Source: Halosolutus gelatinilyticus (GTDB lineage Archaea; Halobacteriota; Halobacteria; Halobacteriales; Natrialbaceae). Taken from it: 64,000 bases of DNA. The notes beneath the pieces were generated by a model that made no database searches, had not been told where the DNA came from, and was given only the letters and a program-made list of their open reading frames with translations. Both the position numbers and the translations under genes were made by a program. Location: assembly GCF_023028105.1 (NCBI RefSeq), contig NZ_CP095492.1:1-64000 (forward strand). Direction: 5' to 3'. Positions 1-64,000 of this stretch are shown here, one piece after another; position 1 is the first letter of the stretch, and each line of letters starts with the position of its first letter.

Positions 1-2
1 AG

Positions 3-1028
3 GAGAACCTAGAGGAGTTCGCGGCGCTGGCCGACGAGGTCGACTGCCGACTCCACCTCTCGATCGGCGGCTGGACGATGTCGGAGAACTTCCACGTCGT
101 CGCCGCCGATCCGGCGCTGCGCGAGACGTTCGCCCAGAACTGCGTCGAGTTGATGCGCGAGTACAACTTCGACGGCGTCGACATCGACTGGGAACACCCC
201 GGTCCCCAGCAGGGCGAGTGCCAGTGTGGCAACAGCGACGACTACGAGAACCACGTCCTGTTGCTCGAGGAGCTGCGCGCGGCCCTCGACGACGCGGCCG
301 CCGAGGACGGACAGCACTACTACCTGTCGGTCGCCAACGGCGGCTCCGACTGGAACGCCGGCGGCCTCCGCCACGATCGGATCGGGGAGCTCTGTGACTC
401 GGTGTACGTCATGGCCTACGACTTCACCGGCGAATGGATGAGCACGATCGGGCTGAACGCCCCGCTGTACGGGCCCGACGCGCACCCGACGAACGATCGC
501 GACGTCTACCCGGACGGCGAGCAGTACTGGGCCGAGTACGCCGTCGACGAGCTGTGGGCCGGCGATCACGGCGAGGAGGGCTACTGGCCCGGCCAGTGGG
601 AGTACCCGCCCGCCGACCCCGCCGAGTACGACGAACTCGTGCTCGGAATGCCCTTCTACGGCCGCGGGTTCGCCGTCAGCGAGTGGCAGAGCCCGCCCGA
701 ACTCGGCGGGAACTACAGCGGCCTGCCCGAGGGGACCTGGCACCACCTCCTCGAAGACGGCGAGGACCCGACCGGCGCCTTCGACTTCGGCGACATCGAG
801 GAGAACCTGCGCGACGACGATGCCTGGGCGGTCGATCGCCACGAGATGGGCGAGGTCCCCTACCTCGTCAACGAGGACGAGGGGATCTTCATCAGCTACG
901 ACGACGAGGCCGCCATCGAGGCGAAAGTCGCGTTCGCCAAGGAGCGCGGCATGCAGGGCGTGATGTTCTGGGAACTCTCCCAGGACTGGAACGAGTCGCT
1001 GCTGGATACGGTCCTCGGAACGATATGA
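3..1028 (+). CDS. GH18 chitinase, 5' end outside window
   Basis: This is the C-terminal part of a glycoside hydrolase family 18 chitinase, which cuts beta-1,4 bonds in chitin through a substrate-assisted retaining mechanism. The frame is open from base 3, so the start lies upstream of the window and the first ATG seen (position 78) is internal. The barrel strands SIGGW and FDGVDIDWEHP are present. The latter is the DxxDxDxE catalytic signature, with Glu as general acid. Later strands include YVMAYDFTGEW, LGMPFYGRGF and GVMFWELSQDW near the end, the Trp that floors the GH18 active site. An insertion holding CQCGNSDD precedes a canonical barrel. The adjacent gene downstream on the same strand is a second chitinase, so the pair forms a chitin-degradation locus. 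A signal peptide and carbohydrate-binding modules, if present, would lie in the missing N-terminal part. The family call is secure; endo versus exo action cannot be decided. Confidence 0.95.
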   Translation, partial: ENLEEFAALADEVDCRLHLSIGGWTMSENFHVVAADPALRETFAQNCVELMREYNFDGVDIDWEHPGPQQGECQCGNSDDYENHVLLLEELRAALDDAAAEDGQHYYLSVANGGSDWNAGGLRHDRIGELCDSVYVMAYDFTGEWMSTIGLNAPLYGPDAHPTNDRDVYPDGEQYWAEYAVDELWAGDHGEEGYWPGQWEYPPADPAEYDELVLGMPFYGRGFAVSEWQSPPELGGNYSGLPEGTWHHLLEDGEDPTGAFDFGDIEENLRDDDAWAVDRHEMGEVPYLVNEDEGIFISYDDEAAIEAKVAFAKERGMQGVMFWELSQDWNESLLDTVLGTI

Positions 1029-1116
1029 GACGCGATCGCCGAGACGAATCGACCCGATCGGAACCGGAGCGGACCGATCGAGAACCGCAGACGAAACGAG
1101 AAGTCACGACACACCG

Positions 1117-3465
1117 ATGAAACGAACACGACGTTCCGTACTTCGCACGACAGGTATCGCAACGGCCGCGGGACTGACCGGTCTCGCGTCCGCGACAGCG
1201 GCAGACGACTACGAACCGACCGCGACCGACGGCATCTACGCCCCCTACCATCTGCTGGGGATGAGCGATCCCATCGCGGAAGCCCAGAACGCCTCGCTCA
1301 GCCACCTCAAGCTCGCGTTCATCGAGGGCACCAACGACGGCTCCGCGCAGTGGACCGACGGCGGCGCGATCGGATCGAAAGCCGGTCTCGTCGACGACCT
1401 GCGCAGCATCGGGGTCACCCCGGTGCCGTCCGTCGGCGGCTGGGACACGCCGACGATGTCGGCCTACGCCGACAGCGCCGCGGCGCTCAAGGCGTCCTAC
1501 GAGGAGTTGCTCGACACATACGGCTTCGACTGGGTCGACATCGACGACGAGGCGAGCCAGAACGATCCGTTCATGCGAAACGAGGCGCTGGCGGCGCTCC
1601 AGAACGAGCGCCCCGACCTCAGGATCTCCTACACCGTGCCCGCGAATCCGAGCGGCGTCGCGAACACCTCGTACGTCCCGGCGGTCGACATGGTCGAGGA
1701 CGCCGTCCAGCGGGGGATCGACATCACCTACGTCAATCCGATGGTGATGGACTTCCAGCCGACCACGGCCGAGCGGATCATCGGCTCGATGGAGAGCACC
1801 CACGGCTGGCTCAGGGGCCTGTACCCCGGCGCGACCGACGCCGAAATCTGGGGGATGCTCTCGATCTGTCCGATGTTCGGCAAGCAAAACCGGAACGCCG
1901 GCGCCGACTTCTTCTACCCGGACGAGGCGCAGACCCTCGCCGAGTGGGCCGTCGATCGGAACCTCGCCGGACTGACGGGCTGGTCGATCAACCGCGACCA
2001 TCCGGGCCCCGACGGGGAAGTCTCGCCGGGCCACAGCGGCATCTCGGACATGGAATCCTACGAGTTCTCGGACGCCTTCGGACAGATCGCCGGCTCCGAT
2101 CCGGGCGATCCCGGTGACCCCGGAGATCCGGGCGACCCCGACTATCCCGAGTGGGACCCCGACGTCGCCTACACGGAGGGCGACCGGGTCGTCCACGACG
2201 GCGTCGTCTGGGAGGCCCAGTGGTGGACCAGAGGCAACGAACCCGGCACCGGCGGCGAGTGGGGCCCCTGGAAGGAAGTCGAGGACGGCGGCGACCCCGA
2301 TCCGGAGCCGCCCGAGGGACCGACCGCGTCCTTTTCCGTCGCGCCGCAATCACCAGAGCCCGGCGAGGAGGTCACCTTCGACGCCGCCGGGTCGGACGGC
2401 GAGATCGACGGCTACGCCTGGGACCTCGGCGACGGAACCGAGATCGCGGGGCGGGTCGTCACCCACGCGTACGCCGACGAAGGCGCGTATGAGATCGAAC
2501 TCACCGTCACCGACGTCGACGGCGAGACCGATACCGCCGCCAACACGATCGACGTCGCCGTGGACGACGCTCCGCCGGTCGATCCGGGGGCGCTTCCGGA
2601 GCGGGTGTTCGCCCCGTACCACCACCTGACGACGGATCCCGACACCTCGCTGGTCGAGTGGGCCGATTCCGCCGGGACGGACTATTTCCACCTGGCGTTC
2701 GTCCTCGGCACCGGCGACGGAACGCCGGCTTGGGACGGCGATCCAGCACACGTCGTCGGCGAGAGCCAGTTCGACGACGAGATCCGCGACCTGCAGGCCC
2801 AGGGTGGACAGGTCGTCCTCTCCTTCGGCGGTGCGACTGGCAACTACCTCGCATCGGATTACGACGATCCGCACGAACTCGCCGACACCTTCGAGTTCAT
2901 CGTCGACGAGTACGACTGTCCGTACCTCGACATCGACGACGAGGCTCCCCAGATGAGCGTCGTCGACCTGCGAAACGAGGCGCTGGCGATCCTGCAGGAT
3001 CGCCGGCCGGAGGTCCACGTCGGCTACACCGTCCGAACGAACGTCGACGGCATCGTGGATACGGAGATCGTCACGAACGCGATCGACAACGGCGTCGACG
3101 TCGGCTACGTCAACCTGATGACGATGAACTGGGGCTGGGTGCGAACCAGCGCCGAGAACTGCATCCAGTGCGCCGAGGGCGCACGCGACCAGCTCCAGGA
3201 GTGGTATCCCGACAGATCGGACGACGAACTGTACGACATGATCGGCATCACGCCGATGATCGGCGTCCAGAACTCCGGCGGTCCGTTCTATCCCGACGAC
3301 GCCGCCGAGGTCCGCTCCTACGCCGAGGAGCACGACATCGGACTCCTGTCGTTCTGGTCGATCGAACGCGACAACCCGGGCGATGGGCTGGATTCGGAAC
3401 ACAGCGGGATCGACCAGGAGCCGTTCGAGTTCTCCGAAAACTTCAGCCCCTTCACTTCCGGGTAG
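1117..3465 (+). CDS. Exported multidomain chitinase with two GH18-like modules
   Basis: The 782-residue protein starts with a Tat-type signal (RRSVLRTTG followed by a hydrophobic Ala/Gly/Leu stretch to about residue 30). Domains in order: GH18-like module about 35-330 with FDWVDIDDE near residue 137; a DPG-repeat linker about 328-345; a CBM5/12-type chitin-binding module about 345-390 (YPEWDPDVAYTEGDRV, EAQWWTRGNEPG); a PKD domain about 395-485 (DGYAWDLGDG, VTHAYADEGAYEIELTVTD); and a second GH18-like module about 495-782 with YLDIDDE near residue 604. The two modules resemble each other (MRNEALAALQNERP versus LRNEALAILQDRRP) and the archaeal dual-domain chitinase architecture. The second module has Pro where the first Asp of DxxDxDxE should be, so it may be weaker or binding-only. 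The gene lies 88 bases after the previous chitinase on the same strand, probably co-transcribed. It is exported and acts outside the cell on chitin. Confidence 0.93.
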   Translation: MKRTRRSVLRTTGIATAAGLTGLASATAADDYEPTATDGIYAPYHLLGMSDPIAEAQNASLSHLKLAFIEGTNDGSAQWTDGGAIGSKAGLVDDLRSIGVTPVPSVGGWDTPTMSAYADSAAALKASYEELLDTYGFDWVDIDDEASQNDPFMRNEALAALQNERPDLRISYTVPANPSGVANTSYVPAVDMVEDAVQRGIDITYVNPMVMDFQPTTAERIIGSMESTHGWLRGLYPGATDAEIWGMLSICPMFGKQNRNAGADFFYPDEAQTLAEWAVDRNLAGLTGWSINRDHPGPDGEVSPGHSGISDMESYEFSDAFGQIAGSDPGDPGDPGDPGDPDYPEWDPDVAYTEGDRVVHDGVVWEAQWWTRGNEPGTGGEWGPWKEVEDGGDPDPEPPEGPTASFSVAPQSPEPGEEVTFDAAGSDGEIDGYAWDLGDGTEIAGRVVTHAYADEGAYEIELTVTDVDGETDTAANTIDVAVDDAPPVDPGALPERVFAPYHHLTTDPDTSLVEWADSAGTDYFHLAFVLGTGDGTPAWDGDPAHVVGESQFDDEIRDLQAQGGQVVLSFGGATGNYLASDYDDPHELADTFEFIVDEYDCPYLDIDDEAPQMSVVDLRNEALAILQDRRPEVHVGYTVRTNVDGIVDTEIVTNAIDNGVDVGYVNLMTMNWGWVRTSAENCIQCAEGARDQLQEWYPDRSDDELYDMIGITPMIGVQNSGGPFYPDDAAEVRSYAEEHDIGLLSFWSIERDNPGDGLDSEHSGIDQEPFEFSENFSPFTSG

Positions 3466-3609
3466 CACCGCTCGAAATTCGACTCCTCGCCGATTCGGCC
3501 CTCTCGGCGATCCGACTCCGAGCCGACGAGATTCCGCCGTTCAACCGCACGTCCCCGACGAACCGACGGTTACGGATCGGCTCCGACGCGATCGTCGGCG
3601 GCGTCCACC

Positions 3610-4608
3610 CTACGACGGTAACTCGTCGAGATAGGCGTTCCAGACCGCGTCGGGATCGTCGCAGGCGATGTCGGAGATCGACCGGCAGGCGTCGTAGCCC
3701 CACATGAAGACGCTGTCGACGCCGCCGTCGATCGCTGCTCGCGTCGCCGCTCGGACATCGTCGATCGTGTCGGAGTCGTCGTCGAGTCGGAATCCCTGGA
3801 TCCAGATCTGGCTCTCGAGGTCGTACTCGTCGGCCAGCGAGACGACGGTGTCGGTGAAGTAGGAGACGAACTCCGGACTCTCCTCGTCGAAGACGTCCCA
3901 ATACGGGTCGGTCACGAGAACGTCGAGGTGATCCGACGCGGCGAGTCGCTCCCAATCGCTGAGGCCGTGATCGGCGTCCTCGCTCGGGAGGAGACAGACC
4001 GCGTTCTCGCACCCGTTCTCGGCGGCGAGTGCCATCATTTCGTCGAGAAACGACAGCAGCGACTCCTCGCGGAACTCGTCGATCCGATCCGTTTGCGTTG
4101 CCGGCATCCGCTCTCCGTACCGCTCTTCGTACAGCGACTGGCACGTCTCGCACCGACACGTCCAGGCACCCTCGGGGACCTCGTCGTCGAACCACTCCGG
4201 GATGTACCAGTGTGGCTCGTCCCAGAAGAGCACGTCGGCGCCGATGGCCGCGGCGTCCGCGGTCCAGCCGCGCACGTACTCCCTGAACGTCGGATCGTTG
4301 AAACACGCCGCGGCCACCCTGTCGCCGGTCGAGAGGACCTGACAGGAGTCGAGGTTGCGACCGATGAACTCGGAGAACGCTTCGCCGCCAAAGACGCGGC
4401 CGACCGCCCACGGGTTGACGTACACCGTAAAGTCCCGATCGTGACTCGCCGCGACGATTTTCTCCATCGTATCGGCGTAGTACTCCCGATCGCGCTCACT
4501 GAACGTGTGGAGGACGGCGTTCAGCCCGCTCTCGCGAAACCGATCGAGGTCCGACTCGGCGTGTTCGGGATCCCTGACGCTGAAGTAACTCGTTCCTTTT
4601 TCGAGCAT
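3610..4608 (-). CDS. Putative TIM-barrel glycoside hydrolase, cytoplasmic
   Basis: The 332-residue protein has no signal peptide and no membrane segment. Its beginning (KGTSYFSVRDPEH, DLDRFRESGLNAVLHTFSE), then YVNPWAVGRVFGG, ADVLFWDEPHWYIPEWF, LDVLVTDPYWD, IWIQGFRL and GVDSVFMWGYDACRS look like successive strand ends of a (beta/alpha)8 barrel. Glu in FWDEPHW is a natural candidate acid/base. A CRCETC motif near residues 150-155 may bind a metal. I do not recognise the exact family; glycosidase-like is inferred from the barrel pattern and from the neighbouring chitinases, which are convergent to it (stop at 3465 versus stop at 3610). A TATA-like AATAAAATAT (4631-4640 on the minus strand) sits about 25 bases before the ATG, which supports this start and a leaderless mRNA. 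Confidence 0.6.
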   Translation of the reverse strand: MLEKGTSYFSVRDPEHAESDLDRFRESGLNAVLHTFSERDREYYADTMEKIVAASHDRDFTVYVNPWAVGRVFGGEAFSEFIGRNLDSCQVLSTGDRVAAACFNDPTFREYVRGWTADAAAIGADVLFWDEPHWYIPEWFDDEVPEGAWTCRCETCQSLYEERYGERMPATQTDRIDEFREESLLSFLDEMMALAAENGCENAVCLLPSEDADHGLSDWERLAASDHLDVLVTDPYWDVFDEESPEFVSYFTDTVVSLADEYDLESQIWIQGFRLDDDSDTIDDVRAATRAAIDGGVDSVFMWGYDACRSISDIACDDPDAVWNAYLDELPS

Positions 4609-4630
4609 CGGGTGAGAGTTCCGATCGCGA

Positions 4631-4640
4631 ATATTTTATT
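4631..4640 (-). promoter_or_regulatory. TATA-like element for the TIM-barrel gene
   Basis: AATAAAATAT read on the minus strand lies 23-32 bases before the ATG at 4608, the usual spacing of an archaeal TATA box for a leaderless transcript. It is the only strongly AT-rich stretch in the local sequence. Confidence 0.5.
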
Positions 4641-4727
4641 CTTTGGGCCGCGGTCGCATCGCACGACGGTCCGTCGCGCTCTCGACGAAGCGCGGTCGGT
4701 TCGATCTCGCTCCGGCACTACCGTGCG

Positions 4728-5102
4728 TCACGCCGCCCGCTCCAGATGCGCCCGGAATCGATCGACGACGTGCTCGCGTTCGGCCTCCTCGAGACACATC
4801 GGATTGATCGTCACGACGTCCTCGTCCAGCCGGTCCGCGCCGACGAACACCCGCGGCGCCTCCGACCGAAGCGCCGCAGCCAGTTCCGCCGCCGAGAGCG
4901 CCGCCGCGTCGGGATCGATCCGGACGACGACCTCCGGGGCGACCAAGACGTCGCCGAGGCGATCCGTTCGCTCGCTTTCGCCGGAACTCGGACAGTTTAA
5001 CGAAGTCGGTCGCGGCGCGCTCCCGGACCGTGAGCGTGAAACCGCTCCCGCGACACTCGTCCGCGAACAGCCGCTCGCGGTGCGCGACATGTCCATTGCG
5101 TT
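4728..5102 (-). pseudogene. Degraded SelA-like PLP-enzyme gene, C-terminal fragment
   Basis: The last about 75 codons (LGDVLVAPEVVVRIDPDAAALSA... then VVTINPMCLEEAEREHVVDRF to a stop at 4728) resemble the C-terminal small domain of the SelA-like fold-type I PLP enzymes (selenocysteine synthase-like, including D-glucosaminate-6-phosphate ammonia-lyase relatives). The frame that continues 5' of about 4970 is not protein-like (MDMSRTASGCSRTS). A different frame there is: HVAHRERLFADECRGSGF and TLTVRERAATDFVKLSEF. This suggests a frameshift near 4960-4980 in a gene that has also lost its large PLP-binding domain. Nothing resembling the PLP lysine region remains upstream. Homology is by eye only. 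The function of the original gene (sugar-acid or amino-sugar metabolism) is inferred. The palindromic element at 5137-5156 lies just upstream. Confidence 0.45.
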
Positions 5103-5136
5103 TCGGTCTTCGAAACGACCCTCGGTTTACTACTCG

Positions 5137-5156
5137 TTACGATCATACGTGTGTAA
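5137..5156. promoter_or_regulatory. 20-bp palindrome, site 1 (TTACG ATC ATAC GTG TGTAA)
   Basis: Inverted repeat TTACR-N3-RTRC-N3-TGTAA, one of five copies found in this window (others at 25165, 38486, 43151, 58205). It lies 35 bases upstream of the degraded SelA-like fragment on the minus strand. The pattern is that of an operator for a dimeric or tetrameric HTH regulator. Four IclR-type regulators are encoded in the window and are candidate binders (inference). Confidence 0.6.
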
Positions 5157-5473
5157 ACCCGAGCAAACGGTGAACGATCGCCTCCGTGCGCGCGACCGCT
5201 CAGCACCCGTCAACGATCGGTTGCCCGTTTCGACGCGGAAAACGTACAGTATGGCCGCTTACGCCTCGATCGTCGACGATTCGGTTTCGGCTCGCGAACG
5301 CGATCGGGTTCTTGAGTCTCAGGCCTGGCGTCGATCCAGGATTCGTATATCGATTTGTGGTTTATGGCTGGTGAGACTGTTTCGACGTAAGGACTCACCG
5401 TCCGGCGAATCGCGCTCGAGTAGCGGCGAGTACGGACCGTGTTCGATCGGATTCGCGAGAATTAGCGCACGAA
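5157..5473. other. Intergenic, no gene seen
   Basis: No frame here looks like protein (Arg/Ser-rich low-complexity translations only). The stretch separates the degraded SelA-like gene from the HTH regulator gene and probably is leftover DNA from the same decay. Confidence 0.5.
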
Positions 5474-6043
5474 TCAGTCGGCAGTAAGTCGCACCAATTT
5501 CTCTGCCTGCCGGATCTTCTCGTCGATACGGTGGCAGTGGCTCTTGACGGTTCCCACCGACATCCGCAGTTCGTCACTTATCGTCTCGTGAGTAGATCCG
5601 TGGATCCGGAGCGCTTGGACCTCTGCTTGCCTTCGAGACAGGCCGGCGTCGACGAACTCCGTGACGACCGGGGACGGGAGCACGAGCGCCTCGTATCGTT
5701 TGAGATACTGTTCGTTCGCACCCATTCGCCGCGCGTATTCTTTGTGGGCTTGCATCGCCGCGTGTTTCACCGAATCGGCGAGATCGTGCCGGTCCTGGAT
5801 CGTATCCCACTGCTCCGGGAACACGTAGATCGCGGTGAAATGGCCGACAGCGGCGATAATCGGATCGATCTCGAGTTCGCTTTCGTAGTCACCATCGATG
5901 GCGTCGGCGTTCTCGACGAGATCGTCGTCGATCGTGATCAGCTCGGTAGCGAGCATGTACCCGTCGATGTCGTGATCATCCGCGGCCTGTTCGGTGAGGT
6001 CGTCCGGGATCGTCGAGCTCGCCGCCAGAGATCGTTCTTCCAT
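5474..6043 (-). CDS. LuxR-type HTH transcription regulator
   Basis: This 189-residue protein has a C-terminal helix-turn-helix of the LuxR/GerE kind: GLSRRQAEVQALRIHG followed by STHETISDELRMSVGTVKSH at about residues 132-170, where the SVGTVKSH stretch is the recognition helix. The N-terminal about 125 residues are acidic and unrecognised (LATELITIDDDLVENADAI, IIAAVGHFTAIYVFPEQW), perhaps a ligand or protein-interaction domain. No signal peptide or membrane span is present, so it acts in the cytoplasm on DNA. The neighbouring recombinase is encoded just upstream on the same strand (stop at 6126), so this may be part of an integrated element. The TTTAC-N7-GTAAA palindrome at 6079-6095 lies 36 bases before the start and could be an autoregulatory site. 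Confidence 0.75.
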   Translation of the reverse strand: MEERSLAASSTIPDDLTEQAADDHDIDGYMLATELITIDDDLVENADAIDGDYESELEIDPIIAAVGHFTAIYVFPEQWDTIQDRHDLADSVKHAAMQAHKEYARRMGANEQYLKRYEALVLPSPVVTEFVDAGLSRRQAEVQALRIHGSTHETISDELRMSVGTVKSHCHRIDEKIRQAEKLVRLTAD

Positions 6044-6078
6044 CGCGGTTTACGCTATACGTCCACTACAGCACATAG

Positions 6079-6095
6079 TTTACACTGTGGGTAAA
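6079..6095. promoter_or_regulatory. TTTAC-N7-GTAAA palindrome before the HTH gene
   Basis: TTTACACTGTGGGTAAA has perfect 5-base arms and sits 36 bases upstream of the HTH regulator ATG, between it and the recombinase stop. Position and symmetry suggest an operator, possibly autoregulatory (inference). Confidence 0.4.
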
Positions 6096-6125
6096 CCACT
6101 GCGGCGAATCCGGTTTCCGAATTGT

Positions 6126-7418
6126 TCACGCGCTCCGTCGAGAACGATCTTCGTCCCCGAACGCCTCCGCGAGCCGATCGCGCATGAGCTTCCGGCGGCG
6201 TCGGCGGGCTTCCTCCTCGCCGAGATAGTTCTCGACTACGACGCTCGGATCGGTACTCCCCTGTTCGTCGGCGATCGCCTCGATCTGCTCGGAGAGGCGT
6301 TCGACCGCGTCGGCGTAGGTCCGGTACCAGAATCGCCGGCCGTACTGGGGCGTCGGCGTCTCGCCGCGGACGACGACGCCGGCCCGATCGGCGAGTCGCT
6401 TGAACCGGGCGGTGATCGTATCCGGATCCACGTGGCCGCTCTCCGCGGCCGTCGACGGAAACAGGTGGCCATTCCACCCGTCCCGATCGGCGAGTTGCGC
6501 CCGCCGATCCGCCAGCGTCTCCAGGCCGTACTGGACCGACACGCGTCCGGGACCGTTCTTTCGCGCCTCGAAGACGATCATCGGATCCCCCGCATCGGGA
6601 TCAAACCGGTCGTCGTCGGTCTTCGGACGGAACTGATCGATCGAGAGCGCCGCGACCTCGCCGCGGCGCAACCCCCACGCGCACGTCGCGACGACGAGCA
6701 GGCGATCGGACAGCGACTCGCAGGCCCCGACGAGCGATCGGACGTGATCGGCCTCGAGCGCGGGCGGGTCGCGATCGGCGGCGGCGGGCGTGTCGTCGCT
6801 CCATTTCTGTTCCTGCGGGGCGCCGACCGCCGGATTGTACGCGGCGTCCCGATCGCGCTCGAGCCACTCGTAGAACAGCCGCACGTCGGTGAGGTGTTTG
6901 TACTTCGACTCCGCGCTCTCGAGGTCGTCGTCGAAGGTGTCGAACACCGCCCGGACGCGTTGCTTTTCGTCACGGCTCGGGACGTCGCCGACGCGGATGC
7001 GATCGACGATATCGGCGCTTCCGTACCTGTCGGCGTAGGTGCGGACGTACCGAGCGAGACGCGCGCGCTTCGAGGCGATCGTGCTGTCGGCGCGGCCCTG
7101 CCGACGGAGGTACGTCTCGAGGTACAGTTCGAGTTCGCGAACGGCGGTTTCGTCGTCGATCCCCCAAGGGTACTCCTCGTCATCCTCGGGATCGTCGTAG
7201 CCCACGGTGGCGAGGAATTGGGCGAGCGTCAGCCCGTGGTGTTCGCGCAGCGGATAGGCGATTCCGGAGTACCCCGCGTCCGCGACCTCCTGGTAGGTCG
7301 GCCGTCGATCGAGATCGAGCCCGTCGCGGGCGAGATCGGGTTCGACGCGGGCGTTCCAGAACGACCGGAGTTCGTCGAGCGTCATTCGCGACCAGTCGAT
7401 CCGTTCTTTCTGCGTCAT
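6126..7418 (-). CDS. Tyrosine recombinase / phage-type integrase
   Basis: The 430-residue protein has the layout of tyrosine recombinases. An N-terminal SAM-like core-binding region (about 130-220) includes ELYLETYLRRQGRADST and LTDVRLFYEWLERD. The C-terminal catalytic domain has Arg I in CAWGLRRGEVAALSID (about residue 275), Lys in ARKNGPGRVSV, the HxxR box replaced by YGRRFWYRTYAD, and a candidate nucleophile Tyr in VVENYLGEEEARRRR near residue 405. The N-terminal about 90 residues (RPTYQEVADAGYSGIAYPLREHHGL) resemble a domain common in haloarchaeal integrases. It would catalyse site-specific insertion or excision of a mobile element. Cargo is unclear: only a HTH gene, a truncated ORF and an AT-rich lipoprotein gene are nearby, and no flanking tRNA or att repeat was found. 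The element appears to be a remnant. Confidence 0.88.
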   Translation of the reverse strand: MTQKERIDWSRMTLDELRSFWNARVEPDLARDGLDLDRRPTYQEVADAGYSGIAYPLREHHGLTLAQFLATVGYDDPEDDEEYPWGIDDETAVRELELYLETYLRRQGRADSTIASKRARLARYVRTYADRYGSADIVDRIRVGDVPSRDEKQRVRAVFDTFDDDLESAESKYKHLTDVRLFYEWLERDRDAAYNPAVGAPQEQKWSDDTPAAADRDPPALEADHVRSLVGACESLSDRLLVVATCAWGLRRGEVAALSIDQFRPKTDDDRFDPDAGDPMIVFEARKNGPGRVSVQYGLETLADRRAQLADRDGWNGHLFPSTAAESGHVDPDTITARFKRLADRAGVVVRGETPTPQYGRRFWYRTYADAVERLSEQIEAIADEQGSTDPSVVVENYLGEEEARRRRRKLMRDRLAEAFGDEDRSRRSA

Positions 7419-7501
7419 CGTCCCACCCGGCCGAGAAGGCCGACCGCTCCGAACCGACTGCGTGCTACGATCGCCATATTCGTACGGTTCGCTATTCGTG
7501 A

Positions 7502-7547
7502 CAGTAGTATAAAACTACTGCTCATACAGTTGTCGCAGTGAGACAAC
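7502..7547. promoter_or_regulatory. Two inverted repeats upstream of the recombinase
   Basis: CAGTAGT-ATAAA-ACTACTG (7502-7520, perfect 7-base arms with a TATA-like core) is followed by GTTGTC-GCAGTGA-GACAAC (7529-7547, perfect 6-base arms). Both are in non-coding DNA 84-129 bases upstream of the recombinase ATG. They may be promoter/operator elements or recombinase binding (core-type) sites; the sequence alone cannot choose. Confidence 0.4.
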
Positions 7548-7785
7548 CGAGATAAGCGATGTTCGGCCAAATCGAGTGTAGAAATAGATAAAGCGTATAC
7601 GGCTATATGAAATCAGAATGGCTGAAAACCCCACAATCTCGGAGGATACATTTGATGCGTGCCTTATTTTCATATGTTAATACCTAGATTGAATATTTTA
7701 GAAATATCACTCTTGGCGTTTCACTCATCGGGGAGCATGGTTGGGCGTTGACTAGCCACGGCCGGGTTGCTGATACCAGTCAGTT
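7548..7785. other. AT-rich intergenic stretch, no gene seen
   Basis: No protein-like frame. The base composition is far more AT-rich than the rest of the window, which fits incoming mobile DNA between the recombinase and the truncated ORF. Confidence 0.5.
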
Positions 7786-8001
7786 CTATCGGTACAACTT
7801 ATATATTTCCAGATCCAGTATGTTCTGAAAGAACCACGACAACGCTACGTAGAAGTTGTCTAGTTCGTCCGCCCGATCACGGCCCTTTATTGAGAGAGTT
7901 ACTTCCTCGTATGCCACTAGTCCGCAGTCATCGAGTTGTTGTAATTGGTTGAAACAATCCCCACAGTGGAATGCTTGACCTGCTTTCGGTAGATGTCTAG
8001 T
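7786..8001 (-). pseudogene. 5'-truncated ORF of unknown family
   Basis: A 71-codon open frame on the minus strand ends with TAG at 7786-7788 and is closed upstream by TGA at 8002-8004. No ATG occurs in it. It reads like a genuine protein C-terminus: QAFHCGDCFNQLQQLDDC, GLVAYEEVTLSIKGRDRADE, then LDNFYVALSWFFQNILDLE. CGDC looks like half of a zinc-binding knuckle and the tail is an amphipathic helix. I do not recognise the family. Because it lacks a start it is probably the remnant of a gene cut by insertion or deletion, consistent with its place beside a recombinase. A start at an unusual codon cannot be excluded. Confidence 0.5.
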
Positions 8002-8066
8002 TCAGTCTTCTTTTCTTATTACCAGTAGATTTATTAGTATTAGATCCACAACATATTTTGTCGAAC

Positions 8067-8447
8067 ATGATTTCAAGACGTCCTCTAATAAGAAAAGGCT
8101 GGTGTACCGGTTTGATATCCTTATCTGGATGTATAAGTTTCAATAATCCAAAGTCAGGATTCCGGATTGTCAATACGGAGATAGAAGATAGACGGATGGA
8201 CGTTACCATTACTTCAGATAATAGCGAACAGATCCACTCTGAAACATATATGGTTGAGAAAGGATCCGAACTAGAGGAATTACCATTATTTGAAGCGCAA
8301 ACCTGTACTTACTCTGTGAATACTGATGATAACCGAACAGGGGAGTACCAATTCCATCCTGATTGTACAGGGCCGGGTGAACCAGTTGATACCCTAAATA
8401 TTTCACTTATCGATGGAAAAATAGAGTTCACTCCAGCTAAGTGCTAG
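8067..8447 (+). CDS. Small AT-rich putative lipoprotein
   Basis: This protein of about 126 residues has a positively charged N-terminus with RR, a short hydrophobic stretch and the lipobox-like LSGC near residue 22, typical of haloarchaeal lipoproteins. The mature part (FRIVNTEIEDRRMDVTITSD, a later pair of Cys, ending FTPAKC) looks like a small beta-sandwich possibly held by disulfides. The function is unknown. ATG 8067 (MISRRPL) is preferred over 8058 because it puts the RR motif right at the N-terminus; both are in frame. GC content and codon use are clearly lower than in all neighbouring genes, which suggests recent transfer with the adjacent recombinase. Confidence 0.6.
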   Translation: MISRRPLIRKGWCTGLISLSGCISFNNPKSGFRIVNTEIEDRRMDVTITSDNSEQIHSETYMVEKGSELEELPLFEAQTCTYSVNTDDNRTGEYQFHPDCTGPGEPVDTLNISLIDGKIEFTPAKC

Positions 8448-8548
8448 AATAATATCTATACTGTAATAAGTTTTTCTTAATAAGGTATATAACTATAGAA
8501 ATCATCCATGGATATCGCTATGTCAAAAAGACATAGGTGACCTTTGAA

Positions 8549-9571
8549 TCAGGGCTCAAGGACGATCCGGAATCGGGCGTCATTTGCCAGCATCCGGTCG
8601 TAGGCGTCTTCTGCCTCTGAGAGCGGGAACGTCTCGAGGATCGGCGTCACATCCCGAAGTGCGCTGAATTCCAAGGTATCCTCCCAATCTTTCGCGTGGC
8701 CGGAGGCCCATCCGGCGACCGAGCCACGAGTCCCGACGAGGTGTTGGATATCCACGGGCACTGCTTCACCCGGGATCCCGACAGCGACGACTGAGCCGCC
8801 GCGGCCGACGCTACCCGCTGCATCGGCGATGGCGTCCGCCACGGGTGCAGTGGCCAGTACGAGTTGGGCGCCGCCCATCGACTGGAGCGCCTCGCTCGCG
8901 TCGGTCTTGCTCGTGTCCACGAAGTGGTCTGCACCGAGTTCAATCGCCAGTTCCTCCTTGTCGGCCGAGTGGGAGAGTGCAACCGTCTCGAACCCCATCT
9001 CGTGGGAGTACTGGATTCCGAGGTGGCCGAGACCACCAATTCCCTGTACTGCGACGAGGTCTCCCGGATCGGCGTCGGCATGGCGAAGCGCGTTGAACGT
9101 CGTGATTCCGGCACATAGTAGCGGAGCAGCGTCGACTGCATCCAACGCGTCGGGGATCCGGCCGACCGCTTCTGCTGGGACGGTTGCGTACTCCGCATAG
9201 CCACCGTCGAACGTCAGTCCCGTAATCTCGCCATTCTCACAGCCTTGGAAGTCACCACGTCGACAAGGGTCACAGGTGAAACAGTGACCGCCGTGCCAAC
9301 CGACGCCGACGCGGTCATCTACTGACCACTCTTCGACCTGATCGCCGACGGCGTCGATCCGGCCAGCGATCTCGTGACCTGGGATTCGCGGGTATTCGAT
9401 GCCAGGGTAGATACCCTCACGGACGTACACGTCGCTGTGACAGACGCCACACGCTTCGACCGCGATTCTAACCTCATCAGGATCCGGCTCAGGGATCGGT
9501 AATTCGACCGACTCGAACGCGTCTCCAGCGTCCGGGATTTGTATCGCTCGCATTGTACTGTCTGTCGCCAT
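8549..9571 (-). CDS. Zinc-dependent alcohol dehydrogenase (MDR family)
   Basis: A medium-chain zinc alcohol dehydrogenase that oxidises an alcohol or reduces an aldehyde with NAD(P). Catalytic zinc ligands are visible as CGVCHSDVYVREG (Cys) and GHEIAGRI (His/Glu). The structural zinc site is the spaced cysteines in CFTCDPCRRGDFQGC. The Rossmann fold carries GIGGLGHLG at about residues 170-180. Order and length (about 340) match the bacterial AdhA/AdhP type. In-frame ATGs occur at 9598, 9571 and 9553. I list 9571; 9553 (MRAIQIPDAG) is the usual family start, so the true start could be either. It is cytoplasmic. It stands alone between an acquired-looking region and a GH31 remnant. The physiological substrate is not evident. 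Confidence 0.88.
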   Translation of the reverse strand: MATDSTMRAIQIPDAGDAFESVELPIPEPDPDEVRIAVEACGVCHSDVYVREGIYPGIEYPRIPGHEIAGRIDAVGDQVEEWSVDDRVGVGWHGGHCFTCDPCRRGDFQGCENGEITGLTFDGGYAEYATVPAEAVGRIPDALDAVDAAPLLCAGITTFNALRHADADPGDLVAVQGIGGLGHLGIQYSHEMGFETVALSHSADKEELAIELGADHFVDTSKTDASEALQSMGGAQLVLATAPVADAIADAAGSVGRGGSVVAVGIPGEAVPVDIQHLVGTRGSVAGWASGHAKDWEDTLEFSALRDVTPILETFPLSEAEDAYDRMLANDARFRIVLEP

Positions 9572-9689
9572 GCTCAACCCTACGTCCGGACTTGCCATAG
9601 TACTTTGTTACGCTACTCATCCCGATCGCTCTCACTCTCGAGCAAGCCGGTGAACACTGCCAGGGGTAACAGACACGCTTGAACGACAT

Positions 9690-9957
9690 GCAGTTATCCA
9701 TCTCGATCGACACTGTGTCCTGCCGCTGGACGACGCGGCCACCGTCGTCGATAGCTTCCCCGTTCCCGACGAGCACGAGATCCGGTTCAGGGAACGTCTC
9801 ATCGCGTTCGTCGATTGCCAGTTCGGCCGCCGTCTCGTCCCGTTCGAGGGTCGTCACCGCGTACTCGTCGTCCTCAGAGGTGTAGCCGTTGCCAGCGTCC
9901 TCGTAAACGTCGAACGTTCCGTCGCGGCCGGGATAGATCCGTAGAATACTAACACTT
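9690..9957 (-). pseudogene. C-terminal remnant of a GH31 glycosidase
   Basis: On the minus strand an open frame reads SILRIYPGRDGTFDVYEDAG, then NGYTSEDDEYAVTTLERDE, and onward to VVQRQDTVSIEMD. This matches the DUF5110 domain that closes GH31 alpha-glucosidases and alpha-xylosidases, whose hallmark is IYPG.DG.F..YEDxGDGY. The catalytic barrel is absent: upstream of about 9957 the frame meets stops and the beta-galactosidase promoter region. Downstream of about 9690 the frame runs into unrelated sequence. Only a fragment of about 88 codons survives, so it is non-functional. It shows that an alpha-glycosidase gene once stood here. Confidence 0.65.
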
Positions 9958-9988
9958 ATTATATCGTTTACTGTTGAGTGTCAGTAGC

Positions 9989-12900
9989 ATGGGACACGAA
10001 CGACCCGACTCACAGCGGAGCGCAGCCGACGGTAGAGCCCCCGTCTCCCGACGAAACGTGTTGCTGGCCTCGGGAAGCATCGCCCTCCTTCCCGGACTCG
10101 CGTCCGGGACGCGACCGGCCGATCCGGACCCCGATCGATCGCCGAGCGACATCGATCTCGAGGCGTACCTCGAGAACCCGTCGATGGTCGGGGAGAACCA
10201 GACCGAGCCGCACGTCCCGACGATCCCGTACCCCTCCGTCGACGCGGCGCTCGGTCAGGATCGACCCGGCGAACCCCCGTGCGATCGGCGGGACCGCTCG
10301 CCGTTCGTCCGATCGCTTGACGGCGAGTGGGACTTCGACTGGTCGCTCACGCCCGACGGCGCGCCGGACGACTTCGACGCAGTCGACGACTGGGAGACGA
10401 TCGACGTCCCGTCGGTCTGGCAGACCGAGGGCTACGGACACGCCATGTACCGGAACGTGCCGGTGCCGATGTATCCGTACGATCCGCCAGCGGTCCCCGA
10501 CACGATCAACCCGGTCGGGACGTACCGTCGGACGTTCACGGTGCCGGGGAACTGGACGAAGGACCGGCGGACGTTCCTCCGGTTCGAGGGGATCAAGTCC
10601 GCGGCCTTCGTCTGGGTGAACGGTCAGTACGTCGGCTACGATCAGGGTTCGATGACGCCGGCCGAGTTTGACGTCACGGAGGCCGTAACGCCCGGCAAGA
10701 ACGAAATCGCCGTGCAGGTGTACCGGTGGTCCGACGGCACGTACCTCGAGAACCAGGACATGTGGCACTTTGCGGGCATCTACCGGGACGCGTACCTGTA
10801 CTCGACGCCGGAGGTCCACCTCCGCGACTACGTCGTCCGCACCGACCTAGACGAGAACTACGAGGACGCGACGCTCTCGGTGGACGCCGAAGTCGCCGAT
10901 CTCTCGGATCCATCAAAGAACGACGCTCCGAAGTCGAAGAAGCCCGACTCGTACACACTCCGCGCGCATCTGTTCGATCCGGACGACGAGTGCGTGACGA
11001 CGGTCGAGGAGGACGTCGACGTCCCCGCCGGCGAGAGCGTCGGTGTCGCCCTCGAGACGGACGTCGCGAACCCCTCTAAGTGGTCCGCGGAGCATCCCAA
11101 CCTGTATCGACTCGGGTTCGAACTCGTCCCGGCCGGCTCGAACCGACCGATCGAGGCCCAGCTCGAACGTGTGGGCTTTCGCGAGTACGAGATCATCGAC
11201 GGGCAGGTCCGCGTCAACGGCGAACCCGTCGAGTTCAGGGGCGTCAACCGCCACGAACACGACCCCGTGCGCGGCCGGACGATGACGACGGAACGCATTC
11301 GCGAGGATCTCGAGGTGATGAAGCGGTTCAACGTCAACGCGATTCGGACCTCCCACTATCCGAACGATCCCCGGTTCGCCGCGCTGGCCGACGAGTACGG
11401 CTTCTACGTGCAAGACGAGGTGAACGCCGAGACCCACCAGAACGAGGAACTCGTCAACGAACACCCCGAGTTCGACCCGTCGTTCATGGACCGGTTTCGC
11501 CGGATGGTCCAGCGCGACAAGAACCACCCGTCGATCTTCACGTGGAGCACCGGCAACGAGGCCGGACTGGGCCCGGCACACTTCGAGATGGCCGAGTACG
11601 CGACCGACGTCGACGACACGCGCTTTCTCTACCACCAGGCGAACAACGGCGGCGTCGCGCCGTTCGCGCCGATCATCGGCCCGCGGTACGTGAGTCCCGA
11701 CGAACTCGAGGGCTTCGCACACGACGAGGACGAAGAGCGGCCGGTCATCATGGGTGAGTACAGCCACGCGATGGGCAACAGCCTCGGACTCGTGGAGCCG
11801 TTCTGGGAGGCGATCAACGAGTACGACCAGCTTCAGGGCGGGTTCGTCTGGGACTGGGTCGATCAGACGCTGTACGAGGACCTGACGATCACCCCCGACG
11901 AGAGCGGGAACGGGAACGACGGGGCGCTCCACGGCAACCCCTCGGTCGTCGACACCGACCGCGGGAGCGCGCTCGCCCTATCCGGACTCGACGACTGGGT
12001 GGAACTCTATCGCGACCCGAGCCTCGACGTCACCGAACCGGGGCTCACGGTGGAGGCCGTCGTCAAGCCCCGGGAGCCGTGGACCGGCGCGGACCCGTAC
12101 GTCACGAAAGGCGACACCCAGTACGCCCTCCAGATGGCCGACGAAGAGACCATAGAGTGGTTCGTCTACGACCCCGACGAGGAGTGGGTCGCCGTCAGCG
12201 CGTCGGTGCCGGACGACTGGACGGGTTCTTGGCACCACGTCGCGGGCGTGCACACCGGTTCCGAACTGCAACTGTACGTCGACGGCAACCTGCTCGGGAC
12301 GACCGAGCACGACGGCACCATCGGCCACGCCCGCCAGCCCGTCAATATCGGGCGAAATGCGGAACTACATACCGACGGGCACGAAGGCTGGCTGTCGAAC
12401 GCCGTCTTCGACTCGGTCCGCATCTACGACCGGGCGCTCTCGACGGACGAACTCGAGGCCGACCGCGGCGCGGCCGACGACGCGATCCTCCGCCTCGCCT
12501 TCGAGGAGTTCCGCGACGAGGGGACGTTCCGCTCGTACGGCGTGAGCCCCTTCTGCATCAACGGAACGATCTTCGCCGACCGCACGCCGCAACCCGAGAT
12601 CTGGGAACTGAAGAAGGCTCACCAGCCCGTCGGCATCGACCCGGTCGATGCGGTCGCGGGCGACGTCGAAGTCCACAATCGATTCCACTTCACCGACCTC
12701 GACGAGTTCGAGACGACCTGGCGACTGACCGACGGCGAGACGGTGTTACAAGACGGGACGCTCGCGCTCGAGGCCGGTCCCGGGGAAACTCGGGAGGCGA
12801 CCGTCCCGTTCGACGAACCCGATCTCGAGCCGGGAGCGGAGTACTGGCTGACGATCGGCGTCGCGCTCGCCGAGGACGCGTGGTGGGCCGACGCCGGCCA

Positions 12901-12997
12901 CGAGGTGGCCTTCGAGCAGTTCGAGGTGCCCTTCGACGTCCCGCGAGCGCCGCTCGAGTCGATCGACTCGATGCCCGACACCTCGGTGAGCCGATGA
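9989..12997 (+). CDS. Exported GH2 beta-galactosidase, large chain with LamG insertion
   Basis: This is a 1002-residue LacZ-type GH2 enzyme from ATG 9989; an upstream TTG in frame at 9974 is less likely. The N-terminus carries a Tat-like signal (SRRNVLLASGSIALLPG). Domains: sugar-binding jelly roll about 85-275 (DWETIDVPSVWQTEGYG, FEGIKSAAFVWVNG); immunoglobulin-like about 280-390; TIM barrel about 395-630 with GVNRHEHDP, NAIRTSHYPNDPRF, acid/base Glu in STGNEAGLG near 522 and nucleophile Glu in IMGEYSHAMGNS near 589. A concanavalin/LamG-like domain of about 200 residues (DESGNGNDGALHGNP ... LRLAFEEF) is then inserted before the barrel end resumes at GTIFADRTPQPEIWELKKAH. It ends after LacZ domain 4. 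The LacZ domain 5 is encoded separately by the next gene. It would release beta-galactosyl residues outside the cell, for example from galactan. Confidence 0.92.
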   Translation: MGHERPDSQRSAADGRAPVSRRNVLLASGSIALLPGLASGTRPADPDPDRSPSDIDLEAYLENPSMVGENQTEPHVPTIPYPSVDAALGQDRPGEPPCDRRDRSPFVRSLDGEWDFDWSLTPDGAPDDFDAVDDWETIDVPSVWQTEGYGHAMYRNVPVPMYPYDPPAVPDTINPVGTYRRTFTVPGNWTKDRRTFLRFEGIKSAAFVWVNGQYVGYDQGSMTPAEFDVTEAVTPGKNEIAVQVYRWSDGTYLENQDMWHFAGIYRDAYLYSTPEVHLRDYVVRTDLDENYEDATLSVDAEVADLSDPSKNDAPKSKKPDSYTLRAHLFDPDDECVTTVEEDVDVPAGESVGVALETDVANPSKWSAEHPNLYRLGFELVPAGSNRPIEAQLERVGFREYEIIDGQVRVNGEPVEFRGVNRHEHDPVRGRTMTTERIREDLEVMKRFNVNAIRTSHYPNDPRFAALADEYGFYVQDEVNAETHQNEELVNEHPEFDPSFMDRFRRMVQRDKNHPSIFTWSTGNEAGLGPAHFEMAEYATDVDDTRFLYHQANNGGVAPFAPIIGPRYVSPDELEGFAHDEDEERPVIMGEYSHAMGNSLGLVEPFWEAINEYDQLQGGFVWDWVDQTLYEDLTITPDESGNGNDGALHGNPSVVDTDRGSALALSGLDDWVELYRDPSLDVTEPGLTVEAVVKPREPWTGADPYVTKGDTQYALQMADEETIEWFVYDPDEEWVAVSASVPDDWTGSWHHVAGVHTGSELQLYVDGNLLGTTEHDGTIGHARQPVNIGRNAELHTDGHEGWLSNAVFDSVRIYDRALSTDELEADRGAADDAILRLAFEEFRDEGTFRSYGVSPFCINGTIFADRTPQPEIWELKKAHQPVGIDPVDAVAGDVEVHNRFHFTDLDEFETTWRLTDGETVLQDGTLALEAGPGETREATVPFDEPDLEPGAEYWLTIGVALAEDAWWADAGHEVAFEQFEVPFDVPRAPLESIDSMPDTSVSR

Positions 12998-13112
12998 TCG
13001 GATCCGGGCGACGACGCCGACGGTTCGCGCTCCAGCGGCCGTCGGATCGACACCGAACGGATCGACGGACAGCGACGTCGAACGCACCCACACCACCCAC
13101 GCGGAGACACCC

Positions 13113-14753
13113 ATGACGAACAACGAGCAGACGACGATCGACGGACCGGACTTCGAGTACACCTTCGACGCCGACCTCGGGACGCTCAGTTCCCTGGAGG
13201 CGGACGGCCGCGAGTTCCTCGCGCGCGGTCCGCTGTTGAACGTCTGGCGGACGCCCATCTCGAACGAGGTGGTCGACTGGGGGGCGGCGGAGGCCGATGA
13301 GTGGTACGAGCTCGGCCTCGACCGCCTCGAACACGAGGTCGAGTCGTTCGAGGTCGACGACGTCGCGGACGGCGTGACCCGCGTCGAGATCGAGACGCTG
13401 GCGTCCGCGCCGGACGTCGACGCCGCCTTCGAGACCACGTACCTCTATCACGTCTTCGGGACGGGCGACGTCCTGCTCGGCGTACGCGCGGTGCCCAACG
13501 ACGCCGTCAGGAGGGGAGTCACCAACTGGCTTCCGCGCGTCGGCGTCCAACTCGAGGTGCCCGACGAGTTCGCGGAGCTGTCGTGGCACGGGAACGGGCC
13601 CGTGGAGACCTATCCGGACCGCAACAACGGTACGAAGATCGACACCTACGCCGGCCCCGTCGCCGAGCAGTACGTCCCCTACGTCCGCCCGCAGGAGTAC
13701 GGCAACAAGACGGACGTCAGGTGGGCGACGCTCGCGGCGTCCGACGACGCCGAACTCGCCGCGTTCGGCCACCCCGACATTAACGTCAGCGCCCACGACG
13801 TGGCGAACCTCGACCGGGCGCTGTTCGAGTACCAACTCGAGGAGCGCGACGGCGTTCTGTTCACCGTCGACCACGCCGTGACCGGCGTCGGCGGCACCCC
13901 GGTGCAGGCGCGCTCGGAGCACCGCGTCGTCCCCGACGGCCCCTTCGAGTTCGTCGTCGGCTTTCGCCCTCGAACGGGAGACGAGCCGTCGCCGATGGCC
14001 CTCTCCCGCCGTCGCCTCCCGTACGCGTTCGCCTCGACGAATCCGATCGGCGACTTCGAGGCCGAGTTCGACGAAGCGGACGGGACGATCACCGCCTCGG
14101 CGGTCGTCAGGAACGCGGGCGCGGAGCCGGAACGAATCGACGTTCCCCTGACCGTCAATGGTGAGGTCACCTCGAGCCGAACGGTCGACCTCGAACCCGG
14201 CGAGAAGACGTCGGTCTCGTTCGAGTACGACGCGCCCGAGACCGGCGTGCTCGAGGTGAGCGTCGGCGACGAACAGCCGCTCCTGTTTACCGTCCCCCGG
14301 CTCTCGCTCGAGGGCGAGTGGCGGTTCCGCGAGGGTGACGACCCCGCGTGGGCCGAGCCGGCGTACGACGACGGCGACTGGGAGGTCGTCGAGGTGCCGG
14401 CGAACTGGGAGGATCACTCCGATTACACCGAGAACGACGTCTTCGGCTGGTACCGGCGGTCGATCGAGATCCCCGAGAGCTGGGCCGGCTACGCCCTCGA
14501 GATCCCGGTCGGCGCGATCGACGACGTCGACGAGACGTTCCTAAACGGCGAGAAGATCGGCCAGACCGGGACGTTCCCCGAGAACGGGTACGAGACCGCG
14601 TGGAGCGAATCCCGACGGTACGCCGTCGAGCCGTCGACCGTCGAATTCGGCGGCGAGAACGTGATCGCGATCCGGGTGTACGACGGCGGTGGCGGCGGCG
14701 GACTGCACAGCGGGCCGCTCGGTCCGATCGAGGCGGTACCGGCAGACGACTGA
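13113..14753 (+). CDS. LacZ domain-5 (small chain) protein with extra jelly-roll domain
   Basis: This 546-residue protein begins with the domain that forms the C-terminal part of LacZ (Bgal_small_N): FEYTFDADLGTLSSLEADG, LLNVWRTPISNE, LSWHGNGPVETYPDRN, YVRPQEYGNKTDVRWATL, to about residue 290. A linker/Ig-like segment and a GH2-type sugar-binding jelly roll follow at about 390-540 (LEGEWRFREGDDPAW, YTENDVFGWYRRSIEIPESW, ETFLNGEKIGQTG). It starts 115 bases after the large-chain stop in another frame, with no in-frame start upstream. The pair resembles the LacL/LacM two-chain beta-galactosidases of lactobacilli. No signal peptide is visible although the large chain has one. Either it travels as a complex or the gene pair was once a single ORF broken by a frameshift. 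A hairpin terminator follows. Confidence 0.85.
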   Translation: MTNNEQTTIDGPDFEYTFDADLGTLSSLEADGREFLARGPLLNVWRTPISNEVVDWGAAEADEWYELGLDRLEHEVESFEVDDVADGVTRVEIETLASAPDVDAAFETTYLYHVFGTGDVLLGVRAVPNDAVRRGVTNWLPRVGVQLEVPDEFAELSWHGNGPVETYPDRNNGTKIDTYAGPVAEQYVPYVRPQEYGNKTDVRWATLAASDDAELAAFGHPDINVSAHDVANLDRALFEYQLEERDGVLFTVDHAVTGVGGTPVQARSEHRVVPDGPFEFVVGFRPRTGDEPSPMALSRRRLPYAFASTNPIGDFEAEFDEADGTITASAVVRNAGAEPERIDVPLTVNGEVTSSRTVDLEPGEKTSVSFEYDAPETGVLEVSVGDEQPLLFTVPRLSLEGEWRFREGDDPAWAEPAYDDGDWEVVEVPANWEDHSDYTENDVFGWYRRSIEIPESWAGYALEIPVGAIDDVDETFLNGEKIGQTGTFPENGYETAWSESRRYAVEPSTVEFGGENVIAIRVYDGGGGGGLHSGPLGPIEAVPADD

Positions 14754-14760
14754 CGCAAGG

Positions 14761-14804
14761 GAGAGACCGCTCTCGCCCGGCGGGCGTCTCTCGTGCCGTT
14801 TTTT
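14761..14804 (+). terminator. Hairpin plus T-tract after the lacZ-type genes
   Basis: GAGAGAC (14761-14767) pairs with GTCTCTC (14786-14792), with an inner GCCCG/CGGGC, and is followed by six T (14799-14804). It sits between convergent genes. Archaeal termination mainly needs the T-tract. Confidence 0.55.
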
Positions 14805-14840
14805 CGCTCGAAATCGAGTTTCGAGTCCAAACAGGCGGTG

Positions 14841-15947
14841 TTAGCGGCGGTTCGCGAGCGGCGATCCGGGATCGATCCACTCGTTCAGATACTCCTGGAC
14901 CCGAACCGCCTCGCCGGTTTCGGCGCTCTCGATCGCCGCGAAGACGATCGCCATCGATCGGAGGTTCGCGCGGGCGTTCGTCTCCATCGGTTCCCCGCCC
15001 GCACACCACTCGGCGAACCGTTCGATGAGCCACGCGTTCCCCCACTTCTCCCGGCTCTCGAGGGGGACCGACTCGCCGGCCTCGAGAGAGGTGTGGCCGA
15101 GACAGCCCTCCGCGGCGCGCTCGTACGGAAACCGCCGGAGGTCGCCGCCGTCGAGGAGGAGCGAGGCCTCTTTACAGTTGGCCCGCACGTGCTCCGCCCA
15201 CCAGCCGTTGAAACTGGCCGCGGCCGTGTTCAGCCCCTCGTAGACGATCGTCGCCCCGTTTTCCATGCCCAGTTGCACGACCGCGTTCGGGTCGTCCGCG
15301 AAATCGGAGTACGACGGGTTCCACGACCGACAGAACACCGTCTCGACGCGCTCGCCGGCCATGTCGGCCAGCAGGTCGAGGTGGTGGATCGCGCCGTCGA
15401 TCAGCAGCGGGTGCTCCTCGAGGTCGTAGAGCCGTTCGCCGGCCCAGCTCCCGCGCGACCGAGCGTTGACGGCATACCGGCCGTACAGGTAGTCGACGGG
15501 ACCGTAGTCGCCCGATCGTATTCGGCGGCGGAGGGTCGTGATATCCTGTCGAAACCGGTGGCTCATCGTGACGCCCAGCTTCGTCCCGGTCTCCTCGACC
15601 AGTTCGACGATCTCGAGCGCGGCGTCCATCGAGTCCGCCAGCGGCTTCTCCGTGAGCACGTCGAGGTCGTACTCGACCGCGAGGGAGACGAGCTCCGCGC
15701 GGGCGTGCGGCGGGACGACGAGCGCTACGGCGTCGGCGTCCCGCTCTCGCATCGCCGTCTCGGCGTCCGTGTAACACCGCTCCTCGGCGAGCGAGAGCGA
15801 GTCGACGGCGTTCGAAAGCGCGTCCTCGTTCACGTCGACGGCCGCGACGACCTCGACGGTGTCGTCTTCCACGTTGGGCGGGAGGAACTCCCGGCACCAG
15901 GCTTCACCCTGATTGCCCGTTCCGATCTGTATCAGTCGGCAAGTCAC
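14841..15947 (-). CDS. Gfo/Idh/MocA family oxidoreductase
   Basis: This 368-residue NAD(P)-dependent sugar or sugar-derivative dehydrogenase starts with a Rossmann motif (LIQIGTGNQGEAW) and carries VLTEKPLADS, where EKP contains the catalytic Lys of the family, near residue 100. VTMSHRFRQDI and IDGAIHHLDLLADM (the conserved His region) follow, with an alpha/beta C-terminal domain. It is cytoplasmic. It lies 52 bases downstream of the GH3 gene on the same strand and is probably co-transcribed, so it may process the sugar released by the GH3 enzyme. The exact substrate cannot be read from sequence. It converges with the lacZ-type genes at a terminator. Confidence 0.88.
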   Translation of the reverse strand: MTCRLIQIGTGNQGEAWCREFLPPNVEDDTVEVVAAVDVNEDALSNAVDSLSLAEERCYTDAETAMRERDADAVALVVPPHARAELVSLAVEYDLDVLTEKPLADSMDAALEIVELVEETGTKLGVTMSHRFRQDITTLRRRIRSGDYGPVDYLYGRYAVNARSRGSWAGERLYDLEEHPLLIDGAIHHLDLLADMAGERVETVFCRSWNPSYSDFADDPNAVVQLGMENGATIVYEGLNTAAASFNGWWAEHVRANCKEASLLLDGGDLRRFPYERAAEGCLGHTSLEAGESVPLESREKWGNAWLIERFAEWCAGGEPMETNARANLRSMAIVFAAIESAETGEAVRVQEYLNEWIDPGSPLANRR

Positions 15948-15999
15948 GTCGCGTACTCCGACGACGGAGTCCTTGAATGTACCGACGCGATTCGGTCGC

Positions 16000-18954
16000 T
16001 CACTCGAGGCGAACCGTGTGGACGCGGACGTCGCCGCCGCGAGCCACGACGTAGAGCTCTCGGTCGTTCCCGACCGCCCCCTCCAGCGACATCGTTCGCT
16101 CCTCGTACTCGTAGACGCCCCCCGTCGAGGGGACCTCGGTCTGTCCGAGCACCGGACCGGACGGCGATCCGCAGCGCAGTTCCAGCGTCGCCGCGCCGGC
16201 GTCGGCCCTGGCGACCTCGACGGTCGCGTCGGTCGGCCGGTCTCGCAGGTCGACGTCGGCGAACGAGAGCCACGAGCCGTCGGTCATGCCGACGACCGTT
16301 CCCGCCGATCGCGAACGGTCGAGCAGTTCGATCTCGGACCACGACCAGTCGTCGGCGTCGACGGCTCGCGTCGTCTCGGAGAGATCGCGCGGCGGAATCC
16401 GCTCGCCGTCTACCCGGATCGAACCGCGCTCCTGAATATCGTCGGACGCGGAGCCCACGTAAATCGAGTGCGTCGCGCGTTCGACGACTCGCTTCCGTCG
16501 GGTCACGTCCCAGAACGAGAACGCGTCGAACTCGATCGAACGCTCCACGGTCGTCGCCTCACCCGGCTCGAGGTGTACCCGCTCGAACCCGCGCAGGACC
16601 CGTTCCGGCTGTTGGGTCCGCGACTGGCGCTGCTCGGTGTAGACCTGAACGACCTCGTCGGCGGCCGTCGAACCGGTGTTGGTCACGCGGACGCTGACGG
16701 TCGCCGTCTCGCCGGCCTCGAGCGGGCCGCCCGGCGAGATCCGGAGGCGGTCGTACTCGAAGTTGCTGTAGGAGAGCCCGTGTCCGAACGCGTACAGCGG
16801 GTCCTCCTGGCCGTACCGGTACGTCATCCCCGTCTCGGCGATGTTGTACTCGGTGATGTCGGGGAGCCGATCGGCCGAACGCGGCCAGGTCTGGGTCAGT
16901 CGGCCGGCCGGGGAGACGTCGCCGACCAGCACGTCGGTCAGGGCTCGTCCGGTCTCCTGTCCGGCGTGGCTGGTCCACAGAATCGACGGCGCGCGATCCT
17001 CGACGCCGTTCAGGTGAACCGGGTAACTGCTCTGTGCGATCACCGCGGTCCGCGGGTGGGCGTCGCTGACGCGCTCGACGAGTTCCCGCTGGGACGACGG
17101 CAGTGCGAGGGTCTCGCGATCCTGGGTTTCGCGGCCGCCGATCAGCGGGTGCGTTCCGACCATCACGACGGCGGCGTCGGCCTCGCTCGCGGCCTCGACC
17201 GCGGCTTCGATCCCGTCGGCTCGCACCTCGAGGTCGAACGTCGCCGCCTCGGCCCGGTCGTCGGCGCTGACGTGAAGCGTCCCGTCTTCGATCGCGACGA
17301 ACTGCCCGCTACTCGGGTGGCGAAGCGCGACTGCGCCGTCGTCGACGTCGACGAACTCGAACGCCTCCTCGACGACCTCCCAGCCGCCCGGCTGGTCCGC
17401 CGAGTTCACCAGTCGTTCGTCCTCGACGGTCACGTACCGCTCGTTCGCCGTCGCCCGCAGCGTCCAGACGTCGCTCGTCCACTGGACGGACTCGAACAAC
17501 TGGACGCTCGGCGCGTCGGTTTCCTGGAGTCCGAGGGCACCGCCACCCTTCCCGACGCCGGCCGAAACGTAGTCTCCGGACGAGCGCTCCCTGAGTGCGA
17601 TCCGATCCACGCCGGCTTCGGAACGGATTCGATCGGGACCGAGCCGATCGCGAAGCCCTTCTCGGAGGGTGATGCGATACGGTGGCGTCCCGCTGTACCA
17701 GTCGTCGAACACCCTGTCCGAGAGCGGTCCGACGACAGCGACGGTCTCGGTTTCGGTCTCTGAGAGGGGCAGCGTCCGGTTGTCGTCCTCGTTCTTCAGG
17801 AGGACGGTCCCCTCCTGGGCCGCCTCTCGAGCGAGGTCTCGGTGCTCGGGCCGGCCGATGACGTCGGCGGTGAGATCCGCGTAGGGATCGTCCGTTGGGT
17901 CCAGAAACTCCCCGAGCAGCGCCCGAACCGTCAGGACGTGGCCGGTCGCCTCGTCGAGGTCGGCTTCGTCGAGATAGCCCTCCTCGAGCGCGCCGAGTAT
18001 CGCGTCGACCGTCGTCGAACTGTCGGCGCCGAACTCGGTGAAGCTGTCGAGGCCGGCGAGCACCGCGGCGGCGCGAGCCCGTTCCTCCGAGTCGAAGTAC
18101 TCCTGAGCGCCGGTCAGGTTCACCGGGGCCCACGCGTCGCTGACGTTCATCACCGCGTTTTCGTCGGGCGCCCACTCTCGGACCGCGGCGTCCATGAGCG
18201 GCGAGACGGTCATCGGCCGGCCGTTGAGAAGGTTGTACGAGGCCATCACGCCGACCGCGCTCCCGTCCTCGATCGGCGGTCGGAAGAACGGCAGGTAGTA
18301 GTCGCGCAAGAGCCGCGGCGGAATCTCCGCGTTGGTCGTCGTCCGCTCGGTCTCGTTGTTGTACCCGACGAAGTGTTTGAGTATCGGCGCCGTCTTGCGG
18401 TAGTCCGGGTGGTCGCCGGCCAGCCCGCTCGCGTACGCCGTCGATAGCTCGCCGCTCAACAGCGGGTCCTCGGCGTACCCCTCCTCGTTGCGCCCCCACC
18501 GCGGATCGCGGAGCGGATCGACGGTCGGAGACCAGACGTTGAGTCCGACGCCCCCGTCGGTCGCGTCGTGTTTCCCGCGGACCTCGTCTCCGACGGCGTC
18601 GCCGACGCGCTCTATGAGGTCGGGATCCCACGTGCTCGCGAGACCGATCGCCTGCGGAAAGACGGTCGCCTCCCCGAGCCAGGAGACGCCGTGTAGCGCC
18701 TCCGTTCCGGTCCGGAACGCGTCGAGGCCGGCCCGCTCGATCCGCGGTTGATACTGGTGTAGCAGCGACGCCTTCTCCTCGACGGTGAGTCGCTCGAGCA
18801 ACTCGGCGACGCGGTCGTCGAACGCGAGGTCCCCGTCGTCCGCCGCGCCATCGCTCTCGCCCGTGGTCTCGCTGCGCCCGACACCGCCGAACAGCGTTAG
18901 ACTCGTTCCCGCTCCGATGCTCGTGAGCACGTCTCTGCGAATGTGGCTAACCAT
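16000..18954 (-). CDS. Exported GH3 beta-glucosidase/xylosidase with inserted and C-terminal modules
   Basis: The 984-residue protein has a Tat-type N-terminus (IRRDVLTSIGAGTSLTLFGG). The GH3 barrel runs about 45-360: VEEKASLLHQYQ, NVWSPTVDPLRDPRWGRN, APILKHFVGYNNE and the nucleophile Asp in NVSDAWAP near 271. The alpha/beta sandwich domain has EGTVLLKNEDDNRTLPLS and DAAVVMVGTHPLIGGRETQD. It is interrupted at about 445-570 by an insertion with repeated YVSAG, RYVTVEDERL and QFVAIEDGTLHVS motifs, which looks like a fascin-like beta-trefoil. A fibronectin-III-like domain follows (VSVRVTNTGSTAADEVVQVY), then a CBM6-like domain at about 870-984 ending VHTVRLE. It is a retaining exo-beta-glycosidase, probably acting on xylo-, gluco- or arabino-oligosaccharides outside the cell. 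It is upstream in an operon with the Gfo/Idh/MocA gene. Confidence 0.92.
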   Translation of the reverse strand: MVSHIRRDVLTSIGAGTSLTLFGGVGRSETTGESDGAADDGDLAFDDRVAELLERLTVEEKASLLHQYQPRIERAGLDAFRTGTEALHGVSWLGEATVFPQAIGLASTWDPDLIERVGDAVGDEVRGKHDATDGGVGLNVWSPTVDPLRDPRWGRNEEGYAEDPLLSGELSTAYASGLAGDHPDYRKTAPILKHFVGYNNETERTTTNAEIPPRLLRDYYLPFFRPPIEDGSAVGVMASYNLLNGRPMTVSPLMDAAVREWAPDENAVMNVSDAWAPVNLTGAQEYFDSEERARAAAVLAGLDSFTEFGADSSTTVDAILGALEEGYLDEADLDEATGHVLTVRALLGEFLDPTDDPYADLTADVIGRPEHRDLAREAAQEGTVLLKNEDDNRTLPLSETETETVAVVGPLSDRVFDDWYSGTPPYRITLREGLRDRLGPDRIRSEAGVDRIALRERSSGDYVSAGVGKGGGALGLQETDAPSVQLFESVQWTSDVWTLRATANERYVTVEDERLVNSADQPGGWEVVEEAFEFVDVDDGAVALRHPSSGQFVAIEDGTLHVSADDRAEAATFDLEVRADGIEAAVEAASEADAAVVMVGTHPLIGGRETQDRETLALPSSQRELVERVSDAHPRTAVIAQSSYPVHLNGVEDRAPSILWTSHAGQETGRALTDVLVGDVSPAGRLTQTWPRSADRLPDITEYNIAETGMTYRYGQEDPLYAFGHGLSYSNFEYDRLRISPGGPLEAGETATVSVRVTNTGSTAADEVVQVYTEQRQSRTQQPERVLRGFERVHLEPGEATTVERSIEFDAFSFWDVTRRKRVVERATHSIYVGSASDDIQERGSIRVDGERIPPRDLSETTRAVDADDWSWSEIELLDRSRSAGTVVGMTDGSWLSFADVDLRDRPTDATVEVARADAGAATLELRCGSPSGPVLGQTEVPSTGGVYEYEERTMSLEGAVGNDRELYVVARGGDVRVHTVRLE

Positions 18955-19220
18955 CTCGGGTTACTCCACGTACACCATACTCGATTGGTAGTAAAAATGT
19001 ATTTATTGCTTTCGTGAAATGATCGGCGTATCCACTCTCGGTACGCTCTCGACGGCCGTAATTCTCGAGGACGCTCGGTCCGCCACGGGGGAATCCGACG
19101 AAGTCACCGCGTGAGACCGCCGGCGGGGACGACGCGTGGCGCAGCCGTCGGATCCGACGGCCCGCTCGAGCGAATCTCGTCGACGCGAATCTTTATGTCC
19201 CTCAGCTATGAAATCGAGGT

Positions 19221-20360
19221 ATGGGATCCGTTAGCCTGGAGAGCGTGAACAAACGGTACGGCGATATCACGGCCGTCGACGAGATGGACATCGAGATCGA
19301 GGACGGCGAGTTCCTCTCGCTCGTCGGGCCCTCGGGCTGTGGGAAGTCGACGACGCTCGAGATGATCAGCGGCCTGACGACGCCGTCGGCGGGGACGATC
19401 GCCATCGACGACGAGGACGTCACGAACTTCCCGCCGAAAGACCGGAACATCGCGATGGTGTTCCAGAACATCGCGCTGTTCCCGCACATGGACGTCTTCG
19501 ACAACATGAGTTACGGACTCCGAATTCGCGGTGCGGACGACGACCTCATCGAACGGCGGGTCGACGAAGCCGTCGACATCCTCCAATTAGACGGTATGCT
19601 CGACCGGATGCCGAGCGAACTGTCCGGGGGACAGCGACAGCGCGTCGCGATCGGTCGCGCGATCGTTCGCGACCCCGAGGTGTTCCTGATGGACGAACCG
19701 CTGGCGAACCTGGACGCGAAACTGCGCGTCCACATGCGCACGGAACTCCAGCGCATTCAACGTAAACTGGACGTGACGGCGGTCTACGTCACCCACGACC
19801 AGGAGGAGGCGATGACGATGTCCGACCGCGTCGCGATCATCAACGACGGCGAACTCCAGCAGATCGCGCCGCCGTTGACGTGCTACGAGGAGCCCGCGAA
19901 CGTCTTCGTCGCGGGGTTCATCGGCTCGCCGTCGATGAACTTTATCGAGGGCGCGGTCGTCGACCAGCGGTTCGAGTCGGAGACCGTCACCGTCGACGGG
20001 GTGGGACTGGACGATTCGAGCGCCGTGACCCTCGGCGTTCGTCCCGAAGACATCTATCCCGTGGACGGGCGACGACTCCCCGAGACGGCCGGCTCCGTCC
20101 GCGTGTCGGTCGACGTCATCGAACCGATCGGCGAGAAGATGTTCGTCTACCTGGTCACCGACCCCGACGCGCGAGCCAACGAGGACCTCGCGGACCTCGA
20201 GCGGGAGCACCTCCTGATGAGCGTCGACCCCGACGCGGAGATCGACGAAGACGAGGTGCTCGACGTCACCTTCGATCAGTCGAGCGTTCACCTGTTCGAG
20301 ACGGATACGGGGGACGCCCTCGTCCACGGCCTGCAACGAGAGCCGACGCCGATGTCCTGA
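19221..20360 (+). CDS. Sugar ABC transporter ATPase (MalK/MsmX/UgpC type)
   Basis: This 379-residue ATPase energises a carbohydrate ABC importer from the cytoplasmic face. Visible motifs are Walker [10 protein letters not shown] (about 36), Q-loop [10 protein letters not shown], signature LSGGQRQR (about 134), Walker [13 protein letters not shown] and the switch His in [11 protein letters not shown]-terminal TOBE-type regulatory region (about 240-379) with [12 protein letters not shown] and [13 protein letters not shown] is typical of the MalK/UgpC subgroup. ATG 19221 follows a GAGG-like sequence. The cognate binding protein and two permeases follow after a hairpin/T-tract and a separate promoter region, so this ATPase may serve more than one transporter, as known for MsmX-type proteins (inference). 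Confidence 0.93.
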
Positions 20361-20395
20361 ACGCGAGACTGCAGCGCCACAGGACCGGCGTATTC

Positions 20396-20415
20396 GACGC
20401 GTAGCGTCCGTTTTT
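20396..20415 (+). terminator. Hairpin and T5 after the ATPase gene
   Basis: GACGC-GTA-GCGTC (20396-20408) is followed by TTTTT (20411-20415), 36 bases after the ATPase stop and upstream of the binding-protein gene. It suggests that the ATPase is a separate transcription unit or has attenuated readthrough. Confidence 0.5.
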
Positions 20416-20483
20416 CTTTGCGAACGTATACCCTGGTCAATGAAAACATATATGTGTGCGTCCGCTGATCTATCACGACGTGT

Positions 20484-21932
20484 ATGCTAGGTCGCAGTAG
20501 CAACGAGACCGTCGGTGCGAATCGGCGAACGATTCGGCGTCGAGGGTTCATCAAGATCACGGGCGCAGCGAGTATTACGGCCGGCGTCGCCGGCTGCTTC
20601 GGCGGCGCCGACGATTCGGCCCTCCAGTTAACCGCCACGAACGAGTGGCAGAACAACAGCGACGAGATCCAGCAGGCGCTGTACGACGCGGGGCTGTCCG
20701 AAGATATCGAGATCGAACTCATCAGCGGCGGGTCCAAGACCGACGAGATGCAAAACCAGTACTCCCAGTGGCTCTCGTCCAATCAGGCGAAGCCGGACCT
20801 GCTCGTGTTCGACAGCGGTTGGACGTTACCGTTTATCGTCCGGGGGCAGATACTCAATCTCGAGGGAGAACTACCCGAAGACACCCTCGAGACGATCCAC
20901 GACGACTACTTCGAACAGAGCGTCAACTCGACGACCGGGCCGGACGGGAAACTCCACGGCGTGCCGCTCTACCCCGACTTTCCGACGATTCAGTACAGAA
21001 AAGACCTGGTGGAGGAGGCGGGCTACGACTGGGGCCGACACCGGACCGATCCCCTGTCGTGGGAGCGGTTCTCCCACGAGCTCGCGGACGTCTACGAGCA
21101 GTCGGACGTGACGTACGGCTACAACTGGCAGGCGGCGTCCGAGATCCAGTTAGCGTGTTGCGTGTTCAACGAGTTCGTGAGTTCGTGGGGCGGTGCGTAC
21201 TTCGGCAATCCGGAGGAGAACCTGTACGGGCCGATCGGGGACCGACCCGTAACGGTAGCCGAAGAGCCGGTGTTCGAAGCCCTGCGGATGGCCCGCACGT
21301 TCATTCACGGAACGGACGAGCCGGATACGCTCGACGAGTTCGCCGGCGAGATCACCTCCGACGAAGCGTTCCAGTGGGGGCTCTCGCCCTCGATGCAGCC
21401 GTTTACCGACGGGAACGCCGTCGCGCTCCGAAACTGGCCGTACTCGATCAACATCAACGGGGCCGACGACGTCCTCGGCGAGGACATGGGCGTGATGCCC
21501 ATGCCGTACGGAGTTCCCGAAGGCGAAGGGGAGTATCCCGGTACCGGGGGCTCGATCGGCGCCCTCGGCGGCTGGAACTACTGCGTGAACCCCAACACGA
21601 ACCGGCTCGACGAGTGTCTCGAGGTGCTTCAGGTCCTGACGACGGAGGAGTTCCAGCGGGAGAACTTCGAACTCGTCGGCCACATCCCGCCGAACCCGGA
21701 CGTCCTGGAAAACGCCGACGACGTCCCGGTCATGGGGCGGTATCTCGACGCCCTGTCGTTCGCCGGCGAACACACGATGGCCCGTCCGGCGACGGCCGTC
21801 TGGAGCCAGCAGTCCGATCCCGTCGCCCAGGAGGTTAACGCCGCACTGATGGGTGACGTCGGCGTCGAGGAGGCGATGTCGAAGCTCGATTCGAGATTGA
21901 CCGAGCTCGAAACGTCGTTCAGCGACTCATGA
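20484..21932 (+). CDS. Sugar ABC transporter substrate-binding lipoprotein
   Basis: This 482-residue family 1-type extracellular solute-binding protein has a Tat/lipoprotein N-terminus: RTIRRRGFIKITGAASI, then VAGCFGG, where Cys is the lipid-anchoring residue at about 37. The mature protein shows the two-lobed binding-protein pattern (DLLVFDSGWTLPFIVRGQIL, LHGVPLYPDFPTIQYRKDLV, GGWNYCVNPNTNRLDECLEV). It captures an oligosaccharide outside the cell and passes it to the permeases encoded next, whose first gene overlaps it by four bases (ATGA). A TATATGTGT-containing AT-rich box (near 20447) lies before the start. The sugar specificity cannot be told. Confidence 0.92.
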   Translation: MLGRSSNETVGANRRTIRRRGFIKITGAASITAGVAGCFGGADDSALQLTATNEWQNNSDEIQQALYDAGLSEDIEIELISGGSKTDEMQNQYSQWLSSNQAKPDLLVFDSGWTLPFIVRGQILNLEGELPEDTLETIHDDYFEQSVNSTTGPDGKLHGVPLYPDFPTIQYRKDLVEEAGYDWGRHRTDPLSWERFSHELADVYEQSDVTYGYNWQAASEIQLACCVFNEFVSSWGGAYFGNPEENLYGPIGDRPVTVAEEPVFEALRMARTFIHGTDEPDTLDEFAGEITSDEAFQWGLSPSMQPFTDGNAVALRNWPYSININGADDVLGEDMGVMPMPYGVPEGEGEYPGTGGSIGALGGWNYCVNPNTNRLDECLEVLQVLTTEEFQRENFELVGHIPPNPDVLENADDVPVMGRYLDALSFAGEHTMARPATAVWSQQSDPVAQEVNAALMGDVGVEEAMSKLDSRLTELETSFSDS

Positions 21933-22921
21933 GCACGGAGGAACGTTCGTCGACGGTAACGCAGACGGGAACGACGCCGCGGTACCGCGTGGACCTCGCA
22001 ACGCTCGACTGGCTCGAGCGGCGCAGCGACACGCAGTTCGTCTACATGATGTTGCTGCCGGTGTTCGCGCTATTGGGAACGATGGCGATCTGGCCGCTGA
22101 TCTACACGGCGAACATCTCGCTTCACGCGGACAGCATCGCGACGGCGGATCCGATCGGCGAGTTCGTCGGCCACCGGAACTACGTCGACATCCTCACCGG
22201 CGAGGCGAACCTGCAGCGACCGTTCTTCAGCCTCTCGAATCCGTTCACGAGTGCCGCGCCGGTGACGCTGATCTACACGGTCAGCGCCGTCCTCGTCGAA
22301 ACGGTACTCGGCCTCTCGATGGCGCTCATCCTGAACAGGGAGTTTCGCGGGCGGCGGTGGGTCCGCGTCGCGATGATCCTTCCCTGGACCGTCCCGATCG
22401 TCATCCAGGGGATGATCTTCTACCTCATGTTCCAGCCGTCGATCGGGTTCGCCGTCGGACCGCTCAACGATCTCGGGGTGGTCTCTTCGACGCCGCTCGC
22501 GACCAGTCGCGACGGCCTGTTGATCGCGATCATCGCCGACGTCTGGAAGCAGTCGGCGTTCATGGCGCTGCTCATCCTCGCGGGGCTGCAGAGCATCGAT
22601 CGCAGCCTGTACAGCGTCGCCAGGGTCGCCGGGGCGTCGAGGATTCAGCAGTTCAAAACGATCACGTTCCCCCTCGTGCTCCCCGCGTTACTCGTTGCGC
22701 TCCTGTTCCGAACGATCGGTGCGCTCAAGGTGTACGGCTTAGTCGAGTCGACCGCGGGCTGCAACACCGTTCCGACGCTCAGCTGTCTCGTCATCAACCT
22801 CTGGAGCGCGAATCGATACGGGTCCGCGGCGGCGGTCGCGTTCATCATCGCGGCCGTCATCGGCATCCTGCTCGTCGGATACCTGGTACAGCTCAGAAAA
22901 CAGGAGACCGGAGGAACGTAG
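21929..22921 (+). CDS. Sugar ABC transporter permease (MalF type)
   Basis: This 330-residue integral membrane permease has a cytoplasmic N-terminus and about six membrane helices (FVYMMLLPVFALLGTMAIW is the first). The EAA loop that docks to the ATPase is at about residue 229-250 (SVARVAGASRIQQF, then KTITFPLVLPALL). It overlaps the binding-protein gene by four bases and is followed by the second permease after one base, so the three are translationally linked. It forms the channel with the MalG-type partner. Confidence 0.93.
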   Translation: MSTEERSSTVTQTGTTPRYRVDLATLDWLERRSDTQFVYMMLLPVFALLGTMAIWPLIYTANISLHADSIATADPIGEFVGHRNYVDILTGEANLQRPFFSLSNPFTSAAPVTLIYTVSAVLVETVLGLSMALILNREFRGRRWVRVAMILPWTVPIVIQGMIFYLMFQPSIGFAVGPLNDLGVVSSTPLATSRDGLLIAIIADVWKQSAFMALLILAGLQSIDRSLYSVARVAGASRIQQFKTITFPLVLPALLVALLFRTIGALKVYGLVESTAGCNTVPTLSCLVINLWSANRYGSAAAVAFIIAAVIGILLVGYLVQLRKQETGGT

Positions 22922-22922
22922 T

Positions 22923-23846
22923 ATGGCAAACTCACCAGCCGAAACCGAGTCGAAAAACGTGATCGAACGAACCGCACAGCGAGCGGTCCGTGACCCCGAT
23001 ACGGTGTACCGGTGGTTGACGTACGTCGGAATCGGGTTCTTCGCCACCGTCTCGCTGTTTCCCTTCTACTGGCTGTTCATCCTCGCGCTGACGCCGAACG
23101 AGAGCATCGTCGACATGGGCTTCGTCCCAAAGGGGTTCAATCCCGGCGCGTTCCTCGAGGTGTTCGAGGTCGTCCCCTTCCACATCTACATGCTGAACAG
23201 CATCGTCATCGCCGCGCTCTCGACGATCATCGTGTTGACCATCGGGAGCATCGCGGGCTACGTTTTCGGCCGGTACGAGTTCCGCGGTCGCACGCCGCTG
23301 TTGCTCCTCATCCTCGTGATCTCGTACTTCCCGCCGGTCGCGTTCCTCATCCCGCTCTTTCGGCTCTTCACGGGGGAGGTCGCCCTCTTCGGACTCTCCT
23401 CTCCCCAGTTGTACAACACGCCCTGGAGCATCGTCATGCCGCTGAGCGGGATCACCCTGCCCCTCATCATCTTCCTTCTGACGACGTTCTATCGCCAGAT
23501 CCCCGACGGACTCGAGGACGCGGCGCGCGTCGAGGGGTCGACTCGAATCGGCGCTCTGGGCCGGATCATCGTTCCACTCTCCGCGCCGGGCGTGGCGACG
23601 GCGGGCATTCTCACCTTCATCATCGTCTACAACGAGTTCTTCTTCTCGTATCTCATGGTCGACGGGACGCCGGATAGCTGGTCACCGGTGTTACACGGCG
23701 TCTTCGCGTTCCAGGGCACCCAACGGGTCGCGTACAATCTGATGGCCGCGGCGAGCATCATCGGCGTGATTCCGATGGCGGTGATCGTCATGCTCGCCCA
23801 GGAGCGGATCGTGAGCGGACTCACGCAGGGCGCGCTCAAGGAGTAG
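22923..23846 (+). CDS. Sugar ABC transporter permease (MalG type)
   Basis: This 307-residue second permease of the importer has six predicted membrane helices (FFATVSLFPFYWLFILAL first) and an EAA loop (EDAARVEGSTRIGALGRIIV) at about residue 198-217. MalG-type proteins have a longer first extracellular loop, as here. The gene begins one base after the previous stop. It pairs with the MalF-type permease and the MalK-type ATPase encoded at 19221. Confidence 0.93.
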   Translation: MANSPAETESKNVIERTAQRAVRDPDTVYRWLTYVGIGFFATVSLFPFYWLFILALTPNESIVDMGFVPKGFNPGAFLEVFEVVPFHIYMLNSIVIAALSTIIVLTIGSIAGYVFGRYEFRGRTPLLLLILVISYFPPVAFLIPLFRLFTGEVALFGLSSPQLYNTPWSIVMPLSGITLPLIIFLLTTFYRQIPDGLEDAARVEGSTRIGALGRIIVPLSAPGVATAGILTFIIVYNEFFFSYLMVDGTPDSWSPVLHGVFAFQGTQRVAYNLMAAASIIGVIPMAVIVMLAQERIVSGLTQGALKE

Positions 23847-23925
23847 CCCGCCCACGACCGTTCCCGACGGTTCCGTGAACCGAATCGACCCCTAGAATTT
23901 TGGTGGTGTTGTGCGACGATCACGT

Positions 23926-24894
23926 ATGGACATCGGAGTCCTCACCACCTCGATCGCAGACGAACCGCTCGAGAACGCCCTCGCGTACCTGTCGGACCGT
24001 GGCGTCGACGCGGTCGAACTCGCCTGTGGCGGGTTCGTCGGCGACGCACACCTCCCGCAGGAGCGGTATCTCGACGACGAAGACGCACAGGCCGAACTCC
24101 GGGCCGTCCTCGACGAACACGACCTCTACGTCTCCGCGCTCGCCGTCCACACCAACCCGCTCCACCCCGACGAGGCGCGGTCGGCGGACGCCGATCGGGA
24201 CCTCCGCGAGGCGATCCGACTCGCCGCCCAACTCGACGTCGACGCCGTCACCACGTTCTCGGGACTGCCGGCCGGCGGGCCGAACGACGAGGTACCGAAC
24301 TGGATCACCGCGCCGTGGCCCGGCGAACACCTCGAGGCCCTCGAGTACCAGTGGGAGGTCGCCCTCGAGTACTGGACCGACCTCGCCGACTTCGCCGACG
24401 AGCACGGCGTGAACGTCGGCATCGAGATGCACCCGAACATGCTCGTCTACGAACCGCGCGGCCTGCTTCGGCTTCGCGAGGAAACGAACGAGCGCATCGG
24501 GGCGAACTTCGACCCGTCGCACCTGTTCTGGCAGGGGATCTCGATCACCGACGCGATCCGTCTGCTCGGCGAAGAGGAGGCGATCCACCATGTCCACGCT
24601 AAGGACACCAAGGTCTACGAGGAACAGGCCCGCGAGAAGGGCGTTCTCGACACCGCGCCGTACACCGACGAGGCGAACCGCTCGTGGCTGTTTCGGTCGA
24701 TCGGCTACGGCCACGGCGAAACCTTCTGGAAGGACGTCGTCTCGACGCTCCGGATGGTCGGCTACGACGGTGCCCTCTCGATCGAACACGAGGACTCGCT
24801 CACTTCTGCTAGGGAGGGACTGGAGAAGGGGATCGACGTTCTCGACCGCGCGACTTTCGAGTCGACACCGGACGACGCCTTCTGGGCGGAGTAG
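23926..24894 (+). CDS. Xylose-isomerase-like TIM-barrel sugar isomerase/epimerase
   Basis: The 322-residue protein is of the AP-endonuclease-2/xylose isomerase-like superfamily. ATG 23926 (MDIGVLTTSIAD) is preferred over an in-frame ATG at 23911. Strand and metal motifs are visible: VDAVELACGGF, NVGIEMHPNML (Glu/His), GANFDPSHLFWQG (Asp/His), IHHVHAKDTKVY (His) and LSIEHEDSL (Glu). Family members isomerise or epimerise sugars or inositols, or act as inosose dehydratases, using a divalent metal. Located 79 bases after the permease on the same strand, it probably acts on the imported sugar or its oxidised form. The Gfo/Idh/MocA enzymes in the window are plausible partners. Confidence 0.87.
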   Translation: MDIGVLTTSIADEPLENALAYLSDRGVDAVELACGGFVGDAHLPQERYLDDEDAQAELRAVLDEHDLYVSALAVHTNPLHPDEARSADADRDLREAIRLAAQLDVDAVTTFSGLPAGGPNDEVPNWITAPWPGEHLEALEYQWEVALEYWTDLADFADEHGVNVGIEMHPNMLVYEPRGLLRLREETNERIGANFDPSHLFWQGISITDAIRLLGEEEAIHHVHAKDTKVYEEQAREKGVLDTAPYTDEANRSWLFRSIGYGHGETFWKDVVSTLRMVGYDGALSIEHEDSLTSAREGLEKGIDVLDRATFESTPDDAFWAE

Positions 24895-25508
24895 CGTCCA
24901 ACCGGTCTCGCACCGGCCGACGGGACGCATTCCGTCCTCTCGGCTCTCTTTGGACCCTCGATTATCGACGCATTCCTCGAGCGAAGCGACGGGACATGGC
25001 GGCGCCGAAATCGGTCTTCGAATCTCGAGCCCGACGTTCACCATTGATGAATTTTACCCCTTCGTCGTTCCGTTGAATCGCCGTCCTGCCGCTGTCTTGG
25101 CACCCTCCCGATGACGGGACGGGGCGGTGCGTTGTCTGGAGTCCCGGTATCGTACGCCCGATCGTTACAGAAGTACAGATGTAAAATAACTCGCAGACTC
25201 GGGCTGGTACAGCGAATCGGCCGGACGCGCCGGGACGCACGACCCGGATGCCCCGTTGTAGTACTCGTTCACTATCGTTGAATACGGAACGATTCGCGGC
25301 TGTCTCTCGTCGGCCGGGCCGGCGCGGTTCCGATCCGAGGATCGACTCGCGGCCCCGAGGGCCGAACGAATCAGTAAGCGGTGCGTCTGCGGGTCGAACG
25401 ACGCGTTCTGGCCGATTCGCTCCGCCCTCACCGCCGGTATTCGTAGGCGGCGGCGTTCACTAATGTATAACGCACCGTCTTCATCGTGAACCCGGTACGT
25501 TCAGGGAA
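24895..25508. other. Intergenic, no gene seen; contains palindrome site 2
   Basis: About 610 bases without a protein-like frame on either strand. It holds the 20-bp palindrome at 25165-25184 and, at the far end, the promoter of the dehydratase gene. Confidence 0.5.
25165..25184. promoter_or_regulatory. 20-bp palindrome, site 2 (TTACA GAA GTAC AGA TGTAA)
   Basis: This copy fits TTACR-N3-RTRC-N3-TGTAA exactly. It is in non-coding DNA about 325 bases upstream of the TATA-like box of the enolase-superfamily dehydratase operon. Confidence 0.65.
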
Positions 25509-25518
25509 GTTTATAATG
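25509..25518 (+). promoter_or_regulatory. TATA-like box of the dehydratase operon
   Basis: GTTTATAATG lies about 21-30 bases before the ATG at 25539, giving an essentially leaderless transcript, as is common in haloarchaea. It supports the chosen start. Confidence 0.5.
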
Positions 25519-25538
25519 CTGGTCGTCGGACGGTCCGT

Positions 25539-26714
25539 ATGGCACCGGCGATAACGCGAATCGAGAGCCGCGAGTTTCGGTACCCGCTCGAGGACGTCGG
25601 AACCGATCGGAACGGATTCAATCTCGTCTACGAACCCGGAGAGACGACCTGGCGGAAGCTGTTCGGGATCAAAATTCACACGGACGTCGGGATCACCGGC
25701 GAGTACGTCGGGGGGAACTCGCCCGGTGCGGCCCAGATCAACATGTTCGCCGACTACCTGGTCGGGAAGAACCCGCTCGAGCGCGAGAAACACTGGAGCG
25801 AGATCAAGCGGGCGCTCCGGAAGTACGATCGGATGGGGATCGGCCCCATCGACATCGCGCTGTGGGACTTCGCGGGAAAGTACTACGACGCACCGATCCA
25901 CGAGTTGCTCGGAACCTACCGCGAATCGATTCCGGCGTACGCGTCGACCTACCACGGCGACGAAAACGGCGGACTGGACTCGCCGGAGGCGTTCGCCGAC
26001 TTCGCCGAGGAGTGTCTTGAGCGCGGCTTCCCGGGCTACAAGATCCACGGCTGGGGCGGCAGCGACGCCAGCCGCGACCTCGATCGCGAAATCGCCGCCA
26101 TCGAGGCCGTCGGCGAGCGCGTCGGTGACGAGATGGACCTCATGTTCGATCCGGCCTGCGAGTACGAGACGTTCGGCGAGGCGCTGAAAGTCGGGCGCGC
26201 GCTCGACGAGGAGGGCTTTTTCTGGTACGAAGATCCCTACCGGGACGGCGGCATCTCCCAGCAGGGCCACCGCCGGCTCCGCGAACGACTCGACACACCG
26301 ATCCTGCAGACCGAGCACGTCCGCGGCCTCGAGTCCCACGCAGATTTCGTCGTCGGCGACGGCACCGACTTCGTCCGCGCGGATCCGGAGTACGACGCGG
26401 GTATCACCGGCGCGATGAAGGTCGCGCACATGGCCGAATCGTTCGGCCTCGACGTCGAGTTCCACGCTCCCGGACCGGCACACCGCCACTGCATCGCCGC
26501 CACGCGGAACACGAACTACTACGAACTGGCGCTCCTCCACCCGAACTGCCAGAACACGCAGCCGCCGGTCTACGAGGGCGAGTACTCGGACACGATCGAG
26601 ACGATCGACGAGCAGGGTCGCGTCACCGTGCCCGACGGACCGGGCCTCGGCGTCGACTACGACTGGGATTACATCGAGGAGAATCGGACCGGCTCCCTGC
26701 ACGTCTACGAGTGA
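25539..26714 (+). CDS. Enolase-superfamily sugar-acid dehydratase (mandelate racemase type)
   Basis: The 391-residue protein of the mandelate racemase/muconate lactonizing group has an N-terminal capping domain (about 1-130) and a barrel. Mg ligands are Asp in LMFDPACEY, Glu in FWYEDPYRD and Glu in ILQTEHVRG. Base candidates are Lys/His in GYKIHGW and the His of VEFHAPGPAHRH. Such enzymes remove water from aldonic acids to give 2-keto-3-deoxy acids. Next to a dehydrogenase, a mutarotase, a lactonase-type hydrolase and an alpha-fucosidase, the likely substrate is L-fuconate or L-rhamnonate, but D-galactonate-type acids cannot be ruled out. The next gene starts seven bases after its stop. It is cytoplasmic. 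Confidence 0.85.
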   Translation: MAPAITRIESREFRYPLEDVGTDRNGFNLVYEPGETTWRKLFGIKIHTDVGITGEYVGGNSPGAAQINMFADYLVGKNPLEREKHWSEIKRALRKYDRMGIGPIDIALWDFAGKYYDAPIHELLGTYRESIPAYASTYHGDENGGLDSPEAFADFAEECLERGFPGYKIHGWGGSDASRDLDREIAAIEAVGERVGDEMDLMFDPACEYETFGEALKVGRALDEEGFFWYEDPYRDGGISQQGHRRLRERLDTPILQTEHVRGLESHADFVVGDGTDFVRADPEYDAGITGAMKVAHMAESFGLDVEFHAPGPAHRHCIAATRNTNYYELALLHPNCQNTQPPVYEGEYSDTIETIDEQGRVTVPDGPGLGVDYDWDYIEENRTGSLHVYE

Positions 26715-26720
26715 CCGCCC

Positions 26721-27818
26721 ATGACCTACACTGCAGGCATCATCGGGACCGGCGGTATCGCCGGCATGGGGATCCTCGGGATGCACGACGAGGAGAAGAT
26801 CGGTCGCGAACGGATCGACGCCAGCCACGCCGGCGGCTTCGACGCCCGGACGGAGATCGATCTCGTCGCGGGCGCCGACGTCGACGAGGCGAAACTCGAG
26901 CGGTTCGGCGAGGCGTGGGGGATCGATCCGGACCGGCGGTACGTCGGCCACGAGGCGATGCTCGAGGCGGAGTCGCTCGACGTCGTCTCGGTCTGTACGC
27001 CGTCGTACCTCCATCACCGTCACGTCGTCGATGCCGCTCGATCGGCCGCGGCGCCCGACCTGATCTGGTGTGAGAAACCGATCGCGTCCGACGTCACCGC
27101 CGCCCGCGAGATGATCGAGGTCTGCGCGGAGACGGAGACGGAACTGGTTGTCAACCACTCGTTTCGGTTCACCGATAAGCTACAGCGGCTTCGGACGCTC
27201 GTTCAGGAGGAGCGGCTCCTGGGCGACCCCCAGTCGGTGGCGATGCAGTTCCGCATGGAGTTGCTTCGAAACGCCACGCACCTGCTCGATACGCTCGTCT
27301 ACCTCCTCGACGCTCGCGCGGAGACCGTCTCGGGTCACATCACCGGCGAGAACGAGGCGGTCGAGCGCCTCGAGGCCGGCGCACGGGTCGACGACGCCGG
27401 CGGCGGCGGCTTCGTCGTCATGGACGACGGCACGTTCGTCACCGTCGACTGTACGATCCCCCGCGACAGTTCGTCGATGACGCTCCAGTTCATCGGCAGC
27501 GAGGGGAAGCTGTACCTGAACAACGACGACGGCGAGTGGCGGTACTGGCGACTCGAGGACGGCGAGCACGTCGAAGCGCCGCTGCCGGGGATCGACGGCG
27601 CGTGGACCTGGGAAGACGACTACGAGCGGGCGTTCAGCAACGCGGCCGCCCACATCGTCGACGTCCTCGACGGGCGTGCGGAGAACAGATCGACGGGCGA
27701 GGAGGCCACGCGCAGCCTCGAGATCATCATCGGACTGTACCTCTCTCACCACACGGGCGGGCAGGTCGAAATCCCCTTGGACCGGCCGCTCCGCGACGTT
27801 CGCGTAACCTCGTGGTAA
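26721..27818 (+). CDS. Gfo/Idh/MocA family oxidoreductase
   Basis: The 365-residue protein has an N-terminal Rossmann fold (GIIGTGGIAGMGILG), the catalytic-Lys motif WCEKPIASDVTAA near residue 118 and the C-terminal GFO fold with MELLRNATHLLDTLVYL. It is an NAD(P)-dependent dehydrogenase of a sugar or sugar derivative. It starts seven bases after the dehydratase stop, so it belongs to the same operon. A role as the first dehydrogenase (for example L-fucose or L-rhamnose to the lactone) is an inference from context. The insertion GGGGFVVMDDGTFVTVDC forms part of the substrate-binding sheet. Confidence 0.87.
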   Translation: MTYTAGIIGTGGIAGMGILGMHDEEKIGRERIDASHAGGFDARTEIDLVAGADVDEAKLERFGEAWGIDPDRRYVGHEAMLEAESLDVVSVCTPSYLHHRHVVDAARSAAAPDLIWCEKPIASDVTAAREMIEVCAETETELVVNHSFRFTDKLQRLRTLVQEERLLGDPQSVAMQFRMELLRNATHLLDTLVYLLDARAETVSGHITGENEAVERLEAGARVDDAGGGGFVVMDDGTFVTVDCTIPRDSSSMTLQFIGSEGKLYLNNDDGEWRYWRLEDGEHVEAPLPGIDGAWTWEDDYERAFSNAAAHIVDVLDGRAENRSTGEEATRSLEIIIGLYLSHHTGGQVEIPLDRPLRDVRVTSW

Positions 27819-27930
27819 CCCGGCGACGGGTGTTCCGACCGTGTTGGAAGTTCCAACTGTTTGTCCACCGACGGTCGCTCGCGTGCGGCGTCGGAAAAGA
27901 TTTGTATCGGTCGCGTCCGATGCGTACCGT

Positions 27931-28269
27931 ATGTCCGAGGAACTGGAGCGGGCAGTCTACGTCCAGCGCATCGATTCGGATCGAACGGGGGAGTACGTCG
28001 CGGCACACGAGGACGTGCCGGACGGCGTCACCGACGCGATGGAGCGCGCCGGCGTCGAGGAGTTCCAACTGTTCGTCCGCGACGATATCGCGGTTTGCGT
28101 CCTCGAGTGTCCGGACGTAGACGCCTACGACGAGGTAATGGCGACCGATCCGGCCGTCGAGGAGTGGGAGCGCCACGTGGCGCAGTTCAAACGCGACGGG
28201 GTCGACGCCGACGCCGCTGCCGGCGAGCAGATCCCCTACATGGAGGAGATCTGGTCGTTTGAACAGTAG
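27931..28269 (+). CDS. L-rhamnose/L-fucose mutarotase family protein
   Basis: The 112-residue protein fits the small dimeric alpha+beta-barrel mutarotases of the RhaM family (COG3254), which interconvert anomers of L-rhamnose or L-fucose. Visible features are ERAVYVQRIDSDRTGEYVAA and HEDVPDGVTDAMERAGVEEF, where a His near residue 26 corresponds to the family's active-site region, then VDAYDEVMATDPAVEEWERH and PYMEEIWSFE at the C-terminus, a typical ending. ATG 27931 is chosen over an in-frame start 30 codons upstream because it begins the conserved first strand. It lies between the dehydrogenase and the amidohydrolase and probably feeds the right anomer to the dehydrogenase. Confidence 0.85.
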   Translation: MSEELERAVYVQRIDSDRTGEYVAAHEDVPDGVTDAMERAGVEEFQLFVRDDIAVCVLECPDVDAYDEVMATDPAVEEWERHVAQFKRDGVDADAAAGEQIPYMEEIWSFEQ

Positions 28270-28276
28270 CCCGCGG

Positions 28277-29173
28277 TCAGCCGTGCAGGCGTTCGAACGT
28301 CCGGTACGAGATGAACGCCCGATCGCGCCGCGAGAGGGTCTCGACGGCCTCGAGCCACGAGAGACAGTCGCCGTAGTCGGCCCAGTCGTCCATCCAGGGG
28401 TAGTCCGAACCGAGCAGCAGCCGTTCGGGGCCGAACCACTCGACGAGGTTCGTCACGTAGCCGTGGCAGTCCGCGTACGGCCACGGCTCGGTCGACGAGC
28501 GGGGCAGCGAACTCAGCTTGACGGAGACGTTCTCGTACTCGGCGAGCGACTCGAACGCGGTCCAGGGTTCCTCGTCGGGATTCGTCGTCTCGTCGGGCCA
28601 GGCCATGTGGTCGACGACGATCGTCGTCTCCGGGTAGCGGTCGGCGAGCGTCACGAGGTGTTCGAGTTGCTGGGCCTTCGGGAAGACGAAGACGCACGTC
28701 TCGAGGTCGCCGGCCGCCCGCCAGATCGGCTCGAGGCGTTCATCCAGAATCCAGTCGCCGTAGCGGTCGACGTCCGTCGGAATCTCCTCGTACTCGAGGG
28801 CGGCGTGCATGCGGACGCCGAGCATCCGCGGGTGGCCCGTGATGCGTTTCAGGGACGCGACGACCTCGTCTGGGTCCGACCGAAAGAACTCGAGCAGGCC
28901 GACGCCGTAGAGGCGATCGGGGTGGGCCTCGATCGCTCGCATCGCGTACTCGTTCGCCCGCACGCCGCGGCCGTACAGCGGCGTCGTCACGACGACGGCC
29001 TCGTCGACGTCCGCGGCGTCCATGTCCGCGACGAGGTCGCGGTGCGTGTACGAACCCGACCAGCCGGGCGGCAACACCGTCGCCGTCCAGGGGAGTTCGC
29101 CCGTCGGCTCACCCCACGCGTGAGTGTGCGTGTCGATAACTTTCACACGCCGACCGATGCCGACGTTCGACAT
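28277..29173 (-). CDS. Amidohydrolase-2 family sugar lactonase
   Basis: The 298-residue metal-dependent TIM-barrel hydrolase carries the N-terminal metal motif VIDTHTHAWGE, a mid-barrel His in VVDHMAWPDE and the final metal Asp in LLLGSDYPWMDDW. The family includes L-fucono-1,5-lactonase and L-rhamnono-lactonase. With the dehydratase, mutarotase and fucosidase nearby, a lactonase of the oxidative 6-deoxyhexose pathway is the best reading. A GTG at 29146 (VKVIDTHTHAW) would give the more usual short N-terminus and may be the true start. It converges with the mutarotase gene (stops eight bases apart). The fucosidase gene precedes it on the same strand. Confidence 0.82.
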   Translation of the reverse strand: MSNVGIGRRVKVIDTHTHAWGEPTGELPWTATVLPPGWSGSYTHRDLVADMDAADVDEAVVVTTPLYGRGVRANEYAMRAIEAHPDRLYGVGLLEFFRSDPDEVVASLKRITGHPRMLGVRMHAALEYEEIPTDVDRYGDWILDERLEPIWRAAGDLETCVFVFPKAQQLEHLVTLADRYPETTIVVDHMAWPDETTNPDEEPWTAFESLAEYENVSVKLSSLPRSSTEPWPYADCHGYVTNLVEWFGPERLLLGSDYPWMDDWADYGDCLSWLEAVETLSRRDRAFISYRTFERLHG

Positions 29174-29240
29174 AAGCGTACGGGTCCTCGATACGACGCG
29201 AGCGCACTCGCCGATCCGGCGGTCGGACCGCGAGGCGGAT

Positions 29241-30992
29241 CTATCGGTGGGCGTCCTCGGTGGGCTCGAGGTCGAATTCCTCGAGCGCGAACGCGACGGC
29301 GGCGTCGCTCGGACGCTTCGACGAGGCGAGTCCCGGGAGCTCGATCACCGGGTGGCCCTCGGACGAGACGCGGAACGGGACCGGGCCGTGGCCGAGCAGT
29401 CGGATCGAACCGACCGCCGTCCCCGTCCGCTCGCCGGGTGGGCCGTCGCCGTGACCTGGCGGTCCCTCGCCGCACCCCGGCGGCGTTCCGCCGTGACCGG
29501 GCGGCGTCCCGGGCGCCGCCGGGTGGTCGACGGCCATCCCCTCGAGCGCGAGTTCGCCGCCTCCGGGCCAGCCCATGACGATCGCGTACACCGCGTTCCC
29601 GTCTTTCGCCCGCGTGTACCGCACGTCCTCGGGGCCGTACTCGACGTCCTCGACGAATTCGCCGCCCTCCTCGAGGCGGGTCGGCCCCTCGCCGAACGCG
29701 TCCCACGGCCGGGTCTCGTAGATCGCCTCGCCGTTGACGTCGAGCCAGTCGCCGATCGCGAGCAGCCGCTCGCGTTCCTCGCGTTCGATGGTGCCGTCGA
29801 CTCTCGGCCCGACGCTCAACAGGAGCTGTCCGTTCTTGCTGACGATGTCGATCAGGACGTGAATCAGGCGCGTCGCGGAGTGGAACGTGCGGTCTTCGAC
29901 GTACCCCCACCCGCCCTCGTCGGCCACCTTGAACTCGGCGTTCCACGCCTGCTCCTGAACGTGACGCGGCCGTCCGAGCTCGAAGTCGGCGACGCTCGAC
30001 TCGAGGGGCAGCGTGTCCTCCTTGTTCGTCGTGACGACCTCCTTGCCCCGCGTCGCGGCCACGTTGTGGTAGTACGCCAGGAAGCGTCGCTGGTACGCCT
30101 CGGGAACGTCGGGAAGGCCCCAGTCGAACCAGACGAAGTCGGGGTCGTATCCCTCGACCACTTCGACGAGTTTCGCCAGCCACGTATCGAACTGCAATTG
30201 CTCGGGCAGGTTGCCGTACATCACGCGGTCGGGATAGCCCTCGGTGACCGACGGGTAGTTCTCGTAGGCGAACGAGAAGTACCCCTCCTCGCCGATCAGG
30301 TTGTACGAGTGGTGAAACGTCGTCACGAACCGCATGTCTCGCTTCCGGATCGCCGACTCGAGTTCGCCGGTGAGGTCACGCTCGGGTCCGATGTCGGCGG
30401 CGTTCCACGGGGTGACGTCGGAGTCCCAGAGCGACCAGCCGTCGTGATGTTCGACGACCGGTCCGGCGTACTTCGCACCCGCCCGCTCGAAGAGCGTCGC
30501 CCACTCGTCGGCGTCGAACGTTTCGGCACCGAACTCGGGGACGAACTCCTGGTAGGGATACTCGTCCGGTTCGCCGTACGTCTCGCGGTGGTACTCGTTG
30601 ATCTCGTTGTCGACGTTGTACATCTGTCGGGGGTACCACTCGTGTGCGTACGCGGGCACCGAGTACGGACCCCAGTGACAGAAGATTCCGAATTTCCCGT
30701 CACGGAACCACTCGGGGATCTGCGTCACGTCGGCCAGCGACTCCCACGTCGGATCGTACGGACCGCTATCGATCACCGTTCGGGCGCTCGCGACGGTCTC
30801 TTCGACGCTCGTCTCGAACTCGTCCATCGTTTCCGGGCCCGTTCGAGCGCCCGCCGGACTCACCCCGAGCGCCGCCAACGCGAGCGTTCCGCCGGTCGCG
30901 AGAAACCGACGCCGCGGCGTCGTCCCGTTCTCGTGCTCGGCGCTCGTGTCCGTCTCGTCGACCTGATCTCCGTTCTCGACACTGTGTACCAT
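29241..30992 (-). CDS. Exported GH29 alpha-L-fucosidase
   Basis: The 583-residue enzyme from ATG 30992 has a Tat-type signal (TTPRRRFLATGGTLALAALG) preceded by an acidic N-tail. GH29 hallmarks are FGIFCHWGPYSVPAYAHEWY, VVEHHDGWSLWDSDVTPWN and FVWFDWGLPD, where the Asp of FDWGLPD near residue 286 is the predicted nucleophile. GQLLLSVGPRVDGTI and the C-terminal beta-sandwich follow. The Gly/Pro-rich loop PAAPGTPPGHGGTPPG near residues 505-530 is unusual. It releases terminal L-fucose from glycans outside the cell. Position beside the fuconolactonase-type hydrolase, mutarotase and dehydratase links it to L-fucose use. It is divergent from the ribose-type ABC transporter genes. Confidence 0.9.
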   Translation of the reverse strand: MVHSVENGDQVDETDTSAEHENGTTPRRRFLATGGTLALAALGVSPAGARTGPETMDEFETSVEETVASARTVIDSGPYDPTWESLADVTQIPEWFRDGKFGIFCHWGPYSVPAYAHEWYPRQMYNVDNEINEYHRETYGEPDEYPYQEFVPEFGAETFDADEWATLFERAGAKYAGPVVEHHDGWSLWDSDVTPWNAADIGPERDLTGELESAIRKRDMRFVTTFHHSYNLIGEEGYFSFAYENYPSVTEGYPDRVMYGNLPEQLQFDTWLAKLVEVVEGYDPDFVWFDWGLPDVPEAYQRRFLAYYHNVAATRGKEVVTTNKEDTLPLESSVADFELGRPRHVQEQAWNAEFKVADEGGWGYVEDRTFHSATRLIHVLIDIVSKNGQLLLSVGPRVDGTIEREERERLLAIGDWLDVNGEAIYETRPWDAFGEGPTRLEEGGEFVEDVEYGPEDVRYTRAKDGNAVYAIVMGWPGGGELALEGMAVDHPAAPGTPPGHGGTPPGCGEGPPGHGDGPPGERTGTAVGSIRLLGHGPVPFRVSSEGHPVIELPGLASSKRPSDAAVAFALEEFDLEPTEDAHR

Positions 30993-31247
30993 TGTCTCAC
31001 CTGATATCCGCAGCGTCAACACATCAGTTAATAACTCTTTCCTCGATACCGATGAGACCGACGCGTTCGCGGAGGACCGTACATCGGTTCACTTCTCGAG
31101 CGCCGAGATTCGACCACGGATATTCAGTTTTCCTCACGCGTGCATACCCCTTCTCTCTTCGTTCTAGATGTCGTTTCGCTCGTATAACAACGATATAGGT
31201 AGATGATAACAATCTTTATTTGGATCGGTGTAACTGTATCGAGTAGT

Positions 31248-32357
31248 ATGCCCATTACTAGCAGACGTCAGTGCCTGGTCACTGCGGGTGCCGTCGCGAC
31301 GCTCGGGTTCGCCGGGTGTACGAGCGACGGTAGCGACGACTCGCTCCGCGTCGGGGTGCCACAGCACCTCGTCGGTGGCGACTGGGTGACCGCGTTCTAC
31401 GAGGCGGGCGAACTGTACGCCGAACAGGAGGGGATCGAGTACGACGTCGTGAGCCACGATCAAGACTCGGCCGAGCAGGTGACCGACATCCGCCAGTTCG
31501 TCGCGCAAGGCTACGACGCGATCATCGCCGCGCCGTTCGACGAGGCGGTCGACAACGCGATCGACGAGGCCGCAGCGGAAGACATTCCCGTGTTCACCGT
31601 CAACGATCCGGGGACGACCGACTCGATCAAGACGTTCACCGCGTTCGGCAACGCCGAAGCGGGCGAGACGTGCGCCGAACTGATGGTCGAGGCGCTCGAA
31701 GAACAACGGCCGGACCGGGAGTCGTACTCCGTGTTGCACGTTCGCGGCGATTTCAACCAGCAGTCGAACGCGCGGACCGACGGCTTCGACGAGTATATCG
31801 ACGGACAGGACCGCGTCGAGGTCGTCGACACCATCCGGACCGACTGGAGCGTCGACGACTCGCAGTCGACGACGGAAGACTACCTGAGCGCGAACGATCC
31901 GCCGGACGGGATCTACGCGACGAACATGACTTGCGGAATCGGCGTACAGAACGCGCTCGAACAGTTGAATCTCGCCTACCCGTCCGGACACGACGACCAC
32001 ATCGTCCACACGCAACCCGACGCCGGCCCGGACGTGAACCCGTTGATCAAAGACGGCTACATCGACGCGACCGTCGACCAGCCGGTCCACTTTTACATTC
32101 CGCTGGCGATGAAACAGCTACTCGACTACCTCGACGGCGGTGACGAGGCGCTCCCGCAACCGGGCGATACCGTCGACGAGAACGATTACTCGTTTACCCC
32201 CATCGAGCACGAGGGAGCCGAACTCTGGTCGGACCCGATCTGGGCGCCCGCCGAGGTTACCGAACGAAACGGCCACACGCACGTCCTGACCGCCGGCGTC
32301 GTCGTCACCGAGGAGAACGTCGATCGCCCGGGCCTCTGGGGGAACATCTGGGGGTAA
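31248..32357 (+). CDS. Ribose-type ABC transporter substrate-binding lipoprotein
   Basis: The 369-residue periplasmic-binding-protein-like lipoprotein has ATG 31248 (MPITSRRQCLVTAGAVAT) followed by LGFAGC, the lipobox. Family motifs are DSLRVGVPQHLVGGDW, VAQGYDAIIAAPFDEAVDNA, IPVFTVNDPG and PPDGIYATNMTCGIGVQNAL, as in RbsB/XylF-like monosaccharide-binding proteins. An in-frame ATG at 31203 lies in the promoter region (AATCTTTATTTGG) and is rejected. It begins a three-gene importer, with the permease starting 10 bases after its stop. The likely ligand is a monosaccharide such as L-fucose or L-rhamnose (inferred from neighbours). Confidence 0.9.
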   Translation: MPITSRRQCLVTAGAVATLGFAGCTSDGSDDSLRVGVPQHLVGGDWVTAFYEAGELYAEQEGIEYDVVSHDQDSAEQVTDIRQFVAQGYDAIIAAPFDEAVDNAIDEAAAEDIPVFTVNDPGTTDSIKTFTAFGNAEAGETCAELMVEALEEQRPDRESYSVLHVRGDFNQQSNARTDGFDEYIDGQDRVEVVDTIRTDWSVDDSQSTTEDYLSANDPPDGIYATNMTCGIGVQNALEQLNLAYPSGHDDHIVHTQPDAGPDVNPLIKDGYIDATVDQPVHFYIPLAMKQLLDYLDGGDEALPQPGDTVDENDYSFTPIEHEGAELWSDPIWAPAEVTERNGHTHVLTAGVVVTEENVDRPGLWGNIWG

Positions 32358-32367
32358 CCAGAGCCAC

Positions 32368-33372
32368 ATGAGCACGTCAAACATCGTCGCGCGGCAGTTC
32401 GAACGGATTCCCGAACGAACGGTACTGGTGTTGCTCGAGAACATGATCTGGCCGATTCTGGCCGTCATCTCGCTGCTGGTGCTCGCGACCGTTCCGCGAG
32501 TCTTTACGAACACGATGGCGCTCAGACTGATGCTGTTCGCGGCGGTTCCGCTCGGACTCGTCGTGCTGGCCGAGAGCATCTGCCTGTTGTCCGGTCACTT
32601 CGATCTCTCGGTCGGCGCCATCGCCGGCTTCTCCGCGGTGTTCACCGCGATGGTGCTCGCCGAGTGGAGCCTCGTCTCGAGTCCCGTCCTCGGCGTCGCC
32701 ATCGTCCTCGCGGTCGGGTCGGCGATCGGCGCCACGAACGGAATCATGATCGCGAAACTCGGGATGAACCCCTTCCTGCAGACGCTGGCGTTTTTCATCA
32801 TCTTCGGCGGCGGGAAGCTGGCTCTGACGACGCAACCGATCTCGGGCCTTCCGGAGGGGTACGTCGCGCCCGGTGGCAACGAGTACGTCGCCATCGGAAT
32901 TTTGCTCGCGTCCTTCGCGTTCATGGCGGTGGTCTTCCGGTACACGGCGTTCGGTCAGGCGGTGTACGCGGTCGGCAGCGACGAGGAGGCCGCCCGCGCC
33001 GTCGGGATCCGCACCGATCGCACGATCATCGCGGTCTACGCGCTGAGCGGGTTCTTCTGTGCACTTGCGGGCTGGATGCTGACCGGTTACACGGGGCTCG
33101 TCTCGCCCGACATCGCCGACGACATGGTGTTTCCCGCGTTCGCCGCCGCCATCATCGGCGGGATCAGCCTCTTCGGCGGCCGCGGAAAACTGCTCGGCGC
33201 GCTCGGCGGCGTGTTACTGTTGAGTCTCGTCGAGACCGCGCTCAACGTCGGCGGGTTCGACCCGACGCTCATCGAAGTCGTCAACGGAATCGTCCTTCTG
33301 ATCGCGATTCTGCTGTACAACACGAAAGAGACCATCCGGGAACGCGTTCTCTCGGCGGGGGTGCGTTCATGA
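32368..33372 (+). CDS. Ribose-type ABC transporter permease
   Basis: The 334-residue RbsC/AraH-like permease has 8-10 hydrophobic helices (MIWPILAVISLLVLATVP at the start) and the family motif SICLLSGHFDLSVGAIAGF near residue 70, followed by GMNPFLQTLAFFIIFGGG and YAVGSDEEAARAVGIRTDRT, the cytoplasmic coupling loop. It ends with a helix and short tail. It overlaps the ATPase start by four bases (ATGA). It forms the membrane channel of the monosaccharide importer. Confidence 0.92.
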   Translation: MSTSNIVARQFERIPERTVLVLLENMIWPILAVISLLVLATVPRVFTNTMALRLMLFAAVPLGLVVLAESICLLSGHFDLSVGAIAGFSAVFTAMVLAEWSLVSSPVLGVAIVLAVGSAIGATNGIMIAKLGMNPFLQTLAFFIIFGGGKLALTTQPISGLPEGYVAPGGNEYVAIGILLASFAFMAVVFRYTAFGQAVYAVGSDEEAARAVGIRTDRTIIAVYALSGFFCALAGWMLTGYTGLVSPDIADDMVFPAFAAAIIGGISLFGGRGKLLGALGGVLLLSLVETALNVGGFDPTLIEVVNGIVLLIAILLYNTKETIRERVLSAGVRS

Positions 33373-34163
33373 GTCGTGACGCGTCGAGCGCGTCCGGCAT
33401 CGTCCGAACCGCCGGCGAAACCGACCCGAAGATCGCCGTCGAGAACGTCCGCAAAGTATTCGGTCGGATCGTCGCGCTCGAGGACGTCAACCTGGCCGTC
33501 CGCGAGAACGAGATTTTCGCGGTCGTCGGCGATAACGGCGCCGGGAAATCGACGCTGATGAACGTCCTCTGTGGCGTTCACGAGCCGACGCGAGGGTCGC
33601 TCTACTTCGACGGACGTCCTGTCGAATTCGACAGCCCGGAAAACGCCCGCGCGTGCGGCATCGAAACCGTCTACCAGGATCTCGCGCTGATGGACGACCT
33701 CGACGTGGCGACGAACGTCTTCATGGGCAACTTTCCGCGAAAGGGGATCGGCCCGTTCTCGGTCGTCGACTGGGAGGAGACCTACGAGCGGGCGGCGACG
33801 ATCATCGAGACGCACCTCAAGCGCGACATCGACCCGCGCGCGGAGGTCGCGTTCCACTCCGGCGGCGAGCGCCAACTGATCGCAATCGCTCGCGCGCTCG
33901 CGTTCGATCCGGACGTGGTGATCCTCGACGAACCGACGAGCGCGCTCTCGGTCGACGCGACCGAACTCGTCCGGGAGACGGTGCGAACCCTCCGAGCGAA
34001 CGGGAAGACAATCGTCATCGTCAGCCACAGCCTCGACGAGATCTTCGGGCTCGCGGACCGAGTCGGCGTGCTCTACCAGGGGTCGATGACGGCGGTGACG
34101 AGCACCGACGACGTCTCGAAAGCCGAGCTCAGTTCGCTGATGATCACCGGGGAACGGTCGTAA
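33369..34163 (+). CDS. Ribose-type ABC transporter ATPase, single domain
   Basis: The 264-residue ATPase starts at the ATGA overlap with the permease. Walker A is GDNGAGKST (about 55), the signature is HSGGERQL (His for the usual Leu), Walker B is VVILDEPTSALS and the switch His is in IVSHSLDEIF. Bacterial RbsA proteins are about 500 residues with two ATP-binding halves. Here only one half is encoded, so the importer would use a homodimer of a one-domain ATPase (known for several archaeal and bacterial CUT2-like systems). There is no sign of a second half downstream, where an SDR gene converges. Confidence 0.92.
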   Translation: MSRDASSASGIVRTAGETDPKIAVENVRKVFGRIVALEDVNLAVRENEIFAVVGDNGAGKSTLMNVLCGVHEPTRGSLYFDGRPVEFDSPENARACGIETVYQDLALMDDLDVATNVFMGNFPRKGIGPFSVVDWEETYERAATIIETHLKRDIDPRAEVAFHSGGERQLIAIARALAFDPDVVILDEPTSALSVDATELVRETVRTLRANGKTIVIVSHSLDEIFGLADRVGVLYQGSMTAVTSTDDVSKAELSSLMITGERS

Positions 34164-34200
34164 TCCGAGGCGAACTCGAGATCCGGAACGACGGCGACCG

Positions 34201-35007
34201 TCACTGCAGGTTTCCGCCGCCGCTCACCCGCAGGATCGAGCCCGCGACGTACGAGGCGGCGTCACTGCAGAGAAACAGCACCGCGTCGGCGATGTCTTCC
34301 GGCCGACCGAGACGCCCGAGCGGGCGTTTGGCTCCCCACTCCTCGAGCACATCGTCGGTCGTCTGCCCGGGTCGATCGGCGGCGATCCGTCCGGCTTCGC
34401 GTCGAAGCTGTCTCGAGTCGGTCACGTCGGTCGAGACGGCGTTCATCCGGATCCCTTCCCGAGCCAGATCGTAGGCCATCCGCCACGTGAATCCGTTGAC
34501 CGCGGTTTTCGACGCGCCGTACAGCCCGCGTCCGCCGGTCCGGCGGTCGCCCGTTTGACTCGTGACGTTGACGATCGAACCCGCAATGTCCCGGGTAATC
34601 ATGTGTCGAGCGATCTGCTTGGACGCGTAGTACTGGGCGCGAACGTTGACGTTCATCGTTCGCTCCCAGTCGTCGAGCGATGCGTCGATCATCGACTCCT
34701 CCTCCGGCCACACGGCGGCGTTGTTGACGAGGATGCTAATCGGACCGACCTCGCTCACCGCCCGGTCGATCAGCCGATCGATCTCGTCCCGTCGGGAGAG
34801 ATCGGCCGCCACGCCGATGACGGTCCCATCGCCGAGTGCGTCCAGGTCCGCCGCGGTCTCCTCGACGTCCGACGCCGTTCGTGCGTTGACGACGACGTCA
34901 GCGTTTGCGTCGGCGAGTGCGCTCGCGATTCCGTATCCGATACCGCTCGTCGAACCGGTGACGATTGCGGTTTCTCCGCCGTACTCGTACGTTGCGCGTC
35001 CGCTCAT
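34201..35007 (-). CDS. Short-chain dehydrogenase/reductase
   Basis: The 268-residue SDR from ATG 35007 (MSGRATYEYGGETAIVTG) carries cofactor motif TGSTSGIGYGIASAL, NNAAVW, Ser in NVTSQTGDRRTG and catalytic YGASKTAVN. Asn/Ala-rich NVVVNARTAS-type spacing (DVVVNARTASD) suggests NADP use. An in-frame ATG at 35037 lies inside the TATATGTGT promoter-like box, so 35007 is preferred and gives a leaderless mRNA. Context (6-deoxyhexose genes, ribose-type importer) makes it a candidate for the sugar dehydrogenase or the 2-keto-3-deoxy-L-fuconate/rhamnonate dehydrogenase. A generic 3-oxoacyl or glucose dehydrogenase-like role cannot be excluded. Confidence 0.87.
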   Translation of the reverse strand: MSGRATYEYGGETAIVTGSTSGIGYGIASALADANADVVVNARTASDVEETAADLDALGDGTVIGVAADLSRRDEIDRLIDRAVSEVGPISILVNNAAVWPEEESMIDASLDDWERTMNVNVRAQYYASKQIARHMITRDIAGSIVNVTSQTGDRRTGGRGLYGASKTAVNGFTWRMAYDLAREGIRMNAVSTDVTDSRQLRREAGRIAADRPGQTTDDVLEEWGAKRPLGRLGRPEDIADAVLFLCSDAASYVAGSILRVSGGGNLQ

Positions 35008-35183
35008 TGCGGCTATCGGTACCGTTTCCGAACACATATACTTACGCTCACGACGGCTGCGAGAACGGCGATCGGCACCGAGCCGGCCCTTTGCCGGTCG
35101 TCGGCGCCGTCGCCGGCGGTTACCGCCTTCGTTTCACAATCATGAATCAAGGTTTTTGTAGGACGAACGGTATTGGGTAAACA

Positions 35184-35948
35184 ATGTCACCCAAGGCGAG
35201 AAATCCCATCAAGTCGACGAAGACGACGTTCGAGATCGTCGAGGCGCTGATGGAGCTCGACGGGGCGGGAGTGACGGAAGTCGCCGAGCACCTCGGACTC
35301 CCGAAGAGCAACGTTCACAACTACCTCAGCACCCTCGAGGAGGGCGAGTACGTGGTGAAACGGGGGACGACGTGGAACGTCGGCATCCGGTTCCTCGAAC
35401 TCGGCGCGTACGCTCGAAGTCGACGCGATCTGTACGATATCGCCCGCCCCGAGATGGACAAGATCGCCGACGAGGAGGGCGAGTTGGTCAACCTGCTCGT
35501 CGAGGAGCACGGACGCGGCACCTACATCTACCGCGTCGCCGGCGACGACGCCGTCCAGGTCGACGCCCACGTCGGAACCCGCGTCCACTTACACTGTACG
35601 GCGCTCGGAAAGGTGATCCTCGCCCACCTCCCAACCGAGCGCGTCGACGACATCGTCACCCAGCACGGCCTTCCGGAGGTGACCGACAACACGATCACGG
35701 ACCGCGAGGAGTTCCACGAGGCGCTCGCCGACGTTCGAGAGCGTGGCATCGCTTTCGACCGGGAGGAACGCGTCGAGGGTCTCCGATGTGCAGCGGCGCC
35801 GATTCGAAGCAATACGGGGCGCGTTCTCGGGGCGCTCTCGATCTCGGGACCGACGACGCGGATCCAAAACGAGCGCCTCGAAGAGGAGATCCCCGCGGTG
35901 CTCGAACAGGCGACGAACGTGATCGAACTCAATATCACGTACTCCTGA
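35184..35948 (+). CDS. IclR-family transcription regulator
   Basis: This 254-residue IclR regulator has an N-terminal winged helix (SKTTFEIVEALMELDG, then EVAEHLGLPKSNVHNYLSTL, about residues 10-55) and a C-terminal GAF-like effector domain (about 75-250) with VHLHCTALGKVILAHLP and ISGPTTRIQ. Haloarchaeal IclR proteins commonly control sugar catabolism. It is divergent from the SDR and next to the deoxyhexose module, so it probably regulates that module and may respond to a sugar acid. It is about 45-55 percent similar by eye to the regulators at 51098 and 61266. Confidence 0.93.
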   Translation: MSPKARNPIKSTKTTFEIVEALMELDGAGVTEVAEHLGLPKSNVHNYLSTLEEGEYVVKRGTTWNVGIRFLELGAYARSRRDLYDIARPEMDKIADEEGELVNLLVEEHGRGTYIYRVAGDDAVQVDAHVGTRVHLHCTALGKVILAHLPTERVDDIVTQHGLPEVTDNTITDREEFHEALADVRERGIAFDREERVEGLRCAAAPIRSNTGRVLGALSISGPTTRIQNERLEEEIPAVLEQATNVIELNITYS

Positions 35949-36972
35949 CTCGCTCGCCGCGGGGAACTCCGAGCCGTTGTCAATCGATCGACACACTACT
36001 CGATACGCGTTGGAACGTTCGCGTCACTCGAGCGGCGCGTCGCTCTCGAACCCGACTCGTGATCCGGATCGGCCGAGGGTGATGTCGTCGACGCGTCGTT
36101 TCTCGGAGCGGGCCAGCGTTTCCCTCTCGAGCGCCGCAGCGTGGGCCGGTCGACGATGCCGGTATCGACGGGATCTCGTTCGTCTTTGTCGCGGATTCTC
36201 GACTCCGAAGCGACCCGTGCAACGCGCCCCGAACGCTCGTATCCGCGTCGCTGTGGCGAAATCGGCCCGTTCGGTACTCGCGTTCTGTCGGACGGCGTCA
36301 CCGACAGGCTCGAGCGTCAGCAGGTGTGACCCGCGCTCGTCGACGAGCGGGCCGTCTGCGACGCCGATCCTCGAGAGGGTGTTTCTCGCCGGCTGGCATC
36401 GTTCGTGCGAAGTACGAGAGGAACGGACTCGCGTAAAACCACACTCGATTATCGAGCTACTCAAGTGTGATCGAACCGAGGGCGTATTCTCCCGAATTCG
36501 CCACCTACGCTGCGGTAGCGTGGCAGACCCCAGTTCCATAAATACCACATTGCTATATGGAATCCAGGCTCGGAATCAGGTACGTCAAAATCTTCTGTAC
36601 ATCGCCTCGAAAGGCCCGTCAACAGTATACTCTAAAATTGCCAGAGGAACTTGAGACCGGCGCTGGGGTTATCAGCGGGACGGCGAGGGCAGAAAAACCG
36701 GGAAACTGTGGCAGTGGCGGCGGCAGCGCTGTTACATATCCTTCGGTGTTCGTTCGCATCATTGATACGGTAGAGCTGCCCGAACGAGCCGAGATAGCGG
36801 TCATCCATGGTTAGGAGGGCGAAATCGAACTTGTAGCAGAGATCAAGCGATAATCCTGCTGATAGTGTTGGTACAGATGCTGCTCTGACCGATTTGATTG
36901 GAGATCGTAGGAGCACCCGCAGTGCTGGATGCGTACTCGATGCTGATTGGCCCACTACGATAGAGTTCGACT
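35949..36972. other. About 1 kb intergenic; possible degraded DNA
   Basis: No convincing gene. GC drops after about 36450. The minus frame of 36740-36870 contains a fragment that looks protein-like (LCYKFDFALLTMDDRYLG), but it is short and its family is unknown, so it may be the remnant of a mobile-element gene. A 7-base inverted repeat lies at 36534-36562. Confidence 0.4.
36534..36562. promoter_or_regulatory. TTCCATA-N15-TATGGAA inverted repeat
   Basis: Perfect 7-base arms (36534-36540 and 36556-36562) in an AT-rich stretch. IclR-type regulators in bacteria are known to bind TTCCA/TGGAA-like inverted repeats, so an operator is possible, but no clear gene lies beside it. It may instead be a remnant of a mobile-element end. 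Confidence 0.35.
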
Positions 36973-38340
36973 TCAGAACCCGTACAATCGCTTGGGCCGA
37001 TCGTACGCGACGTGGCGGACGAGATCCGCCGCGACCGCCATCGACAGCTGTCCCCTGGCGACCTGGCGACCGACCACGTTCGCGAGCGATCGCCGGAACA
37101 TCTCGAACCGGGAGCCGTACGAGAGGAGCTTTCGGGAGTCGCTGACCATCCCCGCGTGGTTCGAGAGGAGGTCGACGCTGCCGGTATACTCCAGTTGGTG
37201 TTCCATCACGTACGGATTGTCGTTGAACCACCACGCCGCACCGACGCTCACGTTCGGAAACGCCCTGGCGATGGTCGCGATCGTCGGGTAGTGCGTCGGG
37301 TCGGTGCAGTAGAGGACGATCTCGTGAGCGCCGTCGAATCGATTCACGAAGTGCCGAAGGTCGGCCGCCATATCGACGTCCTGCGTCGAGATGTCGCCTC
37401 CGGCGTCGGTTCCCAACCGCTCGTAGAGCCGAGCGCTGTAGTCTCGGACCGCGCCGATGTGCAGCTGCGTGACCCAGCCCCGTTTGGTATTGAGCTCGCC
37501 GATGTACTCGAGGAGGTACGCCCTGAGATCGGTCGCCTCGGCGGGACCGATGGGGCCGCCGTCCCGCGCCGCGTCGAACGCGCGTCGCGCTCTCGCCTCG
37601 CTCACCGGACGGGATACCGCCGATCGAACCCCGAGATCGCTGGCAACGCACCCGCGTTCGGCGAAGTATTCGTGCGACGCGGCCAGTGCGTCGAGATAGC
37701 CGTCGAAGTCCGACGCGTCGATCCCCGTCGCGTCGGCGAGTTCGCGAACGAACTCGTCCCAATCCGGACGATCGACTGCAACGGCCCGATCGGCGCGCCA
37801 CGTCGGCAGGATTTCGACGCCGTCGACCTCGTCTTCGGCCCGGTCGTGGTCCTCGAGCGAGTCCGTCGGATCGTCGGTGCTGCAGACGACTTCGACGTTC
37901 ATCTCGCGGAGCAGCGGCTGTGGATCCATCTCGGCGCGCTCCAGTTGCATCGCCGTCTCCTCCCAGATGTCGTCGGCCGTCGCCGCGGAGATCGGCGTCT
38001 CGATACCGAACCGGCGCTTCAGATCGAGGTGGACCCACTCGTAGGTCGGATTGCCCGCGAGTTCCGGAAAGATTCCCGCCAACGCCCGCCACTTCTCCCG
38101 GTTCGAGGCGTTTCCGGTGATCAGCTCCTCGTCGATCCCCCGCTTTCGCATCAGGGTCCAGACGTAGTGGTCCGTCGCCCCTTCCACCTCCCAGACGTCG
38201 TCGTAGCCGTCGTTCTCGACGATCTCGGCGACGTCGGCGTGCGTGTGAGGATCGAGAATCGGCAGATCGGCGATCGAACCGTACAGCTCCCGTGCCGGCT
38301 CCGATTCGAGCAAGTACCGCTCGTCGTTCAAGAATCGCAT
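36973..38340 (-). CDS. uxaC: Uronate isomerase (glucuronate/galacturonate)
   Basis: The 455-residue protein of the UxaC family in the amidohydrolase superfamily converts D-glucuronate to D-fructuronate and D-galacturonate to D-tagaturonate. Motifs are LPILDPHTHADVAEI (metal HxH), DHYVWTLMRKRGIDEELITG, VEVVCSTDDPTDSLEDH, GWVTQLHIGAVRDYSARLY and LLSNHAGMVSDSRKLLSYGSR near the end. ATG 38340 is chosen (MRFLNDERYLL); the open frame upstream is not conserved-looking. A TATA-like TTATTTAAG lies about 75-83 bases upstream and palindrome site 3 about 63 bases beyond it. With the PL11 lyase and rhamnose mutarotase, it fits the galacturonate branch of rhamnogalacturonan catabolism. It is cytoplasmic. 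Confidence 0.92.
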   Translation of the reverse strand: MRFLNDERYLLESEPARELYGSIADLPILDPHTHADVAEIVENDGYDDVWEVEGATDHYVWTLMRKRGIDEELITGNASNREKWRALAGIFPELAGNPTYEWVHLDLKRRFGIETPISAATADDIWEETAMQLERAEMDPQPLLREMNVEVVCSTDDPTDSLEDHDRAEDEVDGVEILPTWRADRAVAVDRPDWDEFVRELADATGIDASDFDGYLDALAASHEYFAERGCVASDLGVRSAVSRPVSEARARRAFDAARDGGPIGPAEATDLRAYLLEYIGELNTKRGWVTQLHIGAVRDYSARLYERLGTDAGGDISTQDVDMAADLRHFVNRFDGAHEIVLYCTDPTHYPTIATIARAFPNVSVGAAWWFNDNPYVMEHQLEYTGSVDLLSNHAGMVSDSRKLLSYGSRFEMFRRSLANVVGRQVARGQLSMAVAADLVRHVAYDRPKRLYGF

Positions 38341-38485
38341 TAGCTCGGCTCTCGCGGACGAATCGGATAAATGCTTTCGTCGGTCGATCGTGCATCGGAC
38401 GCGTCGGGTCCCACTTAAATAACTGTGTACGCTGTCCGGAATCGCCGGAAGAAAAACGGCCTGTCGTCGCCTCGAGACCGGTTGT

Positions 38486-38505
38486 TTACGGACATGCATG
38501 TGTAA
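38486..38505. promoter_or_regulatory. 20-bp palindrome, site 3 (TTACG GAC ATGC ATG TGTAA)
   Basis: This copy fits TTACR-N3-RTRC-N3-TGTAA exactly. It lies 146 bases before the uxaC ATG and about 63 bases upstream of a TATA-like box (38414-38423, minus strand), the best-placed of the five copies for an activator. Confidence 0.65.
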
Positions 38506-38783
38506 ATGCACGAATTCGCTCTCGTTAGCTCCCAATCGATCGGCTTTGACAACCCTTTTCGAGGCGCATTCAGCGCCGTGATCTCGTTATTCGGTGATGC
38601 CGGACGGAAATCGTGAGAGAGTCACAACGATGACAAATAGTCGATTTCGAACGGTTGCGGGGGACTCGCGCTCGTGCCGTCGAATCGTATCCGGTAGTGT
38701 GGAACGAATACGCGCCGCTGACGCTTCTAAATCGACGTCCAGCTCCGACGGACGTTTCCCGAAACGGAATCGAAGCGGTTCGA

Positions 38784-39086
38784 TCAGATCATCCGGTACA
38801 CTTCGTCCATCCACTGATCGCCGTCATCGACCACGATCCCGTCCATCCGCTCGGCCCAGCGAGCCTGCGCGTCGCTCGAGTCCATGACCTCCCTGATGGC
38901 ATCCGGATCCTCGAGTTCCATGAACCCGAAGACGTGACCGTCCTTCTCGAAGACGCTGTAGGTCTCGAGTCCGGCGTCGGAGTCGAGGTAGGCCTCTTCG
39001 AGCCACTCGGGCACGTTCTCGTGTTCCTCGCGGTACTCGTCGCGCTCTCCGTCCGCTATCTCGAGGTGAAACGCGATGCGCTCCAT
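38784..39086 (-). CDS. rhaM: L-rhamnose mutarotase
   Basis: The 100-residue protein matches the RhaM family in length and pattern: RIAFHLEIADGERDEYREEH (substrate-binding Tyr and His of the first strand/helix), PEWLEEAYLDSD, ETYSVFEKDGHVFGFMELED and the terminal DQWMDEVYRMI, where the WM..VY pattern is typical of RhaM. It interconverts alpha- and beta-L-rhamnopyranose. ATG 39086 begins the conserved strand. The longer upstream frame is Arg/Ser-rich and not protein-like. It stands between uxaC and the zinc dehydrogenase and fits rhamnose released from rhamnogalacturonan. Confidence 0.9.
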   Translation of the reverse strand: MERIAFHLEIADGERDEYREEHENVPEWLEEAYLDSDAGLETYSVFEKDGHVFGFMELEDPDAIREVMDSSDAQARWAERMDGIVVDDGDQWMDEVYRMI

Positions 39087-39307
39087 GCGTTTTGACGCTC
39101 GGATGCGAACGGCATAGCTATTACGACGGAATGATCTTCGCCTGGAACGGCTCCGTCGAACGCGCATCAACGACGTCGCGTGAGAGCATCGACGCGGAGT
39201 GGGAGATGCGATGTCAATCAACCGTCGCCGTGAGTCCACCTAAAGGTATATGTGTGAGAATCACCCAGGTAGTGATAGCTCGACTAGAGCGAGAGGTAGC
39301 TCAATCA

Positions 39308-40339
39308 ATGAAGGCTATAGTTCATACCGGTCCCAGATCTGTCGAAATCCGCGAACGCGAACGAGCAGTACCGGGCGACGACGAGGTACTCGTCCGCGTC
39401 CACTCCGCGGGGCTGTGCGGTAGCGACGCTCACGCGTACACGTACGAAGACGGGTACAAGTGGATCCCGCTTCCCCGAATCATGGGTCACGAGTACTCCG
39501 GCGAAGTCGTCGAGATCGGCGATAGCGTCACCGACTTCGCCGTCGGCGACAGCGTCGTCGAAGAACCGATCCACGACTGCGGCTCGTGTTTCCAGTGCAA
39601 GAACGGTCAGCCGAACGTCTGTCAGAACTTCGAGATCACTGGGATGCACAAGGACGGCGCGTACACCGAGTACACGACGGTGAAGCCCCGCGATCTCCAC
39701 CACATCCCCGACGACGTTCCGCTCGGCGATGCGAGTATCACCGAACCCCTCAGCATCGCGACGCGGGCCGTGTTGGATCAATCGACCATTACGCCGGGCG
39801 ACACGGTCCTCGTCGAGGGACCGGGCCCGATCGGCGTCCTCGTCGCGGCCGTCGCCGACTCGCTGGGCGCGAGCGTCGTCGTCTCGGGACTGCGGAAAGA
39901 CACCGAGTACCGGCTTCCGCTGGTCGAACGGCTCGGTATCGACACCGTCAACGTCGATCGAACGGCCCTCTCAGAGATCGTCGACGAGAAAACGGACGGC
40001 GTCGGCTTCGATGCCGTGTTCGACACTACTGGGCACCGGAGCGGCGTCGAGATGGCCGTCGATCACGTCCGGAAGGGCGGACAGGTCGTCGTCGTCGGGC
40101 TTCCCGGCGAGTCCAGCGAAGTGTTCATGACACCTATCGTCCGCGGCGAGATCGATATCAACTCGTCCTACGGGTCGACCTGGACGAACTTCGAACAGGC
40201 CATCCGGCTCCTGTCCGAAGGCGCCATTGACGTCGACGTGATCGTCGATCGCTCCTTCACCGTCGATGACCCGACCCAGGCGTTCGAGGCGTTCCTCGCG
40301 TCAGAAACGTGCAAACCGGTGTTCTCGTTTTCCGAGTAA
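39308..40339 (+). CDS. Zinc-dependent sorbitol/threonine-type dehydrogenase
   Basis: The 343-residue medium-chain dehydrogenase has catalytic Zn ligands in GLCGSDAHAYTYEDG and GHEYSGEVVEIG, structural Zn cysteines in CGSCFQCKNGQPNVC and the Rossmann motif GPGPIGVLVAAVAD. It resembles the dehydrogenase at 54257 strongly (RLPLVERLGIDTVNV versus RLPLAEELGFETLNV). ATG 39308 begins at the usual MKAIVHTG. A TATATGTGT box lies about 55 bases upstream. With uxaC and rhaM nearby, candidates are a tagaturonate/aldonate-type or deoxy-sugar dehydrogenase (inference). It converges with the PL11 gene. Confidence 0.87.
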   Translation: MKAIVHTGPRSVEIRERERAVPGDDEVLVRVHSAGLCGSDAHAYTYEDGYKWIPLPRIMGHEYSGEVVEIGDSVTDFAVGDSVVEEPIHDCGSCFQCKNGQPNVCQNFEITGMHKDGAYTEYTTVKPRDLHHIPDDVPLGDASITEPLSIATRAVLDQSTITPGDTVLVEGPGPIGVLVAAVADSLGASVVVSGLRKDTEYRLPLVERLGIDTVNVDRTALSEIVDEKTDGVGFDAVFDTTGHRSGVEMAVDHVRKGGQVVVVGLPGESSEVFMTPIVRGEIDINSSYGSTWTNFEQAIRLLSEGAIDVDVIVDRSFTVDDPTQAFEAFLASETCKPVFSFSE

Positions 40340-40550
40340 CACGGGTGTCGAGAGCCGAACCCGTTCTCGGCGCGACGTGGGTGATCAAGGTACAGGACGA
40401 CCGAACGATCGACGAAGCGGAGATTCCGAGGAGGTTCATTGCCGAGAGATCTGCCTGAGGGGCGGTTCCGCTCGCGTCGGCGATAGCGACCCAGCCTCTC
40501 AGGCGCGTGGCGTCAGATGCTCACGGGCAGCGCTGCGATGCGCGTACCGC

Positions 40551-42566
40551 TCACTCATCGGTCGAAACGAGTTCGATGTCGGGTTTCGGCGGCTCGTCCA
40601 TCCCGTGTCCGAGGAAGTAACTCGGCCACGGCGGCTGATTGTAGCCGGCGTTCTGCCACGCGATCGCGGTCCGGTACTGCGGATTGTGCAACAGCGTGTA
40701 CAGCCGGTGGTCGGTCTCGTGCGGAGTCGCGTACAGGCGCAGTGCCTCGCTGTCTTCGGTTCGCCAGATCACCTCTTCGCGCCAGTCGCCGAGGAGATCC
40801 CCCGAGAGACACGGAGTACCCTTCGACGAGTTGTTCGAACGAGTGCCCTCGAAGGACTCCAACGGGTCCAGCTCTCCGGTTTCGGGGTTCCACTTCTTGA
40901 TCCAGCCGACGCCGTAGCCCGCATCCCAGCCGAGGAAGTCGTGGTCCAGCAGCTCACGGTGCAGGTCGCCGGTCCACCAGATGCCGAAGTTCATCGAGTC
41001 GACGGCGTTCTCACTGATTTGCTCCCCCTGAGCGGACCACAAGCCGATATCATCGTCGGACAGGGGGATCCCTGCCCACGCTTCTGCGCCCTCGTAGTTC
41101 GGATCGATGTCCGCGATCAGCCCCCTGCCGATGTCGCCCTCTCCTTCTACGCCCCACAGTAACTCGCCCGTTTCGGCATCGCGGAACGTCGCGCCGTACG
41201 GCCCCCACTCGTGGGGCATGAAGACCTCGAGCCCCTCTCGACTCGGGTCGAAGTCGCTGACGTGCAGGGCGTCGCCGTGGTTCCAGCCGGTCGAGTAGAG
41301 GCCGGTGCCGTCGTGATCGATGACCGCGGCGCCGTAGACGATCTCGTCCTTGCCGTCGCCGTCGACGTCGGCGGTGGCGAGTTGGTGGTTGCCCTGCCCT
41401 TCGTACTCCTCGTTGCCCTCGGTGCTGTCGAAGATCCACCGAATCTCGAGTTCGCCGTCGCGGAAGTCCCAAGCGGCCAGCATCGACTTCTCGTAGTAGC
41501 CCCGCGTCATGACGATGCTCGGTCGTTCGCCGTCGAGGTAGGCGACGCCGGCGAGGAACCGATCGGCGCGATTGCCGTAACAGTCACCCCAGTCGCAGAC
41601 GTCTCCGCGCGCAGGCTCGAAGTCCGTCGTCGCGAGTGCTTCACCCGACTCGCCGTCGAAGACGGTGAGATACTCCGGTCCTTCGAGGATATACCCGTCC
41701 TCGTTCGCGTAGTCGGCGTCCGGATCGCCGATGACCGTCCCGATTCCGTCCGTAGTCCCGTCGGCTGTCCGTACGGCCAGTTCCGCCTTCCCGTCGCCGT
41801 CGAAATCGTAGACGACGAACGGCGTGTAGTGTGCGCCGGCCCGGATATTCTGCCTGAGATTGATCCGCCAGAGGTGTTCGCCTTCCAGCGTGTACCCGTC
41901 GAGCAGGACGTCGCTCGTGTGACCCGACTGGGAATTGTCCTTCGCGTTCGACGGCGTCCACTTCTGGACGATGTCGAGCGTTCCGTCGCCCGTGAGGTCG
42001 CCCACACTCGCGTCGTTCGCGTGGTACGTGACCGTCTCTCCGTCTTCGCCCTCGACGGGGTCGGGTTTGTTCAGCGGAATCTCCTTGTACTGCTCGTCCC
42101 ACACCTCGACGGATTTCGACATGCCGGGTTTGCGGTCGCTCTTTCCGGTCTTCCGATCTCCGCCGGCCCGCCCGTTGCCGACCGATCGAACCGCGTACGC
42201 CGAATCGGTCGTTCCCTCGTGATCGAGGAAATTCGTGCTGTCGGTGATCGGCTTGTTGTTCACCCGCTTCCCGTCGCGATACACGTGGAATCCCAGATCG
42301 TCGGGGTCGGTCCCGAACAGGCGCCACCGGACGAGTACCCCGTCTTCCGTCGGAACGGCTACGAGTCCTCGATCGAGCGACTCCATCTGACGCGTGAACT
42401 CGTTCGGTTCGTCGGCAGTTCCTTTGTCGGCGCCAGATCGGCCGTTCCGATCGGCCGAAGTCGCCGCACCGCTGGTCGCGAACACCGTCGTTCCAGCCGC
42501 GATTCCGCTCAGAAGCTCGCGTCGGTACCGTCGAAGTCGTGTGCTAGTTGTGTTCGAAGTAGTCAT
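40551..42566 (-). CDS. Exported rhamnogalacturonan lyase (PL11)
   Basis: The 671-residue polysaccharide lyase family 11 protein has a Tat-like N-terminus (RLRRYRRELLSGIAAGTTVF). The first domain includes RQMESLDRGLVAVPTEDGVL and VRWRLFGTDPDDLGFHVYRD. An eight-bladed propeller follows with repeated Ca-binding DxDGDGxxE motifs (YDFDGDGKAELAVRTADG, ATADVDGDGKDEIVYGA, DLTGDGTLDIV). Further motifs are STGWNHGDALHVSDFDP, WGPYGATFRDAETGELLWG, GDLLGDWREEVIWR and THRLYTLLHNPQYR-like text (HRLYTLLHNPQYRTAIAWQN) at the end. It cleaves the rhamnose-galacturonate backbone of rhamnogalacturonan I by beta-elimination, outside the cell, with bound calcium. A TATA-like TTTATATAATA (42601-42611) lies about 35-45 bases upstream of the start. 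Confidence 0.93.
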   Translation of the reverse strand: MTTSNTTSTRLRRYRRELLSGIAAGTTVFATSGAATSADRNGRSGADKGTADEPNEFTRQMESLDRGLVAVPTEDGVLVRWRLFGTDPDDLGFHVYRDGKRVNNKPITDSTNFLDHEGTTDSAYAVRSVGNGRAGGDRKTGKSDRKPGMSKSVEVWDEQYKEIPLNKPDPVEGEDGETVTYHANDASVGDLTGDGTLDIVQKWTPSNAKDNSQSGHTSDVLLDGYTLEGEHLWRINLRQNIRAGAHYTPFVVYDFDGDGKAELAVRTADGTTDGIGTVIGDPDADYANEDGYILEGPEYLTVFDGESGEALATTDFEPARGDVCDWGDCYGNRADRFLAGVAYLDGERPSIVMTRGYYEKSMLAAWDFRDGELEIRWIFDSTEGNEEYEGQGNHQLATADVDGDGKDEIVYGAAVIDHDGTGLYSTGWNHGDALHVSDFDPSREGLEVFMPHEWGPYGATFRDAETGELLWGVEGEGDIGRGLIADIDPNYEGAEAWAGIPLSDDDIGLWSAQGEQISENAVDSMNFGIWWTGDLHRELLDHDFLGWDAGYGVGWIKKWNPETGELDPLESFEGTRSNNSSKGTPCLSGDLLGDWREEVIWRTEDSEALRLYATPHETDHRLYTLLHNPQYRTAIAWQNAGYNQPPWPSYFLGHGMDEPPKPDIELVSTDE

Positions 42567-42600
42567 TGTCTATCAAACGGCACATTCGTCATCTACACTA

Positions 42601-42611
42601 TATTATATAAA
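42601..42611 (-). promoter_or_regulatory. TATA-like box of the PL11 gene
   Basis: TTTATATAATA on the minus strand, about 35-45 bases before the ATG at 42566, in an otherwise GC-rich area. Confidence 0.5.
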
Positions 42612-43544
42612 CATTTCCCAGCAGCCGATAAGATTATCACGGGCGGCGTCGGGATCGATATCGACGTTGCTTTCGCCGGCGGTTCTCCGAGCCCTTGCTC
42701 GAACGCCGTAGATCCCGGTCCCGCGAAGGCACTTCGTGGCTCGTAGTCGAGCGTTGTCGGCCCATTCTGGCGACGAGCACCGACATTCGCAGATCCGACC
42801 CAGGTGAGACCGATCTCGAATCCAGCGCGTCCCGGATCGTCACGGGGTAGTGAATTTTAAAATTCGTACGGTATTGCCGGACGAATTCGGCGTGACGACG
42901 ACTCACTGAACGGTAACACGGGACGGAAATGAGCGGCAAAGACGATCGAGTCGGGTTTTCGAGCGGATATCCGACTCAATCGTTCGGTCTTACCGGACAG
43001 TATTGAGAAATCGGTTATCTCGGCGGATCCGATTCGCCGGAAACCCGGCAAAAATACCCTGATGCTCCCGATTCGACGCGCCCCGATCGAGCGGTGCTCG
43101 AACGGTACATCGATCGCCGGCGCTTCTCAGTTGCGGCGGTCAGAGATATATTACACTCGTACAGGTGTAATAGTTTCCGGCTCTTCGCGGTCAAACCCGT
43201 CGAAACGGTCGACGTTCGTCCGGTAATAGCGGACCATCCGTGTGAATCAACCTCATTGTGCGTCTTCAGACCGCGCCGACTTACTGCGTCGACAGCTGTA
43301 CGCTCGCGTATAAGAGTTGGTAGCCCGATCGCGCACGAGATGGTCCGCTTGGCGACGTCATCCCTTCCGCAACGATAGCCCGACGGAAAAGAGCGCACGG
43401 AACCCCTAGCTCCTCGAAGACCTCGATAAGCGTACCGCTCGCGCTCCCGGCTCATCTCCTCGGTCGAGAGCCGGAGTGCCGAACGCTCGGTTCGGCCCGC
43501 CGGCTCGCATCGCGCGTTTGTGATCGGCGTGTCGTCCCGCTCCG
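42612..43544. other. About 0.9 kb intergenic; contains palindrome site 4
   Basis: No protein-like frame on either strand. It holds the 20-bp palindrome at 43151-43170, about 540 bases upstream of the PL11 promoter. A short unannotated RNA cannot be excluded. Confidence 0.45.
43151..43170. promoter_or_regulatory. 20-bp palindrome, site 4 (TTACA CTC GTAC AGG TGTAA)
   Basis: This copy fits TTACR-N3-RTRC-N3-TGTAA exactly and is embedded in AT-rich flanks (AGATATA before, TAG after). It lies between the PL11 gene and the oligosaccharide-type ABC transporter. Confidence 0.65.
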
Positions 43545-43748
43545 TCAGTACGCGTCGAAAACACCCCAGTCGAAGTAGGTGATGATCGCGACGACGACTA
43601 CCATCGTGAGACAGAGTGCGGCCGACATCGCGGCGACGACGTATGAGTCGGTGCCCGGCTCGAGGTAGGGATACGAGAAGCCGAGCAGGAGCAAGAAGAG
43701 GACGTTGATCCCGAACACCAGCTTCAACACCGAGCGCGTGCGGTCCAT
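43545..43748 (-). CDS. Small two-helix membrane protein
   Basis: The 67-residue protein has two clear membrane helices (VLKLVFGINVLFLLLLGFSY and VVAAMSAALCLTMVVVVAII) joined by a short acidic loop (LEPGTDSY), with a short C-tail ending DWGVFDAY. It probably sits in the cytoplasmic membrane. The family is not recognised and the function is unknown. Codon use fits the host. It is divergent from the ABC transporter genes. Confidence 0.65.
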   Translation of the reverse strand: MDRTRSVLKLVFGINVLFLLLLGFSYPYLEPGTDSYVVAAMSAALCLTMVVVVAIITYFDWGVFDAY

Positions 43749-43900
43749 CGAGTAGTAGTTACGAACGGATCGACAAATAGGTTCCCACGGGGTCGCGATC
43801 GTCCCGAGACGGCCAGCACGATCGACCGCGCGAGTAGTGGTCGCGCGTGAGATTGTGATTATCGAAACCTATTTAGTATATGATCATGAATCGGTACCCG

Positions 43901-45754
43901 ATGCCAGCTGATAACAGAGACCAGACTGGGTGGCTTAGCCGACGGACCGCTCTCAAGGCGGGGATCGGCGGTGGTGCTGCGGCGCTCGCAGGGTGTATGG
44001 GGGGCGGCGGCGAAACCGATTACGGCGATCCGGTCGAAGAACGCGTCGATAAGCGATTTACCAAGGCCCTCCACCGCGGAACGTACGGAATGGACAACGC
44101 GTCGTGGAACCCGTACGATCCGTCCCACGAGATCGCGAACTTCGATCCGCCGGGACTGATCTACGATCCGGTCCTCATTCACTACCAGAGTCACGATACG
44201 TTTCAGGGCGTAATCGCGGACAATTGGGAAAAAGAGGACGGATCGATCCTCGTCGAGTTCAGCGACGAGTGGACCTGGCACAACGGCGATCGGGTCACCG
44301 TCCACGACTGGAAGACGGACTGGGATATCAACTTCGCGATTTCCGAGATCACGTCTCCGGATTCGCTCCCGAGCGACTACATCGAGGATTACGAAGCCGT
44401 CGACGACTACGCCATGCGGTTCCACCTGCGCGACGACTACGCTCTGGAGTCCGTGCTCATCAACGAGCTCGCCGCCATGGTGATAATAAAAGAGGAGGGC
44501 GTGGGATCGCCCTCCTTCGGGAAGTGGCGCGACGACCTCCAGAACGTGGATCCCGACAGCGACGAAGCGACGCGACTCGTCTCGGACTTCCAGGAGTGGT
44601 CACCGAGCGTCGACGAAGTGGTCGGGAACGGTCCGTTCAAGCTCAAAGAGGTCACCGATACCACCTTCGTCGCGGAAGTCTACGACGACCATCCCAACGC
44701 GGACAACATCTACTTTACCGAGTACGCCATCGAGCACCACGAAGACCAGGTGCTGGCGTTCATCGAAAATTCGGTCGACGCGATCGCACTCACCCTGCCC
44801 AAGTCGCCCGACATCATGAAGCAACTGCCGGACCACCACGAGATCAACCGGGACTACAATCACCTCTGGTCAGTCCTGTTCAACTTCGGCAACTACGACT
44901 TCCCCGATTCGCCGGCCAGCAACCCGACCAACCAGCCGATCACGGCGGACGAACGGGTCCGAAAGGCGATCGCCTGCGCGATCGACCGCGAGCAGCTCTG
45001 GGCGTCGGTCCCCGAGCAATATCGGCTCTACGAACTCCCGTCGACGTTCCTCAATCAGACGGCGGTCGAACAGGGCCTGGTCGATGTCGAGGGCTACGAT
45101 TCCTACGAGACGGACCGAGAGCGTGCCGCGGCGCTCATGGAGGAAGCCGGATTCGAGCGCGACGACGGCCAGTGGTACGGCGAGGACGGCGAACCGGCCG
45201 AACTCGTCTTGCTCGGCCAGTCGAGTACGAGCGTGCAGGTCGACGCGCTCGACTCCATCAACCACCAGCTGCAGGAGTTCGGGTTCCAGGCGAACGTCAA
45301 CGCGGTGGACGAGGCGACCTACGGAGAGGGTCGGTTCAACGGCAACCACGACATCCTGTTCGACAACCACCCGGTGTTTTCCATCATGGGTCTGACGTAC
45401 GTCGACTTCGTCTGGGAGTGGTTCAGCCAACTGAACCACGCGGACTACAAAGGCGAGACCTGGGAGGTGCCCGCGGAGATCGGGAACCCCGACGCCGACG
45501 AGACCATGGAGATCAACGTCATGGACGAGATCGAACAGCTACACCTCACCGGCGACAACGAGCACCTCCGACGGCTCACCTGGTGGTACAATCAGGTGCT
45601 GCCGATGTACGGGTGCGTCATCGCCGGCGACTACGGCGCCATCCGAGCCGACAAGTGGCACGTCGACGCTCCCGACGAACTGCTCGACAACCGCGTCGCC
45701 GAGTTCAACCTGACGAAAATTCCGGACGCCGAACTGATCCCGTATCAGGAATAG
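43901..45754 (+). CDS. Dipeptide/oligosaccharide-type ABC substrate-binding lipoprotein
   Basis: The 617-residue family 5 extracellular solute-binding protein has ATG 43901 (MPADNRDQTGWLSRRTALKA) followed by ALAGCMGGG, a Tat-type lipobox. In-frame ATGs at 43880 and 43886 are possible, but the shortest form has the best signal. SBP_bac_5 features are IYDPVLIHYQSHDT, DEWTWHNGDRVTVHDWKTDW, DERVRKAIACAIDREQLWA and the large C-terminal lobe. Family members bind peptides, but in archaea and Thermotoga many bind oligosaccharides. The plant cell-wall context favours the latter here (inference). The downstream genes encode the matching permeases and ATPase. Confidence 0.9.
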   Translation: MPADNRDQTGWLSRRTALKAGIGGGAAALAGCMGGGGETDYGDPVEERVDKRFTKALHRGTYGMDNASWNPYDPSHEIANFDPPGLIYDPVLIHYQSHDTFQGVIADNWEKEDGSILVEFSDEWTWHNGDRVTVHDWKTDWDINFAISEITSPDSLPSDYIEDYEAVDDYAMRFHLRDDYALESVLINELAAMVIIKEEGVGSPSFGKWRDDLQNVDPDSDEATRLVSDFQEWSPSVDEVVGNGPFKLKEVTDTTFVAEVYDDHPNADNIYFTEYAIEHHEDQVLAFIENSVDAIALTLPKSPDIMKQLPDHHEINRDYNHLWSVLFNFGNYDFPDSPASNPTNQPITADERVRKAIACAIDREQLWASVPEQYRLYELPSTFLNQTAVEQGLVDVEGYDSYETDRERAAALMEEAGFERDDGQWYGEDGEPAELVLLGQSSTSVQVDALDSINHQLQEFGFQANVNAVDEATYGEGRFNGNHDILFDNHPVFSIMGLTYVDFVWEWFSQLNHADYKGETWEVPAEIGNPDADETMEINVMDEIEQLHLTGDNEHLRRLTWWYNQVLPMYGCVIAGDYGAIRADKWHVDAPDELLDNRVAEFNLTKIPDAELIPYQE

Positions 45755-45842
45755 AAGCGACACACCCGGCTCGAACGTTCGAGTCACCGGGGTGTGAAAT
45801 ACGATAACACTAATTAGACTACCATACTACGTTGTTATACAG

Positions 45843-46838
45843 ATGAACTGGAAGATACGACGGTTCGGACAGGCCGTGTTCACCGTCTGGGCGGTGATGA
45901 CGCTGGCGTTCTTCTTGACGCGAATGATGCCCGGGAACCCGGTCGACGCGTTCGTCGCGCGGGTCGGCCCGGAACTCGACAATCCCCAGGAGGCCTACGA
46001 ACTCGCAGAGGTGTACATGAACATCAATCCTCAGGACCCGATCCACGTCGCCTACGTGGATTACATGATCGCCATGCTCCAGGGAGACATGGGGCAGTCG
46101 ATCAGCCAGAACGCGTCGGTCGCGGCGATCATGGGCGACGCGATCCCGTGGACGGTGTTCGTCATGAGCTGGGCGATTTTCATCGGCTTTGCGGTCGGCA
46201 TCTCGCTCGGCGCCCTGATGGCCTACTGGGAAGGCAGCAAGTTCGACGTCGCGATCACCGGCTACGCGACGATCATCACGTCGATCCCCTTCTACGTACT
46301 CGCGCTACTGCTGTTGATCACCTTCGCCTACCGGCTCAACTGGTTCCCGACGTCGGGTCGTCGGCCCGAGGGGGTCGAAGCCGGGTTCAACCTGCCGTTC
46401 ATGTTGGGGGTCATCCACCACGCGGCGTTGCCCGTTTTCTCGATGTTCGTCGGGTCGGGCGTGGCCTCGCTGACGATGCGCGGAAACAGTATCCGCGTAC
46501 TCGGCGAGGACTACCTGCGAGTCGCCCGACTCCGCGGCTTGGCCGACCGGACGATCGCCGTCCGGTACGTCGCCCGCAACGCGATCCTCCCGATGTACAC
46601 CGGGCTGATGATCGCCATCGGCTCGATGTTCGGCGGCGCCATCGTCCTCGAAGAGATTTTCTCGTACCGCGGTATGGGATACTACATGATCCAGGCCGTT
46701 CGAGCGCGCGACTACCCGCTGATGATGGGCGCGTTTACCGTCATCACGATCGCGGTCGTGATCGCGCTGTTGATCGCGGATCTAACGTACGGCAAAATCG
46801 ATCCCCGTGCGGGGAGTGAGAACCGTGAAGCGTTCTGA
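45843..46838 (+). CDS. Dipeptide-type ABC permease (DppB-like)
   Basis: The 331-residue DppB/OppB-type permease starts with the conserved helix (AVFTVWAVMTLAFFLTRMMP followed by GNPVDAF), has a long extracytoplasmic segment, then five more helices, and an EAA loop (GEDYLRVARLRGLADRTIAV) near residue 220. It ends with YGKIDPRAGSE, a typical DppB C-terminus. It is followed by the DppC-like gene with overlap. Together they form the channel of the importer. Confidence 0.93.
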   Translation: MNWKIRRFGQAVFTVWAVMTLAFFLTRMMPGNPVDAFVARVGPELDNPQEAYELAEVYMNINPQDPIHVAYVDYMIAMLQGDMGQSISQNASVAAIMGDAIPWTVFVMSWAIFIGFAVGISLGALMAYWEGSKFDVAITGYATIITSIPFYVLALLLLITFAYRLNWFPTSGRRPEGVEAGFNLPFMLGVIHHAALPVFSMFVGSGVASLTMRGNSIRVLGEDYLRVARLRGLADRTIAVRYVARNAILPMYTGLMIAIGSMFGGAIVLEEIFSYRGMGYYMIQAVRARDYPLMMGAFTVITIAVVIALLIADLTYGKIDPRAGSENREAF

Positions 46839-48009
46839 GGACGATTCCACTCCGTCGACGCGAGCGTACGATTCGGAGTCGACGTCGGTCGACGAATTGA
46901 TCCCCGGCGGATCCGGATCCAGATCCGAGGGTTCGAGCGCGAATTCGAGTTCGGGTGTGAACCCGGACCCGACCGACGGCTCCGCGACGGTGCGAAGCGA
47001 CGGCGGAATGGTCGACTCGCCGTTCGAAACGACCTCGTCCGTCGAGGAGACGCGCGGCGACCGGATCGATCGCTTCCTCGAGGGGTTCGTTCGAACGCCG
47101 TGGTCGATCCTGCGAGACGACTGGCGGGCGGTGGCCGGCTTCGCGATCCTCAGCGTCTACGTCCTCTTGGGTACCGCCGGGGTCTACCTGGTCGAGCCGA
47201 CGCATCCAGCCCACGGGCCGCGGTTGCTCGGTCCGTTCGAGAACTGGCAGTTCCCGCTCGGGACGACCTCATCGGGGCGGGACATCCTGGCGATGACGGT
47301 TCACTCGACGCCCTCGATCCTCGTCATGATGGCTTCGGGCGCGATATTCACCGTCGCCGTCGGCACGTTCTTCGGCGTGGTGGCCGGGTACAAAGGCGGG
47401 ATGATCGACACCGTGCTCAGCACGATCACCGACGTGTTCATCAACATTCCCGGACTCCCGCTGGTCATCGTTCTCGCCACGCTGTTAGAAGAGTGGATCA
47501 ACAACCCCGTCGCCCTCGGAGCCCTCCTGGCGGTCGCGGCGTGGGCGGGGCTCGCCCGCGCGATCCGATCGCAGGTGCTGACGCTCCGGAGCGAGTCGTT
47601 CGTCGAATCGGCGCGGGCGATGGATCTCCCGACGCGGTGGGTCCTTTCGAGAGAGATCCTTCCGCACTTGATGCCGTACGTCGTGGTGAACATGGTGAAC
47701 GCGGCCCGATCGATCATCTTCGCGGCGGTCGCGCTGTACTTTCTGGGCGTATTGCCGTTCTCCGACTCCAACTGGGGCGTCATGCTAAGCAACGCGTACC
47801 ACGCCGGCGCGCTCTATCGGCCCGCCGCCTACCACTGGCTGCTCGTCCCGATGATCGCCATCTCGGGTATCGCGATCGGACTCATCCTGCTCGCTCAGTC
47901 GCTGGACCGCGTGTTCAACCCTCGCGCGAGAGCGCGACACGAACGAGGCAGCGGCGACGCTATCGAACCGGACTCGGAAGCGGAGACGACCCAAATGACC
48001 CAGGTGTAA
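46825..48009 (+). CDS. Dipeptide-type ABC permease (DppC-like)
   Basis: The protein is about 394 residues from GTG 46825 (KRSEDDSTPSTRAYDSES). GTGs at 46807 and 46816 are also in frame, and all overlap the DppB stop, which implies translational coupling. An unusually long acidic/Ser-rich cytoplasmic N-tail (about 85 residues) precedes the DppC core (DWRAVAGFAILSVYVLLGTA, LGTTSSGRDILAMTVHST). The EAA loop is FVESARAMDLPTRWVLSREI. DppC proteins are normally about 300 residues, so the N-tail is extra. It pairs with the DppB-like permease. Confidence 0.92.
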   Translation: MKRSEDDSTPSTRAYDSESTSVDELIPGGSGSRSEGSSANSSSGVNPDPTDGSATVRSDGGMVDSPFETTSSVEETRGDRIDRFLEGFVRTPWSILRDDWRAVAGFAILSVYVLLGTAGVYLVEPTHPAHGPRLLGPFENWQFPLGTTSSGRDILAMTVHSTPSILVMMASGAIFTVAVGTFFGVVAGYKGGMIDTVLSTITDVFINIPGLPLVIVLATLLEEWINNPVALGALLAVAAWAGLARAIRSQVLTLRSESFVESARAMDLPTRWVLSREILPHLMPYVVVNMVNAARSIIFAAVALYFLGVLPFSDSNWGVMLSNAYHAGALYRPAAYHWLLVPMIAISGIAIGLILLAQSLDRVFNPRARARHERGSGDAIEPDSEAETTQMTQV

Positions 48010-48096
48010 TCGTAGTATGAACGACCAACACAACACAATCCGCAACGCTATCGATCGCAGCGACGATCGACCGATCGTCCGAAATGAGGTGTGTCG

Positions 48097-50256
48097 ATGA
48101 CGGTCTCCGAATCCGACGCGAGTTTCGCCGAACCGCCCCTCGAAGACGTCATCGTCGAGATGCGCGACGCATCCGTCGAGTTCGGCATGGATAGAGGCCA
48201 GTCGCGCGTCCTCAACGAGGTCAGCATCGACATCGAACGGAACGAGATCCTCGGCGTGATCGGCGAGAGCGGCTCCGGCAAGTCGATGTTCGCCTCGGCC
48301 CTGCTCGACGCGGTTCCGGCGCCGGGCGTCACCACCGGCGACGTCACCTACTACCCCGAAGGCGGCGATCCGGTCGACGTCCTCGGTCTCTCGAAAGCCG
48401 AGCTCAAGCAGCTCCGCTGGGAGGAGATTTCGATGGTCTTCCAGGGGGCGATGAGTTCGTTCAACCCGGTGGTGAAGATTCGGACGCACTTCGTCGAGAC
48501 GCTCAGCGCCCACGACTACAACGTCGATCGGGGGCTCGAGCGGGCGAGAGAACTGCTATCGGACCTCTACCTCGACCCCGAGCGGATGCTCGAGTCCTAT
48601 CCCCACGAACTCTCGGGCGGGATGAAACAGCGCGTGCTCATCGCGCTCAGTCTCGTGCTCGAACCGGATCTGCTGGTGATGGACGAGCCGACGGCGGCGC
48701 TCGATCTCCTGATGCAGCGGTCGATCGTCTCGCTGCTCGAGGAGATTAAGGAGAAACACGACCTCACGATCGTGTTCATCACGCACGACCTGCCGCTGGT
48801 CGCGGACGTCGCCGATCGCCTGGCGGTCCTCTACGCGTTCGAGTTCGCGGAGATCGGCCCCTCCGAAGCGATTCTCGAAAATCCGGCCCACCCCTACACG
48901 CGCGCGCTCCTGAACGCCACGCCGAACCTCTCGGCGCCGTTAGAGGAGATGCGTCCGATCGAGGGCGAGAGCCCGGACCCGGTCAACATCCCGAACGGCT
49001 GTTCGTACCACCCGCGGTGTCCGCTGGCCGACGCGGACTGTGTCGACACCGATCCCGGTCCCTACGACGCCGGCCCGGATCACGACGTTCACTGCCACCA
49101 CTGGAAACAGTCGATCGACGACATCGACGTCGCCTTCGCCGAGAGCGACGACGGACGGACGGTGCAAAGCGCCGTCGCCAAGGCCTCGGGGGAGCCGCTG
49201 GTGTCGCTGTCGGACATCGAAGTTCGGTTCGGCTCCGAGAACGATGGGCTGCTCGACTTCGGCGACTCCGAGGTGGTCACGGCCGTCGACGGGGTCTCAC
49301 TCGACATCTACGAAAACGACGTGCTCGTGCTGGTCGGCGAGAGCGGCTGCGGGAAGACGACCCTCGGCAAGACTGCCGTCGGCCTCCAGACGCCGACCGA
49401 GGGCTCGATCGAGTACCGCGGTCGGGACGTCTGGGAGGGCGCCTCCGGAAGCACGATCGCCGACAAGGAGATCCGACGCGCGCTGCAGATCGTTCACCAG
49501 GATCCCGGCAGCGCGTTGAACTCCCACCAGCGCGTGCGGACGATCCTCGAGCAACCGCTCAAGCGCTGGCACCCCGAACTCGACGGAAACGACCGGATCG
49601 AGCGCATCCTCGGCATGCTCGAATACGTCGGTATCAGCCCGCCCGAAGACTACATCGAACGCTACCCCCACCAGCTGTCGGGCGGCGAACAACAGCGGGT
49701 CGCGTTGATCCGTTCGATGCTGGTCAACCCCGACCTCATCCTGGCCGACGAGGCGGTGTCGGCGCTCGACGTCTCCCTGCGCGTCGGGATGATGGACCTG
49801 ATGATCGAGCTCCAGGACTCGTTCGATACGTCGTTCCTGTTCATCTCTCACGACCTCTCGAACGCCCGGTATCTCGCCGAGAAAACCGGCGGGCGGATCG
49901 GCGTGATGTACCTCGGCGAGCTCGTCGAGATCGGCTCGGCCGAGCGGATCATCCACGATCCCAAGCACCCGTACACCAAGGCGTTGCGATGGGCGACGCC
50001 CGAGCTCGAACCCGACGAGGTGGACGATCCCGACGAAAGTCCGATCCGGACGATCGACATCCCCGACCAGAAGAACATACCGTCGGGCTGTCGGTACCAC
50101 ACCCGCTGCCCCGAAGCCAGGGAGATCTGCCGAAAACAGGATCCCGGCATGATCGATCTCAGCGACGACACGCGCGCACAGGAGACCGCGTGCTTCCGCG
50201 CGGACGACGACCACGAGTACTGGGAGAGCCCGCCGATTCCGGACTCGTCGGACTAA
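48097..50256 (+). CDS. Fused dual-domain dipeptide-type ABC ATPase (DppD-DppF)
   Basis: The 719-residue protein contains two complete ATPase halves. The first (about 15-350) has Walker A GESGSGKS, signature LSGGMKQR and Walker B LLVMDEPTAALD, and ends in the oligopeptide-transporter cysteine motif CSYHPRCPLADADC. The second (about 365-700) has GESGCGKT, LSGGEQQR and LILADEAVSALD and a second motif CRYHTRCPEAREIC. In most systems these are two genes, dppD and dppF. ATG 48097 is used; a GTG two codons earlier is in frame. It follows the DppC-like gene by 87 bases and powers the importer. Confidence 0.93.
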   Translation: MTVSESDASFAEPPLEDVIVEMRDASVEFGMDRGQSRVLNEVSIDIERNEILGVIGESGSGKSMFASALLDAVPAPGVTTGDVTYYPEGGDPVDVLGLSKAELKQLRWEEISMVFQGAMSSFNPVVKIRTHFVETLSAHDYNVDRGLERARELLSDLYLDPERMLESYPHELSGGMKQRVLIALSLVLEPDLLVMDEPTAALDLLMQRSIVSLLEEIKEKHDLTIVFITHDLPLVADVADRLAVLYAFEFAEIGPSEAILENPAHPYTRALLNATPNLSAPLEEMRPIEGESPDPVNIPNGCSYHPRCPLADADCVDTDPGPYDAGPDHDVHCHHWKQSIDDIDVAFAESDDGRTVQSAVAKASGEPLVSLSDIEVRFGSENDGLLDFGDSEVVTAVDGVSLDIYENDVLVLVGESGCGKTTLGKTAVGLQTPTEGSIEYRGRDVWEGASGSTIADKEIRRALQIVHQDPGSALNSHQRVRTILEQPLKRWHPELDGNDRIERILGMLEYVGISPPEDYIERYPHQLSGGEQQRVALIRSMLVNPDLILADEAVSALDVSLRVGMMDLMIELQDSFDTSFLFISHDLSNARYLAEKTGGRIGVMYLGELVEIGSAERIIHDPKHPYTKALRWATPELEPDEVDDPDESPIRTIDIPDQKNIPSGCRYHTRCPEAREICRKQDPGMIDLSDDTRAQETACFRADDDHEYWESPPIPDSSD

Positions 50257-50409
50257 CTCGGTTGTCGCCGTTCATCGGCTCGTTTCCTGCTGCGTCTCGC
50301 TGCTCCGGTCTCTCCTGGGGCTTACTGACTCGGTCACTGCTTTAGTGCGGTTCGAGGACTGACTCGAGCGGGACCGTGACGGTGACTGCGACAATCGGCC
50401 GTAGGGGGC

Positions 50410-50673
50410 TCAACCCTGCGATCCGCGCTGGGAGAGGGTGATAAAGGAGTACGATCCCAATCCGACCAACACGAGCGCGAAGCCCCAGATCGGTAGTATC
50501 CCGGCCCAGACGCCGGAATTGAGCACGAATCCGACCACGACGAAGAGGATCCCTGCCGCCGCGAGCTTCAGTGGAAACGAGGAGCGAATCGGTTCGAGTG
50601 CGGCGAGCGAGCTTCGGAACGGTAATGACGGATCTGAAGGATCGGCTTCGGTTTCGTCGGCATCGATGGCCAT
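50410..50673 (-). CDS. Small two-helix membrane protein
   Basis: The 87-residue protein has an acidic cytoplasmic N-terminus (AIDADETEADPSDPSLPF), two membrane helices (FPLKLAAAGILFVVVGFVL and AGILPIWGFALVLVGLG) and a short polar tail ending SQRGSQG. No family is recognised. Codon bias matches the surroundings, and the hydrophobic pattern is unlikely to arise by chance. It lies between the dipeptide-type transporter and the second IclR gene. Confidence 0.6.
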   Translation of the reverse strand: MAIDADETEADPSDPSLPFRSSLAALEPIRSSFPLKLAAAGILFVVVGFVLNSGVWAGILPIWGFALVLVGLGSYSFITLSQRGSQG

Positions 50674-51097
50674 AGAAGGATATCGTCCTAAATCTTGATA
50701 GTCGTTTCGCTAGAACGGGCGCTCGGGTTCGACCCGGACGAGCGGCTGCCCGAAGTCGAGGCCGTGCAACCGCGCTCAACGTCGAGGGCGCGGGGGGCGG
50801 TTGCCCGTCTCAGGGTAGTCGTCGGCCACGATCGCCGTCTCCGTCAGAGCGGCCGTCGGTCGCGGACGATCGGCTCATTCCGCTACGGCCCATAACCATT
50901 GGCCTATTGTAAATAATCTCCGATATTCGATGGATTGTTCCCACAATTCTCCTCGATAGCAAAATTATTTCAAACACGCATCGGTTTCAGTGTTATAAAA
51001 TAATCAACTACGTCGTGATTTCCGACCGATCTCGGCGAGCAAACGGTCCGGCCATACCGGACAATTGTTAAATAGGAGTACTGCCATTGTACACCAA
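50674..51097. other. Intergenic, AT-rich towards the IclR gene
   Basis: No gene seen in about 420 bases. The last about 180 bases are AT-rich (GTAAATAATC, TTATAAAATAATC) and include the near-palindrome ACAATTGTT just before the IclR start, probably promoter/operator DNA. Confidence 0.45.
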
Positions 51098-51862
51098 ATG
51101 TCACGACAAGCCAGGTATCCGGTTCAGGCCGCTGCGACGACGTTCCGAATAATCGAGACGCTCCACGACCTCAACGGCGCGGGCGTCGCCGAGCTCGCCG
51201 GCGAACTCGACATGCCCAAGAGCACGGTTCACGACCACCTGCAGACGCTGAACGAGGCGGAGTATCTGGTCAACGAGAACGGCACCTATCACGTCGGCGC
51301 TCGGTTCCTCGAACTCGGCGGGTTCGCCCGCAGCCAGATGAAGTTGTACCAGGTCGCGTCGCCGGAAATCAGAACGCTCGCCGAGGAGACCGGCGAACAC
51401 GCCAACCTCATGATCGAAGAACACGGGAAGGGGATCTTCCTCAACAAGTTCAAAGGTGACGCCGCGGTCAACCTCGACACCTACATCGGAAAGCGCGTGC
51501 ACCTCCACACGACGGCGCTCGGAAAGTCGATCCTCTCGTACCGACCGGAATCCGACGTCGACGAGATCATCGATCGGCACGGATTGCCGTCGGTGACCGA
51601 CCAGACGATCACGGACGAAGCCGAACTGAAGGCCGAGCTCAAGGAGATCCGCGAGCGAGGGTACGCGATCGACGACGAGGAGCGCGTCATCGGGATGCGC
51701 TGCGTCGCGGCGCCGATTTGCGACGAAAATAACGACCCCCTGGGTGCGATCAGCGTGTCCGGGCCGACGAACCGGTTCGACGACAGGGTCTTCGAGGGCG
51801 AGATCCCCAAGAACGTACTGAGCACCGCTAACGTGATCGAGGTTAACATGACGTACTCCTGA
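51098..51862 (+). CDS. IclR-family transcription regulator
   Basis: This 254-residue IclR regulator has a winged helix about 10-60 (AATTFRIIETLHDLNG, AELAGELDMPKSTVHDHLQT) and an effector domain with VHLHTTALGKSILSYRPESD and ISVSGPTNRFDD. ATG 51098 (MSRQARYPVQAAA) is preferred; an upstream in-frame start overlaps the AT-rich promoter. It is very similar to the regulator at 35184. Located between the dipeptide-type ABC transporter and the GH127 gene, it probably controls one or both. A 7-base hairpin (CCGTCCG/CGGACGG) follows the stop. Confidence 0.93.
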   Translation: MSRQARYPVQAAATTFRIIETLHDLNGAGVAELAGELDMPKSTVHDHLQTLNEAEYLVNENGTYHVGARFLELGGFARSQMKLYQVASPEIRTLAEETGEHANLMIEEHGKGIFLNKFKGDAAVNLDTYIGKRVHLHTTALGKSILSYRPESDVDEIIDRHGLPSVTDQTITDEAELKAELKEIRERGYAIDDEERVIGMRCVAAPICDENNDPLGAISVSGPTNRFDDRVFEGEIPKNVLSTANVIEVNMTYS

Positions 51863-52161
51863 ACCGTCCGTTGAAGCCGGACGGATAGCTCACCGCTCGA
51901 TACTCCGGTGCGAATTGTTACCATTGTACGCGTATACTCACTTCCGAGAACGCGACGATCGATCGCCGCGATATCGCAGTATTGCCCCGTCGCCGAGCAC
52001 TTTCGTTCGGCCACCTCGGACACAACGATCGGCAGGTATCGGCGTCGTCGGACGGCCCGTCCGTGTCCGCGTAAATCGCCCGTCGAAACGTCCGCTCGAG
52101 TATCGGGCTGAGGGGTAGTCACCCCGAGATCGAGATGCGGCGGCTCGGACCGGGACAGCGC
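51863..52161. other. Intergenic between convergent genes
   Basis: About 300 bases with no gene. It holds the hairpin CCGTCCG-N7-CGGACGG just after the IclR stop, which may stabilise the mRNA end; no T-tract follows it. Confidence 0.4.
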
Positions 52162-54087
52162 TTACGTATCGCCGCGGAGCCAGACCCGCATCTCGCCCGG
52201 ATCGCGATTGTCCCACGCGTAGTACGGGACGGCGGTGATCGACGTCGCCCGTCGCGTCGTCTCCGACGCCGGCCGGTACAGTTCGCCGTCCCAATCCTCG
52301 AGGTCGGGGACCGTCGCGTCGCCGTCGACGGTGACGACGCCGCCGAGAAGGTCGTCCCGAGAGGACGCCTCGAAATTCGACTCGCCGTCGATCCGATACT
52401 GGTGGAGCGGTCGCTCGTTGTCGGCGCCCTCGAGACAGTAGACGAGCGGCCCCCGAGTGAGCGCGACCCGCCCGGCGTCGGCTTCGACGGCCGGATGCGC
52501 TTCGACGGGGACGACGGATTGTCCGAACGCGATCTCGATCCGATCGTCGTCCCACTCGCGCTCGAGAGGGAGATAGCCGTCGACGGCAGCGGTGGAGACC
52601 TCCTCGCCGTTGACGCGGACGGACTCGTCGTCGCGCCACTCGGGGAGTCGGAGGAAGAGCGTGAATTCGGTCGGAGTCGCCGCCCGAACGTCGATCGTCG
52701 CGTCGCCGTCCCAGGGGAGGCCGGACGCCTGCTCGATTTCGACGTCCGCTCCGCCGATCGTCGCCGTCGCCGAGCTTCCCACGTACTGGGTGACGTACAG
52801 ACGCCGCTCGCCCGTCGCGTACAGGTAGCGCCCGAGCGAGGCGAAGAGTCGCGCGACGTTCGGCGGACAGCACGCGCAGTCGAACCAGCCCTGTCGGTGG
52901 TGATCCCCGTCGCTCTCGAGGCGATTGTCGTAGAAGAACTCGCCGCCGTCGGAGGAGATGCCCGCGAGAACGGCGTTGTACAGCGTTCGTTCGATGAGGT
53001 CGGCGTACCTGGCGTCGCCGGTGAGTCCGAACAGTCGCTGATTCCAGAAGACGCTCCCGATCGCCGCACACGTCTCGGCGTACGCCGTCTCGTTCGGGAG
53101 GTGGTAGTCGTCGGTGAACCGCTCCCCGTGGGCACTCGAGCCGATGCCGCCGGTGACGTACGTCCGTTTCTCCGTCATGTTCTCCCAGAGCGACTCGAGA
53201 TGGTCGAGCAGGGCCTCGTCGCCGGTTTCCGCGGCGACGTCGGCGACGCCGGCGAAGAAGTACATCGCGCGAACCGAGTGCCCCTCGACGGTCTCCTGTT
53301 CGAAAAACGGCGTGTGCGCCTGGGCGTAGCTCCCGTCGTACTCGCCGTCTTCGTAGAACACCTCGCGGGCACCCGCCGCGATGCCGCCGTCCTCGGGATC
53401 GTAGCCGGCGATCTCGTCGAGCCGTTCGAACTCCCGCTCGAGGCAGTCGTCGCGACCCCGTAGCTCGACGAAGTACTGGGCAAGGTCGACGTAGCGATCG
53501 TCGCCGGTCGCTCGTCCGAGTTCGACCAGGGCGAGTTCGATCTCCTGGTGGCCCGGAACGCCGTCGATCTCGTCGCCGAAGAGTTCGTCGACGCGGTCGG
53601 CGAGCGCCGTCGCGACGTCGAGCAGCGCGGTCTCGTCGGTCGCCCGGTAGTGTGCGACGGCGGCCTCGATGAGGTGGCCGGCGCAGTACAGTTCGTGCAT
53701 CATATTGAGGTTGGTCCACTTGCGTTCCGGTTCCTCGAGCGCGAAGTACGTGTTCAGGTAGCCGTCGTCCTCCTGTGCGGCCGCGACGAGGTCGATCACC
53801 TCGTCGACGCGCCGGCGGAGCGCGGCGTCCTCGCGAGTCGCGAGGACGTAACTCGCCGCCTCGAGCCACTTGTACGCGTCCGAATCGGCGAACCACATTC
53901 CCCTAAATCCGCCGTCGGCGCCGTCGGCCGCGCGGCGGAAGTTCTCGAGACAGCCGCTTTCTTCGAGTTGCTCGTACTGGTACTCGAGGAGGTCCGCGCG
54001 GGTGAGGTCGATCCAGTGGTTCCAGAACTCGTCGTCGATCGTACCGTCGGCCACGGGTATCGGTTCGACGCGATCGAGCGATGGCAT
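52162..54087 (-). CDS. GH127 beta-L-arabinofuranosidase, cytoplasmic
   Basis: The 641-residue protein of GH127 (DUF1680) removes beta-L-arabinofuranose from arabino-oligosaccharides. ATG 54087 (MPSLDRVEPIPVADGTID) is chosen because the upstream frame is Arg-rich. Features are DDEFWNHWIDLTRADLLEYQ, FADSDAYKWLEAASYVLA and YCAGHLIEAAVAHYRAT. The zinc-site residues are visible: Glu and Cys in YAETCAAIG near 335 and Cys-Cys in DCACCPPNVAR near 405, where one Cys is the nucleophile in the characterised bifidobacterial enzyme. No signal peptide is visible. It is divergent from the zinc dehydrogenase gene. With GH93, GH51 and GH2 nearby, it handles arabinan side chains. Confidence 0.92.
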   Translation of the reverse strand: MPSLDRVEPIPVADGTIDDEFWNHWIDLTRADLLEYQYEQLEESGCLENFRRAADGADGGFRGMWFADSDAYKWLEAASYVLATREDAALRRRVDEVIDLVAAAQEDDGYLNTYFALEEPERKWTNLNMMHELYCAGHLIEAAVAHYRATDETALLDVATALADRVDELFGDEIDGVPGHQEIELALVELGRATGDDRYVDLAQYFVELRGRDDCLEREFERLDEIAGYDPEDGGIAAGAREVFYEDGEYDGSYAQAHTPFFEQETVEGHSVRAMYFFAGVADVAAETGDEALLDHLESLWENMTEKRTYVTGGIGSSAHGERFTDDYHLPNETAYAETCAAIGSVFWNQRLFGLTGDARYADLIERTLYNAVLAGISSDGGEFFYDNRLESDGDHHRQGWFDCACCPPNVARLFASLGRYLYATGERRLYVTQYVGSSATATIGGADVEIEQASGLPWDGDATIDVRAATPTEFTLFLRLPEWRDDESVRVNGEEVSTAAVDGYLPLEREWDDDRIEIAFGQSVVPVEAHPAVEADAGRVALTRGPLVYCLEGADNERPLHQYRIDGESNFEASSRDDLLGGVVTVDGDATVPDLEDWDGELYRPASETTRRATSITAVPYYAWDNRDPGEMRVWLRGDT

Positions 54088-54256
54088 GTGCAACCGTTTC
54101 GCGTGAGCCGGCGTAATTCTTCGCATTCCGGACGGTCCGGTTCGCGAACTGTACGCCCGTCGGAGACGGAAGGTCGAGGCCGACGGCCGCAGTCGGCGAA
54201 CGGGAAGGGCGTCCAATAAAACTATAGCCGCCGCCGAACGACGTACCAGTGCTACA

Positions 54257-55300
54257 ATGCGTGGACTTGCGAAGACTGCCAGAGAGCACGGTGCGATGGA
54301 ACTCGTCGATCTACAGCGGCCGGAACCGGCGGCCGACGAAGTCCTGATCGAGGTCGACTACGCGGGTCTCTGCGGGAGCGACGCGGGGATCTACAAGTTC
54401 AAATCGGCGTTCGAACGGATGAACCTGCCCACCGTCATCGGACACGAGTACACCGGCCGGGTCGTCGAAACCGGCGAGGACGTCACGGCGTTCGATGTCG
54501 GCGACCGCGTCGTCGAGCGACCGATCCGCGGCTGTGGCTCCTGCTACCAGTGTAACCTCGGCGAGGAAAACGTCTGCCAGAACGCGGTCATCACCGGCGT
54601 CGATCACCACGGCGCGTACGCCGGCTATATCGCCGTTCCGCCGGACGCGCTCCAGCGCGTGACCGCGGACGTCGATCCGCGCCACGCGGCGCTCGTCGAG
54701 CCGACGAGCATCGGCGCCCGCGCGGTCATCCAGAACTCCCGCGTCGGCGCCGGCGATCGCGTCATGATCGCCGGCCCGGGGCCGATCGGCCTGTTGACCG
54801 CCCAGATCGCCGATTCGCAGGGTGGAGACGTGGTCGTCGCCGGGGTCGGTCAGGACACGACCTACCGCCTGCCGCTCGCCGAAGAGCTCGGATTCGAGAC
54901 GCTCAACGTCGAGGACGACGGCCTCGAGAACGCGCGCGACGAACTGACGGACGGCGTCGGCTACGACGTGGTCTTCGACACGACGGGCCATCCGTCCGGC
55001 CTGACGATGGCCGTCGACGAGGTTCGGAAAGGCGGTCAGATCGTGATGGTCGGCCAGACCGGCGAGACGACGATGGAGTACTCGCCGCTCGTCCGCGCCG
55101 AAATGGACCTCCAGTGTTCGTACGCCTCGATGTGGGAGGACTTCGAGCGCTCGCTTCGGCTGATCGAATCCGGCGACGTCGACCTCGAGACGTTCCTCGA
55201 CGACCGATTCAGTCTACTCGAGGCCGACGAAGCGTTCGAGACGTTCCTCGAGGGCGGGACCTGCAAACCCGTTTTCGACGTGTCGGTCCTCCGCGACTGA
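54257..55300 (+). CDS. Zinc-dependent sorbitol/arabinitol-type dehydrogenase
   Basis: The 347-residue MDR-family dehydrogenase has Zn ligands in AGLCGSDAGIYKF and GHEYTGRVVETG, structural Zn cysteines in CGSCYQCNLGEENVC and Rossmann motif GPGPIGLLTAQIAD. It is a close relative of the enzyme at 39308. In haloarchaea such enzymes oxidise pentoses or sugar alcohols. Beside beta-L-arabinofuranosidase, an L-arabinose or related sugar dehydrogenase is plausible (inference). It is divergent from GH127, with about 170 bases of shared promoter DNA containing CAATAAAACTATAG. Confidence 0.87.
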   Translation: MRGLAKTAREHGAMELVDLQRPEPAADEVLIEVDYAGLCGSDAGIYKFKSAFERMNLPTVIGHEYTGRVVETGEDVTAFDVGDRVVERPIRGCGSCYQCNLGEENVCQNAVITGVDHHGAYAGYIAVPPDALQRVTADVDPRHAALVEPTSIGARAVIQNSRVGAGDRVMIAGPGPIGLLTAQIADSQGGDVVVAGVGQDTTYRLPLAEELGFETLNVEDDGLENARDELTDGVGYDVVFDTTGHPSGLTMAVDEVRKGGQIVMVGQTGETTMEYSPLVRAEMDLQCSYASMWEDFERSLRLIESGDVDLETFLDDRFSLLEADEAFETFLEGGTCKPVFDVSVLRD

Positions 55301-55575
55301 GGTGTCGACGGTAATCGATCGTCGCGTGAGGCAGTTTCAGCGACGGTTTTCGTCGCGTTCTGCCGTGAAGCACTCGCCGAGCGGGTCTGCGAGCAGCCTA
55401 CCCGAGCCACTTCTGCGACCGCTCCCTTCTCGAACCGGCCTAGCCGGATGCTGTCCCGCGCTCGATGTCCGTCCGCGACTGTACTTCAGTCGTAGGCCCA
55501 CTCTTCGACCTTCTGTAACGCCTCGGAGCGGAACCGATAACCCGGACCAACGGACCGAGGCGGCACCGCGTCGTG

Positions 55576-57663
55576 CTATTCGCTCAGCAGATCGGTTTCG
55601 ATCGACTTTCCGGCCGAAACCAGCAGCGGGACGAGTTCCTCCTGCAGGCGGCGAGAGTTCAGGCTAAACTCGAACCCGATGACCTCTATCGCGGCGACCC
55701 CCCGGTCCTCTACGTCCCGGATCGGAACGGCGATCCGATAGATCTGATCGTCGACCCGCTGCTGACCGAAGGAGTGCCACCGTTTCTCGAGCAACCCGGC
55801 GTTGTACTCCAGTTGATTGTTCGGATTCTGGTCGATGATGACGCGGTTGTCGCGAGCTTTCTGCAGGTCGGCGCGAAAATTCTGGCGATCGATGTCGAAC
55901 GCGGTGTCCTCGAGAACGTCCTCGACGTACTCGCGCGATCGATACGAGAGAATCGCCTTGCCGCCGGTAGAGAGGTGTATCGGCATGCGGCTTCCTTCTT
56001 CGATCGTCTGCGCGTCGTGCGGGGAGGTGCAGTACAGGTATACCGCGTCACCGTCTTCCTCGACGATCAGCGATACCATTTCGCCGATTTTCTCGGAGAG
56101 GGCGTCCAATTCGGGTTGTGCGATCTGGTAGACCTCGTAGCGAGACAGGATGCGTTGCCCGAAGTGGAAGAGTCGGAGCGACGCCGAGTAGTTCCCGTCC
56201 GATTTCGTCACGTATCCGAGGTGCCGCAGCGTGTCGAGATACTTGTAGACGGAGCTCTTCGCGATACCGGTCTGTCTGGACAGTTCAGTTACACCGACCT
56301 CGCCCGTCTGTTCGAGCGCCTCGAGGAGGCCGAACGCCTTGACGATGGATTTGACGTGGTGAGATTCCGCCGACCGCGCCGAATCGCGCGACTGTCGGAT
56401 CAGTCGATGCGTATCCTGCGGGGGATGATCGCTCACGTGCCGGTGCGACGAACGCTCGCCCGAACGGTCGCTCGAGCCGTGGTCGTCGTCGAAAAGCGAT
56501 TCCAGAGGCGCCCTCGCGTACCTGATTTCGGTTTTTCCGTGGCCGGTATACGTCGACGTCAGTTGCAGGAGCGACGTCCCGTCCGCCGACGGAAGCAACG
56601 CGGTCGTCCAGCCGACGGAGCGGTGACCGGTCTCGAGTTCGTCGTCGTACCACAGCGGCGCCGAAATCGGTTTCCACGGACCCCGTCCCGTTAGATCGGT
56701 CGAGGCGAGGAGCACCGTGCCGCTCTCCGGAACGGGATTTCGGTTTCGGTCGCGCAACGTCTTCCCCGCGACCAGAATCGTACCGTCTTCGCCGCCGTAC
56801 GGAACCCACGTCGCGTAGGGCCCCTCGATAAACTGACGACCGTCGTCGGCCCGTACCGGCGATCCCGCGTCGGCGGGCGCGCCCCACTCGCGTCCGTCCG
56901 GCGACGTTTTGACGAAGACGCTTCCCCCGTGCTTCGGACCGCCGATGAAGTAGGTGAGGAGATACCGACCCGTCGGAAGGGTCGTGATAGTCGGCATTCC
57001 CGGCGTCGATTCGTCGTCCGCGATCGCGACGTCGAACGTTTCGGGTTCCCACGTCCGTCCGCCGTCTTTCGATACGCGGTGCCCGATAAGGCGGTTGTAC
57101 CCGTCGTCCGAGTGGCGCGCGTCGGAGAAGTAACAGACGAGATTCCCGTCGGCGTCGACGGCCAGCTCGGGCGCCCAAACCGGCGACTCGCCGCGTCCCG
57201 GAACGGCTTTCCCGCCCGCGGCGACGGTGCTCACGTACGACCAGTTTCGACCGCCGTCCTCGCTCGCGTAGAGATCGATACTCGTCCGGGATCGGTCGTT
57301 CGGAATCGAGTTGCTGACGGCGAAGACCGTTCCCGCATCCCAGGGACCGATCCGACGCGGCGCCTCGAATAGCATCGGCTGGTACCGCAACCCCCATCCG
57401 CGCTGGGTATCCCGAAGTTCGGAGAACCGGGACCAGGTTCGACCGTCGTCGGTGCTTCGGTAGATCGGAAAATACGGCTCGTCGGTGCCGGTTTTGCCCG
57501 TGGTTTCGTAGCACTCGAACGTTGCGAGGAGCGTCGTGCCGTCCCCCCCGTCGCGGTCGAGTCGGGCGACTCGAGGATACATCGCCCCGGGAACCGGGGC
57601 CCATTCCGGGGGGCTGTACAGTACGTTTCCGTCGCGTCCGTCCGCCCGCTCCTCGTCGGTCAT
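55576..57663 (-). CDS. GH93-like arabinanase propeller fused to an IclR regulator
   Basis: One uninterrupted 695-residue frame. Residues about 10-390 are a six-bladed sialidase-type propeller with four Asp-box motifs: YRSTDDGRTWSRF, YASEDGGRNWSYV, RVSKDGGRTWEP and KTSPDGREWGA. The stretches YFPIYRSTDDG, RGWGLRYQPMLFE and AGTVFAVSNSIPNDRS fit GH93 exo-arabinanases. Residues about 391-433 are a polar His/Ser/Asp-rich linker. Residues about 434-695 are a complete IclR protein: winged helix (IVKAFGLLEALEQTGE, ELSRQTGIAKSSVYKYLDTL) and effector domain (IHLSTGGKAILSYRSREY, IAVPIRDVEDRGVAAIEV). A GTG at 56436 (linker, residue 410) could start a separate IclR, but no Shine-Dalgarno or TATA sequence precedes it. 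No signal peptide, so cytoplasmic. It lies next to arabinan-processing genes; a hydrolase/sensor-regulator is an inference. A lost stop codon between two genes is the alternative. Confidence 0.85.
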   Translation of the reverse strand: MTDEERADGRDGNVLYSPPEWAPVPGAMYPRVARLDRDGGDGTTLLATFECYETTGKTGTDEPYFPIYRSTDDGRTWSRFSELRDTQRGWGLRYQPMLFEAPRRIGPWDAGTVFAVSNSIPNDRSRTSIDLYASEDGGRNWSYVSTVAAGGKAVPGRGESPVWAPELAVDADGNLVCYFSDARHSDDGYNRLIGHRVSKDGGRTWEPETFDVAIADDESTPGMPTITTLPTGRYLLTYFIGGPKHGGSVFVKTSPDGREWGAPADAGSPVRADDGRQFIEGPYATWVPYGGEDGTILVAGKTLRDRNRNPVPESGTVLLASTDLTGRGPWKPISAPLWYDDELETGHRSVGWTTALLPSADGTSLLQLTSTYTGHGKTEIRYARAPLESLFDDDHGSSDRSGERSSHRHVSDHPPQDTHRLIRQSRDSARSAESHHVKSIVKAFGLLEALEQTGEVGVTELSRQTGIAKSSVYKYLDTLRHLGYVTKSDGNYSASLRLFHFGQRILSRYEVYQIAQPELDALSEKIGEMVSLIVEEDGDAVYLYCTSPHDAQTIEEGSRMPIHLSTGGKAILSYRSREYVEDVLEDTAFDIDRQNFRADLQKARDNRVIIDQNPNNQLEYNAGLLEKRWHSFGQQRVDDQIYRIAVPIRDVEDRGVAAIEVIGFEFSLNSRRLQEELVPLLVSAGKSIETDLLSE

Positions 57664-58204
57664 CGTTCGACGTGCGATCCCGTTCGTTTCGCTCCCGATC
57701 GCACCGTCGCGTGATGCGGTCCGGTCCCGCGCGTCGGTCGGGAACGTCGGAAAAAAACCAGTCCGTAGCGCAGGCGTCGTCGACCGGGGCGGCCCGTGCG
57801 TGCGTTCGTCATCGGATGGACTCTTCGTACTTCGACGACCTTATTCGTATGGATTCACCGCCATCGGTTCCGATTCGGTAGCACCTTCTGGGATAGATCG
57901 GTCGAGATCAACCCTCGAAAACAGCAGCTCGATCGCCGTAACCCGGCGGCGAAATGGACACTCTCAACCGTTACTGGAGGAAGCGAACGGGGATACCGTT
58001 GACCTCGTAATGCGTCTCGGCCCCCGATGACGATCTCTCAGCGCGGTTTCCTCGCGCGACGACTCCCCTTCGATTCGATCGCGACGATGTAGCGTAATCG
58101 CGTTTTCCGGCGCCCTTCCGCCCTCGTTTCTCAATAAGAAATAGAATAGATCCCCTCACAGATCGTGATTTGCCGCGGACTGGCCCGTGATAACTACCAA
58201 CACA

Positions 58205-58224
58205 TTACAGGAGTACACGTGTAA
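58205..58224. promoter_or_regulatory. 20-bp palindrome, site 5 (TTACA GGA GTAC ACG TGTAA)
   Basis: This copy fits TTACR-N3-RTRC-N3-TGTAA exactly. It lies about 205 bases upstream of the TATA-like box of the GH2 gene and about 540 bases from the start of the divergent GH93-IclR fusion. Confidence 0.65.
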
Positions 58225-58429
58225 ACAGATACGGTTCCAAATCCCGTTGTTTCTTATTTCGAAACGCGATACGACGGCCCGACGGCGATCGTTCGTTGGA
58301 TCGAACGGTTCCGAAACGAGTCCCGCGTCATCGCTTGTTCGCGCCGTCGGTTCGGAGACCAGCGGAGACGGGGTGGTAGCGATTCGAGGCGGGCGACTCC
58401 GTACGCGGTCCGCGGTGGTATACTGAAGA

Positions 58430-58434
58430 TTTAA
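58430..58434 (+). promoter_or_regulatory. TATA-like TTTAA before the GH2 gene
   Basis: GATTTAACC with TTTAA at 58430-58434 lies about 25-29 bases before the ATG at 58459, consistent with a leaderless transcript and supporting that start. Confidence 0.4.
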
Positions 58435-58458
58435 CCGCTATCAGCCGGACAAGCCGGT

Positions 58459-61140
58459 ATGAACGACGTACCCTCCCTTCGCCACTCCCGCTCTCTCGAC
58501 GGGGAGTGGCTGTTCGAAGTCGATCCGGACGGTATCGGAATGACCGAGGGGTGGCAGACGGAACTCGCGATGTGGCTCACCGAAGCGAATCCCGTCGACG
58601 TCCCCCACATCTGGCAGGAGGACGACGGACTACGGGGATACGCGGGCACCGCGTGGTACAACCGAACGTTTCGGATCGACCCGACGGAACTCGAGTCGAA
58701 GCGCGTGTTCGTCGAATTCGGCGCGGTAGACTACTGGGCGACGGTCTGGGTCAACGGGGAGCGAGTCGGCGAAAACCGCGGCGGCTACCTTCCGTTCGAG
58801 TTCGAAATCACGGACGCGATTACGGCCGGAGAGAACGCGCTCACCGTCGCCGTCCACGATCCCGAGGACCTTTCGGAGATCCCCCACGGAAAGCAGGGCG
58901 ATCCGTGGTTTACGCGCGTAAGCGGGATCTGGCAGTCGGTGACGCTCGCGTTCCGCCCGGACGCCTACGTTTCCACGGCAGCCGTAACTCCTGCCCCCGA
59001 GACGGATACCGCAGTCGTCGCGCTGGACGTCGACCCGGGCGAGACCGATCCAGCGGCGATCGACGCGGTGGTTCGAGCGTCTCGGAACGGAACGACCGAG
59101 ACGATTGCGGTGCAGCCGATCGGCGAGGGGAACGAAGCGGTTCTCGAGTTCGACGACCCGGCGTACTGGTCGCCCGACTCGCCGGCGCTGTACGACCTCG
59201 AGATCGTGCTCGAAGCGAACGGCGAGGTACTCGACCGCTACGAGGATTACTTCGGCCTCCGCACGATCGAGCGCGACGGCGACGGATACCGTCTCAACGG
59301 CGAGCCGATTCGACTTCGCGGGGTGCTCGACCAGGGATACTACCCGAAGACGCTGTACCGACCGCCGGACGACGGCGTCTTCGAACGCGAACTCGAGCGC
59401 GTCTCGGAGCTCGGCTTCAACCTGGTTCGGAAGCACCTCAAACCGGCACACCCGGATTTCCTCGCGGCCGCCGATCGGAAGGGGATCCTCGTCTGGGAGG
59501 AACCGGCGAATCCGGCGCGGTACACGGATCGGTCGAAGAACGAGGTGAAAAACGAACTCCGACGGCTCGTCGAACGGGATTACAACCGACCGAGCGTCGT
59601 CATCTGGAGTCTCTACCACGAGGAGTGGGGGATCGGACACGCCGAGTCAGAGGAGACGCTCTGGACCGACGAGACGAAACGGACGCACCTCGCGTCGCTG
59701 GTCGAAACGGTTCGAGAGTGGGACCCGACGCGGCTCGTCTGCGACAACTCCGGGTGGGCCCACGTCGCCACCGACCTCAACGATTACCACTGGTACTGCA
59801 TCAGTCCCGATCGGGCGACCGAGTGGATCGAGAATCTGGAACACGCGCTTCACCACAGAGGGGACAACTACGCCACGCAGCGCTGGTCCGACGGCGACGC
59901 GCCGGTCGTGGTCTCGGAGTTCGGCGTCCTCTCGTTTCCGCCGCTGCCCGCGCTCGTCGACCACTACGGTCGAGAGCCGGCGTGGTTCTCCCACGAGTTC
60001 CTCTCGGATCCCGTCAAGCGGCCGAGCGGCGTCCAGGATCGGTTCGTCGAGACCGGTCTCGACGGCGTCTTCGAAACGCTCGAGGACCTCGCCGAGTCCT
60101 GGCAACACCGTGCGATCGTCTCGCTCGAGCACATCCTCGGCGAGTTTCGAACGCGCGACGAAATCGCCGGGTTCGTGCTGACGCAACTGTACGACACCGA
60201 GTGGGAGGTCACCGGCCTGCTCGATTACTGCCGAAACGAGAAGTCCTTCTACGACGACTTCGCGGCGATTAACGCCGACGTGACGCTCGTCGCGACGGTC
60301 GATTCGCACGTCGCGTGGGCCGGAGCGGTTCGAGAACTCGAGATCGCGCTCGTCAACGATACCGCCGACCGCGTCGTCGAAGAGATCGAGTGGGAGTTCG
60401 ACGGGCGGAGCGAAACCCGACAGTTGAGCGCACCCCCGCACTCCGTGGTGGAACTGGACCCGGTCCGGATTTCGACCCCGCAGGTCGAGTCGGTTCGAAC
60501 GGAAAACGTGACGGTTCGCGGACTCTCCGAGACGGATCTGTCGCTCGCAGAGCCGATCGTCGTCGTCCCGTCGCCGCCGCGCGCGCCGCCGGAGGCGTTG
60601 GTGTTCGCCACGGGAGCGCTCGCTTCGCGGCTCGCTTCGGCGGGACTCGACGTTACGCACCGACTCACTCCCGATGTCGACGTCGCGTTCGTGACGGACA
60701 CGACCGCAGAGGTCGTCGAGTTCGTCTCGAACGGGGGCACCGCCGTACACGTGCCGGACCGGCAGGGAGAGATGCAGGGCACCGAATTCTTCGAGTTCCG
60801 GACGCTCCCCCGGACGGACAGTTGGAACAACACGGCGTCGTTTTTCTATCAGGACTCGCCGCTCGTAGACGAGTTCTGTTCGAACCGCCACCTCGGGTGG
60901 GAGTTCGAAGACGCCTATCCGTACGAGATCGTCGCGGACGTAGCGCCGGACCGGGACACCGTCCACGTCGGCTACGTCCGCGGGTGGCTGGCCGACCGGG
61001 GGAGTCCGCTCCTCGAGCGGTCCGTCGATGGCGGCCGGGTCGTCGCGTGTACGTTCCGCGTCCAAACGACCGCTGGATCGCATCCGGTCGTTACCGGGTT
61101 GTTGTTCGGACTCGTCGAGTATCTCGCCCGAACGGACTAG
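58459..61140 (+). CDS. Cytoplasmic GH2 beta-glycosidase
   Basis: The 893-residue GH2 protein without signal peptide has an N-terminal sugar-binding domain (about 1-170; LDGEWLFEVDPDG, FVEFGAVDYWATVWVNG), an Ig-like domain and a barrel starting at IRLRGVLDQGYYPKTLY. Acid/base Glu is in IWSLYHEEWGIG near residue 388 (the usual NE is HE-E here) and nucleophile Glu is in VVVSEFGVLSF near 485. The C-terminal about 250 residues add beta-sandwich and a domain with VFATGALASRLASAGLDV resembling a trimerization or Rossmann-like module. It probably removes beta-galactosyl or beta-uronosyl residues from imported oligosaccharides; exact specificity is unknown. It is upstream of an IclR gene on the same strand. 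Confidence 0.9.
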   Translation: MNDVPSLRHSRSLDGEWLFEVDPDGIGMTEGWQTELAMWLTEANPVDVPHIWQEDDGLRGYAGTAWYNRTFRIDPTELESKRVFVEFGAVDYWATVWVNGERVGENRGGYLPFEFEITDAITAGENALTVAVHDPEDLSEIPHGKQGDPWFTRVSGIWQSVTLAFRPDAYVSTAAVTPAPETDTAVVALDVDPGETDPAAIDAVVRASRNGTTETIAVQPIGEGNEAVLEFDDPAYWSPDSPALYDLEIVLEANGEVLDRYEDYFGLRTIERDGDGYRLNGEPIRLRGVLDQGYYPKTLYRPPDDGVFERELERVSELGFNLVRKHLKPAHPDFLAAADRKGILVWEEPANPARYTDRSKNEVKNELRRLVERDYNRPSVVIWSLYHEEWGIGHAESEETLWTDETKRTHLASLVETVREWDPTRLVCDNSGWAHVATDLNDYHWYCISPDRATEWIENLEHALHHRGDNYATQRWSDGDAPVVVSEFGVLSFPPLPALVDHYGREPAWFSHEFLSDPVKRPSGVQDRFVETGLDGVFETLEDLAESWQHRAIVSLEHILGEFRTRDEIAGFVLTQLYDTEWEVTGLLDYCRNEKSFYDDFAAINADVTLVATVDSHVAWAGAVRELEIALVNDTADRVVEEIEWEFDGRSETRQLSAPPHSVVELDPVRISTPQVESVRTENVTVRGLSETDLSLAEPIVVVPSPPRAPPEALVFATGALASRLASAGLDVTHRLTPDVDVAFVTDTTAEVVEFVSNGGTAVHVPDRQGEMQGTEFFEFRTLPRTDSWNNTASFFYQDSPLVDEFCSNRHLGWEFEDAYPYEIVADVAPDRDTVHVGYVRGWLADRGSPLLERSVDGGRVVACTFRVQTTAGSHPVVTGLLFGLVEYLARTD

Positions 61141-61265
61141 GCCGGCTCGTCCGGAAACGCGATGTCGCCCGTTCATCGCCGGGTACACGTCTAATCCGCG
61201 GTGAGGACGGCGATGAGTTCCGTTTCCGGGACAATCTATATGTGACGGTAACTGTAATTGCAAAT

Positions 61266-62027
61266 ATGGCAAAATCAGCGTCTTCTATCCGGTCCGTCAG
61301 CCGGACGCTCAGGATCTTGGAGGTCATTCAGGAACTCGACGGGGCGACCATCACGGAGATCACGGAGCGGGTCGACATCGGACGAAGCGCGGTGTACAAC
61401 TACCTGGCGACGCTCGAGGACGAGGAGTACGTCGACAAAGACGGCGAGGAGTACCACATCGGCCTGCCGTTTTTCGGCCTCGGTTCGTACGCGAGAAACC
61501 GAGTCCCCGTCTACGACACCGCGCAGCCGCAGGTCGATCGACTCGCCGACGAGACGGGGGAACTCGTGACGCTGTTCGTCGAGAAGAACGGACTCGGAGT
61601 GTACCTATACCGTGCAAGCGGGACGAACGGGATCGAACTGGACACGCACGAAGGAGAACCCGTGTCGCTCCACAGTACGGCGCCTGGCAAGGCCATTCTC
61701 GCGTTCCGTCCTCGGTGCGAAGTCGACGACATCGTCTCGGAACACGGCTTGCCGGCGGTTACGTCGAACACGATCACGACGAGGGAGGACCTCCACGCGG
61801 AACTGGACGCGATCCGCGAACGGGGATACGCGGTGAGCCACGAGGAACAGTGGGCCGGGCTGCGATCTATCGCGGCACCCGTCACCGACGACAACGACCG
61901 AAGCATCGCGTCGATCGGCATCTCCTGTCCGGTTCACAGGGTCGACGACGATCGACTTTACGACGACTGTGTGAACGCGCTCCTGGGCGCGGCGAACGTG
62001 ATCGAACTCGAGTACAACTACGCGTAG
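61266..62027 (+). CDS. IclR-family transcription regulator
   Basis: This 253-residue IclR regulator has a winged helix about 8-60 (RSVSRTLRILEVIQELDG, EITERVDIGRSAVYNYLATL) and a C-terminal effector domain (VSLHSTAPGKAILAFRPRCE, SIGISCPVHRVDDD). ATG 61266 (MAKSASSIRSVSRTL) follows a TCTATATGTGA box by about 20-28 bases, which suggests a leaderless transcript. It lies between GH2 and the M24-fold gene and is probably the local regulator of the arabinan/galactan genes. It is more divergent from the other two canonical IclR proteins than they are from each other (by eye). Confidence 0.93.
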   Translation: MAKSASSIRSVSRTLRILEVIQELDGATITEITERVDIGRSAVYNYLATLEDEEYVDKDGEEYHIGLPFFGLGSYARNRVPVYDTAQPQVDRLADETGELVTLFVEKNGLGVYLYRASGTNGIELDTHEGEPVSLHSTAPGKAILAFRPRCEVDDIVSEHGLPAVTSNTITTREDLHAELDAIRERGYAVSHEEQWAGLRSIAAPVTDDNDRSIASIGISCPVHRVDDDRLYDDCVNALLGAANVIELEYNYA

Positions 62028-62233
62028 TGCCGGTTCGGCCCGGTTCGGATCGACCGAATCCGTCACCGCGCGCTGGAGGAGCCTCCGCTCGGGAACGCTC
62101 GCTCGAGAGCGCTATCACTATCTCATCGCCGTCGAATCGGCGGCGACGCTGCGTCGACTCGGCCGTGCGGCGGTGACCCCGAAACGCGAACGCCGGGAAA
62201 CGCTTATACTGGCGTCGATCAGTGTGCATCGAT

Positions 62234-63358
62234 ATGGCACGGTCAGCGACAGTCAAGCGCGAGCGGATCGTCGACGAGCTAACGAGTCGATCGCTGGAGG
62301 AGCTCTGGCTCCTCCGCCCCGAGAACGTCGCCTGGTTTACGGGCGGTAACGTCGTGGTCGACGCGGCGAGCGACGTCGGCGTCGCCGCGGTCGGCGTTCC
62401 CGCCGACGACGGACCCGTTCGGCTCCTGGCGCCGAACAACGAGATCGATCGCGTCCGCGAGGAGGAACTGCCGTCGCTCGAGGCGGCCGGGATCGACGTC
62501 GAGGCCGAACGGTACGAGTGGCACGAGTCGGCACTTCCGACAGCCGTCGTCGATCGGCGTCGATCGCCCGCGGGTGCTGACGTGCCGATCGACGGGCTGA
62601 CGACGGTCGATCCGTCCTCGCTCAGGACGCCGCTGCCGGAGAGCGAACTCGATCGCTATCGACGAGCGAGCCGCGAAACGACGCGGGCCGTGGAGGCGGT
62701 CGGGGCCGACCTGACTCCCGAGACGACCGAACGAGAGGCGGCGGCGGCGCTTCGGAGCGAACTCGCGCGGCGCGGGTTCGCCGCGCCGGTCGTTCTCGTC
62801 GGCGGCTCGGAGCGCGCAGTTGAACAGCGACACTTCACTCCCACGAACGCGCCCCTGGATCGGTTCGGTCACCTGACGGTCGTCGCCGAGCGCGGCGGGC
62901 ACAACGTCGCGGTCACGCGAACGGTCGCGTTCGATCCGCCGGCGTGGCTCCGCGAGCGACACGAGGGGGCGTGTCGCGTCGCCGCGACGGCCGCAGCCGC
63001 GACGCTCGAGGCTGTGCGCGCAGACGCACCTGCAAAAGCTATCTTCGAAGCGATTCGAAGAGCGTACGCCGACGCCGGCTATCCGGACGAGTGGCGACGC
63101 CACCACCAGGGCGGTGCGATCGGGTACGAGAGCCGCGAGTGGACCGCGGGTCCTGACTCGACGACCGCCGCCCTCGCACCCATGCCGTACGCGTGGAATC
63201 CGACGATTCGGGGTGCGAAGTGCGAGGATACGATCCTCGTCGACCGCGACGGCATCGACGTGGTCACGTCGACCGGCGAGTGGCCGACGAGCGCGTACGA
63301 CGCCGTCGGATTCGACGTCTCAGTATCGTTTCACGATCCGCTCGCGATCGAGGAGTAG
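62234..63358 (+). CDS. M24-fold (aminopeptidase P/creatinase-like) protein lacking metal Asp residues
   Basis: This protein of about 374 residues starts at ATG 62234 (MARSATVKRERIVDELTS). The N-terminal domain (about 1-140) resembles creatinase/prolidase N-domains (ELWLLRPENVAWFTGG). The pita-bread domain includes ELDRYRRASRETTRAVEAVG, HHQGGAIGYESREWTAGP and GAKCEDTILVDRDG, so the His and one Glu of the metal site are kept. The motif that should hold two metal-binding Asp (D.G....SD.TRT) reads ERGGHNVAVTRT, with Asp missing. Creatinase also works without metal, so a non-peptidase reaction or a binding role is possible. Its place among arabinan genes is unexplained. It follows the IclR gene by about 200 bases on the same strand. 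Confidence 0.75.
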   Translation: MARSATVKRERIVDELTSRSLEELWLLRPENVAWFTGGNVVVDAASDVGVAAVGVPADDGPVRLLAPNNEIDRVREEELPSLEAAGIDVEAERYEWHESALPTAVVDRRRSPAGADVPIDGLTTVDPSSLRTPLPESELDRYRRASRETTRAVEAVGADLTPETTEREAAAALRSELARRGFAAPVVLVGGSERAVEQRHFTPTNAPLDRFGHLTVVAERGGHNVAVTRTVAFDPPAWLRERHEGACRVAATAAAATLEAVRADAPAKAIFEAIRRAYADAGYPDEWRRHHQGGAIGYESREWTAGPDSTTAALAPMPYAWNPTIRGAKCEDTILVDRDGIDVVTSTGEWPTSAYDAVGFDVSVSFHDPLAIEE

Positions 63359-63528
63359 CGCCGTCCCGCGATTCGCGATCGCCGCAAGAACGATCGAAAC
63401 GGCGGAAGAGCGGAGGAATAGACGGCCACGGGCCGAGAGAGCGACCGTTCGCGAAACGGGATATCGACTTCGGTTCTTGCGGTTCGCGGGCGCTTTCACC
63501 GCGGTATCGCCACCGGTCGATCGGCCGA

Positions 63529-63999
63529 TCAACCGACCAGAACGCGAGCGACCGACGACGACTCGAGCGTCAGCGTCAGCGCTTCGTCCTCGAGCGTCAC
63601 CTCGCGTTCGTCGATCTCGTAGACCTCGAGGCCGGTCCACTCGTACCACGATTCGGGGTAGTCGCCGAGGCCCTCCTGTAAGTCGTGCGGATCGTCCGTC
63701 GGGCGCTGGACGATCACGGTCGCGTCCGCGCCGTCAAACGCTTCGGGTACCTCGAGCGTCACGTCGGCCGCGCTCCGTAGGTTCCGGTTCGTGAGGAACG
63801 TACAGAGTTCGTCGTCCATCGATGTCGTCATCGACGTTGCGTCGACGTACGGCACGTCGTCCATCGCTCGGATTCGGGCGCCGGTTTCGGGAATGTCTCG
63901 CGTTTCTCCGTCGACGGACGCGTCGATCACGTTCCACGTCCGGTCGCCGTCGAAAACGTTCGCGTACAGGGAGAGCGTGTAGCCGACCGGTAGCAGCGG
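63529..63999 (-). CDS. Probable GH51 alpha-L-arabinofuranosidase, C-terminal part
   Basis: The frame is open through the right edge of the window, so only the last about 156 codons are present. They read PLLPVGYTLSLYANVFDGDR, then SMDDELCTFLTNRNLRSAAD, VTLEVPEAFDGADATVIVQR and TLEDEALTLTLESSSVARVL, the C-terminal beta-sandwich that closes GH51 alpha-L-arabinofuranosidases (FLTNRN corresponds to the family's VNR strand). The catalytic barrel with the two Glu lies outside the window. GH51 enzymes remove alpha-L-arabinofuranose, which fits GH127 and GH93 nearby. It could alternatively be another clan GH-A arabinofuranosidase-like enzyme. Confidence 0.7.
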   Translation of the reverse strand, partial: PLLPVGYTLSLYANVFDGDRTWNVIDASVDGETRDIPETGARIRAMDDVPYVDATSMTTSMDDELCTFLTNRNLRSAADVTLEVPEAFDGADATVIVQRPTDDPHDLQEGLGDYPESWYEWTGLEVYEIDEREVTLEDEALTLTLESSSVARVLVG

Positions 64000-64000
64000 G

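Follow-up and report, generated by a model that had tools for sequence, protein, structure and literature searches.

A close described counterpart of the locus studied here is LacLM of lactic acid bacteria, likewise a GH2 LacZ-type enzyme on two adjoining genes, in which the small chain is also domain 5 (Bgal_small_N) and the translation units are tied by position; an overlap of lacL and lacM is stated in the accessible part of PMC6783300. Single-chain haloarchaeal LamG-LacZs (L044 of Candidatus Halobonum tyrrellensis with 1544 aa, L197, and L199-L201) share with the locus D1-D4, a LamG domain at the same site, D5, and a short Trp999 loop, and a Tat motif occurs in L197 and L199-L201. A twin-arginine signal on one partner and none on the other is also found in Tat hitch-hiker export, e.g., of bacterial hydrogenase or DMSO reductase subunits. 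Termination-reinitiation (TeRe) pairs of Haloferax and E. coli likewise have ATGA overlaps and are expected to encode subunits of one complex, and overlapping pairs of H. volcanii are given as 8.1-fold enriched for complex subunits in the available passages of PMC10666635.

The window analyzed in this study, a stretch of 64,000 nt from Halosolutus gelatinilyticus, carries a LacZ divided over two genes (Table 1). The ORF listing and Pfam returned the coordinates and domain make-up of both ORFs as they had been given in the first-pass annotation.

Table 1. Features of the split LacZ locus, with positions in the window.
Feature	Position	Strand	Basis and remarks
AT-rich TATA-like stretch	9955..9966	+	By-eye reading; ~29 nt upstream of ATG 9989
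Large chain	9974..12997	+	ORF listing and Pfam; Tat-type signal, LacZ D1-D3, LamG insert, D4
Tat-type signal (SRRNVLL and hydrophobic stretch)	10046..10108	+	Motif and hydrophobicity rule
LamG / ConA-like insert between TIM barrel and domain 4	11990..12454	+	Laminin_G_3 PF13385, residues 673-827, 5.8e-21
LacZ domain 4	12665..12931	+	PF16353, residues 898-986
Bridging micro-ORF, 40 aa	12994..13116	+	Third frame; ATGA overlaps at both ends
Small chain	13113..14753	+	ORF listing and Pfam; 546 aa, ATG start, no signal
LacZ domain 5 (Bgal_small_N)	13143..13952	+	Pfam, residues 11-280, 2.6e-53
CARDB-like Ig segment	14085..14264	+	Pfam residues 325-384, weak, under Pfam cut-off; strands in structure model
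C-terminal jelly roll (GH2_N / BetaGal_ABD2-like)	14301..14702	+	Pfam GH2_N-like, residues 398-485, 2.6e-7

Domain content and export signal of the two chains

The large chain comprises 1007 aa from TTG 9974 and 1002 aa from the in-frame ATG 9989, which is the likelier start, and the TATA-like stretch suggests that its transcript may be leaderless. Besides the domains in Table 1, Pfam assigned GH2_N to residues 113-279, GH2 to residues 281-403, and the TIM barrel to residues 406-641. Both GH2 catalytic motifs were found in the alignment to T. maritima LacZ, namely NEAG, which we take to be the acid/base, and EYxHAMGNS, presumably the nucleophile region. In the small chain, domain 5 was predicted to fold with a mean pLDDT of 81.7, and the top PDB match of the model was T. 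maritima LacZ (E 1.7e-27). Jelly rolls of this kind are also present in GH97 and sugar-dehydrogenase (GSDH-LamG) proteins of haloarchaea. No relatives of the small chain were found in viral contigs. The two chains together hold domains 1-5 of a GH2 LacZ-type beta-galactosidase; judged by this domain content, the locus is a GH2 LacZ on two adjoining genes, with a predicted beta-galactosidase-type activity.

Domain 5 had been said to contribute to the active site, a statement that needs qualification. The domain is present, but the GxGxxxSW loop, whose Trp presumably corresponds to Trp999 of E. coli LacZ, is shortened to GVGGTPV with 3 columns missing in the split rows and in most single-chain haloarchaeal rows of the alignment, so that the contact of that Trp is absent and the case for domain 5 as catalytically essential is weaker. 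Loss of the loop through the split was rejected, as single-chain relatives are also without it.

Tat signals were called by a motif pattern and a hydrophobicity rule. A twin arginine followed by a hydrophobic stretch was present in the large chain (motif VSRRNVLLASGSIALLPGLASG) and absent from the small chain, with best 15-mer Kyte-Doolittle means near the N-terminus of 1.94 and 0.47, respectively. The signal is thus confined to the large chain, as first described. The Tat motif was found on the large chain at seven of the eight loci tested, and at the eighth, from the N. asiatica draft, the motif stands next to an N and in a different frame. Among single-chain haloarchaeal LacZs, the motif occurred in 10 of the 11 tested whose alignment extends through LamG and in none of four tested without LamG, a count that leaves out Halorubrum lipolyticum (L068), which also has no LamG and whose pattern match was not trusted.

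Tat transports folded, pre-assembled complexes. A signal on one chain only would imply assembly before export, and the arrangement fits a putative piggy-back Tat export of the small chain. That the small chain is instead exported alone by a signal-independent or unrecognized route and joins the large chain outside is very unlikely; the missing signal would agree with it and nothing further does, while all eight small chains searched were without an N-terminal hydrophobic stretch and Tat is known to carry ready assemblies.

Distribution and inheritance of the split

The same two-ORF layout was found in nine haloarchaeal genomes, which cover four Natrialbaceae genera, Haladaptatus, and Halocatena, and in one named plasmid. 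The small chain had a full-length ORF to itself in 5 of 125 Natrialbaceae genomes, 2 of 28 of the family of Haladaptatus, and 2 of 146 of the family of Halocatena, the latter two loci being identical to each other. It always adjoins the large chain on the downstream side, and two CDSs are annotated by NCBI in 4/4 annotated plasmid records. Both trees recover the split clade as monophyletic, with SH-like support of 0.99 in each, and one split clade there adjoins the single-chain LamG-LacZs. The cut lies in the D4-D5 linker, and no residue block is missing relative to single-chain relatives. One further candidate, G259, was rejected, since its reading frames are interrupted within the TIM barrel and at other places, which looks like damage.

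The dN/dS of seven pairs ranged from 0.11 to 0.25 in the large chain and from 0.15 to 0.32 in the small chain, values that indicate purifying selection on both. These values also bear on whether the small chain stands outside the enzyme, as a cytoplasmic leftover or separate lectin-like protein, with a large chain that works or decays alone. The missing signal and the lost Trp999 loop would suit such a role, but it is unlikely given a small-chain dN/dS near that of the large chain, the constant position downstream of it, and a jelly roll that is common to large haloarchaeal carbohydrate enzymes.

The first-pass annotation had left a natural split and a recent frameshift side by side. Orthologues were compared and the same split into two ORFs was seen in six genera including that of the window, so that relatives of five other genera speak for the natural split. 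It is extremely improbable that a single-chain gene was broken by a recent frameshift or a sequencing error, or that programmed frameshifting makes a fused protein. The small-chain frame upstream of ATG 13113 is indeed open to 12990 in the window, but this tells little because every dinucleotide shuffle of the gap also kept the bridging frame open, and against it stand the shared two ORFs, stops in the would-be linker frame of three of the six long-gap relatives read (L011, L013, L014), gaps that vary between 12 and 139 nt, and the selection apparent on both ORFs. A sequencing error or programmed +1 frameshift at CGA TGA was ruled out by the relatives.

A bridging micro-ORF and the proposed coupling of the two genes

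The two genes of the window are separated by 115 nt, and the micro-ORF spans this gap with its ATG overlapping the large-chain TGA and its TGA overlapping the small-chain ATG (4 nt each, ATGA). A micro-ORF with ATGA at both ends occurred at every gap above 20 nt (46, 76, 115, 118, and 139 nt), and all five lengths are 1 mod 3, of which the 139 nt belong to the damaged N. asiatica draft, where the bridge was deduced from a homologous ATGA site after a first scoring without a bridge (gap 96, large frame ending in adapter sequence). The single short-gap locus (Halocatena, 12 nt) has no micro-ORF. This bridging pattern at long gaps is new here. Conservation of the peptide was rejected as support for it, the peptides being unrelated across genera; codon scores were mostly not protein-like, and the gap sequences hardly align between genera. 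An own promoter in the gap was likewise rejected, with no AT-rich stretch by eye and a GC of 0.70, and a sigma-70 scan is not meaningful for archaea. The Rfam search of 9500-15000 gave no match.

For H. volcanii, the available passages of PMC10666635 give coupling of 40-60% when 13-14 nt separate the genes and of almost zero when they are 22-23 nt apart, so that in Haloferax it is lost past about 20 nt. Termination-reinitiation by overlap or a gap of up to ~10-20 nt would thus not operate directly over 115 nt, only stepwise via the micro-ORF. Bridges were in excess genome-wide (13:3 vs 51:75, p=0.002) in a heuristic scan of 2.46 Mb whose genes were called heuristically and which was made after this locus had been seen; the mod-2 class was omitted because the start caller takes an ATG on the stop as gene start. 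With a little under an even chance, micro-ORFs serve haloarchaea as ribosome relays, whatever peptide they encode, and by two successive ATGA overlaps carry termination-reinitiation over gaps that direct coupling does not span. The split LacZ would be a conserved case: its relay frame is kept while length and peptide change, and the output of the two chains of a Tat-exported enzyme would stay matched.

A considerable chance, below one half, is also given to a real split with an exported heterodimer in which the micro-ORF is a by-product of chance and the small chain, on an mRNA shared with the large one, is translated through a ribosome-binding site of its own. Shine-Dalgarno-like motifs precede some small-chain starts (GGAG in the window, GGAGGA in Haladaptatus), which would possibly make coupling unnecessary; ATGA starts of the next gene are common (24+146+29 of 614 pairs in the bridge scan) because of second codons beginning with A, and open frames come cheaply in GC-rich gaps (0.51-1.00). 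On the other side, all five gap lengths preserve the frame, for which chance gives (1/3)^4 = 0.012 once the first is set aside, although common ancestry of the loci leaves these lengths not fully independent. The A before TGA is retained while the last residue goes from R to E, at the one locus that has no bridge the genes are close enough for direct coupling, and the genome-wide excess also argues against chance.

In the favored and probable reading, a GH2 enzyme secreted by haloarchaea arose through one cut of a single-chain ancestor, and its chains assemble, are exported together by Tat, and are linked by the micro-ORF relay at long gaps. The cut in the D4-D5 linker would have produced two genes that stayed side by side, and each chain would fold while still in the cytoplasm and associate with its partner in the LacZ manner, domain 5 being packed onto the part with the catalytic TIM barrel. 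Export of the folded pair would follow through the Tat signal of the large chain, the small chain traveling along, and outside the cell the small-chain jelly roll and the large-chain LamG probably hold substrate or the cell surface. Production of the small chain would be tied to that of the large chain. At gaps above 20 nt, a ribosome that has finished the large chain may reinitiate at the overlapping ATGA, translate the throw-away micro-ORF, and reinitiate again at the ATGA of the small chain. If the relay is true, it would explain the coupling of long-gap pairs beyond the reach of direct coupling.

Comparison with described systems

The description as LacLM-like is apt as an analogy and fails as kinship. 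In the reference pair from Leuconostoc mesenteroides FM06 pLm1 (L221), the cut lies directly after D3 and domain 4 is in neither chain, whereas in the haloarchaeal pair the cut separates D4 from D5; membership in LacLM was rejected on these grounds. Pfam finds neither LamG nor jelly roll in reference LacL/LacM, and both are in the haloarchaeal pair, while the reference genes overlap by 17 nt in contrast to haloarchaeal gaps of 12-139 nt. The small chain shares 26% identity with LacM over 218 columns and 46-49% with D5 of single-chain haloarchaeal LacZs (L044, L199-L201), with which it also groups in the tree. With the split described here, LacZ has been divided naturally a second time, independently of LacLM and at a different domain border.

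The single-chain haloarchaeal LamG-LacZs differ in being one chain, and in L044 no jelly roll was detected past domain 5. Published TeRe pairs touch directly, whereas here two ATGA overlaps are joined by a micro-ORF of 17-48 aa, depending on the locus, over 46-139 nt. Unlike the Tat hitch-hikers, the split LacZ would be a glycoside hydrolase derived from a single polypeptide by a cut, and as this enzyme must leave the cell with one signal, it offers a clean test of Tat export of assembled glycoside hydrolases in archaea.

Conservation of the two-chain layout

Rechecked ORF coordinates placed both chains where the first-pass annotation had put them. By Pfam, the large chain comprises GH2 domains 1-4, with LamG inserted after the TIM barrel and before domain 4; in the small chain, domain 5 is followed by a weakly matching CARDB-like segment and then a jelly roll. 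When the chains are aligned to Thermotoga maritima LacZ (6s6z), the match reaches large-chain residue 985 and restarts at small-chain residue 5, the corresponding T. maritima linker being ~20 residues long. Nothing is therefore missing at the joint. Modelled with AlphaFold2 from a 28-row alignment, the small chain had a mean pLDDT of 81.7 and a pTM of 0.63, and the model matched LacZ domain 5 in the PDB with a best E of 1.7e-27. In both the split and the single-chain haloarchaeal rows of the alignment, domain 5 has a shortened Trp999 loop, so the preferred substrate may differ from lactose.

Features at the split LacZ locus of the window
Feature	Positions	Remark
Large chain	9974/9989-12997 (+)	Tat motif, domains 1-4, LamG
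Bridging micro-ORF	12994-13116	ATG overlaps large-chain TGA; its TGA overlaps small-chain ATG
Small chain	13113-14753 (+)	546 aa, domain 5
Gfo/Idh-like	14841-15947	
GH3-like	16000-18954	
ABC genes	from 19221	assigned by ATPase sequence

Whole genomes were searched with the small chain as query. At E 1e-10, 20 of 125 genomes of the own family matched; five of these (own, G024, G025, G042, G072) carry a separate ORF, 561-588 codons long, that matches over all 546 residues. Sampling the order evenly gave matches at 1e-40 in 39 of 392 genomes, seven of them in separate ORFs of nearly full length (own, G024, G025, G042, G256, G289, G348). The split occurred in 2/146 genomes of Halocatena's family (G348 and G428, with identical loci) and in 2/28 of Haladaptatus's family. 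Two further families gave 2/170 and 2/10 matches at 1e-75, all in single-chain frames of 1397-1544 codons. In total, nine genomes and a Haloterrigena salifodinae plasmid, whose locus is 98.4% identical to that of G024, carry the split.

NCBI annotated two CDSs in each of the four plasmid records examined (H. salifodinae, Natrinema sp. SYSU A 869 and two Haladaptatus). In-frame stops interrupt the would-be linker frame in three of six long-gap relatives (L011, L013, L014), and dN/dS over seven pairs was 0.11-0.25 for the large and 0.15-0.32 for the small chain, which points to purifying selection on both chains. Separate ORFs in relatives, linker-frame stops and dN/dS together rule out error as the cause of the two-ORF layout. 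A recent frameshift, one option of the first-pass annotation, is rejected by the shared split and these stops; its other option, a natural split, is supported by the same two ORFs in relatives.

In Natrialba asiatica (L040, NZ_AOIO01000003.1), the end of the large-chain gene (~8978-9040) contains transposase adapter sequence as well as an N, and a second N lies near the signal, so that assembly contamination corrupts the public gene. In genome G259 (L209, L127), LacZ frames are broken within the TIM barrel and elsewhere, which looks like damage and not a second clean split.

Origin and export of the chains

Two trees, one of domains 1-4 with LamG removed (32 rows) and one of domain 5 (25 rows), united all split rows in one clade, with support of 0.990 and 0.992, respectively. 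This clade falls among single-chain haloarchaeal enzymes, with support for the nearest single-chain relative of just 0.28 and 0.43. The LamG insert predates the split, as single-chain LacZs from haloarchaea, actinobacteria and other phyla can be aligned through it. The large chain ends in SVSR where single-chain rows run on into domain 5, and one cut in the domain 4-domain 5 linker is the most economical history. Pfam found no jelly roll after domain 5 in L044, the one single-chain relative scanned, so this module is probably a later gain of the small chain. Its jelly roll relatives occur in haloarchaeal GH97 (L132, L136, L144) and glucose/sorbosone-dehydrogenase-LamG proteins (L134, L137), and it is an accessory module common to large haloarchaeal carbohydrate enzymes.

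Other LamG placements were seen as well. The single-chain haloarchaeal LacZs L017, L019, L021-L023, L025 and L030 (open frames of 1594-1766 codons) carry LamG within domain 5, at about small-chain residue 105, and not at the TIM barrel-domain 4 site. A GH2-like protein of the own genome (G000:C1:2947407-2949764, 1535-codon frame) has two LamG-like matches preceding its catalytic part.

At seven of the eight split loci the large chain bears a Tat motif and a hydrophobic stretch; the exception is the N. asiatica draft, which has the motif in a different frame, next to an ambiguous base. None of the eight small chains has a hydrophobic N-terminus, and the small chain would travel out with its Tat-bearing partner. 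Among single-chain haloarchaeal LacZs alignable through LamG, 10 of 11 tested have the motif, so the ancestor was most likely exported in one piece. The motif was absent in four of four LamG-less LacZs tested, and Halorubrum lipolyticum L068, also without LamG, has a pattern match of unconvincing sequence. One of the four, the own-genome single-chain paralogue (G000:C1:2959638-2962793, 1068 codons), is by its sequence a natural intracellular control.

A micro-ORF between the chains

The double overlap of the bridging micro-ORF spans a gap of 115 nt in the window, 118 nt in H. salina, G024 and H. salifodinae, 76 nt in Natrinema and 46 nt in two Haladaptatus, and is inferred at 139 nt in N. asiatica, where adapter sequence in the draft disrupts the large-chain end. 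All bridged gaps are 1 mod 3 in length; in Halocatena, where the gap is 12 nt and the stop TAA, there is no bridge. Huber et al. 2023 (PMC10666635) report that reinitiation in H. volcanii is lowered to 40-60% at 13-14 nt and almost absent at 22-23 nt, and that complex subunits are 8.1-fold enriched among closely spaced pairs of this species; coupling at ATGA overlaps was shown by Huber et al. 2019 (PMC6728339). The bridge would replace one too-long gap by two short overlaps.

A purpose-written codon-based gene caller, run on 2.064 Mb of the own genome and 0.4 Mb of G221, from another family (2.464 Mb in all), gave 614 co-directional gene pairs separated by 20-200 nt. ATGA stood at the upstream stop in 37 of these, and 14, including the split LacZ locus, had full bridges. 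Where the next start was ATGA, gaps of 1 mod 3 and 0 mod 3 stood at 13:3 with upstream ATGA versus 51:75 without; the mod-2 class (0 and 57, respectively) was excluded because start calling removes such pairs. Double-overlap micro-ORFs are thus in excess between co-directional genes across this haloarchaeal DNA (one-sided Fisher p = 0.0021; 0.0039 leaving out the split LacZ locus), in a test designed after seeing the locus, with heuristic gene starts and shared ancestry of the split loci. The bridging peptides score mostly as non-coding. Given these caveats, the chance that the micro-ORF is a relay coupling both chains is put just short of evenly balanced.

Likely role and known two-gene enzymes

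The pair is accompanied in H. salifodinae and Natrinema by a Gfo/Idh dehydrogenase and a sugar ABC transporter, joined in H. salifodinae by a GH3 enzyme, and the window has the same neighbours. This setting would fit extracellular breakdown of a plant-type oligosaccharide. Titles and abstracts of open-licence papers, searched also for Tat hitch-hikers in haloarchaea, held no description of a two-chain haloarchaeal LacZ, nor one matching micro-ORF bridges or minicistron couplers, which is weak evidence of absence.

The closest known arrangement is LacLM, examined on pLm1 of Leuconostoc mesenteroides FM06, a lacLM source found through PMC5511919. There, LacL (626 aa) stops after domain 3, LacM is domain 5 only, domain 4 is in neither chain, and the genes overlap by 17 nt. 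The label LacLM-like therefore holds for the outline, a two-gene LacZ, but not for kinship or for the defining cut site, which in the haloarchaeal pair follows domain 4.
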